Source: Prevotellaceae bacterium
GTDB lineage: Bacteria; Bacteroidota; Bacteroidia; Bacteroidales; Paludibacteraceae
NCBI GenBank assembly: GCA_031271005.1
Contig: JAISWT010000038.1
Span: 1 to 42,264 of the forward strand
Direction of reading: 5' to 3'
Length of the DNA: 42,264 nucleotides
Shown: one piece after another, positions 1 through 42,264 of the stretch
Position numbering within the stretch: position 1 is the first letter of the stretch
How the letters are laid out: each line of letters begins with the position of its first letter
The notes under the pieces: model-generated
What the model saw: the letters and a program-made list of their open reading frames with translations, nothing else
Told to the model about the DNA's origin: nothing
Database searches by the model: none
Translations under genes and position numbers: made by a program

Positions 1-31
1 CCTAAAAATTAGATTATTTTAGGCGGACAAG

Positions 32-75
32 TTTTCAAAAGCGCAGTTTACTAATGTAAATGAGCATTTTGAAAA
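32..75. repeat. 44-bp interrupted dyad
   Basis: TTTTCAAAA (32-40) and TTTTGAAAA (67-75) form 9 bp. Inside them TTTAC (47-51) and GTAAA (56-60) form 5 bp around a TAAT loop, exactly on the same centre. It lies in 254 bp with no start-to-stop gene. It could be an operator, or the structured 3' end of a transcript entering from the left. Function unknown. Confidence 0.5.
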
Positions 76-132
76 TGAAGTCCAACGACAAATAAGCAGT
101 TTTTAGGAGTTCCCTTATGCGAAACCGTATGG

Positions 133-153
133 AGTTCTTTTGCGCAAAGAACT
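133..153. terminator. Hairpin, possible terminator of an upstream transcript
   Basis: AGTTCTTT (133-140), a five-base loop TGCGC, and AAAGAACT (146-153) form a perfect 8-bp stem followed by GTTTTC. The T run is weak, so the terminator role is only a guess. The rest of 1-254 shows no gene with a start codon. Confidence 0.35.
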
Positions 154-261
154 GTTTTCAACCGTAAAATTATTATCTAACAAATTGAATTTCAGGTTAT
201 TTGTCAAATAATTTCAGGTAGATTTATTAAGTCGTAAAAAACTTTTTTTTCAATGTGCGTG

Positions 262-293
262 TTTGGAAAACTCAAATTTTTCATGTATTTTTG
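262..293 (+). promoter_or_regulatory. carA promoter (Bacteroidetes consensus)
   Basis: TTTG (262-265), a 20-bp spacer and TATTTTTG (286-293) match the Bacteroidetes sigma-ABfr consensus TTTG-N19-21-TAnnTTTG. Transcription should start near 298-300, which puts the ATG at 330 in a short leader and rules out the in-frame GTG at 255. Confidence 0.75.
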
Positions 294-329
294 CCACACT
301 TTACACATTCCCCACTACAAAAAGGTATT

Positions 330-1421
330 ATGCACAATTTCAAGGAATTACATTTAGTTCTCGAAGATGGTACAGTTTTTCGCGGCAAATCATTTGGCTT
401 CGAGTTGTCGGTGGCGGGCGAAGTGGTGTTTAATACAGCAATGGTTGGCTACCCCGAAAGTTTGACCGACCCCTCGTATCGGGGGCAGTTATTAGCCCTG
501 ACTTACCCACTGACAGGCAATTACGGAGTGCCTGATAACGTTTTTGAAGGAGGACTTTCCACTTTTTACGAGTCGGAAAAAATTCAGGCAAGCGGCTTGA
601 TTATTTCCGATTTCTCTTTCCAATACAGCCACTGGAACGCGGCAAAGGGGCTTGACCAGTGGCTGAAAGAGAATAAAACGCCCGCCATTTTCGGCATCGA
701 CACTCGCGCACTCACCAAGCGGGTACGGCAAATGGGCGTTATGCGTGGCAAACTGGTTTTCCCTGATGGACAAGACATTCCATTTGTAGACCCCGACCGC
801 GAAAATCAGGTTGCCAAAGTAAGTTGCACGGAAGTAATTCGTTATGGCACAGGCAAATATAAAGTAGCGCTAATTGATTGCGGAGTGAAACACAATATTA
901 TTCGCTGTCTGCTAAAACGAGACCTAACAGTTATTCGTGTCCCCTGGGATTACGATTTCAACGCTCTGGAGTTCGACGGACTGTTCATTTCCAACGGACC
1001 GGGCGACCCGTCGTGGTGCAGCCCAACAGTTGTCAATATTCAAAAAACGATGGAAACAGGCAGACCCATTTTTGGAATTTGCATGGGAAACCAGTTGCTC
1101 GCAATTGCCGGCGGCGCAAAGACCTATAAACTTAAATACGGACATCGCAGCCACAACCAACCCGTGCAACTTGTGGGTACAAAACGCGCTTTTGTAAGCT
1201 CGCAAAATCACGGCTTTGCAGTGGATAGCAGCACGCTAAATGACAATTGGCAACCGCTTTTTGTCAATATGAATGACGGAACAAACGAGGGGATTCGACA
1301 CAAAACAAAACCCTGGTTTTCGGCTCAATTTCACCCCGAAGCAAGTTCGGGACCCACAGACACGGAGTTCTTGTTCGACATTTTTATTCAAGCAATTGAG
1401 AAAAAAAAATTGCTGATTTAG
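330..1421 (+). CDS. carA: Carbamoyl-phosphate synthase small subunit (glutamine amidotransferase)
   Basis: It releases ammonia from glutamine for the large subunit CarB, which makes carbamoyl phosphate for pyrimidine and arginine synthesis in the cytoplasm. The 363-residue product has the CarA N-terminal domain (LVLEDGTVFRGKSFG) and a class I glutamine amidotransferase domain: nucleophile Cys251 in GICMGNQ, and His335 and Glu337 in FHPEA. Length is normal for the family. I chose the ATG at 330 because a consensus promoter covers 262-293 and the family N-terminus begins here. The ORF ends with a 9-A run (KKK) just before LLI-stop. No carB follows; the next gene is pheT, so the partner subunit must be elsewhere. 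Identification is secure. Confidence 0.96.
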   Translation: MHNFKELHLVLEDGTVFRGKSFGFELSVAGEVVFNTAMVGYPESLTDPSYRGQLLALTYPLTGNYGVPDNVFEGGLSTFYESEKIQASGLIISDFSFQYSHWNAAKGLDQWLKENKTPAIFGIDTRALTKRVRQMGVMRGKLVFPDGQDIPFVDPDRENQVAKVSCTEVIRYGTGKYKVALIDCGVKHNIIRCLLKRDLTVIRVPWDYDFNALEFDGLFISNGPGDPSWCSPTVVNIQKTMETGRPIFGICMGNQLLAIAGGAKTYKLKYGHRSHNQPVQLVGTKRAFVSSQNHGFAVDSSTLNDNWQPLFVNMNDGTNEGIRHKTKPWFSAQFHPEASSGPTDTEFLFDIFIQAIEKKKLLI

Positions 1422-1439
1422 AAAATGACGCAATGAAGG

Positions 1440-1463
1440 AAAAAACGTGCTAACGTTTTTTTT
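1440..1463 (+). terminator. Intrinsic terminator after carA
   Basis: AAAAAACGT (1440-1448), loop GCTA, ACGTTTTTT (1453-1461), then TT. The 9-bp A/T-rich stem ends in a run of eight T about 19 bases after the carA stop. A second small hairpin, GCGC-GAAA-GCGC, follows near 1482-1493. Confidence 0.65.
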
Positions 1464-1530
1464 AAGATATGCCTGGTATAAGGCGCGAAAGCGCTAACAC
1501 TAACATCAGCCGTACGCCATACTCCCCCTC

Positions 1531-1598
1531 CCTACTCCCCCTCTCTTTTGGAGAGGGGGCTGGGGGGTGAGGTGTGGAGAGGGGGCTGGGGGGTGAGG
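1531..1598. repeat. GC-rich intergenic repeat with hairpin and G-runs
   Basis: CCCCCTCTC pairs with GAGAGGGGG across TTTTG. The unit GGAGAGGGGGCTGGGGGG occurs twice in tandem (about 1550-1567 and 1576-1593). Four G-runs (1555-1559, 1562-1567, 1581-1585, 1588-1593) stand out in an AT-rich gap. From memory, similar G-rich elements are common between genes in Bacteroidetes; function unknown. Confidence 0.6.
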
Positions 1599-1684
1599 TT
1601 CTAACCACATTAAATTAACAATACCTAAAATCTTTTATATTAAGAAAGTTCAATCATTGCGTTTTCAATAAAAATTAATTTTCG

Positions 1685-1692
1685 TACCTTTG
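1685..1692 (+). promoter_or_regulatory. pheT promoter -7 element
   Basis: TACCTTTG matches TAnnTTTG 20 bp before the pheT ATG. No clear TTTG lies at the -33 position, so this is a half-consensus promoter. Confidence 0.5.
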
Positions 1693-1712
1693 CGCCTTAA
1701 AATTTTTTTCTT

Positions 1713-4172
1713 ATGAATATTTCTTATAATTGGCTTAAAAATTACATCAATACTCCTGACGATGCAAGTGAAGTATCTGATATATTAACATCTATAGGGT
1801 TGGAAGTTGGAAAAGTAGAAGAGATTGAGCCTGTCAAAGGCGGTCTCAAAGGGCTTGTTGTCGGCGAGGTATTGACTTGTCGGGCGCACGAAAATTCTGA
1901 CCATCTGCACGTTACCACTGTCAATGTTGGCGCGGCAGAAGCGTTGCAAATAGTTTGCGGTGCGCCCAATGTATCTGCCGGTCAGAAGGTTATCGTTGCC
2001 ACCATAGGCGCTACGCTCTACAGCGGCAATGACAGTTTCACCATTAAACGCTCTAAAATTCGCGGCGTAGAAAGTTTCGGAATGATTTGTGCCGAAGATG
2101 AAATCGGGGTCGGCGCCAGCCACGCGGGGATTATCGTGCTGCCGGCAGAGGCAGAAGTTGGAACACCTGCAAAAGATTATTATAACATTCAGAGCGACAG
2201 CATTTTAGAAATAGACATAACCCCCAACCGCATTGATGCTGCTTCGCACATTGGAGTAGCACGCGATATGGTTGCGTATTATTCTGTCCGCAAACCTCAA
2301 ATAAAATTACAACTGCCTGATATTAAGAATTTTAGAGTAGAAAATAATTCACTTAAAATTCCTGTCGAAATAAAGAACAGCCAACTCTGTCCGCGTTACA
2401 CGAGTGTAACAATTTCTGACATGAAAATAGAAGAATCACCTGAGTGGCTCAAAAACAGGCTGTTAGCAATTGGGCAGCGACCAATCAACAACGTGGTTGA
2501 TGTTACAAATTTTGTGCTGCACGAACTTGGACATCCGCTTCACGCCTTTGATGCCGACAAAATAGTCGGCGGGAAAGTAGTTGTGCAAACCGTGCCCGAA
2601 GGCACAAAATTCACCACGCTCGATGGCATTGAACGCACATTAAACGGCTCAGAATTAATGATTTGCGACACCGAAAAACCTATGTGTATTGGCGGCGTCT
2701 TTGGCGGAATAGCAAGCGGAGTTACCGGCAATACTCAACGAGTGTTCTTGGAATCGGCATATTTCAATCCTGTAAGCATCAGAAAAACAGCGCGTTATCA
2801 TGGGCTTAATACCGATGCCTCGTTTCGCTACGAGCGCGGCGCCGACCCCAACATTACCGTTTTTGCACTCAAACGCGCCGCAATGCTGATTTGCGAACTA
2901 ACGGGTGGGAAAATTTCCGGCGAAATTAGCGATATTTATATTGCTGAAATTCAACCGTTTAACGTGAATTTAAATTTCCAAAAAATTAAGGATTTAACAG
3001 GTGTGGATATTGACAGGGAAGTCGTAGAAACTATTCTTAAATCTTTGGAGATAAAGATTTTAGAGGCTAATGAGGCGATGTACAAATTACAAGTTCCGCC
3101 TTATCGCGTTGATGTTCAACGAGATGTAGATGTTATAGAAGATATTTTGCGCATCTATGGCTTCAACAATGTGGAAATCACCACAAGCGTAAAATCGGCT
3201 ATCCAATATTCCGGTAAACCGAACAGGCACAGATTGCAACAACTTGTGTCTGAACAACTTACTGCTCAGGGCTTCAACGAAATTCTAAACAATTCACTGA
3301 CAAAAGAAGCGTATTATGTCGGGCTGACATCTTTTCCGTCTGCCAATTGTGTGAAACTGCTCAACCCTTTGAGTTCCGACCTTAACGTGATGCGGCAAAC
3401 GCTGCTTTTCGGCGGGCTGGAAAGCATTGCTCGCAATATTAATCATCAAAATGCAAATTTGAAATTTTATGAATTTGGCAACTGTTACCATTTTCACGCG
3501 GAACAAACGGATAAAAATCAGCCGCTCAGTTCTTATTCGGAAAAGTTGCATCTTGCGCTTTGGCTCACCGGTGAAAAATATGTGAAAAATTGGACAGTTA
3601 AAAATGCGCCTGCAAGTTTTTTCCAACTGAAAGCATACGTTGAAAATGTTATTAAACGCCTGAATATCAATGAAAAAATGCTTGTCAGCGCCGAAGTTCA
3701 TAACGATTTGTTAACCAAAGCGTTGATGGTTACTACGCACAACGCAAAACCGCTTGCGATTTTTGGAACCGTTTCGCCGGAAGTTCTGCAACAGTTTGGT
3801 ATTGAGCAAGATGTGTATTATGCTGATTTTAACTGGAACAATCTAATTCACCTCTCTGCACAAACTCAAATCAGGGCACAGAATTTGCCAAAATATCCTG
3901 CCGTTTCGCGCGACTTGGCGCTTTTGCTTGATAAATCTGTTAAATTTGCAGAGATTGAAAAAATTGCATATCAAACGGAAAAAAAATTGCTGAAAAAAGT
4001 TACGCTTTTTGATGTTTATGAAGGTAACAGTCTTCAAGCAGATAAAAAATCATACGCCGTAAGTTTTATTCTCCAAGATGAAGAGAAAACACTGAACGAC
4101 AAGCAGATAAATATGATTATGCAAAAACTGCAAAACGCTTTTGAGACACAATTGGATGCCAAGTTGAGGTAA
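1713..4172 (+). CDS. pheT: Phenylalanine--tRNA ligase beta subunit
   Basis: It pairs with PheS to charge tRNA-Phe and carries the editing and tRNA-binding functions. The 819-residue product has the expected order: an EMAP/tRNA-binding domain (about 40-155), the B3/4 editing domain with the signature SIRKTARYHGLNTDASFRYE (about 355-375), B5 (about 405-480), a catalytic-like core, and a C-terminal ferredoxin-fold anticodon-binding domain beginning LPKYPAVSRDLALL (about 725-819). Length is normal for the full bacterial type. The ATG lies 20 bp after a TAnnTTTG element. pheS is not adjacent, which is common in Bacteroidetes. It is a single-gene transcript ended by a strong hairpin. Confidence 0.97.
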   Translation: MNISYNWLKNYINTPDDASEVSDILTSIGLEVGKVEEIEPVKGGLKGLVVGEVLTCRAHENSDHLHVTTVNVGAAEALQIVCGAPNVSAGQKVIVATIGATLYSGNDSFTIKRSKIRGVESFGMICAEDEIGVGASHAGIIVLPAEAEVGTPAKDYYNIQSDSILEIDITPNRIDAASHIGVARDMVAYYSVRKPQIKLQLPDIKNFRVENNSLKIPVEIKNSQLCPRYTSVTISDMKIEESPEWLKNRLLAIGQRPINNVVDVTNFVLHELGHPLHAFDADKIVGGKVVVQTVPEGTKFTTLDGIERTLNGSELMICDTEKPMCIGGVFGGIASGVTGNTQRVFLESAYFNPVSIRKTARYHGLNTDASFRYERGADPNITVFALKRAAMLICELTGGKISGEISDIYIAEIQPFNVNLNFQKIKDLTGVDIDREVVETILKSLEIKILEANEAMYKLQVPPYRVDVQRDVDVIEDILRIYGFNNVEITTSVKSAIQYSGKPNRHRLQQLVSEQLTAQGFNEILNNSLTKEAYYVGLTSFPSANCVKLLNPLSSDLNVMRQTLLFGGLESIARNINHQNANLKFYEFGNCYHFHAEQTDKNQPLSSYSEKLHLALWLTGEKYVKNWTVKNAPASFFQLKAYVENVIKRLNINEKMLVSAEVHNDLLTKALMVTTHNAKPLAIFGTVSPEVLQQFGIEQDVYYADFNWNNLIHLSAQTQIRAQNLPKYPAVSRDLALLLDKSVKFAEIEKIAYQTEKKLLKKVTLFDVYEGNSLQADKKSYAVSFILQDEEKTLNDKQINMIMQKLQNAFETQLDAKLR

Positions 4173-4209
4173 AAACATTCCAGTAACTTCTTTATAATGA
4201 CTGCATTGC

Positions 4210-4255
4210 GGCGCTGTCATTTTGACAGGCGTCAAAATGACAGCGCCAACTTTTT
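4210..4255 (+). terminator. 17-bp perfect hairpin terminator after pheT
   Basis: GGCGCTGTCATTTTGAC (4210-4226), loop AGGC, and its exact complement (4231-4247), then AAC and five T. It lies between convergent pheT and gldJ; the T run is on the plus side, so it mainly serves pheT. The small ORF around it is an artefact of the palindrome. Confidence 0.8.
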
Positions 4256-4312
4256 ACTGTTGGCGCCTAACAAGGAGATTAATTTCTTAAAAATTCAACT
4301 TATAAGTGATAT

Positions 4313-5845
4313 TTATTTTATCGGCTTTTCGGTTTCGCCAATCATACTCATTGCGCAACGGAAGCCGATGTCGTTTGTTCGCTTTTTCTGGTTGAGGAAA
4401 CGGCGCGAGCCGCTGCTAAGCCAATAAACGCGGTCTTTCCACGAGCCACCTTTATAGACACGTGTTTCGTCATCAATTTGCGGCGCCAGCACATCTGTTG
4501 GGTCAATTTTCAGGTCGGCACGCTGCATTTCTGCAAGTCCGGCAGTGTCGCCTGCGAGCAGGAAGTCGGTCATAACGCGCGACATCACATCACCATCTTT
4601 GAAACTGCGCTTGTCGCCATCCTTGGCAACAACCTGTTTGATGCGTCCGAGTGAATCTATCACAAAAAGAGGACTTCCGTTTTCGTCTTCGCCGTCACTT
4701 TCAAACATTGTATAAACATTGCCTCTAAAAGAGTTGTATTCCGATTCGTCTTCAAATGATGTTGAACGATAAACATCTAATACCCATTCATTTACGTTGC
4801 CCGCCATGTTAAACAGTCCAAAATCGTTTGGGAAATAGCTGTTCACGGGTACTGTTGTAACGCCTCTGTCGTCAAGGGCGCCTGATGTTCCCATCATGTC
4901 GCCGCGCCCGCGGACGTAGTTTGCCAACATCATTCCGCGATATTTTCCTTTCTTGGGATTACGCATTTGCATACCCGACCAGGGATATTCGCGCGTCTCC
5001 TGCACAAATCCCTGCCTTTTGTTCTTTTTGCTTACTTTAATTCCGTAGGCGGCAAATTCCCATTCTGCTTCTGTGGGGAGGCGCACGTCGGGGTACAAAA
5101 CGCCTTCTGCCATAGATGCTTTTTTATTGTTGCCATACAGGTCTTTGTTCTGTTTTTTCCCTTCGGCAGGATAATAGGTAGAACTGTACAGGTATTTTTG
5201 GGTACTGAAAACAAAATTTTCGGTAATATCCAGCAAGTCCATCCCTTCAATTGCTTTAAAATCAGGGCTTTTAATGAATCCTGCTTTTATTAGCGCATCT
5301 TCGTTCAGTCGGTCTGTACGCCACTGGCAATAGTCCATTGCCTGCTCCCAACTGACCCCCACTATGGGATAATAGTTGAAATTCGGGTGGTCAAAGTAAT
5401 ATTGTATAAGCGGGTCGTTATACGCAAGTTCTTCGCGCCATACGTTCTTGTCGGGTCGTGCTTTCGATACTATTTCCGGCGCCGCCTGCTCAAACACAAG
5501 TTGCATCCAATAAACATATTCGCGCCAGTTGAGATTTGTTATTTCGTACTGGTCCATATAAAACGAACTTATAGTGATGCGGCGGCGCGGGTTGTTGCGT
5601 GCTGCCGTTACTGCCTCGGTCTTTTCGCCGATTGTGAAAGTTCCGCCTTCTACAGGCAACATTCCGTGGGGGACTTTTCCTTTTACTTCGTCTTTGACGG
5701 TGAACCCGGTGGTTGTTTTGTCGTTGTATTTCCAACCTGTTACGTTGGAATAACCTTTGCCGGCAGATTTGGAGCAGCCCGACAAAATGACCGAAATTGC
5801 CAATAAAATAAATAAGTTCTTGAATATTAATGACTTGTTTACCAT
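4313..5845 (-). CDS. gldJ: GldJ-like lipoprotein (SUMF1 fold), gliding/type IX secretion
   Basis: The 510-residue protein starts with a lipoprotein signal whose lipobox is LSGC, putting the lipidated cysteine at residue 24. The rest is a formylglycine-generating-enzyme/SUMF1 fold (VEGGTFTIG near 66, YMDQYEITN, YPIVGVSWEQAMDYCQWR, a C-terminal RVYKGGSW and GFRCAMS). TGWKYNDKTTTGF, YWMQLVF and VWREELAYND after the signal match GldJ better than GldK/PorK. GldJ is known to be needed for gliding and for type IX secretion stability in Flavobacterium; it is thought structural rather than enzymatic. It stands alone here, without gldKLMN, as GldJ usually does. Its promoter is at 5894-5924. GldK is the main alternative name. 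Confidence 0.85.
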   Translation of the reverse strand: MVNKSLIFKNLFILLAISVILSGCSKSAGKGYSNVTGWKYNDKTTTGFTVKDEVKGKVPHGMLPVEGGTFTIGEKTEAVTAARNNPRRRITISSFYMDQYEITNLNWREYVYWMQLVFEQAAPEIVSKARPDKNVWREELAYNDPLIQYYFDHPNFNYYPIVGVSWEQAMDYCQWRTDRLNEDALIKAGFIKSPDFKAIEGMDLLDITENFVFSTQKYLYSSTYYPAEGKKQNKDLYGNNKKASMAEGVLYPDVRLPTEAEWEFAAYGIKVSKKNKRQGFVQETREYPWSGMQMRNPKKGKYRGMMLANYVRGRGDMMGTSGALDDRGVTTVPVNSYFPNDFGLFNMAGNVNEWVLDVYRSTSFEDESEYNSFRGNVYTMFESDGEDENGSPLFVIDSLGRIKQVVAKDGDKRSFKDGDVMSRVMTDFLLAGDTAGLAEMQRADLKIDPTDVLAPQIDDETRVYKGGSWKDRVYWLSSGSRRFLNQKKRTNDIGFRCAMSMIGETEKPIK

Positions 5846-5893
5846 ATATTTATATTGAAAAAAGATGGTTATGCTCTTCGTGCTTTAAGCGTG

Positions 5894-5924
5894 CAAAAAT
5901 ACAAATTTTTTGAGTGAACACAAA
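5894..5924 (-). promoter_or_regulatory. gldJ promoter (Bacteroidetes consensus)
   Basis: Read on the minus strand: TTTG (5924-5921), 19-bp spacer, TATTTTTG (5901-5894). It lies about 50 bp before the gldJ start. Confidence 0.7.
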
Positions 5925-6007
5925 TTTTTTGTAAAATATTTTTAATTATACTATATATTTTGTAAATCATTTTTACATATCTCTGTGTATAGTCGGATAT
6001 TTTATGC

Positions 6008-6015
6008 TAATTTTG
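6008..6015 (+). promoter_or_regulatory. folP promoter -7 element
   Basis: TAATTTTG matches TAnnTTTG 31 bp before the folP ATG. No good -33 TTTG is visible. Confidence 0.45.
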
Positions 6016-6046
6016 TTGAAATATTTTTACGATAAAATTTATTTAT

Positions 6047-6895
6047 ATGAGAAGAAATATTAAAACAGTTAAATTTAATAATTCGTTGCATGTTTTTGAT
6101 TTTCCCATTGTAATGGGCATTCTGAATGTAACCCCCGATTCGTTCTACAGTACAAGTAGAAACGTTTCGGAGATTGAAATATTGCACAGCGCCGAAAAAA
6201 TTTTGACCGAAGGCGCTAATATTATTGATATTGGGGGTTTTTCTACTCGCCCGAATGCTGAAATGGTGCATCAAGACGAGGAGATTCGGCGCGTTTGTGT
6301 GGCAATAGAACTGATTTTGAAGCGTTTTCCCACCACTGTTATCTCTGTTGATACTTTTCGCGCCGGCGTTGCCGAAGTGGTTTGCCGAAATTATAATGTC
6401 CGGATTATCAACGATGTAGGTGGTGGAATGTGGGACGAGCGAATGTTTGAAACCATTGCGCGTACGCACGCTGCCTATATCCTGATGCACACAAGTCCTG
6501 CGATGTGTTCGATGACCGTTCCCTGCGAATATGACAATATTGCCGCTGAGGTTATTTCGTTTTTTAATAACAGAATAAAGAAACTTAATGAACTGAATAT
6601 TAATGATATAATTCTCGATTTTGGCTTTGGCTTTGCGAAAAACACGGAGCAGAACTATGACCTTTTCAGCAAAATAAAATATTTTGATGTTTTTGATTTG
6701 CCTTTGCTTGTTGGAATTTCGCGCAAATCGATGCTGCAAAGGTTACTTGGTGTGGATTCCGGCGGCGCGCTCAACGGCACAAGTTCTCTGAACACGCTTG
6801 CGCTTGTACAAGGCGCTGATATTCTGCGAGTTCACGATGTGCACGAAGCAGTTGAGGCAGTTAAGATTTACAAAAAAGTTGAGAGTTTTAATTGA
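6047..6895 (+). CDS. folP: Dihydropteroate synthase
   Basis: It condenses p-aminobenzoate with hydroxymethyl-dihydropterin pyrophosphate in folate synthesis and is the sulfonamide target. The 282-residue TIM-barrel protein shows the family signatures VMGILNVTPDSF (residues 22-33), a following IIDIGGFSTRP loop, and SRKSMLQRLLG near the C-terminus. Length is normal. In many Bacteroidetes folP precedes a diadenylate cyclase gene; here the next gene is a convergent TPR gene whose stop overlaps the folP stop by 8 bp, so that pairing is lost. Confidence 0.96.
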   Translation: MRRNIKTVKFNNSLHVFDFPIVMGILNVTPDSFYSTSRNVSEIEILHSAEKILTEGANIIDIGGFSTRPNAEMVHQDEEIRRVCVAIELILKRFPTTVISVDTFRAGVAEVVCRNYNVRIINDVGGGMWDERMFETIARTHAAYILMHTSPAMCSMTVPCEYDNIAAEVISFFNNRIKKLNELNINDIILDFGFGFAKNTEQNYDLFSKIKYFDVFDLPLLVGISRKSMLQRLLGVDSGGALNGTSSLNTLALVQGADILRVHDVHEAVEAVKIYKKVESFN

Positions 6896-9098
6896 GTTTA
6901 TGCCGTATTGCATCGGTTAGATAGGTCATTTCATCTTTATTGACCCCGTTTTTCAGCAAAAATTTTTCGTCGGCACGAATAGTTGCAATCAGCGATTCGG
7001 TGTTTTCACCTGTTTGGTCTGTGGTTTTGAGGTAAAAGTCAATCGCAGTGTTGAATTTGCTGTGGCACAGGGCGATGTGCGCCGCGTGCAAAAAGTCAAG
7101 CGAATCGGGGTTGTAGTCTATGCAGCGCGTTGAATAATATTCGGCTTCTGCGAGGTTGCCCATCGCAAATGCGCACCACGCTATTGCCTGCCACAGTTTT
7201 TTGTTGTCGTCAGTTTTTTCAATCGTGGAATACACAGCGCGTGCTTCGGGGTATTGTTCCAACTCAATGTAGCAGCGTGCAATATTGAATTTATTTTTTA
7301 TACTCGGTTTGAGAAAATCAATGTGCAGGTAAGTCTCAAGCGATTTTTCAAAATCCTGCTGCACGCGGTAGCAGAGCGCTATCTTTTTCAGTGTCCAACT
7401 GTCGTCAGGCTGTATCAAATCGGCTTTCAGATAGTTAGCAATGGCTTTCTGATTATTCTCTGTTTTTTGGTATGCAAAAGCCAACTTTTGGAACGCCGCA
7501 AAGTCGGTCGGATTTTTTGCCGTAATTATTTCAAATATTTCGATAGCCTGATTATAAAGTTTTTTTGAGAGATAATAATTTGCCGTATTTATCTGAATAT
7601 GAGCATTATTTTCTATTAAAACGGAGAACAAAAAAGTTTTATGCACAAATCTGTTTGCGGCAAACATGTCGGGGAAATCGTGTCGGAACGGGAAGAGTTT
7701 AAAAAACCTGTACAAGTCTTGTATATATTGCTTTGAGAGGTTCGAGGCACGTTTTTCAGGATTCAGCAGCGCTTCTTCATTTTCTATTTCCTTGAGTTGT
7801 CCGATGTCGGCATTTATTGAGCCGAACAATATTTTTTTCTGATTTTCGGGCATTTGCGCTACGCTCAAAAAGAGTGAATATTTGTCGGAATTGCACATTG
7901 CCGAACTGCTCATCATTGCAGCAACGAGCGATTTTTCATCGGGCTTTTCGGTGGCTGTAAGGCGCATAATGTCAGCCTGATTGAGGTCGAAAGGGCGAAA
8001 CCAGTTTGCAATTTCTTTGAAGAACGGGAAATGTTTCAAGGTGGCAAACGTACTCATATACACGTCTGCGCCTTCGAGTTGCAGTTCTGCTATTTCCTCA
8101 AACTTTGAGGTCAGGTCGCTGTCGCCCATAATATTTTCCCATTCGGGGTTCTGTTCTTCTCCGTCTTCTGATTTCAGGAGGTTTTCCACGTCGTTTGTTT
8201 CGCGGATTTTAGGGGCAATTTTATTTATCCGAGGCAAAATCTCTTCGTGCATTTTTTTTGTAATGCCTTCGGTTTGCGTGGTGCTTATTATTTGTAAAAT
8301 GATTATTTCCAGCGCTTTAACTATATATCTTTGGTCGCTCAATACTACAAGTCGATTGTGTATTGATGGAAACATCGGCAAAAACTGATTGTATTTTGAG
8401 AGAACAAATACCAGCCCTACGAGCGCCCTCTGCCCGATGTTCGGGTCGTTGCTTTGGCAGCAGTCCAGCAGCAGCAGCAGTTTCTCTTCGCTGAAAACGC
8501 GCCACAGGTTCAGGGTTAGAGCGGCAACGAGCAGCGCTTTTTCCGCGCTGTGATGATATTGTGGGGATATTATCTGTTCAAAAACGCTCAAGTCATCGGC
8601 GTTCATTTCGGTTTTCAGCCAGAAAATTGCAAACAGTTGCGCCACAAAGTTTTCTTTTCTGATTTCGAGATTTATGATTTCGTTGTACTGTACAATCTCG
8701 CTGTTGCGCTGAATATCAAGTTGTTGGTTGAGTTTTTTTATATAATTAAAAATTTCGGGCGATGTTTTTATTTCTCTTCCTGCCAGATGTCGTTTTTCAG
8801 AAAATTCGTAGATTGCCGAATCTGTCAGCAACATTTCGCGCAGGTCTGTAACGAGCAGAAAAAGTTGCCTCTGAATTTGTTCGTAGCGCATTTTTCGGTC
8901 TTCGTCCTGCGTTCCGTTCACAAAATAGTCGAGCAAAAATCCGTAGTCTTGCCACAAATCGTTGAACCTGTCAAACATTTGTTCAGATTTCAACTCGCGG
9001 ACAAGCGTTTTGGCTTTATCAAAAGCCAAAACCAAATCGTTGTGTGTAAGAAACTTACACGCTTCGCGAAATACTGTATGTATTTGCGGTGGAGTCAT
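6888..9098 (-). CDS. Tetratricopeptide-repeat protein
   Basis: This 736-residue protein has no signal peptide and is probably cytoplasmic. The first 450 residues are helical with no domain I recognise. Residues about 500-700 hold several TPR units, with phrases such as AFQKLAFAYQKTENNQKAIANYLKA, KKIALCYRVQ and AAHIALCHSK. TPR arrays bind other proteins, so a scaffold or assembly role is the most one can say. It may share a transcript with the Crp-type regulator upstream (about 100 bp gap). The stop codon overlaps the end of convergent folP. Confidence 0.8.
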   Translation of the reverse strand: MTPPQIHTVFREACKFLTHNDLVLAFDKAKTLVRELKSEQMFDRFNDLWQDYGFLLDYFVNGTQDEDRKMRYEQIQRQLFLLVTDLREMLLTDSAIYEFSEKRHLAGREIKTSPEIFNYIKKLNQQLDIQRNSEIVQYNEIINLEIRKENFVAQLFAIFWLKTEMNADDLSVFEQIISPQYHHSAEKALLVAALTLNLWRVFSEEKLLLLLDCCQSNDPNIGQRALVGLVFVLSKYNQFLPMFPSIHNRLVVLSDQRYIVKALEIIILQIISTTQTEGITKKMHEEILPRINKIAPKIRETNDVENLLKSEDGEEQNPEWENIMGDSDLTSKFEEIAELQLEGADVYMSTFATLKHFPFFKEIANWFRPFDLNQADIMRLTATEKPDEKSLVAAMMSSSAMCNSDKYSLFLSVAQMPENQKKILFGSINADIGQLKEIENEEALLNPEKRASNLSKQYIQDLYRFFKLFPFRHDFPDMFAANRFVHKTFLFSVLIENNAHIQINTANYYLSKKLYNQAIEIFEIITAKNPTDFAAFQKLAFAYQKTENNQKAIANYLKADLIQPDDSWTLKKIALCYRVQQDFEKSLETYLHIDFLKPSIKNKFNIARCYIELEQYPEARAVYSTIEKTDDNKKLWQAIAWCAFAMGNLAEAEYYSTRCIDYNPDSLDFLHAAHIALCHSKFNTAIDFYLKTTDQTGENTESLIATIRADEKFLLKNGVNKDEMTYLTDAIRHKLN

Positions 9099-9200
9099 TG
9101 TATTATTCCGTATTTTTTCAGAGCAGAAAATCCGCGTCTTTTTTTTTGACCTGCCGTGCAGCGAGATGTTTAATTTGTCAATTAAAAAAATTTAAAGGTT

Positions 9201-9902
9201 CTACCCTGATTTGCTTATTTTTTTCAATTTGTCTTCGTCCAGAATTTTAATGTTTTTTCCCCAAGTATCAACCAGTTCTTCGGAATAGAATAGCGACAAT
9301 GTCCGAATGGCGTTTGAGGTTGTCATATTGGACATACTTGCCAGTTCTTCTCGCGTGAGTTTGATGTTAATAGTTGCGTTGTCTGCCTCTGTGCCGTAAA
9401 TTTCTTTTAATGTCAGCAAAGTCTCTGCCAGCCTTCCTCTAATATGTTTTTGGGTCAAATTTACTGCCAGTTTGTCCGAGTTCCCCAGGTCTTCAGCCAT
9501 GTCGGTGAGATAGAAAAAGCAGAATGCGTTGTTGTGTTGCAAAATGCTCAGGAAAATATCGGCTTTAAGCATATATACAATTGACGTTTCCATCGCCATA
9601 ACGTTTGTATTGTAGTTTGCTTTGGCAATTATCGCGCGGTATCCGAACGTGTTACCCGGCTTGAGCAGGCGCACTATTTGCGGGCGTTTGCTTGAACCCT
9701 GCTTATAGACCTTCAATTTGCCGCTTGCGAGCAACATCATGTGCGACGGGATATCACCTTCGGAATGAATTTTCTGGTTCTTTTCAAAAGTTTGAACCGT
9801 AAAATTGCTTTTTACGTACTGTCTTTCGTCTGGGGTAAGTCCTTCCCACGCCGGAAAGACCTCTTCGAGTGTTAAAATTTTAATCTGATTCCTCTTTGGC
9901 AT
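9201..9902 (-). CDS. Crp/Fnr family transcriptional regulator
   Basis: The protein (233 residues from the ATG) has an N-terminal cyclic-nucleotide-binding beta-roll (about 30-130: HSEGDIPSHMMLLASGKLKVYKQG) and a C-terminal winged helix-turn-helix (LTREELASMSNMTTSNAIRTLSLF). It has no Fnr-type cysteine cluster, so an oxygen-sensing iron-sulfur role is unlikely. The ligand and targets cannot be read from the sequence. An in-frame TTG two codons upstream also exists, but the ATG at 9902 is the natural start. Confidence 0.9.
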   Translation of the reverse strand: MPKRNQIKILTLEEVFPAWEGLTPDERQYVKSNFTVQTFEKNQKIHSEGDIPSHMMLLASGKLKVYKQGSSKRPQIVRLLKPGNTFGYRAIIAKANYNTNVMAMETSIVYMLKADIFLSILQHNNAFCFFYLTDMAEDLGNSDKLAVNLTQKHIRGRLAETLLTLKEIYGTEADNATINIKLTREELASMSNMTTSNAIRTLSLFYSEELVDTWGKNIKILDEDKLKKISKSG

Positions 9903-10079
9903 ACACAAATTTCTATCTTTTTTAATTGCATAAAAAATACTTAACTTACAGACATTTCCAAATATCTGAATTTTATGAGACTATTTCTCCTTAAAATAAT
10001 TGAAATTAAAATAATTATTCGGCTCAAAGTTCAGTTATTCCTTGTTTATCTATATATTATTCGTCCAAAAGATAACAAA

Positions 10080-10105
10080 CGTTGCCAAAACACTTTCCAG
10101 CAACG
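10080..10105 (-). terminator. Probable terminator of tRNA-Thr
   Basis: On the minus strand CGTTGC, a 14-base loop and GCAACG are followed by TTTGTTATCTTTT. It lies 13 bases past the tRNA 3' end. The stem is only 6 bp. Confidence 0.5.
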
Positions 10106-10117
10106 CTCTTCACTGTG

Positions 10118-10190
10118 AGCCATTTCGGGGACTCGAACCCCGGACCTATTCATTACGAATGAATTGCTCTACCAACTGAGCTAAAATGGC
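10118..10190 (-). tRNA. tRNA-Thr (anticodon CGT)
   Basis: The minus strand folds as a full cloverleaf: acceptor GCCATTT/AAATGGC, D arm GCTC..GAGC, anticodon stem ATTCA/TGAAT around loop TTCGTAA (anticodon CGT, reading ACG), T arm CGGGG-TTCGAGT-CCCCG. The discriminator is T and no CCA is encoded, so CCA must be added by the nucleotidyltransferase. A consensus promoter lies 42 bp upstream. Confidence 0.97.
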
Positions 10191-10231
10191 TAACAACAAT
10201 TTTTTCAAATAATGCAGTTATGAAAACGGCG

Positions 10232-10263
10232 CAAATGTACAACATTTTTTTTAAACTGACAAA
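10232..10263 (-). promoter_or_regulatory. tRNA-Thr promoter (Bacteroidetes consensus)
   Basis: On the minus strand TTTG (10263-10260), a 20-bp spacer and TACATTTG (10239-10232) match the full consensus. Confidence 0.75.
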
Positions 10264-10299
10264 AAAAAAAAAATGATTTTTAATTACAAATATTTTTAT

Positions 10300-10307
10300 T
10301 AATTTTG
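10300..10307 (+). promoter_or_regulatory. nusB operon promoter -7 element
   Basis: TAATTTTG lies 29 bp before the nusB ATG. The -33 region is a T-rich stretch without a clean TTTG. Confidence 0.5.
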
Positions 10308-10336
10308 TGCCCGAAAAATAGGACATTATAAATTGT

Positions 10337-11278
10337 ATGATTAACAGAATTTTAATTCGTATCAAAGTAGTTCAAATACTGTATGCTTATTTCATGAGCG
10401 AAGATAAGCCTCTCAAAGTTACTGAAAAAGAATTGCATTACAGTTTTGAGCGTGTATACGAACTTTATTTTCATCTGCTTTCTCTGTCGTTGCATATTAC
10501 ACGTATGTGTGCCGACAAAATTGAGTTGCGTAAAAACAAGTTTCGCCCAACCTACGAGGACTTGCATCCGAACTTACGCTTTATAGATAATCGCTTTGTG
10601 AAGCAACTCGCTGAGAATCTTGAGTTTAGAGACTTTATAAAGCAGCACAAACTGTCGTGGACGGATTATGCAGACGTGATAAAAGAACTTGTCAACCAGA
10701 TGGAAAACAGCGATTTCTACAAAGAATATATGATGCAGAAAATCAGCGACTACGAGCATGACAAGGAAGTGTGGCACAAGATTTTCAAAAACATCATTGC
10801 CGTGAATAAAGCGCTTAAAGAGGCGCTTGAAGAACAAAGCATTTACTGGGCTGACAACTTGGAAATCATTTTGTCGTTCATTTTCAAAACCATAAGACGG
10901 TTTGAAAACAGGAATGATAAATCCCAAAAATTTATACCGAAATTTAACAGCGAAGAAGACAAAGTTTTTGCCGAGAAACTGCTGGCAACGGTGATAAACA
11001 GGGACAGTGAACTCACACAAATGATTGATACTCACACAAAAAACTGGGAATTTGAACGCATTGCGTTCATGGACATTCTTATTATGAAAATGGCTTTAGC
11101 CGAGATACTTGCGTTCCCAACAATTCCCGTCAGCGTTACCATGAACGAATATATTGAACTGGCAAAAGAATACAGCACCGAAAAAAGTTCGCTTTTCATC
11201 AACGGAGTGCTCGATACTGTGGTTAACGAACTGAAAAATGATAAAAAATTTATTAAAGTTGCCAAGTTCAACGAATAA
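10337..11278 (+). CDS. nusB: Transcription antitermination factor NusB (long Bacteroidetes form)
   Basis: NusB with NusE binds boxA and drives antitermination on rRNA operons. The product has 313 residues, about twice the E. coli protein, as is usual in Bacteroidetes: an N-terminal MINRILIRIKVVQILYAYF, a helical middle part, and the canonical NusB helical domain at about 215-300 (RIAFMDILIMKMALAEILAFPTIPVSVTMNEYIELAKEYS, then FINGVLDTV). It is followed after 50 bp by yajC and then a YbbR gene, an order known from many Bacteroidetes. Confidence 0.93.
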   Translation: MINRILIRIKVVQILYAYFMSEDKPLKVTEKELHYSFERVYELYFHLLSLSLHITRMCADKIELRKNKFRPTYEDLHPNLRFIDNRFVKQLAENLEFRDFIKQHKLSWTDYADVIKELVNQMENSDFYKEYMMQKISDYEHDKEVWHKIFKNIIAVNKALKEALEEQSIYWADNLEIILSFIFKTIRRFENRNDKSQKFIPKFNSEEDKVFAEKLLATVINRDSELTQMIDTHTKNWEFERIAFMDILIMKMALAEILAFPTIPVSVTMNEYIELAKEYSTEKSSLFINGVLDTVVNELKNDKKFIKVAKFNE

Positions 11279-11328
11279 AACTCACTGATTAATTATTGTT
11301 TTAAAATTTATAAAAATAAAAAATAGAT

Positions 11329-11667
11329 ATGAATATTTTGAATATTTTATTGACCGCAGCCTCAGGCGGCAAGCAGGGCGGCGGCATGTTTGGCGGAATG
11401 GAAGGCATCTTAATGATGGTTCTTATAATCGCCGTTTTTTACTTCCTGATAATTCGCCCGCAAAGCAAGCGACAAAAAGCGATTCAAAAACAGCGCGAAT
11501 CGCTCAAAGTTGGCGACAAAGTGGTAACATCGGGCGGCATACACGGACGCATCAAGGAGATGAACGAAGGCGCCGTAATTGTGGAAATCGCTGAAAATGT
11601 GAAAATTAAAGTGGAAAAGACCTCTGTTTATCCATCAGCAGAAGATGCTGCCGCAAGTGCAAAATGA
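11329..11667 (+). CDS. yajC: Preprotein translocase accessory subunit YajC
   Basis: YajC is a small inner-membrane protein of the SecDF-YajC complex that assists Sec export. The 112-residue product has a glycine-rich N-terminus, one membrane span (about 25-43) ending in the family motif FLIIRPQSKRQK, and the soluble part LKVGDKVVTSGGIHGRIKEM. Probably in the nusB transcript. The 232 bp to the next gene holds no other gene I can support. Confidence 0.95.
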   Translation: MNILNILLTAASGGKQGGGMFGGMEGILMMVLIIAVFYFLIIRPQSKRQKAIQKQRESLKVGDKVVTSGGIHGRIKEMNEGAVIVEIAENVKIKVEKTSVYPSAEDAAASAK

Positions 11668-11899
11668 GATAAAACACAGACAGTTTAATATTTCTCGCTC
11701 CAAACAGCCCGACAGTCCGATAATTATAAGCAAAAAAACTTTTATTTTCAGGCTTGTGCAGGCGTGGCAAAAACAACTTCGCAAAGTCCAGAGGCAAATT
11801 GAACTCCGACGGGCAGGCGTTGTTTGTAATTGAACGAGAAACGTTGATTTAACCTGACAGCAATAGTTGTAATATAACATAATGTAATATAATATCTTA

Positions 11900-12880
11900 A
11901 TGAGTATTGCAGTAAAAATATTAAAAAAAATTCTGTTGAAAATTAAAGCATTTTTCTTATCTTCAAATGCTTTAATTTTTTTGCTGTTTTTGTTCATTTC
12001 AACAATGGCGTGGTTTCTTAATGCGCTTGACAAAGAGCAGAGCGCGGTATTTCGATTGCCTGTTCGCTATGTTGGCGTTCCGCAAAACATACTTCTGACC
12101 GATTCGTTGCCTCCGCATTTGATATTGAATATCCGCGACAAGGGCAAACAGATATTCAACTACTCGCATACCAAACGCCAGCCTATGACCATTGATTTGG
12201 CGCGTACCTTTTACGAAAAAGGAGAAATAATAATCACAGCCGACCAACTGCGCGGTCAAATTATGCGCTATTTGCAGCCTGCAACCGTCATTGAGCGCGT
12301 GAAGCCGGACACAATCTCCTCCGATTATCAGAAACTTTCAACGGGCGAAGTTGCCGTATCACCACAACTGAACGTGGAACCCGCCCCGCAATATATGCTG
12401 TGCAACGCGCCGCAGGTAGAGCCGGCAACGATAACGGTCTTTGCCGCAAAGAGCATTTTGGACACTTTGAAATGTGTTTATACGCAACCTGTTACCCAAA
12501 AAAAAATAAGCGCTTCCATGCAAATCCCTGTCAAACTGCAACCTGTTGAAAATGTCCGCTTCTCTACAAAAGAGGTAAAAGTTACGCTGAACGTGGAAAT
12601 GTTCACAGAGAAAACTCTCCAAATTCCGGTAACAGTGATTAACTGCCCTGCAAACATTATGCTGAAAACTTTTCCGGGAATTGTTGATGTTACTTTCAAT
12701 GTGGGAGTAAGTTACTTTAACAAAGTGAATACCAATGACATACAGGTTACTTTTGACTATCGAGACATTCACCCCAACGACAACGGAAAAATTTCGCTTG
12801 CTACCAAAACGCTTGTGCCGCAAATCTCAAACATCCAACTCAATCCGACAAACGTAGAATTTGTTATAGAAAACAGGTGA
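11900..12880 (+). CDS. YbbR-domain (CdaR-like) membrane-anchored protein
   Basis: The 326-residue protein has one N-terminal membrane span (about 23-41, ALIFLLFLFISTMAWFLNAL) and a large extracytoplasmic part with YbbR-like beta repeats. YbbR proteins in Firmicutes (CdaR) regulate the diadenylate cyclase CdaA; in Bacteroidetes the role is inferred only. In related genomes this gene is usually followed by coaE; here a 280-bp array of short repeats and a transporter gene follow instead. Confidence 0.85.
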   Translation: MSIAVKILKKILLKIKAFFLSSNALIFLLFLFISTMAWFLNALDKEQSAVFRLPVRYVGVPQNILLTDSLPPHLILNIRDKGKQIFNYSHTKRQPMTIDLARTFYEKGEIIITADQLRGQIMRYLQPATVIERVKPDTISSDYQKLSTGEVAVSPQLNVEPAPQYMLCNAPQVEPATITVFAAKSILDTLKCVYTQPVTQKKISASMQIPVKLQPVENVRFSTKEVKVTLNVEMFTEKTLQIPVTVINCPANIMLKTFPGIVDVTFNVGVSYFNKVNTNDIQVTFDYRDIHPNDNGKISLATKTLVPQISNIQLNPTNVEFVIENR

Positions 12881-12884
12881 AAGC

Positions 12885-13156
12885 CAGATAGCAGATAGCA
12901 ATTAGCAGATAGCAGATAGCAGATAGCAGATAGCAGATAGCAATGAAGGAATGAAGGAATGAAGAAATGAAGAAATTTAATTGAGAATTGAGAATTGAGA
13001 ATTATATTCAATTACGAATTAAAAATTACGAATTACGATTTGCTAATTGCTAATTGCTAATTGATTAAAGTTTCTAACTATTTCTAACAATGCCTAACTA
13101 AACTCTAAACTCTAAACTCTAAACTCTAATAACTGATAACTGATAACTGATAACTG
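12885..13156. repeat. Composite array of 7-bp tandem repeats
   Basis: The whole gap after the YbbR gene is tandem short units: TAGCAGA/TAGCAAT (about 12885-12944), GAATGAAG (8 bp, to about 12980), GAGAATT (to about 13003), an ACGAATT-rich linker, GCTAATT (about 13040-13062), AACTCTA (about 13098-13127) and ACTGATA (about 13129-13155). No gene is present. The same units recur at other gaps in this window. Confidence 0.85.
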
Positions 13157-13159
13157 CTT

Positions 13160-14047
13160 ATGCTAAATAAAGTAAAGCCATATATGATGCCTGTGTCGAT
13201 GCTTGCGGGCAGCATTTTTTACGGACAATTTTCACGCCTGACTGTTCTTATGCCTTACATGATATTCACGATGCTGTTTATCACGTTCAGCAGGTTGACA
13301 TTCCGAAAAATCCGCTTTTCGGGCAAACACTTGTGCATGCTGTTTATTCAAATAGTTATTAGCATATTTCTGTATTTTATTATCGCTCCGTTCAACAATA
13401 TTATTGCTCAGGGCGCAATGATTTGCATTTTGATGCCTACGGCGTCTTCCGCGCCGATTATTACAGGAATGTTGGGCGGCAATGTGGCAAGCGTCTCGGC
13501 ATACGCTTTGGTGTGCAATCTGGGCGTGGCATTGGTTGCGCCGATGCTGTTTTCGTGCATTGGGCAACATTCAGAAGCGCCGTTTGTGGAATCTTTTATA
13601 TACATATTGTCGAGAATGGCGACTCTGATGGTGTTGCCGTTTGTGGTTGCGCAAATTGTGCGTAAATTTTTGCCGAAAGTGAATCAAAAGATTCTAACCG
13701 TACCAAATATTTCGTTCTTTATATGGACTTTGGCGCTTGCGGTGGCAACCGCTAAAACAGTCGATATTGTTGTGCAACAGACAGGAAACTACGCTGTGGA
13801 AACCGTTATCGCACTGGTATCACTGCCTATCTGCCTGTGTCAGTTCCTCGCAGGACGGCGAATTGGCAAAGTATTTGACGATAAAATTGCCTGCGGGCAA
13901 AGTTTGGGGCAAAAGAACACAATTTTGGGTATCTGGATGTGCCAAACATATCTTAACCCTCTTGCTGCAATAGGTCCCGGCGCGTATATCCTGTGGCAAA
14001 ATATTGTCAATTCGTTTCAGGTGTGGAGAAACAGGAAGAATCTGTGA
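13160..14047 (+). CDS. Bile acid:sodium symporter (SBF/BART) family transporter
   Basis: The 295-residue protein is almost wholly hydrophobic with about nine or ten membrane spans. The central ICILMPTASSAPIITGMLGGNVASVSAYALVCNLGVALVAPML matches the SBF family core (the P-T-A-x(2)-A-P and G-G-N region). Members move sodium with bile acids, pantothenate, small organic anions or other solutes; the substrate cannot be told here. It starts straight after a repeat array with no consensus promoter seen, and ends before a GC-rich terminator. Confidence 0.85.
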   Translation: MLNKVKPYMMPVSMLAGSIFYGQFSRLTVLMPYMIFTMLFITFSRLTFRKIRFSGKHLCMLFIQIVISIFLYFIIAPFNNIIAQGAMICILMPTASSAPIITGMLGGNVASVSAYALVCNLGVALVAPMLFSCIGQHSEAPFVESFIYILSRMATLMVLPFVVAQIVRKFLPKVNQKILTVPNISFFIWTLALAVATAKTVDIVVQQTGNYAVETVIALVSLPICLCQFLAGRRIGKVFDDKIACGQSLGQKNTILGIWMCQTYLNPLAAIGPGAYILWQNIVNSFQVWRNRKNL

Positions 14048-14080
14048 GATGTTTTTCCGGAATAAAAAGAGCAAATCAGT

Positions 14081-14112
14081 GAATAGTGAATAGTGAATAG
14101 TGAATAGTGAAT
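14081..14112. repeat. GTGAATA 7-bp tandem repeat
   Basis: About four and a half copies of GTGAATA lie between the transporter gene and its terminator. Confidence 0.8.
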
Positions 14113-14130
14113 AACACAGGAGGGGTCATT

Positions 14131-14155
14131 CTCCCGCCAAAGCGGGAGTTTTTTT
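14131..14155 (+). terminator. Intrinsic terminator after the transporter gene (dispersed repeat copy)
   Basis: CTCCCGC-CAAA-GCGGGAG (14131-14148) followed by seven T. The same hairpin core recurs at about 15771-15788, 15990-16006, 40744-40757 and 42129-42143, so a dispersed repeat has become the terminator here. Confidence 0.75.
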
Positions 14156-14212
14156 GTAAAAAATCTCTGTGTCTCTCTGCGATTTCTCCGTGTCGCTCTG
14201 TGAAATAAAAAG
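14131..14212. repeat. Dispersed repeat, copy 1
   Basis: CCCGCCAAAGCGGGAG, a T run, then a C/T-rich phrase (ATCTCTGTGTCTCTCTGC...TCTGTGAAAT). A diverged copy in the same orientation lies at 15988-16071. Confidence 0.7.
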
Positions 14213-14306
14213 AATAAAGAATATAGACAATACGCAAATGCTGTAAAATCAAAATTCTGAAAACTGAAAACTATTCTGAAAATTATGTAAAAAAAAACAA
14301 TAAAAA

Positions 14307-14337
14307 TTTGCAGTTAAAAAACAAAGTATTAAATTTG
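14307..14337 (+). promoter_or_regulatory. Consensus promoter for a candidate structured RNA or the 14804 gene
   Basis: TTTG (14307-14310), 19-bp spacer, TAAATTTG (14330-14337). The nearest plausible start codon is 466 bp away, so the first product is a long leader or an independent RNA. Confidence 0.6.
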
Positions 14338-14342
14338 CATCG

Positions 14343-14634
14343 CTAATATGCTTATAAACAGGCAGATATAGTAAAAATGTTTATCAATTTATTTTATATT
14401 TTTTACAAATAAATAATTGATAAAAAGTGATGCGTAAGCGAACGCAAAAATAGATGGTTCTAACGATTTACAAGTATTCTTGACAATCATTTTCCACAAA
14501 ATACTCGTTTTTACGAGTTCTCGAATCAAGAATAAGTTCGTGAAGCGTCGTGTTATGCGGCGTGGGACGGCTTGTTGGATTCGATAGGCGTGGAAACCTG
14601 ATTGTCAGACGAGTTGGTTTCCACGCTAATTTTG
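14343..14634 (+). ncRNA. Candidate structured RNA with alternative folds
   Basis: From the predicted start, stems in order: TTTATCAATT/AATTGATAAA (14380-14389/14415-14424); TGCGT/ACGCA (14431-14435/14442-14446); an outer stem TGACAATCA-T-TTTCCAC (14481-14497) with GTGGAAA-CC-TGATTGTCA (14590-14607); inside it ACTCG/CGAGT (14503-14507/14514-14518), TCGAATC/GATTCGA (14521-14527/14578-14584) and AGCGTC/GACGGCT (14544-14549/14566-14572, one bulge). A competing perfect 11-bp hairpin GCGTGGAAACC/GGTTTCCACGC (14588-14598/14616-14626) uses the same strand as the outer stem. I recognise no known RNA family: it lacks RNase P, tmRNA and SRP signatures. The size and stem-bubble shape leave 6S RNA possible. 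A minus-strand 61-codon ORF overlaps it and is probably spurious. Confidence 0.45.
14627..14634 (+). promoter_or_regulatory. Possible -7 element upstream of the 14804 gene
   Basis: TAATTTTG directly follows the 11-bp inverted repeat 14588-14626. If used, the inverted repeat would occupy the -33 to -11 spacer like an operator. No TTTG lies at the correct distance. Confidence 0.3.
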
Positions 14635-14652
14635 TGTGCAAAACTGTGAACA

Positions 14653-14759
14653 ATTAGCAGATAGCAATTAGCAATTAGCAATTAGCAATTAGCAGATAGC
14701 AGATAGCAGATAGTAATTTTAAATTCTCAATTCTCAATTCTCAATTCTCAATTTTGAAT
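14653..14759. repeat. Composite array of 7-bp tandem repeats
   Basis: TAGCAGA/TAGCAAT units (about 14653-14713) are followed by TTCTCAA units (about 14724-14750), the reverse complement of the GAGAATT type seen elsewhere. No gene is present. Confidence 0.8.
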
Positions 14760-14803
14760 TATTCACTAAAAAAATAACATTTTAAATTTAAATTTTTACA
14801 AAA

Positions 14804-15577
14804 ATGAAAAAGAGTATTTTAATTTTGGGCTTTTTAGCCCTGACAAGCGGCGGACAATTTCTGTCCGCGCAGGTGGGTATCAACACCGAAAATCCCACAA
14901 ACACGCTCCACATTGTGGGCGATACGGCAACAATTCACGGGCAGGCATTCAGGCTGGTGGACGGCAACGAAGGTGCGGGGAAGTTTCTGGCTTCGGATGC
15001 CAACGGCGTAGGAACGTGGCAGTACTTTTACGGACCAACCCCGCGCCTGATGACAAACCTTAACCAAGATTTGTCAGCGGCGCTTACATCACCCACAAGA
15101 AGAACATCGGTAAAATGGTGGCCGTCAGCCTTGGACAGGTCGGGCAACGACCCCGCCAAAGACATTGTTTTCTCTGCCGACAGCGTTTGGTTTTCTGTCC
15201 CCGTGCGAGGTATTTACAGCATAACTGCCGGCGTAACTCTTGCTAACACAGACATGCCTACAACCGGCGCATTTTCAACTGATGATAGGCGATATGATAC
15301 TGATACAGGCACTGAGTTGAACAATTCTTATGTAGGTCTCAGAATTTTTGTTAATGGAATATCTATCACCGGTACCTTTGGACCGCCGCCACGCATGACG
15401 CCATATTCGTTCCCACCCGCCTCGGTTATGGTGTTGCTGGAACCGACCGACATTGTTTATCTATCAGTGGAATACCAGCCTTCTCAATATAATCTTTATC
15501 CTACTGCTCTTAGAACATTCAACATAACGGGAGATAATTTTTTGAGTGTTAATTATCTGCGCCCACCTCAACCGTAA
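14804..15577 (+). CDS. Secreted surface protein with a possible C1q/TNF-like beta-sandwich
   Basis: The 257-residue protein has a signal peptide (about 1-22, ending FLSAQ). The mature start VGINTENPTNTLHIVG and the phrase FRLVDGNEGAGKFLASDANGVGTW are common in Bacteroidetes surface and adhesin-like proteins. The rest (about 120-257: RGIYSITAGVTL, YVGLRIFVNGISI, PASVMVLLEPTDIVYLSVEY, NFLSVNYL) has the strand spacing of C1q/TNF-like jelly rolls; this fold is inference. No T9SS C-terminal domain is evident. It is flanked by repeats and ended by a hairpin terminator. Function unknown. Confidence 0.7.
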   Translation: MKKSILILGFLALTSGGQFLSAQVGINTENPTNTLHIVGDTATIHGQAFRLVDGNEGAGKFLASDANGVGTWQYFYGPTPRLMTNLNQDLSAALTSPTRRTSVKWWPSALDRSGNDPAKDIVFSADSVWFSVPVRGIYSITAGVTLANTDMPTTGAFSTDDRRYDTDTGTELNNSYVGLRIFVNGISITGTFGPPPRMTPYSFPPASVMVLLEPTDIVYLSVEYQPSQYNLYPTALRTFNITGDNFLSVNYLRPPQP

Positions 15578-15609
15578 GAGGTTTAGAAGGTGCGACCTCA
15601 CCCCAGGAT

Positions 15610-15651
15610 GCTGTCTCAAAAGCACTTTTTTTTGAGGCAGCCTCTTTTTTT
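15610..15651 (+). terminator. Terminator after the secreted-protein gene
   Basis: GCTGTCTCAAAA (15610-15621), an 8-base loop and TTTTGAGGCAGC (15630-15641; one G-T pair) form a 12-bp stem followed by CTC and seven T. Confidence 0.7.
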
Positions 15652-15693
15652 ATAGAAACGGGAACTCCTGAAAATTGATTATTTGATATTATT

Positions 15694-15788
15694 CTCCCGC
15701 TTTGTGAACTTTGTGTAACCTTCGTGTCCTTTGTGGTTAATTTTTTTTTACCACAAAGCGCACAAGACTTGTCCCGCCAAAGCGGGAG
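15694..15788. repeat. Nested palindromic dispersed repeat, copy 2
   Basis: CTCCCGCTTTG (15694-15704) pairs perfectly with CAAAGCGGGAG (15778-15788); inside, CTTTGTGGT (15729-15737) pairs with ACCACAAAG (15750-15758). The same architecture with C/G in place of T/A occurs at 42180-42209. Confidence 0.7.
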
Positions 15789-15841
15789 AAATTCACAAGG
15801 AACACAAAGGGTTTTTGAGACAGCTCCAGAAGGGCGCAGAA

Positions 15842-16189
15842 CGTAGGTGAACAATTAACAATGCGAATATTGTGAACGTTTTAAGCAGCGAGAGCAGAGA
15901 CAAAACAGATATTTTGCTTTGTCGCTCAACATTACGTTTTGGCTATGCCGAGTCGCGCAAAACGACTAAATTTATTGAATTTTGTGCAACTTCCCGCCAA
16001 AGCGGTAGTTTTTTTATTCGTACAAAATCTCTGTGCCTCTCTGTGATTTCTCCGTTTATCTCTGTGAAATAGTTAAAACAAAAAAAATAATTCGTGCAAA
16101 TTCGCGAATTGGAAATCAGCGTTAGATAAATTCGTGGACAAAAACTGAATAGTGGTTAGTAGTTAATTCTTTTAATTGAATAAAAATTC
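15842..16189. repeat. Repeat-rich gap with dispersed repeat copy 3
   Basis: No gene is seen. At about 15889-15930 GAGC..GACAAA pairs with TTTGTC-GCTC, and AGTCG/CGACT form a small hairpin near 15951-15967. From 15988 to 16071 lies a diverged copy of the 14131-14212 repeat (CCCGCCAAAGCGG, seven T, then the C/T-rich phrase). Confidence 0.6.
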
Positions 16190-16208
16190 TTAATTCTTAA
16201 TTCTTAAT
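16187..16208. repeat. TTCTTAA 7-bp tandem repeat
   Basis: Three copies of TTCTTAA overlap the last codons of the CapA-like gene; its C-terminal residues LRIKN are written in repeat sequence. Confidence 0.6.
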
Positions 16209-17329
16209 TGTATTTTCTGAGAACTGACAACTGAAAACTTCTCTAACCTTTCTCTTGTATTTCTGTCGAAAACAGTCAGGGCCGCGCTGTCGGCGGCAGC
16301 GATTTTGAATTTGGCAGGATTGGCGATAAAGTCGGGCGTGGGAATCAGGTGGAACTGATATACTCCGTTGAGCGTGCCGCGATGCACATAAACAGGCAGA
16401 TACGTGGTTTCCAAAATTCTCCCCGACTTTGCGCCTATCTTCACGCTTACCATAATTCCGCCGTTAGTATTAACTTTGCGCTGATTGGAAATTGAATTTC
16501 CCACAGAATAGAATACCGGGATTTTTACCTTATCTTTATTTATCATCAATTCAGCGTTTTGAACAACATGCGGATGCGCGCCAATGATTAAATCCGCGCC
16601 GTTTGCTACCATTGTTTCGGCGAGTTTTCGTTGCGACGCGTTGGCTTGGAGTTCGTATTCCGTACCCCAGTGAATGCACACCACTGTAAAATCGGCAAGT
16701 TGTTCAGCCTTTTTCAAATCGCTTACAATCCTGTCGGTATCAATAGTATTTACCAAAAGCGGCTTATTTACGGGAATGCCGTTTGTGCCGTAAGTGTAAT
16801 TGAGCAGCGCTATTTTGAAATCGTTTTTTTCCAGCAACAATGGATATATGGAATCTTTTTGCGCAGCATCCAAATAACTTCCTGCGTATTTGAACTTGCG
16901 GTTTTGTATCTGCTCAATCGTACGCCTGACGCCTTGTGCGCCTCTGTCGGCAACGTGATTGTTTGCAGTTAGCAAAACGTCATAGCCTGCGTTTTTCAGC
17001 GCATCGAGCAGCGCATCGGGGCTTGAAAAGTTAGGGTAGCCGCTATACGGCGCACCCGCAACAGGCGCTTCGAGGTTGGCGACGGCAAAGTCGGCGTCCT
17101 CAATGTACGGTTTTACGTTCTCAAAACAGACATCGTAGTTATATTGCTCTGTATCTGCATTATATGCTGCCTTATACTGCTGCGAATGCCCCATAATGTC
17201 GCCCGCAAAAATCAGCGAGATGACCGTATCAGAGTGTTCTTCGGGCAACAACGACCAGTTCGAGTCGCCTTGTGCGCTCAATCCCGCAACCGAAAATGTT
17301 AATAATAATGCTAAAAATGAGTTTTTCAT
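16190..17329 (-). CDS. CapA-family metallophosphatase-like secreted protein
   Basis: CapA/PgsA proteins have a calcineurin-like metallophosphatase fold and are linked to poly-gamma-glutamate capsule or cell-surface functions. The 379-residue product has a signal peptide (about 1-19, GLSAQ) and the family motifs AGDIMGH (42-48), VANLEAPV, LTANNHVADRG, CIHWGTEY and IIGAHPHVVQ. The Asp, Asn, His pattern for metal binding is intact. No pgs partner genes are near, so polyglutamate synthesis is not implied. The C-terminal end runs into TTCTTAA repeats, so the last few residues may be recent. A half-consensus promoter lies at 17522-17529. Confidence 0.88.
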   Translation of the reverse strand: MKNSFLALLLTFSVAGLSAQGDSNWSLLPEEHSDTVISLIFAGDIMGHSQQYKAAYNADTEQYNYDVCFENVKPYIEDADFAVANLEAPVAGAPYSGYPNFSSPDALLDALKNAGYDVLLTANNHVADRGAQGVRRTIEQIQNRKFKYAGSYLDAAQKDSIYPLLLEKNDFKIALLNYTYGTNGIPVNKPLLVNTIDTDRIVSDLKKAEQLADFTVVCIHWGTEYELQANASQRKLAETMVANGADLIIGAHPHVVQNAELMINKDKVKIPVFYSVGNSISNQRKVNTNGGIMVSVKIGAKSGRILETTYLPVYVHRGTLNGVYQFHLIPTPDFIANPAKFKIAAADSAALTVFDRNTRERLEKFSVVSSQKIQLRIKN

Positions 17330-17521
17330 CTTTTTATATTTTATAAGTTATTGAAATTCAATCATTCCCTTGTGTGTTTAAATCTTTAATTTAGTCATGG
17401 GTGTTTTATATTTTTTATAAAATTAATTTTAAAATAAGTTTTCAGTTATCAGAATTTAGTATTTTAACCAATATCTAATAACTACACTCTAATAACTAAC
17501 CACAAAGACTGTAAATTTTTG

Positions 17522-17529
17522 CAAAGATA
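17522..17529 (-). promoter_or_regulatory. CapA-like gene promoter -7 element
   Basis: The minus strand reads TATCTTTG. It would give a leader of about 190 bases. No TTTG is seen at -33. Confidence 0.45.
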
Positions 17530-17579
17530 CTGAAATATTTTTTATTGAGATTAAAGAATAAAGCGCACAATTTTTAGTG

Positions 17580-17767
17580 GTTAATGGTTAATGAAGAAAT
17601 TAAGAAATGTTTTTTAATTGAGAATTGAGAATTGAGAATTATATTCAATTACGAATTACGAAATTAAATCCAATTACGAATTAAAAATTACGAATTGCTA
17701 ACTGCTATTTGCTAACTGCTATTTGCTAATTACTATCTGCTATCTGCTATCTGCTAATTGCTAATTA
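17580..17767. repeat. Composite array of 7-bp tandem repeats
   Basis: The order is GGTTAAT, GAGAATT (about 17617-17640), an ACGAATT linker like that at about 13005-13035, then GCTAACT/GCTATTT, TATCTGC and GCTAATT units (about 17695-17767). It fills most of the gap between the divergent CapA-like and aminotransferase genes; no gene is present. Confidence 0.8.
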
Positions 17768-17800
17768 AAAAAGTTTTTTTACTTTCTGACTTTTTTTCTA

Positions 17801-17808
17801 TACTTTTG
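17801..17808 (+). promoter_or_regulatory. Aminotransferase promoter -7 element with long leader
   Basis: TACTTTTG matches TAnnTTTG; TTTA sits 19 bp upstream in place of TTTG. The ATG is 200 bp away. The leader has GTGAGT twice (17823-17828, 17870-17875) and one complement ACTCAC (17924-17929), plus the direct repeat GCTAAACT. Confidence 0.5.
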
Positions 17809-18008
17809 TTCCCTGTAAAAGTGTGAGTTTTATCACTCCGGCTAAACTTTGCTAAACTGCATATTTTCAGTGAGTTTGACAAATAAAACCGCACTTTTTG
17901 GGGTGTTTTTTCAGTTCTGTCGCACTCACAAATCGGGCGCTAATCATTGGATATTAATCAAACAGCATATTTTTTTACATATTACCGTTTTTTTTCAATC
18001 TAATAAAT

Positions 18009-19202
18009 ATGAATCATTTATCACGTAGAATATTGGGTCTTTCAGCCTCAGAAACCCTTGCAATGTCGGCAAGAAGTGCAGAGTTAACCGCTCAGGGTAT
18101 TGACGTTATCAACCTCAGCGTTGGCGAGCCCGATTTTTACACGCCCGCTCACATCAAACTCGCTGCAAAAGCGGCAATTGATGCTAATTTTTCGTTTTAT
18201 TCGCCGGTGCCGGGCTTTTTGGAACTGCGGCAGGCAATTTGCCAAAAACTTAAAGGCGAAAATCAACTTGACTTTTCACCCTCGCAGATTGTGGTGTCCG
18301 GCGGCGCAAAGCAGTCAGTTTGCAATTTGCTGATGTCAGTTGTCGGCAAGGGTGACGAGGTGATTATTCCTGCGCCGTTTTGGGTTTCGTACCCCGAAAT
18401 GGTGAAAATAGCAGAGGCGCAACCCGTTTTTGTTTCTGCCGGCATCGAGCAGGATTTCAAAATCGCGCCCGAACAACTTGCAGCGGCAATTACGCCAAAA
18501 ACACGCGCAATTATTCTCTGCTCGCCGTCAAATCCAACGGGCAGTGTCTATACGCGGCAGGAACTTGCTGCCCTGGCACAAGCGCTTGAAAAACACCCGA
18601 ATATAGTAATCCTTTCGGACGAGATTTACGAGCATATCAACTACGCCGGCAAGCATCAAAGCATTGCTCAGTTCGACAGTTTGCGCGAGCGCACAGTTGT
18701 AATCAACGGAGTTTCAAAGTGTTACGCAATGACCGGATGGCGTATTGGCTGGATTGCCGCTCCAAAGTGGATTGCCGATGCGTGCTGCAAATTGCAGGGA
18801 CAATACACGTCCGGCGCTTGCAGCATTGCGCAAAAAGCCGCGCAGGCAGCCTATCAGGGCGACCAAAGTTGCGTGCGCGAAATGCAACAGGCTTTTGAAC
18901 GCCGCAGGAATCTGGTTACAGGGCTGGCAAGCAAAATTGACGGGCTGAAAGTGAACCGACCGCAAGGCGCGTTCTATATTTTCCCTGAATGTAAATATTT
19001 TATTGGAAAATCTTCGGACGGCACAAAAATATCCAACGCTTCCGACCTCGCAATGTATCTGCTTGACCATGCACATGTTGCCTGTGTAGCAGGAGACGCA
19101 TTCGGTGCGCCCGGACATATTCGTATGTCATACGCAACTTCGGACGCAAAACTTACAGAGGCTTTTGCAAGAATAAAAACAGCGTTGGAAAAATTGATTT
19201 GA
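18009..19202 (+). CDS. Pyridoxal-phosphate aminotransferase, aspartate aminotransferase type
   Basis: A class I/II fold-type I aminotransferase, most like aspartate aminotransferases of subgroup I-gamma, linking aspartate and 2-oxoglutarate with oxaloacetate and glutamate. The 397 residues are of normal length. VINLSVGEPDFYTPAHIK is the N-terminal substrate region, CSPSNPTGSVY holds the PLP-contacting Asn-Pro, ILSDEIYEHINY the PLP-binding Asp and Tyr, and GVSKCYAMTGWRIGW holds the Schiff-base Lys237. The C-terminal HIRMSYA contributes the substrate-carboxylate Arg. It is monocistronic. Substrate choice within the family (aspartate versus other amino acids) is inferred. Confidence 0.92.
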   Translation: MNHLSRRILGLSASETLAMSARSAELTAQGIDVINLSVGEPDFYTPAHIKLAAKAAIDANFSFYSPVPGFLELRQAICQKLKGENQLDFSPSQIVVSGGAKQSVCNLLMSVVGKGDEVIIPAPFWVSYPEMVKIAEAQPVFVSAGIEQDFKIAPEQLAAAITPKTRAIILCSPSNPTGSVYTRQELAALAQALEKHPNIVILSDEIYEHINYAGKHQSIAQFDSLRERTVVINGVSKCYAMTGWRIGWIAAPKWIADACCKLQGQYTSGACSIAQKAAQAAYQGDQSCVREMQQAFERRRNLVTGLASKIDGLKVNRPQGAFYIFPECKYFIGKSSDGTKISNASDLAMYLLDHAHVACVAGDAFGAPGHIRMSYATSDAKLTEAFARIKTALEKLI

Positions 19203-19527
19203 CATTTACATAATTAACATAATTTTCAAAATTATTTTTTGTCCCTAAAATTAATTGCGAGTGAATAATCCCTGAACTGTCTGAAAACAGAAAACAGATT
19301 AAAGAGAAACAAAATTTTTGTCATTTATTAAAAAAAAATAACAAAATTTTTGCACAATCCAAAAAAAAAGTGTTTCTTTGCAGTCGCAAAAAGAATATAT
19401 ATTTATTTCGCAGGTTTAGTACCAAACTCTTTCTCACTGTTTGCAGGTAAGCACGGATTTGTTTTTAACCCTCCGCAATCAATTTTGTTCTTTGTAACAA
19501 ATTTAAATCACCTTTTTTTATTTTTTT
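19203..19527 (+). other. Leader/promoter region of the RRM gene
   Basis: This 325-bp gap holds no gene. ACAAAATTTTTG occurs twice about 31 bp apart (near 19309 and 19340). Near 19458-19461 a TTTG is followed after 18 bp by CAATTTTG (19480-19487), a one-mismatch fit to TAnnTTTG about 40 bp before the RRM start. Regulation by the leader is possible but not shown. Confidence 0.35.
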
Positions 19528-19794
19528 ATGAACATTTATGTTGGAAATCTCAGTTATCGTCTGAGAGAAAGCGATTTGCGTGAAGTATTTGAAGAGTATG
19601 GGCAAGTTGATGCGTGCAGGATTGTAACCGACCGCGAAACTCGGCGCTCCAAAGGTTTTGCCTTCTTGGAGATGCCTGATGACCGGGAAGCAAGCAGGGC
19701 AATTGCCGAACTTAACGAAGTGGAACTCGAAGGCAGAAAATTGATTGTCAAAGAGTCGCAGCCCCGTGAACAATATGCACCACGAAAGTATTGA
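19528..19794 (+). CDS. Small RRM-domain RNA-binding protein
   Basis: The 88-residue protein is a single RNA-recognition motif: RNP2 is IYVGNL (3-8) and RNP1 is KGFAFLEM (42-49), with the aromatic residues that stack on RNA bases present. A short basic tail follows (PREQYAPRKY). Such single-RRM proteins are common in Bacteroidetes and Cyanobacteria; in Bacteroides they have been described as global RNA-binding regulators. No Hfq-like gene is seen in this window. It is monocistronic, with a long leader and a downstream hairpin. Confidence 0.94.
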   Translation: MNIYVGNLSYRLRESDLREVFEEYGQVDACRIVTDRETRRSKGFAFLEMPDDREASRAIAELNEVELEGRKLIVKESQPREQYAPRKY

Positions 19795-19848
19795 GAAACA
19801 GAAAGCATCTGTTAAGAGTCAATATTAACGACGGTTACTAACACGGAT

Positions 19849-19882
19849 AACGCAGATTTTTATTAATTTAAAAATCTGCGTT
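19849..19882. terminator. 13-bp hairpin between convergent genes
   Basis: AACGCAGATTTTT (19849-19861), an 8-base loop and AAAAATCTGCGTT (19870-19882) are perfectly complementary. It lies between the RRM gene and the minus-strand outer-membrane gene and may end both transcripts. Confidence 0.55.
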
Positions 19883-19962
19883 TGTAATGCCGTACCTTTG
19901 GGGTCGGTTGCTCTTTATCTGTTTCTGACAATGAACGGATGCAGCAAGCGTGAAGGCGCGTG

Positions 19963-20727
19963 TTAAAACATTATGGCTGCTGAAAGTCCTATCTTAGGCA
20001 AAAAAGTAAAACCGTCAGCGGAATAAATGTCGCCGTTGTGAGTTTGCGAAATTACTGTGTTGCACCCCTGAACGCCAAGATTTAAACCGAAGAGCAAAAA
20101 CCTGCTGTGCCCAAGATGGATAGAAACGCCGCCTGCAATGTCGGAAAAAATCCCTCCACGCCAATTCTCATTGGAAATAAGCGAAAAACCTAAATTTAAT
20201 GATGTATAAGGAGAAACAGATTTGTCGGAAAAAGTTTTTTGTATCCTGAAAAACATTTTCAACAAACTGATATTCACGTCTTTAACAGGAAGATATTCGT
20301 AACCTGCGCCCACCCCAAGATAAAACATCTGCTTGAGATTGTTAATCCCAAGCACGATATTGCCCGACCAACTGTTTTTTGTCCCATCAAATGCTTCGTT
20401 TTTCAGGTAAAGAGCATTATTGACGTCAAAGATTATTTTGAAATTGTTCGCGGCAAAATCATCATCACTTTTGAGATTATCGTCTTTATTGTCTGCAAAA
20501 ATGGCGGCGCTTACGCTCTCTATCTTTTCAATATCACCCGCAGGAAACTGGTAGCGTATGCCGTCATCGGCTTGCAAAACTGCAACTGTTTCGTTTTTGA
20601 GCACAAGCACGCCGACAAAAGTGTTGCCGTTTTTCAGCGTAATTTTGCTCCGAGACAAGTCGCTTTGCGAAAAAGCAACAAACAAAAAGCAACAAAAAAT
20701 CCCGATAAAAAATATTTTTTTTTGCAT
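19963..20727 (-). CDS. Outer-membrane beta-barrel-like protein of unknown function
   Basis: The 254-residue protein has a signal peptide (about 1-20). Residues about 27-70 (ITLKNGNTFVGVLVLKNETVAVLQADDGIRYQ, FPAGDIEKIE) look like the small SH3/LSm-like module often found at the start of Bacteroidetes envelope proteins. From about 95 on, alternating strands (GNIVLGINNLKQMFYLGVGAGYEYLP, SPYTSLNLGFSLI, SRFLLFGLNLGVQG, LPKIGLSAAIMF) end in an aromatic residue, as in small outer-membrane barrels. The function is not known. It has its own consensus promoter. Confidence 0.75.
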   Translation of the reverse strand: MQKKIFFIGIFCCFLFVAFSQSDLSRSKITLKNGNTFVGVLVLKNETVAVLQADDGIRYQFPAGDIEKIESVSAAIFADNKDDNLKSDDDFAANNFKIIFDVNNALYLKNEAFDGTKNSWSGNIVLGINNLKQMFYLGVGAGYEYLPVKDVNISLLKMFFRIQKTFSDKSVSPYTSLNLGFSLISNENWRGGIFSDIAGGVSIHLGHSRFLLFGLNLGVQGCNTVISQTHNGDIYSADGFTFLPKIGLSAAIMF

Positions 20728-20769
20728 CTTTTAATTTAATCTATTTACACAGTAAAAAAAAATATCCTG

Positions 20770-20800
20770 CAAAATTAGAAAATAATCATAAATGTACAAA
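20770..20800 (-). promoter_or_regulatory. Promoter of the outer-membrane protein gene
   Basis: On the minus strand TTTG (20800-20797), 19-bp spacer, TAATTTTG (20777-20770): full consensus match, 43 bp before the ATG. Confidence 0.7.
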
Positions 20801-20952
20801 CTTTTTCAGGCAGTTTTCCTGCAAAAGACTTCAGTTGTCAGTTATTTGTCCGCGAATTACGCTAATTTACCGAAAGATTATTTTAGAGTAAAGAATAAAG
20901 ATTTCTTCTTAAACCTGTCAGGCTTCTGAAAGCATATTGAGGATTTGCAACA

Positions 20953-21380
20953 TTATTTCCAAAGCGGCTCGTGTTGCCAATTATTGAAAAAGCCCATTTT
21001 GTAAATCGGTATTTCGGGGTGGGCGGCAAACAACGCAAGCAACTTGTTTTTGATTTCGTTGTCGGGACTTATGGCGTTGCAAAGATAAAGCATTGTGGAA
21101 ATTACGACAAAGGGTTTCTTTTCCTGTACAGGCGTTACGCCGTACTGCAACCACTGATTACGCGGACTGCGCGGCAAAATCGGTCGTTTGAGAATGTCGC
21201 GCCCAAAAACTCTCGAATGGTGGGCAATCACATTGCGCAAGTAAGAAATAGCGGCTAACCAACTTGCTAAATCATTGACGGAATTTAATCCGCTTTTTGT
21301 TCGTCTTTCATCAACATTCCCCGCGATGTGAGCAGAGCAATTTGCTCCGCGATAGTTCTTGAATCTTGATTTACAGGCAT
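20953..21380 (-). pseudogene. Broken Abi_2 (AbiD/AbiF-type abortive infection) gene
   Basis: An N-terminal piece starts at ATG 21380 (MPVNQDSRTIAEQIALLTSRG...KDEQKAD-stop, 31 codons to 21285) and has the Abi_2 family N-terminal pattern EQIxLLxSRGM. The family C-terminus follows in another frame: SWLAAISYLRNVIAHHSRVFGRD, then FVVISTMLYL and a closing KMGFFNNWQHEPLW. The normal protein is about 300 residues, so about 170-200 middle residues are deleted and the frame is shifted near 21285-21300. The R-N-x3-A-H-H motif, like HEPN ribonuclease sites, remains. Intact relatives are phage-defence or toxin-like proteins; this copy should be inactive unless the 95-residue C-terminal ORF (from 21240) is still translated. 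Confidence 0.8.
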
Positions 21381-21483
21381 TGTTTAGAAAAAAATAACCC
21401 GAAGGCTGTTCTTACGGGAAGCGCAACGGGTGTTGTTATCTTTAACAGGGCAAAGCCCATTTGTTACCGTTATAATTCGGCGG

Positions 21484-21514
21484 CAAAGGTACAACTTATT
21501 TTTGGATTGACAAC
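21484..21514 (-). promoter_or_regulatory. Promoter of the Abi_2 remnant
   Basis: On the minus strand TACCTTTG (21491-21484) with GTTG 19 bp upstream (21514-21511; one mismatch to TTTG). The 100-base leader holds GGGC-TTT-GCCC and, just before the ATG, CCCG..CGGG followed by TTATTTTTTT, which could act as a weak terminator. Confidence 0.45.
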
Positions 21515-21637
21515 GGATTTGTGCTATTATTTTTTAATAAAATTATTAACATATTGATTTACAGCCATTTGCATATTATTTCTATTTTTTATTTGTCCCC
21601 AATTTATCATATTTCGCGGACAATAACTGATAACTGA

Positions 21638-21669
21638 TTTGCGCTTTCGGCGAATAATTATTACTTTTG
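21638..21669 (+). promoter_or_regulatory. mutS2 promoter (Bacteroidetes consensus)
   Basis: TTTG (21638-21641), 20-bp spacer, TACTTTTG (21662-21669), 36 bp before the mutS2 ATG. Confidence 0.75.
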
Positions 21670-21704
21670 TAAAAATTAACGATTCGTAATTTGCGACTTT
21701 TAAG

Positions 21705-24164
21705 ATGCTGTATCCCGGTAATATAGAAGAAAAAATTGATTTCATTTCCATCCGTCATACGTTAAAAGCAACCTGCATTTCACCCTTGGGCGAAGAGCAG
21801 GTTGATATGATGAGTTTCAGAACAGAATTTGCTGAAATTCAATTGCTTTTGAGCAAAGCCGGCGAAATGTTCCGTCTGCTGAACAATGAGCAGGACGACC
21901 TGCCTGTCGGCGATTTTTTCGACCTGCGCCAATCGCTTGCACGGGTACGCATAGAAGGACTGTTTTTGGACGAAAGCGAAGTTTTTCACTTGCGCCGCAC
22001 ACTCGAAGCCGTGCAATTAATCGTTTCGTTTATCAACAATCGCGAGGAAAATCTGTATCCTAAGCTCAAAAATATGGTTGCCTCTGTCGGCGATTTCTCA
22101 GTCATTATCAAACGTATTGATTTGATTTTAAACAAGTTCGGGAAAATAAAAGACAATGCTTCGCCGGAGCTGTCGCACATTCGCAGAGAAATTTCGGTGG
22201 CACAAAACAGCATTTCGCGCATTTTGCAGAACGTACTGCGTCAGGCACAGAGCGAAGGGCTGGTAGACAAAGATGTTGCGCCTGCCCTGCGAGACGGGCG
22301 TTTGGTTATTCCTGTACTGCCCGCCAGCAGGCGCAAAATTCGCGGCATAGTCCATGACGAATCCGCATCGGGTAAAACAGTCTTTATTGAGCCTGAGCAG
22401 GCGGTGCAGGCTAACAACTACATACGCGAACTGGAAAACGAAGAACGCCGCGAAATTATCAGAATTTTGACCGAATTTACCAACTTTATACGACCCTTTG
22501 CTGCAGAGATAATTAACTCGCAGTACTTTTTGGGTGAAATAGATTTCTTACGTGCAAAAACAATTTTTTCGCTGAAAATAAACGCTGTCTCTCCGCAAAT
22601 GGAAAACATTTGCAGGATAGATTGGAGGCAGGCAATGCACCCGATTTTGTTTCTGAACTTGAAAAGACAGGGACGCGAGGTAGTCCCGCTTGATATTGAA
22701 TTAGATGAAAATCAGCGAATTATAATCATCTCAGGACCCAATGCAGGCGGGAAATCTGTGTGCCTGAAAACCGTTGCTTTGTTGCAATATATGTTGCAGT
22801 GCGGGCTGATGCTCCCGGTGAATCAAACAAGCCGATGCGGAGTGTTCCAAAATATTTTTATCGACATCGGCGACGAGCAAAGCATTGAAAACGACCTCTC
22901 TACATACAGTTCGCACTTGGCGAACATGAAATATTTCCTTCAAAATGCCGATGCAAAAACGCTGCTTCTGATTGACGAATTTGGCAGCGGTACAGAGCCG
23001 CAAATTGGCGGCGCAATTGCTGAGGCAAGCTTGCAGCGCCTCAATGACAAACATACTTTCGGAGTGATAACCACGCACTACAGCAACATAAAGCATTTTG
23101 CACAAGGCGCCGCAGGGGTAGTAAATGGCGCAATGTTATACGACAGCGAACACTTTGAGCCGCTCTTCCGCCTCGAAACAGGACATGCAGGAAGTTCGTT
23201 TGCCATAGACATTGCGCGAAAAACAGGATTGCCCGAAGACCTAATATTGGCTGCTGCGCAAATGATTGGTAATGACCACATTGACTACGACAGAAACTTA
23301 CAGGCGATTGCCGGCGACAAGCGTTATTGGGAACAGAAAAAGCAGCAAATCATTTTGCGGGAAAAAAATTTGGAAAAAATTCTCGCAAATTACGAAACGA
23401 AAATTTCCGTTTTGGAGAAACAGAAAAAAGAGATTTTGCAAACCGCCAAACAGCAGGCACAACATCTGCTAAACGAGGCGAATGCCAAAATTGAAGCCAC
23501 AATCAGAGAAATAAAAGAGAGTGCAGCCGAAAAGGAAAAAACCCGCGAATTGCGGCAGGAACTTGAAATATTTAAAGACGAAAAACTGGCGGACGAAAAA
23601 ACTGCCGACAATAATACGCTGAAAATCAGCAGAAAACGCGACAGATATAAAGTCAGAGAAAAAAAACTCGCTGCCGGCAAAAACAAGGACTATCAACTCC
23701 CCAATACGGGCGACTTTGTAAAAATAAAAAATCAGGGAACAGAAGGGAAAATTATAGAAACCAAAAACGACTTTGCAACTATCGCCTTGGGAAACATCAA
23801 AATAACGGCAAAAATATCTAATTTGGAAGTAGTTGACAGGCAGCAGAAACAGTCTGCCGCCGACAAATATCAGCATATAAAAGACACGGTTACCGACACG
23901 GTTCGCAGCCGCAAACTCACTTTCAAAAGGGACATTGACCTGCGCGGAATGCGCGTCAACGAGGCTTTGTATGCAGTTACCTCATTGATTGACGATGCGG
24001 TGATGGCGGGCGCAGACTCCGTGCGTATCCTGCACGGCACAGGGACGGGCATGTTGCGACAGAATATCCGACAAATGCTTGCCGCAATTCCGCAAGTAAA
24101 AAAATTCTATGACGAGCATGTTCAGTGGGGCGGAGCGGGAATTACGATTGTGGAATTGGAGTAA
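21705..24164 (+). CDS. mutS2: Endonuclease MutS2
   Basis: MutS2 is a MutS-like ATPase that lacks the mismatch-binding domain and limits homologous recombination; newer work also links it to splitting collided ribosomes. The 819 residues are of usual length: a lever/clamp region (1-320), the ATPase with Walker A GPNAGGKS (344-351) and Walker B ending in D424 (LLIDEFGSGTEP), a long coiled coil (about 540-640), a KOW-like patch, and a C-terminal Smr nuclease domain with DLRG at 745 and HGTGTG at 777. All key motifs are intact. The ddl gene follows after about 125 bp with its own -7 element. Confidence 0.97.
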   Translation: MLYPGNIEEKIDFISIRHTLKATCISPLGEEQVDMMSFRTEFAEIQLLLSKAGEMFRLLNNEQDDLPVGDFFDLRQSLARVRIEGLFLDESEVFHLRRTLEAVQLIVSFINNREENLYPKLKNMVASVGDFSVIIKRIDLILNKFGKIKDNASPELSHIRREISVAQNSISRILQNVLRQAQSEGLVDKDVAPALRDGRLVIPVLPASRRKIRGIVHDESASGKTVFIEPEQAVQANNYIRELENEERREIIRILTEFTNFIRPFAAEIINSQYFLGEIDFLRAKTIFSLKINAVSPQMENICRIDWRQAMHPILFLNLKRQGREVVPLDIELDENQRIIIISGPNAGGKSVCLKTVALLQYMLQCGLMLPVNQTSRCGVFQNIFIDIGDEQSIENDLSTYSSHLANMKYFLQNADAKTLLLIDEFGSGTEPQIGGAIAEASLQRLNDKHTFGVITTHYSNIKHFAQGAAGVVNGAMLYDSEHFEPLFRLETGHAGSSFAIDIARKTGLPEDLILAAAQMIGNDHIDYDRNLQAIAGDKRYWEQKKQQIILREKNLEKILANYETKISVLEKQKKEILQTAKQQAQHLLNEANAKIEATIREIKESAAEKEKTRELRQELEIFKDEKLADEKTADNNTLKISRKRDRYKVREKKLAAGKNKDYQLPNTGDFVKIKNQGTEGKIIETKNDFATIALGNIKITAKISNLEVVDRQQKQSAADKYQHIKDTVTDTVRSRKLTFKRDIDLRGMRVNEALYAVTSLIDDAVMAGADSVRILHGTGTGMLRQNIRQMLAAIPQVKKFYDEHVQWGGAGITIVELE

Positions 24165-24212
24165 ATGCCCAAAATTTTTCGCCCCGACAAAATAAATTTC
24201 AAATTTTTAATT

Positions 24213-24220
24213 TAATTTTG
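24213..24220 (+). promoter_or_regulatory. ddl promoter -7 element
   Basis: TAATTTTG lies 71 bp before the chosen ddl ATG. No -33 TTTG is seen at the right distance. Confidence 0.45.
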
Positions 24221-24290
24221 CAAATAATAATAACCATACAAAGTATTGAAAAATAATACTGTCAGTTCAACAACTCACAAACTCAAACGC

Positions 24291-25277
24291 ATGAAACCAA
24301 ACGTAGCAATAGTTGCAGGCGGCGACTCTAAGGAAAACGAAATATCGCTCAAAAGCGCCGCAGGGCTTTACTCATTTATCGACAGCCGGCGTTATAAGCT
24401 GTTCATTGTTAAGATTACAGGCACAGAATGGACTGTGCAACTCGACAAAGACACACATTTGCCAATAGATAAAAACGATTTCAGTTTCACCTGCAACGGA
24501 ATGAAAACCGTGTTCGATTTTGCCTATATCACCATTCACGGAACGCCGGGCGAAAACGGCATTTTGCAAGGCTATTTTGAACTCCTGCATATCCCCTACT
24601 CCACAGGCGGAGCGCTGACATCGGCTCTCACATTCAATAAATTTGCCTGCAATAAGTTTCTCAGTGCATATTCTATTGACGTGCCACACTCAATACTACT
24701 CAAAAAATCAAGCGACAACAACATTGACTTGGCGAAATCAATGGTAGCCAGCCATCCATGTTTCGTAAAACCGGCAAGCAGTGGAAGCAGCGTTGGCATA
24801 ACAAAGGTGAAAACTCCGGAAACATTGCAACCCGCTATCCAAAAGGCATTTGCCGAATCTGACGAAGTTATTGTTGAAACCGGTATTGAAGGCATCGAGG
24901 TAACCTGCGGAATGTATTCTGTCGGCAAAAAAACGGTCGTTTTCCCTGTTACAGAGGTAGTTACAAAAAACGATTTCTTCGATTTTAATGCAAAATACAA
25001 AGGCGAAGTGGAAGAGATCACCCCCGCTCGCCTGAGCAAAGAACTTACAAAGAAAATTCAAAATCTGACGGAAAAAATTTACTTTCTGCTTGACTGTAAG
25101 GGAATTGTACGCATAGATTATATTATTTCAAACCGCGACGACAAAATCTATACGATAGAAGTAAACACCACACCCGGAATGACCGAAACCAGTTTTATCC
25201 CGCAGCAAGTACACGCCGCAGGACTGAACATTACTGATATTTTGACAGAAATAATTGAAAATCAAATAAATAAATAA
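24291..25277 (+). CDS. ddl: D-alanine--D-alanine ligase
   Basis: It makes the D-Ala-D-Ala dipeptide of peptidoglycan in the cytoplasm using ATP. From ATG 24291 the product has 328 residues, as usual. The ATP-grasp fold is clear: VAIVAGGDSKENEISLKSA at the N-terminus, the VKPASSGSSVGITKV phosphate loop, GIEVTCGMY, and the metal/D-Ala binding IEVNTTPGMTETSFIPQQ. An upstream in-frame TTG (24246) exists, but family proteins begin with the MKPNVAIVAGG stretch, so the ATG is preferred. Confidence 0.95.
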   Translation: MKPNVAIVAGGDSKENEISLKSAAGLYSFIDSRRYKLFIVKITGTEWTVQLDKDTHLPIDKNDFSFTCNGMKTVFDFAYITIHGTPGENGILQGYFELLHIPYSTGGALTSALTFNKFACNKFLSAYSIDVPHSILLKKSSDNNIDLAKSMVASHPCFVKPASSGSSVGITKVKTPETLQPAIQKAFAESDEVIVETGIEGIEVTCGMYSVGKKTVVFPVTEVVTKNDFFDFNAKYKGEVEEITPARLSKELTKKIQNLTEKIYFLLDCKGIVRIDYIISNRDDKIYTIEVNTTPGMTETSFIPQQVHAAGLNITDILTEIIENQINK

Positions 25278-25391
25278 ATAATTTGTTAAATAAAAATCAC
25301 TATGAAACGAACACGATTAACAAAACACACAAGGTTATGATTATGTTGTCGTGCGAGTTCCATCTGACCTTAAAAAATAAAATATAAACAG

Positions 25392-26795
25392 ATGAAAAAA
25401 TATTTATTGCTAACTCTTTTGTTCACAATATTTTACAGTTGCAGCAACGAATCAGAGCCAAAGAAAGAGCCGCCCGAACCGCAAACACCGCCCGAAACTG
25501 AAATTTCGCTTTTCAATTTGGACAGAATGCCGTCAATTACTTTGGAATTTGAATTGCAGGACTGGAACAAATTTCTCTCAAATTTTGACGAAAATCCGCA
25601 AAACGAGAAAAAACTGCCTGCAACTTACTCGTTCTCAGACGGCGACATTAGCATCACGCTCGACAGCATTGGCGTGAAGCCGCGTGGCAACACCAGCCGC
25701 CGCCGCCCCGAAGGCAACACGGGCGAGGCGCACAACGCCGCAAACCCCGACTGGCATCACTGCCATTTTGGGCTCGACTTTTCGCAGTTCCGAGACAAGC
25801 AACGCTTTGAAGGGCTTAACAAATTGATACTCAAATGGTTTAAAGATGACCCGAACTATTGCCGCGAAGTTTTTTGCTACAACCTTTTTGCACTCAACGG
25901 CGTTTGGACTGCCCCGCGCGTGTCTTATTGCCGCCTCACAGTAAACGTAAAAGGCGACCCCAAACCTGCATACTTCGGCATATATACAATGATTGAAAGT
26001 ATTGACGAAGATTTTATTGAGTACAGAAAATCGGAGTGGAGCAATGCACAAGGCTTCCTGTGGAAAGGTGGATGGGCTGGCAGCAATAATGCCGACTTTG
26101 TTAGCACGGAAAGCATTGGAATTGAAGATGTTAAAATGGACGCCTCTAAATCGAAATATTACGCATACGATTTAAAAAACAGAAAAGATGAACTCGATGA
26201 TGCTAAAACGCAACTGATACAGTTTATTACAGATATTAATACAAAAACCGGCGCCGATTTTAAAACTTTTATTTCAGAAAAAATGGATATTAATCTTTTT
26301 CTGAAAACTTATGCTACTAATGTTGCCGCAGGTATGTGGGACGACTATTGGGTAAATGCCAACAATTTTTATTTCTACTTTGCAGGCAATGGAAAAGCAT
26401 ATTTTATTCCTTACGATTACGACAATACGCTCGGAACTTCGCTGTTGATAAACGATGCAGGCACGCAGAATCCGCTTCGGTGGGGGAAAATGGACGGAAG
26501 ACCATTGATTACAAAAATTCTGGAATTTGATGACTTCAAAATTATTTACATAAATTATTTGAAAATATTGATTGCACCCGAAAATAATCTGTTCGATTAT
26601 CAAAGCGCAAAAACGCGCATTCAGGGTTGGCAAACAATGATACAGCCTTATGTGAGCAATGACTCGGGCGAAGACATGACAATTTATGACGCGCCGGCAG
26701 CGTGGAGTAATAAATCGGAATACAGATTGCTTTCGGGCAGCGAACAAACAAATTTCTTCCGCGCAAAAGCCGCAAGTATAAACAGTATAAAATAA
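25392..26795 (+). CDS. CotH-like kinase-family lipoprotein
   Basis: The 467-residue protein has a lipoprotein signal (MKKYLLLTLLFTIFYSC, lipid Cys17) and a proline/glutamate-rich linker (KKEPPEPQTPPE). The body matches the CotH family: IGVKPRGNTSRRR, FEGLNKLILKWFKDDPNYCRE, YFGIYTMIESIDEDFIEY, and FIPYDYDNTLG with the acidic metal-binding residues. CotH is a spore-coat protein kinase in Bacillus; in Bacteroidetes these are surface lipoproteins of unknown target. It is followed 40 bp later by the S8 peptidase gene, so the two are probably co-transcribed. Confidence 0.85.
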   Translation: MKKYLLLTLLFTIFYSCSNESEPKKEPPEPQTPPETEISLFNLDRMPSITLEFELQDWNKFLSNFDENPQNEKKLPATYSFSDGDISITLDSIGVKPRGNTSRRRPEGNTGEAHNAANPDWHHCHFGLDFSQFRDKQRFEGLNKLILKWFKDDPNYCREVFCYNLFALNGVWTAPRVSYCRLTVNVKGDPKPAYFGIYTMIESIDEDFIEYRKSEWSNAQGFLWKGGWAGSNNADFVSTESIGIEDVKMDASKSKYYAYDLKNRKDELDDAKTQLIQFITDINTKTGADFKTFISEKMDINLFLKTYATNVAAGMWDDYWVNANNFYFYFAGNGKAYFIPYDYDNTLGTSLLINDAGTQNPLRWGKMDGRPLITKILEFDDFKIIYINYLKILIAPENNLFDYQSAKTRIQGWQTMIQPYVSNDSGEDMTIYDAPAAWSNKSEYRLLSGSEQTNFFRAKAASINSIK

Positions 26796-26835
26796 CCGGA
26801 ATAACGGGAATTGAATGCAATAAAATACAAACTTA

Positions 26836-28485
26836 ATGAAAATTTTATTCAAAATATTTGCAATTATATTTTGCTGCAATTCTGCACTTTATGCACAGGA
26901 ATCGGCGCAAAAAATGTTTTATTATTTACAATTGAAAGATAAAAATAATTCTCCATTTTCGCTGGAAAATCCATCTGTGTATTTGTCGGACAGGGCTTTG
27001 CTGCGGCGAACAGAGATGAACATTCCCGTTGACAGCAGCGACATACCTGTTAATCCATTGTATATAAGTGAAATATCGAATACGGGCGCAGAGATTTTCG
27101 CAACAACGCGCTGGCTCAACGGTCTTACCGTGCGTTTGAACGATTCGGCAGCAATTTTGCCTCTGTTAAGGGATTTCAATTTTATTGAAAAAATAGAATA
27201 TACAGGCATTGATATTCAGCCGTCTGCCTTTGCTGCTGCTTCAATTCCTGCGGAAAATATCATAAACAACTCATATTCAACAACTTATGGCGGAGGCTAT
27301 TCGCAAATAAATCAAATTAACGGGTTGCCATTGCATCAGCGCGGATTTCGCGGAGGCAATATTCAAATCGCCGTTGTTGATGCCGGCTTTACAAATGCTG
27401 ACGTACATACTGCCTTCGACAGTTTGCGCGCGGACGGACGGCTGCTTGGCACGCGCGATTTTGCATACAATACAGGTAACGTTTTTTGCAGAAGCACGCA
27501 CGGAGCGGCAGCGCTATCCACAATGGCTTCCAATGTGCCCGAATCACTGATTGGCGTTGCCCCAGATGCAAGTTACTGGCTGTTGCTCAGTGAAAGGATA
27601 CAGGGCGAATATCCCGTAGAAGCAGACTTGTGGATTACTGCTGCAGAATTTGCCGACAGCGTGGGCGCAGACATCATTACAACTTCTTTGGGATACTTCA
27701 ACTTTAATGATTATTCCCTTAATTACAGTTATACCGATTTAAACGGACAGACAATTCGTGCAAGTCGTGCCGCCGATATTGCTGCCGAAAAAGGAATAAT
27801 TTTGTTCAATGCAGCAGGCAACGAGGGAGCAAGTTCATGGCGCTATATTAACGTTCCTGCTGATGCTCAGCAAATTATCTCCGTTGGCGCGGTGAACAGC
27901 GCAGGCATATCTGCCTCCTTTTCGTCATACGGACCAACAGCAGACGGGCGCGTAAAACCTGAACTGTGTGCAGAAGGAGTAAGCGCAGCGATAGGCAATT
28001 TTCTTACGCCAGATTACTTTTCAACAGGCAGCGGAACCTCGTATGCAACACCAATTCTTGCAGGAATGACTGCCTGCATGTTGCAGGAACTGAAAGCCGG
28101 CAACATTAGTTATTCGCCTGCAACAGTGAAAGATGCGCTCATTCGCTCATCTTCGCTTTTCCCTGCAAACGACGAGCAGCAAGGCTATGGAATCCCCGAT
28201 TTTGAAACTGCGCTAACATTGTTCCTTACTTCGCAAACATCTGAACTTCAAAATATTAATTATTTTAATATTAAAGAAGAAAACAATTTTTATTATATTA
28301 AAATAAATATTGCAGCCCAAACAAACGCAGTTTCTGTTTTCAACACTTTGGGGCAATGCCTGCAATATGTTTCAACAAAAAACGCCGAAATTTTGATAGA
28401 TAAAACCGCTTTTCCAAAAGGAATTTTACTTCTAAAAGTGCAAAACGAAAAATTTGCAGCAGTGGAAAAAGTGGTGAATAATTAG
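26836..28485 (+). CDS. Secreted S8 (subtilisin-like) peptidase with T9SS-type C-terminus
   Basis: The 549-residue protein has a signal peptide (about 1-20, ALYAQ), an N-terminal propeptide-like region, and an S8 catalytic domain with Asp182 (VVDAGF), His222 (STHGAA), oxyanion Asn329 (AAGNEG) and Ser402 (GTSYATP), all present. Residues about 470-549 form a small beta domain (VSVFNTLGQCLQYV, LPKG-like FPKGILLLKVQ, K-rich end) typical of type A type IX secretion sorting domains, so it should be exported across the outer membrane and surface-attached or released. No transmembrane anchor is seen. Confidence 0.9.
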   Translation: MKILFKIFAIIFCCNSALYAQESAQKMFYYLQLKDKNNSPFSLENPSVYLSDRALLRRTEMNIPVDSSDIPVNPLYISEISNTGAEIFATTRWLNGLTVRLNDSAAILPLLRDFNFIEKIEYTGIDIQPSAFAAASIPAENIINNSYSTTYGGGYSQINQINGLPLHQRGFRGGNIQIAVVDAGFTNADVHTAFDSLRADGRLLGTRDFAYNTGNVFCRSTHGAAALSTMASNVPESLIGVAPDASYWLLLSERIQGEYPVEADLWITAAEFADSVGADIITTSLGYFNFNDYSLNYSYTDLNGQTIRASRAADIAAEKGIILFNAAGNEGASSWRYINVPADAQQIISVGAVNSAGISASFSSYGPTADGRVKPELCAEGVSAAIGNFLTPDYFSTGSGTSYATPILAGMTACMLQELKAGNISYSPATVKDALIRSSSLFPANDEQQGYGIPDFETALTLFLTSQTSELQNINYFNIKEENNFYYIKINIAAQTNAVSVFNTLGQCLQYVSTKNAEILIDKTAFPKGILLLKVQNEKFAAVEKVVNN

Positions 28486-28559
28486 CGCCGCTTTTTCCGA
28501 CCTTGTACGCTGAGAAAAAATCTGCGTCTTTTAGAAATTTGGCGCTGCTTGTTTATGCT

Positions 28560-30272
28560 CTAATTTATTTCCAGTTCCAAACTTTGCTGCAATTTAAGCA
28601 GCGCAGGATTTTTGCTTGTCCACGCTTTGAAATGCTCTTCCGGGGTCATCACATGCTGATGCTCGATGTTTTCATCTACTTTTACACGAAATTTAATGTC
28701 GGATATTTCAAGTTTTTTTCCTAAAAAATCCAAAATTGCAGGCAGGAGTGCGCTTATTTCTTTCTCCAAAAGTTGATTGGCAACAACAATCTCAAATTCG
28801 TTTTCGGCAATGCGAACAGGGATATTTGCATTTATAAAATTGACCATTCGTACTTCTTCGGGAATTGTTTGCGCAAATTCTTTCCACGCATTTTCAAGAC
28901 TTCCTGCTTCAACCGACTGATTTTCGGCTGTTTGTGCAGTTGTCGGCGTTTCGGGATAGGTTTGCGGCGCGGCAGGTGCGGCAGGCGGCATTCCCTGACT
29001 AATTGAAATACTGGTGAGGCGCGACTGATTTTCCGATGATTTTTGCGGCGCGGCAGCTTGCTGTGTTGTCGGCGACACAGTTTGCACTATGGCTGTATCA
29101 CGCTGATTTACAGGTGATTTATCTTGATTAATTGGTTTTAGCGGGGGAATTTCCAACTCATTCAACTGCTTTTTTTTTTCATCAAGCAGTTGGCATATTT
29201 TTATCAATGACAACTCCACCAACAGCCGCTTGTTGCGGCTCTCGCGGTACGATAAATCACATTCATTGCTGATATTCAGCGAGTTAATTAAAAACATCGC
29301 AGATGCCTGCTGTGCTTGAACTTTATATTTTTCGCCAATTTCTGCGCCAACATCAAGCAGTTGAACAGTTTGCGGGTCTTTGCTTACCAGCAGGTCTCGG
29401 AAATGCGCTGCAAGCCCCGTAATAAAGTGATTGCCGTCAAAACCTTTTCCTAAAATTTCGTTAAAAATCAATAATGAAGCCGAAATATCGCAGCGCAAAA
29501 AAGCATCGGTCAGGCGAAAATAATACTCGCTGTCAAGCACATTTAAATTGTCAATAACGCCTTGATATGTAATGTGGTTGCCGTTGAAACTGACAATCTG
29601 GTCAAAAATGGACAGCGCGTCGCGCATCCCACCGTCCGCTTTTTGCGCAATGACGTTCAGCGCATTGGTTTCAACTGTTATATGCTCCTGATTAGCAACA
29701 TATTGTAGATATTCAATCGCATCTTTAATTGAAATCCTGTTAAAATCAAAAATCTGGCAGCGCGACAAAATTGTAGGAATAATTTTGTGCTTTTCGGTAG
29801 TTGCCAAAATGAATTTTGCATAGGCGGGCGGCTCTTCGAGGGTCTTAAGAAAGGCATTGAAGGCTGCTGACGACAGCATGTGAACCTCGTCAATTATATA
29901 AACCTTGTACTTTCCTATTTGCGGCGGGATACGCACCTCTTCGGTCAGAGTGCGAATATCGTCAACGCCATTGTTTGAGGCAGCATCCAACTCGTGAATG
30001 TTATAAGAACGATTCTCATTGAAACTGCGGCAACTTTCACATTCGTTGCATGCCTCAAAATCGCTCGTGGGATTAAAACAGTTAATCGTTTTTGCAAAAA
30101 TGCGTGCACAGGTAGTTTTACCAACGCCGCGAGGTCCACAAAAAAGATATGCCTGTGCCAAACGACCGGTCCTGACTGAATTTTTAAGCGTCTCGGTAAG
30201 TGACTTTTGCCCTATGACCGAAGTGAAGGTAGAAGGTCTGTATTTTCGTGCCGAAACAATAAAATCGCCCAT
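28560..30272 (-). CDS. dnaX: DNA polymerase III subunit tau (and probable gamma)
   Basis: The clamp-loader ATPase subunit joins clamp loading with the replicase core. The 570-residue product has Walker A GPRGVGKT (46-53), a zinc module C65-C75-C78-C81, Walker B IIDEVHM and sensor-like ILSRCQIF, then domain III to about 360, a Pro/Gln/Thr-rich linker and a C-terminal tau domain. Codons 365-368 (E-K-K-K) are written with ten consecutive A (plus-strand T run 29170-29179), containing the A AAA AAG slippery heptamer. A -1 shift gives Ala-Val-Glu-stop; a +1 shift or loss of one A also stops within four codons. A gamma-like product of about 371 residues is therefore predicted. Confidence 0.95.
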   Translation of the reverse strand: MGDFIVSARKYRPSTFTSVIGQKSLTETLKNSVRTGRLAQAYLFCGPRGVGKTTCARIFAKTINCFNPTSDFEACNECESCRSFNENRSYNIHELDAASNNGVDDIRTLTEEVRIPPQIGKYKVYIIDEVHMLSSAAFNAFLKTLEEPPAYAKFILATTEKHKIIPTILSRCQIFDFNRISIKDAIEYLQYVANQEHITVETNALNVIAQKADGGMRDALSIFDQIVSFNGNHITYQGVIDNLNVLDSEYYFRLTDAFLRCDISASLLIFNEILGKGFDGNHFITGLAAHFRDLLVSKDPQTVQLLDVGAEIGEKYKVQAQQASAMFLINSLNISNECDLSYRESRNKRLLVELSLIKICQLLDEKKKQLNELEIPPLKPINQDKSPVNQRDTAIVQTVSPTTQQAAAPQKSSENQSRLTSISISQGMPPAAPAAPQTYPETPTTAQTAENQSVEAGSLENAWKEFAQTIPEEVRMVNFINANIPVRIAENEFEIVVANQLLEKEISALLPAILDFLGKKLEISDIKFRVKVDENIEHQHVMTPEEHFKAWTSKNPALLKLQQSLELEIN

Positions 30273-30305
30273 TGTAATTGAAATGTGAAATTAGAGTTAA
30301 AAATT

Positions 30306-30321
30306 TATGTTTGCAAAAATA
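30306..30321. promoter_or_regulatory. Back-to-back -7 elements of dnaX and the AsmA-like gene
   Basis: TATGTTTG (30306-30313, plus) directly abuts CAAAAATA (30314-30321, which reads TATTTTTG on the minus strand), forming the dyad TATGTTTGCAAAAATA. Neither side has a good -33 TTTG. The plus element would give the AsmA-like gene a leader of about 170 bases; the minus element lies about 40 bp before dnaX. Confidence 0.5.
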
Positions 30322-30488
30322 AGATTTTTTTTTTTCATGGAAAAATTTATATTTTCAAAAATGTGGCAAAATTTTTGCTGTAAAATTACGGTTATAATTG
30401 CATAAGTTCTTATTATCAACTAAAAACAGACGGTTAGCATAAACAAATAAGGAAAAAAAATAATTCAAAATTTATATATATAAAAAAA

Positions 30489-33209
30489 ATGGCTAAATCA
30501 AAATTCAAAAAAGTAGCGATTTCAATAATCGTTGTGATTGCAGCGTTGCTTCTCGTACTTATTATTGCACCCTTTGCTTTCAAAGGAAAAATAATGCAAG
30601 TAGTTAAAAATCAGATAAATGAGAATATAGAAGCGAATGTAAATTTCGATGACATAAGTTTGAGTTTCATTCGCAATTTTCCTAATGCGTCCGTGTCGCT
30701 GGAAAATCTGTGTGTTGTTGGGCGCGACTCTTTTGCACTCGACACGCTCGTCTGTGCGCGAAGCATTAACGCAGTGGTGAACCTGAAAAGTTTGTTTTCC
30801 GACAATGGTTACGAAATAAAACGCCTGATTTTAAGCGAATTAAATGTGAACGCACACGTATTGCCTTCGGGAAAAGCAAACTGGGACATTATGAAACCCG
30901 ACAGCACAAAGACCGAAACGCCCGACACTGCCGCGCTTACATTCAATTTAAAATTAAAAGAAATGGAAATAAAACGTTCAGACATCGTTTACAACGATGA
31001 ACAGGGCGGTATGAAGGCAACAGTTAAAGATTTGAATTTCAGTACTTCCGGCGACTTTACCGCAGACAGTTCCCTGCTGAAAACCCGACTGTCCATTAAC
31101 AAACTGACTTTCGCAATGGACAAAATTGACTACCTGAGCGACGCTAATATTGACATCCGCGCAAATATTAACGCCAATTTGAACAAAATGAAATTTGAAT
31201 TGCGCGAAAATCATACCAAAATAAACGCAATAGAACTCGCATTAAACGGCTGGGTGCAAATGCTTGAACCCGAAGGAATGGAGATGGATTTATCTGTTAA
31301 TTCCGAAAAAGTGGATTTCAAATCGCTGCTGTCACTTATTCCCGCCATTTACGCAAAAGATTTCAAGGGCTTGAAAGCAGACGGAAAAGTTAATCTTGCT
31401 GCCACCGCCAAAGGCAAAATGGCAGGCGAAACTTACCCGACTTTCAATGTCAAATTAGGCGTTGAAAATGGCTGGTTCCAATACCCGCAACTGCCCAAAC
31501 AGTTGAAAAGCATTAATTTAGACCTAACGGTTAATAATTCCACCGACAAACTCGAAACGATGATTATTGACCTCAAAAATCTCTCGTTTGATGCCGGTGG
31601 CAACGTTTTCAGCGCAAAAGCGCACGTGGAAGACCCCATGGGCGACCCCAATATTGATGCTTTCGCAAAGGGGAAACTTGATTTGGGGCAAGTAAAAGAC
31701 TTCTACCCGCTCGAACAAGGAATGGACATCAACGGTGTGTTTGACCTGAATTTGAACCTGAAAGGTAAAATGTCTTATTACGAAAAGGAACAGTATGACC
31801 GCTTCTTGTTCTCAGGGAATATGAATATTACCAATATGTCGCTGAAACTTAACGAATTAAAAGATAAAGTTTCACTGTCATCGGCAAATCTTCAATTTAA
31901 TAATCAGTATGCAAATTTGTCCGGATTGTCGGCGCAAATAGGTAAAAATGACATTTCGGCAAGCGGCAGACTTGAAAACTTTCTGGGATATGCACTCAAA
32001 GACCAAACCCTGAAAGGCAGCCTGTCTTTAAATTCCAACTATTTGAACCTGAACGATTTTATTAGCGGCGACAGCGAAACCGAAAGCGCCGAAAGTTCTG
32101 AAATGACGGTTATTGAAATCCCCAAGAACTTGAATTTTAGCGCTTCGGCAGCAATTAAAGAATTGATTTACGACAAGATGAACTTTGCAAATGCACACGG
32201 TAATTTGAGCGTTGCAAACGGCGTTCTTTCGTTCCAAAATCTCGGGTTGCAGGGCTTTGGCGGCGCGGTAAATCTAAACGGAAAATACGACTCTTCAAAC
32301 CCCGAAAAGCCGCTTGTGAATCTCGATTTAGACTTGGCAAATGTTGCTTTTAATAAAGTCTTTGCGCAGATTGAAACTTTCGCAAAATTTGCGCCGATTT
32401 TGGAAAATTTAGCAGGCAATTTCTCCACCAAAATGTCGTTCAATTCCGCGTTAAGCAAAGAAATGATGCCCGACCTTGCAACATTAATTGCAAACGGCTC
32501 TTTAACAACGCAATCGGTGGGCGTTAAGGACGTTCCCGCACTCACTTCGCTTTTAGACAACCTCAAAAAAGTTCCTTTGGCGCAAAACCTGAGTTTGCCG
32601 TCGAGCAGCGAAATTAACCTGAAAAATCTGCTGCTTAATTTCGCCGTAGCCGATGGAAAAATCAATACAAAGCCCTTTGACATCACTTTGGGAGGCATAA
32701 AACTCAACCTCGGTGGCGCCTCAGGTCTCGACAAAACGCTCGCGTGGAACGGAACGGCAACCTTGCCACAGTCGCTCAATTTGGGAAAATTCCAGACGGT
32801 TAACTTCTCAATAGGCGGAACATTCGCAAAACCAACAGTGAAACTTGATTTGGCAAATACGCTGCAAAACGTTGTAAATGATGTTAAAGAGCAGGCAACG
32901 CAAAAAATAACCGAAAAGGTGGACGAAGTCAAGCAGCAGGTCAGCCAGAAGGCTGTGGAAGAGGCGCAAAAGCAGGCAGACAGATTGCGCAGCGAAGCGA
33001 AAGCGGCAGGCGACAAACTTGTTGGCGAGGCACAGACACAAGCACAAAAACTTGTTGACGCAGCAAAGAACCCGATTGCTAAAGCCGCCGCCGAAGTAGC
33101 CGCCAAAAAACTCACAGACGAGGCGCAAAAGAAAGCAACAGCCCTGTACAACGAAGCCGACAAACAAGGTAACGCACTGGTAGAGAAAACAAAAAGTGCA
33201 GGAAACTGA
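30489..33209 (+). CDS. AsmA-family envelope protein
   Basis: AsmA-like proteins are inner-membrane-anchored, bridge-like proteins thought to move phospholipids to the outer membrane. The 906-residue product has one N-terminal membrane span (about 8-30), an AsmA N-terminal region (INENIEANVNFDDISLSFIRNFPNASVSLENLCV), a long repetitive beta region, and the AsmA C-terminal part (about 560-800). The last about 110 residues are a charged, alanine-rich amphipathic helix (VKEQATQKITEKVDEVKQQV and later ADRLRSEAKAAGDKLVGEA) like LEA or apolipoprotein repeats; similar tails occur in other Bacteroidetes members. The long antisense ORF over its 3' half is a shadow. Confidence 0.9.
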   Translation: MAKSKFKKVAISIIVVIAALLLVLIIAPFAFKGKIMQVVKNQINENIEANVNFDDISLSFIRNFPNASVSLENLCVVGRDSFALDTLVCARSINAVVNLKSLFSDNGYEIKRLILSELNVNAHVLPSGKANWDIMKPDSTKTETPDTAALTFNLKLKEMEIKRSDIVYNDEQGGMKATVKDLNFSTSGDFTADSSLLKTRLSINKLTFAMDKIDYLSDANIDIRANINANLNKMKFELRENHTKINAIELALNGWVQMLEPEGMEMDLSVNSEKVDFKSLLSLIPAIYAKDFKGLKADGKVNLAATAKGKMAGETYPTFNVKLGVENGWFQYPQLPKQLKSINLDLTVNNSTDKLETMIIDLKNLSFDAGGNVFSAKAHVEDPMGDPNIDAFAKGKLDLGQVKDFYPLEQGMDINGVFDLNLNLKGKMSYYEKEQYDRFLFSGNMNITNMSLKLNELKDKVSLSSANLQFNNQYANLSGLSAQIGKNDISASGRLENFLGYALKDQTLKGSLSLNSNYLNLNDFISGDSETESAESSEMTVIEIPKNLNFSASAAIKELIYDKMNFANAHGNLSVANGVLSFQNLGLQGFGGAVNLNGKYDSSNPEKPLVNLDLDLANVAFNKVFAQIETFAKFAPILENLAGNFSTKMSFNSALSKEMMPDLATLIANGSLTTQSVGVKDVPALTSLLDNLKKVPLAQNLSLPSSSEINLKNLLLNFAVADGKINTKPFDITLGGIKLNLGGASGLDKTLAWNGTATLPQSLNLGKFQTVNFSIGGTFAKPTVKLDLANTLQNVVNDVKEQATQKITEKVDEVKQQVSQKAVEEAQKQADRLRSEAKAAGDKLVGEAQTQAQKLVDAAKNPIAKAAAEVAAKKLTDEAQKKATALYNEADKQGNALVEKTKSAGN

Positions 33210-33270
33210 AAAAGGAATGAAGGAATGAAGGAATGAAGAAATGAAGAAATGAAGGAATGAAGGAATTGTT
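33209..33270. repeat. GAATGAAG 8-bp tandem repeat
   Basis: About seven units of GAATGAAG/GAAATGAA fill the gap between the AsmA-like gene and the first glycosyltransferase. The same unit occurs at about 12942-12980. Confidence 0.8.
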
Positions 33271-33293
33271 AATTGTTTAAAAACCTTAATAGA

Positions 33294-34418
33294 ATGAAAA
33301 TTGCGTACTTACTGGGCGCCTTGCGGCGCGGAGGAACGGAGACCTTGATGCTTGACGTTTTTAGGAACGCACAATGTGTTGACTATCAGTTTATTGGTAT
33401 TCACAGAAAAGATGGCGAACACAAAGCGGCATTTTATGCCTCCGGGCAAAAACTGTACAAAATTGCACCGCGTTTTCCGTTTGACCCCGTATATCTGTAT
33501 CGCTTGCGTAAAGCGCTGAAAATAGAACAGATAGACATCGTTCACGCACAGCAAACGCTCGACACACTGTATGCGTGGATAGCAACTGCCGGACTGAAAA
33601 TCAAAATTGTACAAACTTTTCACGGGTTCGACTGTTTTAACAAAAAAAGTAAACTGCTATCTTTCACTGCCAAACGAACAGACAGGAATCTGTTCGTAAG
33701 TAATTATCTGCGAGAGTATTACACTAAAAAATACAGGTTAAACCCGCAAAAACAGCAAACTGTTTATAACGGAATTTCGTTTGAAAAGTTTGACAAATCC
33801 TACTCCACTCCCGATTTTTTGCAGCAGGCAGGCAAAGATGGTTTGCGGATTTCGATGATTGGAAACTTTGTTCACGTACGCGAACATGCTTCTGTTTGCC
33901 GTTTTTTGAAACTGTTGAAAGAGAAGAAAGTAAAAGGCAAAATTTCACTAAATTTCAACTTTTATTTCGTAGGGCTACGGCTCGCAAATCAGGCGTATCT
34001 TTATGACGATTGTGTAAAATATTGCGAAGAGAATGATTTGATGGATTGCGTGCACTTTGTAGGCGGCAGAGATGATGTGCCTGCAATTTTGCAAAATATT
34101 GATGCCTTTATTTATTCCACCGACCACGATACGTTTGGAATTGCCGTTGTGGAGGCAATAGCGTGCAAAATACCCACGTTTGTAAACGATTTTGAAGTGA
34201 TGAAAGAAATTACCGAAAACGGAAAATGTGCCACCATCTACAAAACCAAAAATGAAAACGATTTATTAGAAAAATTTTTATTATTTTTGCAAAATCAAAA
34301 TCTTTATAAAGAAAACGCAAAGAATGCCGCCAAAATAGTCAGAGAAAAATATTCAATTGAAACTTTTATGGCTAACTTGGCAAAGGAATATTTTGATTTA
34401 AAGAAAAAAGACAGTTAG
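33294..34418 (+). CDS. Family 4 glycosyltransferase
   Basis: A GT-B fold enzyme that transfers a sugar from a nucleotide donor, here probably onto a surface glycan. The 375-residue protein (from ATG 33294; an upstream in-frame TTG at 33273 is less likely) begins MKIAYLLGALRRGGTETLMLDVF, the usual GGxE loop, and has the C-terminal E-x7-E region STDHDTFGIAVVEAIACKIP followed by VNDFEVMKEI. No membrane span. It opens the glycan cluster. Sugar donor and acceptor are unknown. Confidence 0.88.
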   Translation: MKIAYLLGALRRGGTETLMLDVFRNAQCVDYQFIGIHRKDGEHKAAFYASGQKLYKIAPRFPFDPVYLYRLRKALKIEQIDIVHAQQTLDTLYAWIATAGLKIKIVQTFHGFDCFNKKSKLLSFTAKRTDRNLFVSNYLREYYTKKYRLNPQKQQTVYNGISFEKFDKSYSTPDFLQQAGKDGLRISMIGNFVHVREHASVCRFLKLLKEKKVKGKISLNFNFYFVGLRLANQAYLYDDCVKYCEENDLMDCVHFVGGRDDVPAILQNIDAFIYSTDHDTFGIAVVEAIACKIPTFVNDFEVMKEITENGKCATIYKTKNENDLLEKFLLFLQNQNLYKENAKNAAKIVREKYSIETFMANLAKEYFDLKKKDS

Positions 34419-34575
34419 TAGTTATTAGTTATTAGTTATTAGAGTTTAGAGTTTAGTTTTCAATTCAAAATTGAGAATTGAGAATTACATTCAATTCAAA
34501 ATTCAAAATTAGTTCATTATTAATTATTCATTAATAAATTACTAATTGCTAATTACTAATTGCTAATTAAAATTA
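34416..34575. repeat. Composite array of 7-bp tandem repeats (opposite orientation)
   Basis: TTATTAG and GAGTTTA units (reverse complements of the CTAATAA and AACTCTA units near 13098-13135) are followed by GAGAATT units, an AATTCAA linker and ACTAATT/GCTAATT units. It fills the gap between the first GT4 gene and the GT-C gene; no gene is present. Confidence 0.8.
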
Positions 34576-34605
34576 GTGGTAGCCATAATTATTGATTAAA
34601 ACAGG

Positions 34606-36024
34606 ATGTTAGATTTTTTCCCTCAATATTTTACAAAACGGGCGATAATTTTGTATTTCGTTTCGATTTTTGCCTGCCTCTTGATTTTTATAGGGAAATC
34701 AATGGCGTGGTACTACTACCTTATCGGTGGCATTGCTGTACTGATGTTTTTTGTCGGCGGCTACACTCTGCCGATAAAATGGGCAAGATTTCCGCCTAAA
34801 ACGCTAATATACAATATTTTCACTGTCGGTTTGCTTATACGTGTAGTGTGGGTGGTGTTTTCCTACTACTTCTATTCGTCCATGAACGGCAATCCCTTTG
34901 AGTTTGAAACCGCTGACGCCGGCAACTACGACTGGCTGGCGCAGCAACTTTACGAACAGGGCTGGGAGGCATACGAAAAGATTATGGGCAAATGGGGCTT
35001 TTCCGACCGCGGCTACCCTACATTTCTTGGCGCAAGTTATATGATTTACGGTCATAATGTTTTGATTGCGCGTTTAATAAAAGCCGTTTTGGGCGCTTGG
35101 ACAGCCGTTTTAGTGTACAAACTCGCTTCGCGCACTTTTGGCGAGAGCGTTGGCAGGATGGCAGGAATTTTCTGCATGCTGATGCCCGAAATGATTTACT
35201 GGTGCGGCATTCATTCAAAGGAAATAGAGATGGTTTTCGTTACAACTTTGGGAGTTGAGCGTGCCGACAATGCTGTTCGCAGTCGCAAACTTACTTTCGC
35301 GAATCTCGTTATGCCTATGCTATGCGCGGCTATCCTCTTTACATTGCGCTCTCTGCTGGGCGTAGGGCTGCTTTTTGCTTTTATTACTGCGCTGTTTTTT
35401 ATGTCGGCGCGTGCAGGAACATTCGGCAATCGTGTACTTTTGGGAGTGTGGATTATTATTGCAATTGCGTTTATTGGCGGTGGAAAAATATTGACCGAAA
35501 TAGAGCAAGCCTGGAACAGCCGCCAGATGCAGCAGGAAGAGTCAATGGAATGGCGGTCAAAACGTGAAGGGGGAAACAAATTTGCCGTTTATGCAAACAA
35601 TGCGATTTTTGCCCCTGCAATTTTTATAATTCCGCTTCCCACAAAGGTTAATGTTGCTTCCCAGCGCAATCTTCAATTGGCACACGGCGGTTATTTCGTT
35701 AAAAATGTAATGGCATTTTTCGTAATGTTCGCATTGTTTTTAATCGTATATGATGCTATAAAAAAAGGTAACAAGTGGCGCGATTTCCTGCTTGTCGGGG
35801 CGTTTATGATTGGCTATCTGGGAGTTATTGCGACTATAAGCGGTTTTGCGCAGTCGGGGCGTTTCCATTTGCCCATAATGCCTTTTTTCATTATGTTTGC
35901 CGCATACGGCATCAATCAATCAACAAACAAAGTGAAAGATTATTACAATTTTTATCTGGTATTGCTCTTTGTCGCCTTTATAATATGGCAATGGTATAAA
36001 CTTGCAGGAAGAGATATGCTTTAA
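34606..36024 (+). CDS. GT-C type (GT39/ArnT-like) membrane glycosyltransferase
   Basis: The 472-residue protein has about ten membrane spans. The first periplasmic loop holds FEFETADAGNYDWLAQQLYEQG, with an acidic pair in the place of the GT-C catalytic acid, followed by RGYPTFLGASYMIYGHNVLIARLIKAVLGAWTAVLVYKLASRTFGE, the pattern of the dolichyl-phosphate-mannose transferase superfamily. Such enzymes use polyprenyl-phosphate sugars outside the membrane. An O-antigen ligase/polymerase is an alternative, but the early DxxxY loop favours GT-C. It lies between two GT4 genes. Confidence 0.78.
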   Translation: MLDFFPQYFTKRAIILYFVSIFACLLIFIGKSMAWYYYLIGGIAVLMFFVGGYTLPIKWARFPPKTLIYNIFTVGLLIRVVWVVFSYYFYSSMNGNPFEFETADAGNYDWLAQQLYEQGWEAYEKIMGKWGFSDRGYPTFLGASYMIYGHNVLIARLIKAVLGAWTAVLVYKLASRTFGESVGRMAGIFCMLMPEMIYWCGIHSKEIEMVFVTTLGVERADNAVRSRKLTFANLVMPMLCAAILFTLRSLLGVGLLFAFITALFFMSARAGTFGNRVLLGVWIIIAIAFIGGGKILTEIEQAWNSRQMQQEESMEWRSKREGGNKFAVYANNAIFAPAIFIIPLPTKVNVASQRNLQLAHGGYFVKNVMAFFVMFALFLIVYDAIKKGNKWRDFLLVGAFMIGYLGVIATISGFAQSGRFHLPIMPFFIMFAAYGINQSTNKVKDYYNFYLVLLFVAFIIWQWYKLAGRDML

Positions 36025-36114
36025 TTAATTGACAATTAATAATTTATTCTGAATGTCTGTTAGTCAATAAAATATACTGTTTGCAAAAGTTGAATAATCA
36101 AATTATTAATTTCA

Positions 36115-37038
36115 ATGAAAATTTTAATCGTTTGCAGCATAAATTCGGGCAAAATTGCGCCTTTTATTGCCGAGCAAGCCGATTTTCTGAAAAGAGCGGG
36201 TTGCCGGGTCGATTTTTTTACAGTTGAAGGGAAAGGGATTAAAGGCTATTTGCAAAACAGAAAAAAATTGGTGGGCAAAATCGCCGATTTTCAGCCTGAT
36301 ATTGTTCACGCGCATTATGGTTTGTCGGGCTTGCTGGCAAACATGCAAAGGCGCATCCCCGTGGTTACTACCTATCACGGCAGCGATATTAACAATGCTA
36401 AAATATTGCGATTTTCAAAAATTGCGATTTTTTTGTCAAATTTTAACATCTTTGTGTCCGAAAAAAATATCCTGACAGCAAAGGTGAAAAAAAATTACGC
36501 TTTGTTGCCTTGCGGGGTCGATACCGAAATTTTTTTTCCTCTAAAAAATAAAAATGAAATCAGAAGAAAATTAAATTTAGAAGCGGAAAAACAATATGTT
36601 CTGTTTTCAAGTTCATTTGATAATGCCGTTAAGAATTACGATTTGGCGCAAAAGTCGGTTGGAAAACTAAAAAATACAACGCTTTTGGAACTCAAAGGAC
36701 GCACGCGCACAGAAGTTGCGCTGTTGCTCAACGCCGTCGACTGCGCTCTGCTCACTTCATTCACCGAAGGGTCGCCACAGTTTATAAAAGAGGCGATGGC
36801 ATGCAACTGCCCCATAGTGTCGGTTGATGCGGGCGATGTGCGCAGCAACCTTGAAAGAGTTGAAAATTGCTATGTAACAGATACTTACAACTCCGAAGAA
36901 ATAACGCTTTGTTTGCAAAAGGTTTTCGCTGCAAATAAAAGAACCAACGGGCAAGAAAAAATTATTGAACTGTGTTTGGATAATAAACTGGTTGTTAATA
37001 ATTTAATAGAAATATACGAAAATATTTTGAACGAATAA
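36115..37038 (+). CDS. Family 4 glycosyltransferase (short)
   Basis: The 307-residue GT-B enzyme begins MKILIVCSINSGKIAPFIAEQADFL, has PDIVHAHYGLSGLLANMQ and PVVTTYHGSDIN in the N-terminal half, and TSFTEGSPQFIKEAMACNCPIVSVDAGDV, the donor-binding E-x7-E region. It is shorter than most GT4 enzymes (about 350-380), with little after the donor site. It is followed after only 3 bp by the FemAB-like gene, so they are co-transcribed. Sugar specificity is unknown. Confidence 0.87.
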   Translation: MKILIVCSINSGKIAPFIAEQADFLKRAGCRVDFFTVEGKGIKGYLQNRKKLVGKIADFQPDIVHAHYGLSGLLANMQRRIPVVTTYHGSDINNAKILRFSKIAIFLSNFNIFVSEKNILTAKVKKNYALLPCGVDTEIFFPLKNKNEIRRKLNLEAEKQYVLFSSSFDNAVKNYDLAQKSVGKLKNTTLLELKGRTRTEVALLLNAVDCALLTSFTEGSPQFIKEAMACNCPIVSVDAGDVRSNLERVENCYVTDTYNSEEITLCLQKVFAANKRTNGQEKIIELCLDNKLVVNNLIEIYENILNE

Positions 37039-37041
37039 AAA

Positions 37042-38046
37042 ATGAAATTTCTCAGTTCCGCCTCCGAAATAGATGCAATGCAATGGCGCTTGCTTGTGCA
37101 GGAGTCCCGCACCGCCACGTTTTTTCAGACGCGCGAATGTTACGATTTTTATGCTGCCTTGCCCTTTTTTGAGCCTTTTGCCTTTGGAATAGAGCAAAAT
37201 AATGATTTACAGGCAGTGGCAGTGGGTTATATTGAGAAAAACGGCTTCGGATTTTTCAAAAATTTTACAAAACGGGCAATTATTCAGGGCGGCATTTTAT
37301 TAAAAAATGATGCAAAAAATGACGTTATCGGTATTTTTTTAGATGAAATAATTAAAAAGATTAATAAAGAAACAATTTTTCTTGAGATTCGTAACCTTAA
37401 TGATTATTCGCAATGGAAACCGGCTTTTGAAAAAGCAAAGTTTCTGTACCAAAAGCACTATAATATTTTTATTGAAACAACTGACGTTCAAAAAGTTATG
37501 TGCAATTTAAGCCAAAGCAAACGCCGCCAGATAAAAATTGCACGCCAAAACGGTTCCGAAATCTCACAGATTACAAATATTGAGGAAATTACGGAACTGT
37601 ATTATTGCCTGAAAAAATTATATAACTCAAAAATAAAAACGCCGCTTTTTCCTGTAGAATTTTTTGTAACTTTGTCGCAAAAAGATTTCGGGGAAATTTT
37701 TGCCATAAAATGCGATGGAAAAATCATAGGCGGAATTGTTGTTGTAAATTTCATCGACAAAGCAGTTTATGAATGGTTTGTATGCGGCTGTGATCGTGAA
37801 TTTCACCGCAATTATCCATCTGTGCTGGCAACGTGGGCAGGAATTGATTTTGCACTGCAAAACGGTATCCCAAAGTTCGACTTTATGGGCGCAGGCGTGC
37901 CGGAGAAGCCCTACGGCGTCCGCGAATTCAAATCAAAATTTGGCGGAAAACAGGTAGAATATGGTCGATTTTATTATGTTTTTAACCCTTTTAAATACAA
38001 ATTAGGAAAAGTTGGCGTAAAATTTTTAAAATTATTAAGTAAATGA
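37042..38046 (+). CDS. FemAB/GNAT-fold acyltransferase-like protein
   Basis: The 334-residue protein has the double GNAT fold of FemX/FemAB: RTATFFQTRECYDFYAALPFFEPFAFGI near the N-terminus, NLSQSKRRQIKIARQNG in the middle, and FAIKCDGKIIGGIVVV, YEWFVCGCDREFHRNYPSVLATWAGIDFAL and FDFMGAGVPEKPYGVREFKSKFGG in the C-terminal GNAT. In Gram-positives FemX adds amino acids to lipid II; relatives inside exopolysaccharide clusters are thought to acylate sugars or lipid-linked intermediates. The stop overlaps the start of the Wzi gene (ATGA), so the two are translationally coupled. Confidence 0.85.
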   Translation: MKFLSSASEIDAMQWRLLVQESRTATFFQTRECYDFYAALPFFEPFAFGIEQNNDLQAVAVGYIEKNGFGFFKNFTKRAIIQGGILLKNDAKNDVIGIFLDEIIKKINKETIFLEIRNLNDYSQWKPAFEKAKFLYQKHYNIFIETTDVQKVMCNLSQSKRRQIKIARQNGSEISQITNIEEITELYYCLKKLYNSKIKTPLFPVEFFVTLSQKDFGEIFAIKCDGKIIGGIVVVNFIDKAVYEWFVCGCDREFHRNYPSVLATWAGIDFALQNGIPKFDFMGAGVPEKPYGVREFKSKFGGKQVEYGRFYYVFNPFKYKLGKVGVKFLKLLSK

Positions 38047-39791
38047 AAAAGATAATCACAGCATTTTGCATTTCGTTTTTCTGCTTGAACCTTTCGGCGC
38101 AAGAGATACCGCAAAATGTTTCATACACAAAAATTTATGACTTTTTAGACGAGTTGGCAAGCGAGCAGATTATAGACATTAATTCTGCGATAAAGCCTTA
38201 TTCGCGTATCCTTATTGCGCAAAAACTTCAGCAAGCCGACAGGCAAACCTCCAAACTGAATGCGAGGCAACGTAAAGACCTGCAATTTTACATGCAATCT
38301 TACGCGCTGGAAATGAACGAGTTACCCGAAACGCTCTACGACATCTACAACGACCAGACGGTGGAGGTCTCGCTCCTCGAACCTGCAATTTATTACAAAG
38401 ATTCGCTGTTTCACGCCACGCTTGCGCCGCTTGTGGGGATGCACATCTGGAACAACGGCAGCAAAACCATCACAAAACGCTGGATTGGCGCAGAAATTCA
38501 GGCTGCTATAGGGCAGCATTTTGCCGTTTGGGGCAGTCTGCGCGACAATTCCTTTGGCGGAGGCTCCGGTGAAATGTCATCGCTGCTTTCAAAACCGCAA
38601 TACCTTAATCTGTTTCCCGGCGCGGAATACAAGGAATCGTCCGTAGGCAATGGCGACTACAGCGAGGTTCGCGGAGGTATAAACTTTTCTACAGACTGGG
38701 GCTCGCTCGGCATAATCAAAGACAATCTGGTGTGGGGCGACAACTATCACGGGGCAAACATTCTTTCGGGACACAACCCCTCGTTTCCTGCGCTCTATCT
38801 GCGCATTAAACCTGCTAAATGGTTCGAACTCAACTATTTTCACGGCTGGCTCGTTTCTAATATGTCTGACACAACGCGAGTTTACGTTGATAATTCCGGC
38901 AAAATATGGGAACGCCCGCAAAACAAGTTTATGGCGGCTAACATGCTGACTTTCACGCCTATATCTAATCTTAACCTCTCAATTGGAAATTCCATAGTGT
39001 ATGCCGAAAACAACATAAATCCGGGATATTTTATTCCTATCGCATTTTTCAAATCAATTGACCACCTTTTTACAAAAGGTACAAAAACAGAAAATCAGAA
39101 CTCGCAGGTTTATATCAATTTCAGTTCGCGGAATATCAAGCATTTACACCTTTTTGCGTCAATTTTTGCAGACGAAATCAGTTTTGACCGTTTCAAAAGC
39201 AGCAACCCTGAAACCAACCCAATATCGTACAAATTTGGCGCTAATTTATCAAACTTTCCGCTTGATAATCTGATACTTACGGCAGAATATACGCGCAATA
39301 ACATCGGGATGTACAAACACAAAATCCCCGAAATAGCCTACACTTCAAACAGTTACAATCTTGGGCATTATCTTTGGGACAATTCTCAGGAAATTTACCT
39401 CGCGGCAACATACAAGCCCATTCGCGGGCTGGACATAACTGCCTCATTTACAGACGCACGCAAGGGAAATGAGTTTGAGTATCTAACAGGCGGCGAGTTG
39501 TCTAATCAACTCAAGACGCCCTTTCTCAAAGACGTGATTTGGAAAAGTGATATTGTTGGTTTAAAGGCAAATTACGAGGTTTTTACCAATGCTTACGCAA
39601 CAGTAGAACTGCGTTACAGCAGCGCCAAAGCCACATTGCCCGAAGACGCACCGATTGCCGGCGAAGTGCGCCCCGAAACTGTTGAAAACAACACGGACAT
39701 AAGCTCGCAATTCTATTTGGACAGATTCTCGCCAAAATTTTTGCAAGGTAACAAATTCGCGTTTATGCTCGGATTTGGATTTGGATTTTAA
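38043..39791 (+). CDS. Wzi-family capsule assembly outer-membrane protein
   Basis: The 582-residue protein has a signal peptide (about 1-19, LNLSAQ), a helical N-terminal part (YTKIYDFLDELASEQIIDINSAIKPYSR) and a long series of amphipathic strands ending in FGFGF, as expected of an 18-strand Wzi barrel. Wzi in E. coli binds capsule polysaccharide at the outer surface. The start overlaps the FemAB-like gene by 4 bp. Its stop shares TTAA with the convergent deacetylase gene, so no terminator separates them. With its neighbours it points to attachment of a secreted polysaccharide. Confidence 0.88.
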   Translation: MKKIITAFCISFFCLNLSAQEIPQNVSYTKIYDFLDELASEQIIDINSAIKPYSRILIAQKLQQADRQTSKLNARQRKDLQFYMQSYALEMNELPETLYDIYNDQTVEVSLLEPAIYYKDSLFHATLAPLVGMHIWNNGSKTITKRWIGAEIQAAIGQHFAVWGSLRDNSFGGGSGEMSSLLSKPQYLNLFPGAEYKESSVGNGDYSEVRGGINFSTDWGSLGIIKDNLVWGDNYHGANILSGHNPSFPALYLRIKPAKWFELNYFHGWLVSNMSDTTRVYVDNSGKIWERPQNKFMAANMLTFTPISNLNLSIGNSIVYAENNINPGYFIPIAFFKSIDHLFTKGTKTENQNSQVYINFSSRNIKHLHLFASIFADEISFDRFKSSNPETNPISYKFGANLSNFPLDNLILTAEYTRNNIGMYKHKIPEIAYTSNSYNLGHYLWDNSQEIYLAATYKPIRGLDITASFTDARKGNEFEYLTGGELSNQLKTPFLKDVIWKSDIVGLKANYEVFTNAYATVELRYSSAKATLPEDAPIAGEVRPETVENNTDISSQFYLDRFSPKFLQGNKFAFMLGFGFGF

Positions 39792-40702
39792 GAGGGAACG
39801 AACAACAAGTTTTTTTTAACAATTCCGCGCCTTTTCGCCTCCGAAGGTTTTCTCAAATTTCTGAGCAGATTCCACTTCTTGCCCAAAAGTATCTTCATTT
39901 TTATGTGGCGAATGTTTCCGTAGGTTATTCCTTTGCGCGGCAATGATAATTTGTCTGCTTTACGGTTCACAAAATTGGGGTCGGTACTGAGGGCGATTTT
40001 AATGCCCGCTTTTTGCAAAATATCCATTTCGCGCCGCCCGAAATCAAGCCCAAAAGCGCCATTGGGGTAAGCAAAATAGCGGACTGCCTGCCCAAGCAAC
40101 TTTTCCAAATCAGTTACAGAATTTACTATTTCATGCTCGCATTTTTCGGCGGTTTCGTTGGCTAAAATAGGGTGTGTAAGCGTGTGTGCGCCGATGCTTA
40201 TCAGCCCGGAACGCTGTACTTCCGCTATTTTTTCCAAGTCCATGTTCCGAAATTCCTTTGGCGGCGTGTTTGTTGCCGATTGATATTCCTTGACAAGATG
40301 ATGTATTTTTTCAATCGGGAGACTTTTCAAAACTGCGTGAATGCCCGCATCTTTTGCCACCTGGTAAGGGATTTTCGTTTCTTGCGCTACAATTTCTGCA
40401 AATTTGTCAAGGTCGTAGTCGGCAACTTCCTGAAACCAGAAATTTTCGCGCTGCGCAATACTTTGCGGCGACACAAAAATTGCCGCCGGAACATTGTGTT
40501 TTTTCAACAGCGGGAAAGCAATATCAAAGAACGTCAAATCGCCATCATCAAAGGTTATTGCGCACAAATTTTTGCTATTCCCCAAGTTTTCAAACGCACT
40601 GAGCGGCACAATTTTGTATGCCGATTTCAGGTACAAAATCACACTCTCAAACCATTGTGCATTGTTCACAACGTGTAAATTTACAATTATATTTCGTTTC
40701 AT
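39788..40702 (-). CDS. Polysaccharide deacetylase (NodB-like, CE4)
   Basis: A carbohydrate esterase family 4 enzyme that removes N- or O-acetyl groups from a glycan, in cytoplasm or periplasm. The 304-residue protein has the CE4 motif TFDDG (50-54) with the catalytic and metal-binding Asp pair, HTLTHP (173-178) with both metal-binding His, and a C-terminal YFAYPNGAFG. No signal peptide is seen, so it probably acts on an intracellular lipid-linked intermediate. It overlaps the end of convergent wzi by 4 bp. Confidence 0.87.
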   Translation of the reverse strand: MKRNIIVNLHVVNNAQWFESVILYLKSAYKIVPLSAFENLGNSKNLCAITFDDGDLTFFDIAFPLLKKHNVPAAIFVSPQSIAQRENFWFQEVADYDLDKFAEIVAQETKIPYQVAKDAGIHAVLKSLPIEKIHHLVKEYQSATNTPPKEFRNMDLEKIAEVQRSGLISIGAHTLTHPILANETAEKCEHEIVNSVTDLEKLLGQAVRYFAYPNGAFGLDFGRREMDILQKAGIKIALSTDPNFVNRKADKLSLPRKGITYGNIRHIKMKILLGKKWNLLRNLRKPSEAKRRGIVKKNLLFVPS

Positions 40703-40742
40703 TTGTTTTTATTTTATTTAGAATAAAGGGTAAAGACTTTAA

Positions 40743-40783
40743 TTTATTCTCCCGCTTCGGCTGGACAAGTCTTGTTCTTTGTT
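40743..40783. repeat. Dispersed repeat, partial copy 4
   Basis: CTCCCGCTTCGGCTGGACAA plus GTCTTGTTCTTTG resembles the reverse complement of the CCCGCCAAAGCGGGAG module at 14131 and 15771. Confidence 0.55.
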
Positions 40784-40910
40784 TACTATTTTTTATTTAT
40801 TATTCCACAGAGCAACACAGATATCTTTTTCTGAAAACTGAAAACTTTTTTAGCCTCTCCCCCCCTGCCCTTCCCCGAAGGATAGGGACAATAAGAGCGT
40901 GAAAAATATC

Positions 40911-41013
40911 TAAACTCTAAACTCTAAACTCTAATAACTACTAACTATCTTTTGTCTATGCTCTATGCTCTATGCTCTATGCTCTATGCTCTATGCTCTA
41001 TGCTCTATGCTCT
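40911..41013. repeat. AACTCTA and CTCTATG tandem repeats
   Basis: AACTCTA units (40911-40933) are followed by ten units of CTCTATG (about 40958-41013), ending near the stop of the GNAT gene. The 317-bp gap 40703-41019 also has a C-rich stretch (CCCCCCTGCCCTTCCCC) but no gene. Confidence 0.8.
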
Positions 41014-41019
41014 TTTGTC

Positions 41020-42063
41020 TCATCTAATATGTTCCATGTCGCTGTCGAGCAGTTCCAAATTGAACTCATTTTGTTCCATTTCCTTAAAACATTCTTCGTT
41101 TTTTGAAAAATAAACCAAATATGTACTTTTTATTTTTGAAAGAATATTTTTCTTTAAAAACTTAACCAATTCATTATCAGTGCTATACAAACGAATATAT
41201 GCAATTCCCCTTTTCAGTGCAAAAATTCCCAAAGTTGCAATCATTTTTTTTATTTCCCCAAAGTTACGATTATTTGAGACCCACAAAACGTCTATATATT
41301 CGCCGTGATTGTTGTTAATCAGCAAGATGGCGCCGAAATTTTTGTGCAAATATACGAAATATTTTTCGCGGTTTGGCGACTGCAAAATGCGCCAGTGAGC
41401 ATATTTTTCGTCTCGGACAGGGGTAATAACTGTTGGCGTTTCGGCATTAGATTCTTTGTAAAGGCGGTAAAATTCGGCGAAATTGCTGTCCGTCAATTTC
41501 TCAAATTTAAAGCGTTTTTTGTTATATGAATTTACCCTGTGAATAAGAAATACAAATGGAAAAGCAATGATATTAAGCGTTTTACGGATAATTTTTGGCA
41601 ATTTTCCAATCAACGCAGGGTGATTGAAAATGTGCGCAAAACAGAAAACCTGAAATGAGTGCGGGTACTGCTTCCACCCGTTTTTCAGCAGCGTTCCGAG
41701 CGATTTTTCGTTGGGTAGCCCCAAACTGCAATCGGCAACGCTCACCAAACTTTTAGACAGTGCGCTGCCTAAACCCTGCCGCTGAAATTGCGGCAAAATC
41801 TTATAGTCAATCATCCAGCAAGCCGTCTTCTGTTTGCCTGCAAGCCACAGATTAAAGCCTGTTAGACCCGTGTGCGCAATCACTTTGCCGTCTTTTTCTA
41901 TCACAAGCGGCGTTTTATTGTCATAAAAGTCGCTACGATTGAGCCACCGCCAAATATGTGGCAGATATTTCATTCTGTCCTCAAACGCCTGCGCATAGAA
42001 CTCAATCAACTCTTTTTCAGGGATTTCAAAGGCGCTTTTAATTTGTATGTTGCTTTTTTCCAT
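41020..42063 (-). CDS. GNAT-family N-acetyltransferase
   Basis: The 347-residue protein has a first GNAT domain (about 10-140) with the acetyl-CoA motif ILPQFQRQGLGSALSKSL (Q-R-Q-G-L-G) and a second, diverged GNAT-like half (about 170-330: FVYLHKNFGAILLINNNHGEYIDVLWV). Double-GNAT proteins of this kind are common in surface-glycan clusters, where they may acetylate amino sugars. Its neighbours support that reading, but the substrate is unknown. No consensus promoter is visible in the remaining sequence upstream. Confidence 0.83.
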   Translation of the reverse strand: MEKSNIQIKSAFEIPEKELIEFYAQAFEDRMKYLPHIWRWLNRSDFYDNKTPLVIEKDGKVIAHTGLTGFNLWLAGKQKTACWMIDYKILPQFQRQGLGSALSKSLVSVADCSLGLPNEKSLGTLLKNGWKQYPHSFQVFCFAHIFNHPALIGKLPKIIRKTLNIIAFPFVFLIHRVNSYNKKRFKFEKLTDSNFAEFYRLYKESNAETPTVITPVRDEKYAHWRILQSPNREKYFVYLHKNFGAILLINNNHGEYIDVLWVSNNRNFGEIKKMIATLGIFALKRGIAYIRLYSTDNELVKFLKKNILSKIKSTYLVYFSKNEECFKEMEQNEFNLELLDSDMEHIR

Positions 42064-42120
42064 ATTTTTGATGTAAATATTTGTTAATAATGCGAATCAC
42101 GGGTTAAAATAAAACATAAA

Positions 42121-42236
42121 TAGCGCCCTTCCGCTTTGGCGGGACAAACTTTGCGTTCCTTGCGTATCTTCTTTGCGCTCTTTGCGGTAAAAAATATTTA
42201 ACCGCAAAGGACGCAAAGGCTTCGCAAAGGACGCTA
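42121..42236. repeat. Palindromic dispersed repeat, copy 5
   Basis: TCCGCTTTGGCGGGA (42130-42144) is followed by CTTTGCGGT (42180-42188) pairing with ACCGCAAAG (42201-42209), and further GGACGCAAAGG units. It has the same architecture as 15694-15788, with C/G replacing T/A at a paired position. No gene is seen in 42064-42264. Confidence 0.7.
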
Positions 42237-42264
42237 TAATCTGTTTACTACTCTTTTTATTCCA

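Follow-up and report, generated by a model that had tools for sequence, protein, structure and literature searches.

A structured RNA encoded upstream of the gene for an exported protein in the window (the whole 42,264-nucleotide stretch of Prevotellaceae DNA that was analysed) is probably a cis-acting 5' leader and transcription attenuator of a family that spans the Bacteroidota. The copies share one pseudoknotted architecture, composed of helices P1–P4, P6 and a hairpin around the 3' strand of P3 (P3b). On comparison of the sequences, this is a real, conserved and widespread family of cis-regulatory RNAs that appears so far to have escaped cataloguing. It likely works like a terminator-type riboswitch or attenuator.

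Architecture and covariation of the RNA

The first-pass annotation of this DNA had described a consensus promoter at 14307-14337, followed by ordered stems. The promoter is an exact match to the Bacteroidota form TTTG-N19-TAnnTTTG, and the stems were borne out by folding. The energy of 14470-14640 was -65.4 kcal/mol against a mean of -42.3 kcal/mol (sd 4.1) for 200 shuffles (z = -5.7), none of which was equally stable. A long stem, 14481-14497/14590-14607, is likewise present as it had been described, while helices P1, P4 and P6 and the alternative helix P8 had been overlooked. The core alone spans roughly 160 nt. Its strands follow one another 5' to 3' in the order P1a, P2a, P3a, P5 hairpin, P4a, P1b, P6 hairpin, P4b, GG, P3b, CC, P2b, linker, terminator arm and U tract (Table 1). 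P1 is a pseudoknot that crosses P2, P3 and P4, and a second knot is formed by P3b, which pairs with P3a from within the loop of the small hairpin P3'.

Table 1. Features of the locus in window coordinates.
Feature	Position	Strand	Remarks
Bacteroidota promoter TTTG-N19-TAAATTTG	14307-14337	+	TTTG 14307-14310, 19 nt, TAAATTTG 14330-14337
5' leader	14340-14475	+	conserved among own-genome copies, 86-95% identity even where core diverged
Leader small hairpin	14349-14364	+	
Leader AU-rich hairpin	about 14379-14424	+	
Leader hairpin TGCGT-AAGCGA-ACGCA	14431-14446	+	
P1 5' strand ATTCTTG	14476-14482	+	partner 14527-14533; 100% of cells paired (19 sequences), G-U pairs and compensatory changes included
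P2 5' strand	14483-14489	+	partner 14599-14605; covaries
P3 5' strand TTCCAC	14492-14497	+	partner 14590-14595; covaries
P5 hairpin, variable	14503-14518	+	from folding
P4 5' strand TCGAATC	14521-14527	+	partner 14578-14584; self-versus-cross pairing in 96 sequences
P1 3' strand CAAGAAT	14527-14533	+	P1 pairing in 19-sequence alignment
P6 hairpin	14534-14573	+	outer 14534-14538/14569-14573, inner 14545-14551/14557-14563; covariation alignments
P4 3' strand GATTCGA	14578-14584	+	covaries with P4 5' strand
P3' hairpin	14587-14598	+	GG 14587-14588 with CC 14597-14598; P3b GTGGAA 14590-14595 in loop
P2 3' strand TGATTGT	14599-14605	+	covaries with P2 5' strand
P8, alternative long terminator helix	14560-14626	+	14560-14565 with 14621-14626, 14571-14575 with 14609-14613; U-rich 14627-14633 follows
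Local terminator-like hairpin	14588-14626	+	14588-14598/14616-14626; type A copies only; 91% of cells pair, zero covariation
Exported MKKSILILGF..QVGINT family protein	14804-15577	+	257 aa

Covariation was evaluated in an alignment of 19 sequences of the window's type (type A), in which 91.6% of cells pair in the structure including P1. The covariation score was 0.275 compared to 0.120 upon shuffling, and none of 500 shuffles scored as high. For 75 rows found with R2, a covariance model built from the sister type C, the score was 0.701 against 0.191 for shuffled alignments (0 of 500 as high), with all slid controls at or below 0.13; this score is inflated as the alignment was fitted to the model, and the effect size agrees with an independent self-versus-cross test. 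In 96 distinct type A-like sequences, 6.86 of the 7 Watson-Crick pairs of P4 formed with the copy's own partner strand and 4.35 with those of other copies; the corresponding values for P2 were 5.62 of 6 and 3.73. P3 changes from TTCCAC/GTGGAA to TACCAC/GTGGTA within type A and takes many sequences in type C. Similarly, AGG/CCT of P3' is replaced in relatives by AGGG/CCCT and GGTA/TACC, and self pairing exceeded cross pairing in 93 of the 96. The search for homologous structured copies with covarying pairs, whose absence would have counted against the first-pass annotation, was strongly positive. The alignments point to a conserved structured domain with covariation, as is found in riboswitches.

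Distribution of the family

Seven further near-complete copies of the locus DNA were found in its own genome. In others there, 5' leader and 3' end are preserved around a core that has diverged in sequence yet retains the same helices, and several searches combined gave approximately 21 copies in this genome. Samples of Bacteroidales and of the wider Bacteroidota were then scanned with R2 and with R1, a model built from the 19 type A cores. R1 matched 40 of 393 Bacteroidales genomes (28 of 207 genera). R2 matched 117 of 295 (85 of 184 genera) and, across the phylum, 59 of 396 genomes (30 of 172 genera). Since R2 also recovers divergent type B copies of the window's genome (L016, L018, L019, L023 and L026), types A, B and C were taken to be one family.

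The number of copies per genome reached 31, followed by 21, 19 and 17. Among the hosts were uncultured Bacteroidales of termite gut, rumen and horse, the human-gut species Parabacteroides distasonis and Phocaeicola massiliensis, and Rhizosphaericola mali, where the RNA lies on a plasmid; the family is found in gut, rumen, termite and soil bacteria of the Bacteroidota. Three named plasmid records matched in total, two of them probably chromosomal pieces. The type A pattern was absent from the viral contigs searched and phage records gave no matches.

Position relative to genes

In 109 of 114 loci the first downstream ORF was co-directional with the RNA, the median distance from the RNA end being 54 nt. 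The same orientation was found for 68 of 71 loci of the R2 set, which partly overlaps the 114. The RNA often ends 20-60 nt before the start codon; in the window's own genome and among class-level matches the gene often starts 100-300 nt away. Upstream neighbours were co-directional in only 67 of 102 cases (67 versus 35). Of 110 loci, 59 had a Bacteroidota promoter in the 230 nt before P1, where 7.6 were expected from shuffles, but only 5 of 100 had one between RNA and start codon. As the neighbouring gene is co-directional and the promoter stands before the RNA and rarely after it, the RNA is read as a leader rather than a free-standing RNA. Judged by this placement, it would lie in the 5' leader of the gene that it controls, as riboswitches do. 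A riboswitch or attenuator for the gene at 14804 had been suggested from the outset. Of this suggestion, a structured leader or attenuator is best supported by the nearby co-directional gene and the preceding promoter, but the exact switch that had been drawn held only in part.

Two repeats flank the RNA in the window. At 14134-14156, the inverted repeat CTCCCGCCAAAGCGGGAG with the T tract behind it is likely the terminator of the upstream gene for an SBF-like transporter (13160-14047); the repeat also precedes several other copies of the RNA element. Tandem AATTAGC, GATAGCA and CTCAATT repeats occupy 14655-14760, between RNA and gene, and are matched at more than 40 other places in the same genome.

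The protein encoded at 14804-15577 had no Pfam match. It belongs to a multigene family with a conserved N-terminus and an otherwise divergent sequence; of its 22 N-terminal matches in the window's genome, 15 lie behind the RNA. Small XRE regulators also lie behind the RNA in this genome (C55 and C87, probably also C134 and C147), and XRE/Cro-type regulators with an HTH_26 domain accounted for 11 of 103 downstream products. Small XRE regulators beginning HIG.LI carry the leader at eleven loci in rumen Bacteroidales and the window's genome, and are the most recurrent gene association among type A and own-genome loci. ECF sigma factors followed in 4 of 103, and SusC-type TonB receptors, two-component proteins, TPR, CsgG and TerD proteins and proteases were also observed. 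Of 60 products in the class-level set, 13 had a TonB receptor plug domain with carboxypeptidase-like repeats; response regulators, one FecR protein and one histidine kinase also occurred. Based on a crude signal-peptide score, exported proteins look enriched behind the RNA (49 of 103 and 40 of 60, compared to 109 of 373 background ORFs). The range of genes is too varied to indicate a ligand. In relatives, the genes behind the RNA at seven loci share a near-identical block, (N)AMETGNHFKNGASPKSLMS, which directly adjoins the signal peptide on its N-terminal side and is itself preceded by differing N-terminal letters; this block may be shared leader sequence rather than protein.

Competing pairings at the 3' end

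At its 3' end the RNA has the terminator arm UUCCACGC and then a U-rich tract, both conserved in types A and C; in the window the tract is weak (UAAUUUU). In these two types the arm and the P6 3' strand are complementary, which makes the long helix P8 possible, and such a duplex can in fact form throughout the family. Its mean energy was -22.4 kcal/mol with the copy's own partner and -19.5 kcal/mol with those of others, self pairing being better in 57 of 67. Within type A this covariation is weak (self better in 49 of 96). Equilibrium folding, limited to nested structures without pseudoknots, gave pairing of the arm with the P6 3' strand a mean probability of only 0.03. As P8 is not favoured at equilibrium, the switch would have to be kinetic, factor-dependent or unlike the model proposed here.

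A perfect 11-bp hairpin at 14588-14598/14616-14626, overlapping the long stem and holding TGATTGTCA in its loop, had been reported previously and was found as such. In type A it consists of the terminator arm paired with P3b. Two competitions are present, P6 against P8, with P8 disfavoured at equilibrium, and P3 against the local hairpin. The earlier proposal of a switch between long stem and hairpin is upheld in that the two overlap, but the hairpin does not covary and has no counterpart in types B and C, and it was rejected as the general conserved switch of the family. In the sister types the conserved competition is that of P6 against P8. At the 3' end of several type B copies there is instead a simple local hairpin with a T run.

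From this arrangement we infer the following course of events. Transcription would begin at approximately 14343, as expected from the position of the promoter, and the nascent RNA would adopt a compact pseudoknotted domain (P1, P2, P3/P3', P4 and P6). The last segment, arm and U-rich tract, could then capture the P6 3' strand to form P8 or, alternatively in type A, the P3b strand to form the local hairpin, giving an intrinsic terminator in either case. A signal that stabilises the knotted domain would keep P6 intact and block the terminator, whereby polymerase would read into the gene. Where the domain is not stabilised, the arm would take the P6 strand and transcription would stop before the gene.

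Candidate modes of action

What the putative signal might be divides the possible readings. The knotted domain may itself bind one small molecule, ion or second messenger and thereby set the choice between P6 and P8, which would make the RNA a true riboswitch. We consider this quite conceivable, though short of probable. The domain is compact and strongly covarying, has conserved unpaired letters and is attached to a terminator-like platform, and its many copies per genome before regulators, sigma factors, TonB receptors and exported proteins are what would be expected of a global signal; against this, the gene list allows no ligand to be deduced and the domain looks stable without one. Slightly more tentative is the extension to an undescribed phylum-wide riboswitch class, in which a double-pseudoknot domain would sense a global signal such as a second messenger or central metabolite and control dozens of transcription units per genome, including those of surface proteins, SusC-type receptors, small XRE regulators, ECF sigma factors and sensor kinases. 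The knotted leader might instead be recognised by a Bacteroidota RNA-binding or NusG-like protein, as a protein-responsive attenuator or antitermination signal. A general factor would suit the varied regulon and the very high copy number, as well as a shape that is kept while stem sequences vary freely, but no candidate factor was found, and we regard this as the less likely of the two kinds of signal.

An independent family of trans-acting small RNAs, each ending at its own terminator beside incidental neighbours, is unlikely despite the promoter and terminator-like end. The next gene almost always runs in the direction of the RNA, often a short distance away, and rarely has a promoter of its own. 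Multicopy small RNA families do exist in Bacteroides, such as FopS, but its members are trans-acting RNAs of ~65-70 nt with a single-stranded 5' seed and one terminator hairpin (PMC11697453). The core sequences of the present RNA are too variable for a common seed, and the 6S-like RNA considered in the first-pass annotation was not supported, as the Rfam 6S models match neither the window nor 20 homologous loci. The same annotation had allowed for a small invertible DNA segment or MITE with 16-bp inverted repeat ends. The repeat arms and the multicopy, near-identical leader in the window's genome would fit such an element, but the arms differ among copies through compensatory mutations and G-U pairs and are crossed by further helices, the orientation to genes is constant and the phylum-wide spread lacks uniform ends; this origin is excluded for practical purposes. 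Self-cleavage is very improbable. HDV-like ribozymes have the strand order P1-P2-hairpin-P1-hairpin-P2, and the order P1a-P2a-hairpin-P1b-hairpin-P2b found here resembles their nested pseudoknot, but the additional helix P4 encloses P1b and P6 and the Rfam ribozyme models, HDV-like ones included, gave not even a weak match in the window or the homologues scanned. The cis-acting attenuator leader hence remains the preferred reading.

Comparison with known RNAs

At the curated cut-off, none of the 4227 families of Rfam 15 matched the window or 20 homologous loci, and permissive thresholds, applied to the window and two homologues, gave chance-level matches only. The covariance search and comparative folding proposed with the first-pass annotation returned no Rfam family, while our own models recovered structured homologues. 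Nothing matching was described in the open-access literature (FopS, Flavo-1, transcriptomes of F. psychrophilum and B. thetaiotaomicron and recent structured-RNA surveys). So common and strongly constrained an RNA is therefore uncatalogued as far as Rfam and open-access text were checked. Should it prove to be an attenuator that senses a ligand or depends on a factor, it would add a layer of control to the envelope and regulator genes of a dominant phylum of the gut. The signal can be sought directly, because named isolates (Phocaeicola massiliensis, Parabacteroides distasonis and Rhizosphaericola mali) carry the RNA.

The FopS/GibS small RNAs of Bacteroides resemble the present family as multicopy Bacteroidales RNAs linked to SusC genes (PMC11697453), whereas the RNA described here is knotted, has a core that by itself measures ~160 nt and lies before its gene. 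Membership of the FopS family was rejected on size and structure (PMC11697453). Flavo-1 (RF01705) and other motifs of Weinberg 2010 are also structured and widespread in Bacteroidetes (PMC2864571). Flavo-1 is reported as not consistently oriented to genes, and its Rfam model matched none of the homologues tested. Among transcription-terminating riboswitches with a pseudoknotted aptamer, the preQ1 and fluoride classes are alike in having a leader between promoter and gene, a knotted domain and an overlapping terminator strand. The present RNA would likewise work in the manner of an on/off expression platform. It differs from them in its architecture, has no Rfam riboswitch match or assigned ligand and occurs in up to ~30 copies per genome. 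The c-di-GMP (GEMM) riboswitches occur in many copies per genome before surface-protein and regulator genes. The present family is like them in the style of its regulon, though unrelated by Rfam search and different in fold, and its reach, if the proposed control layer is real, would be comparable to theirs.
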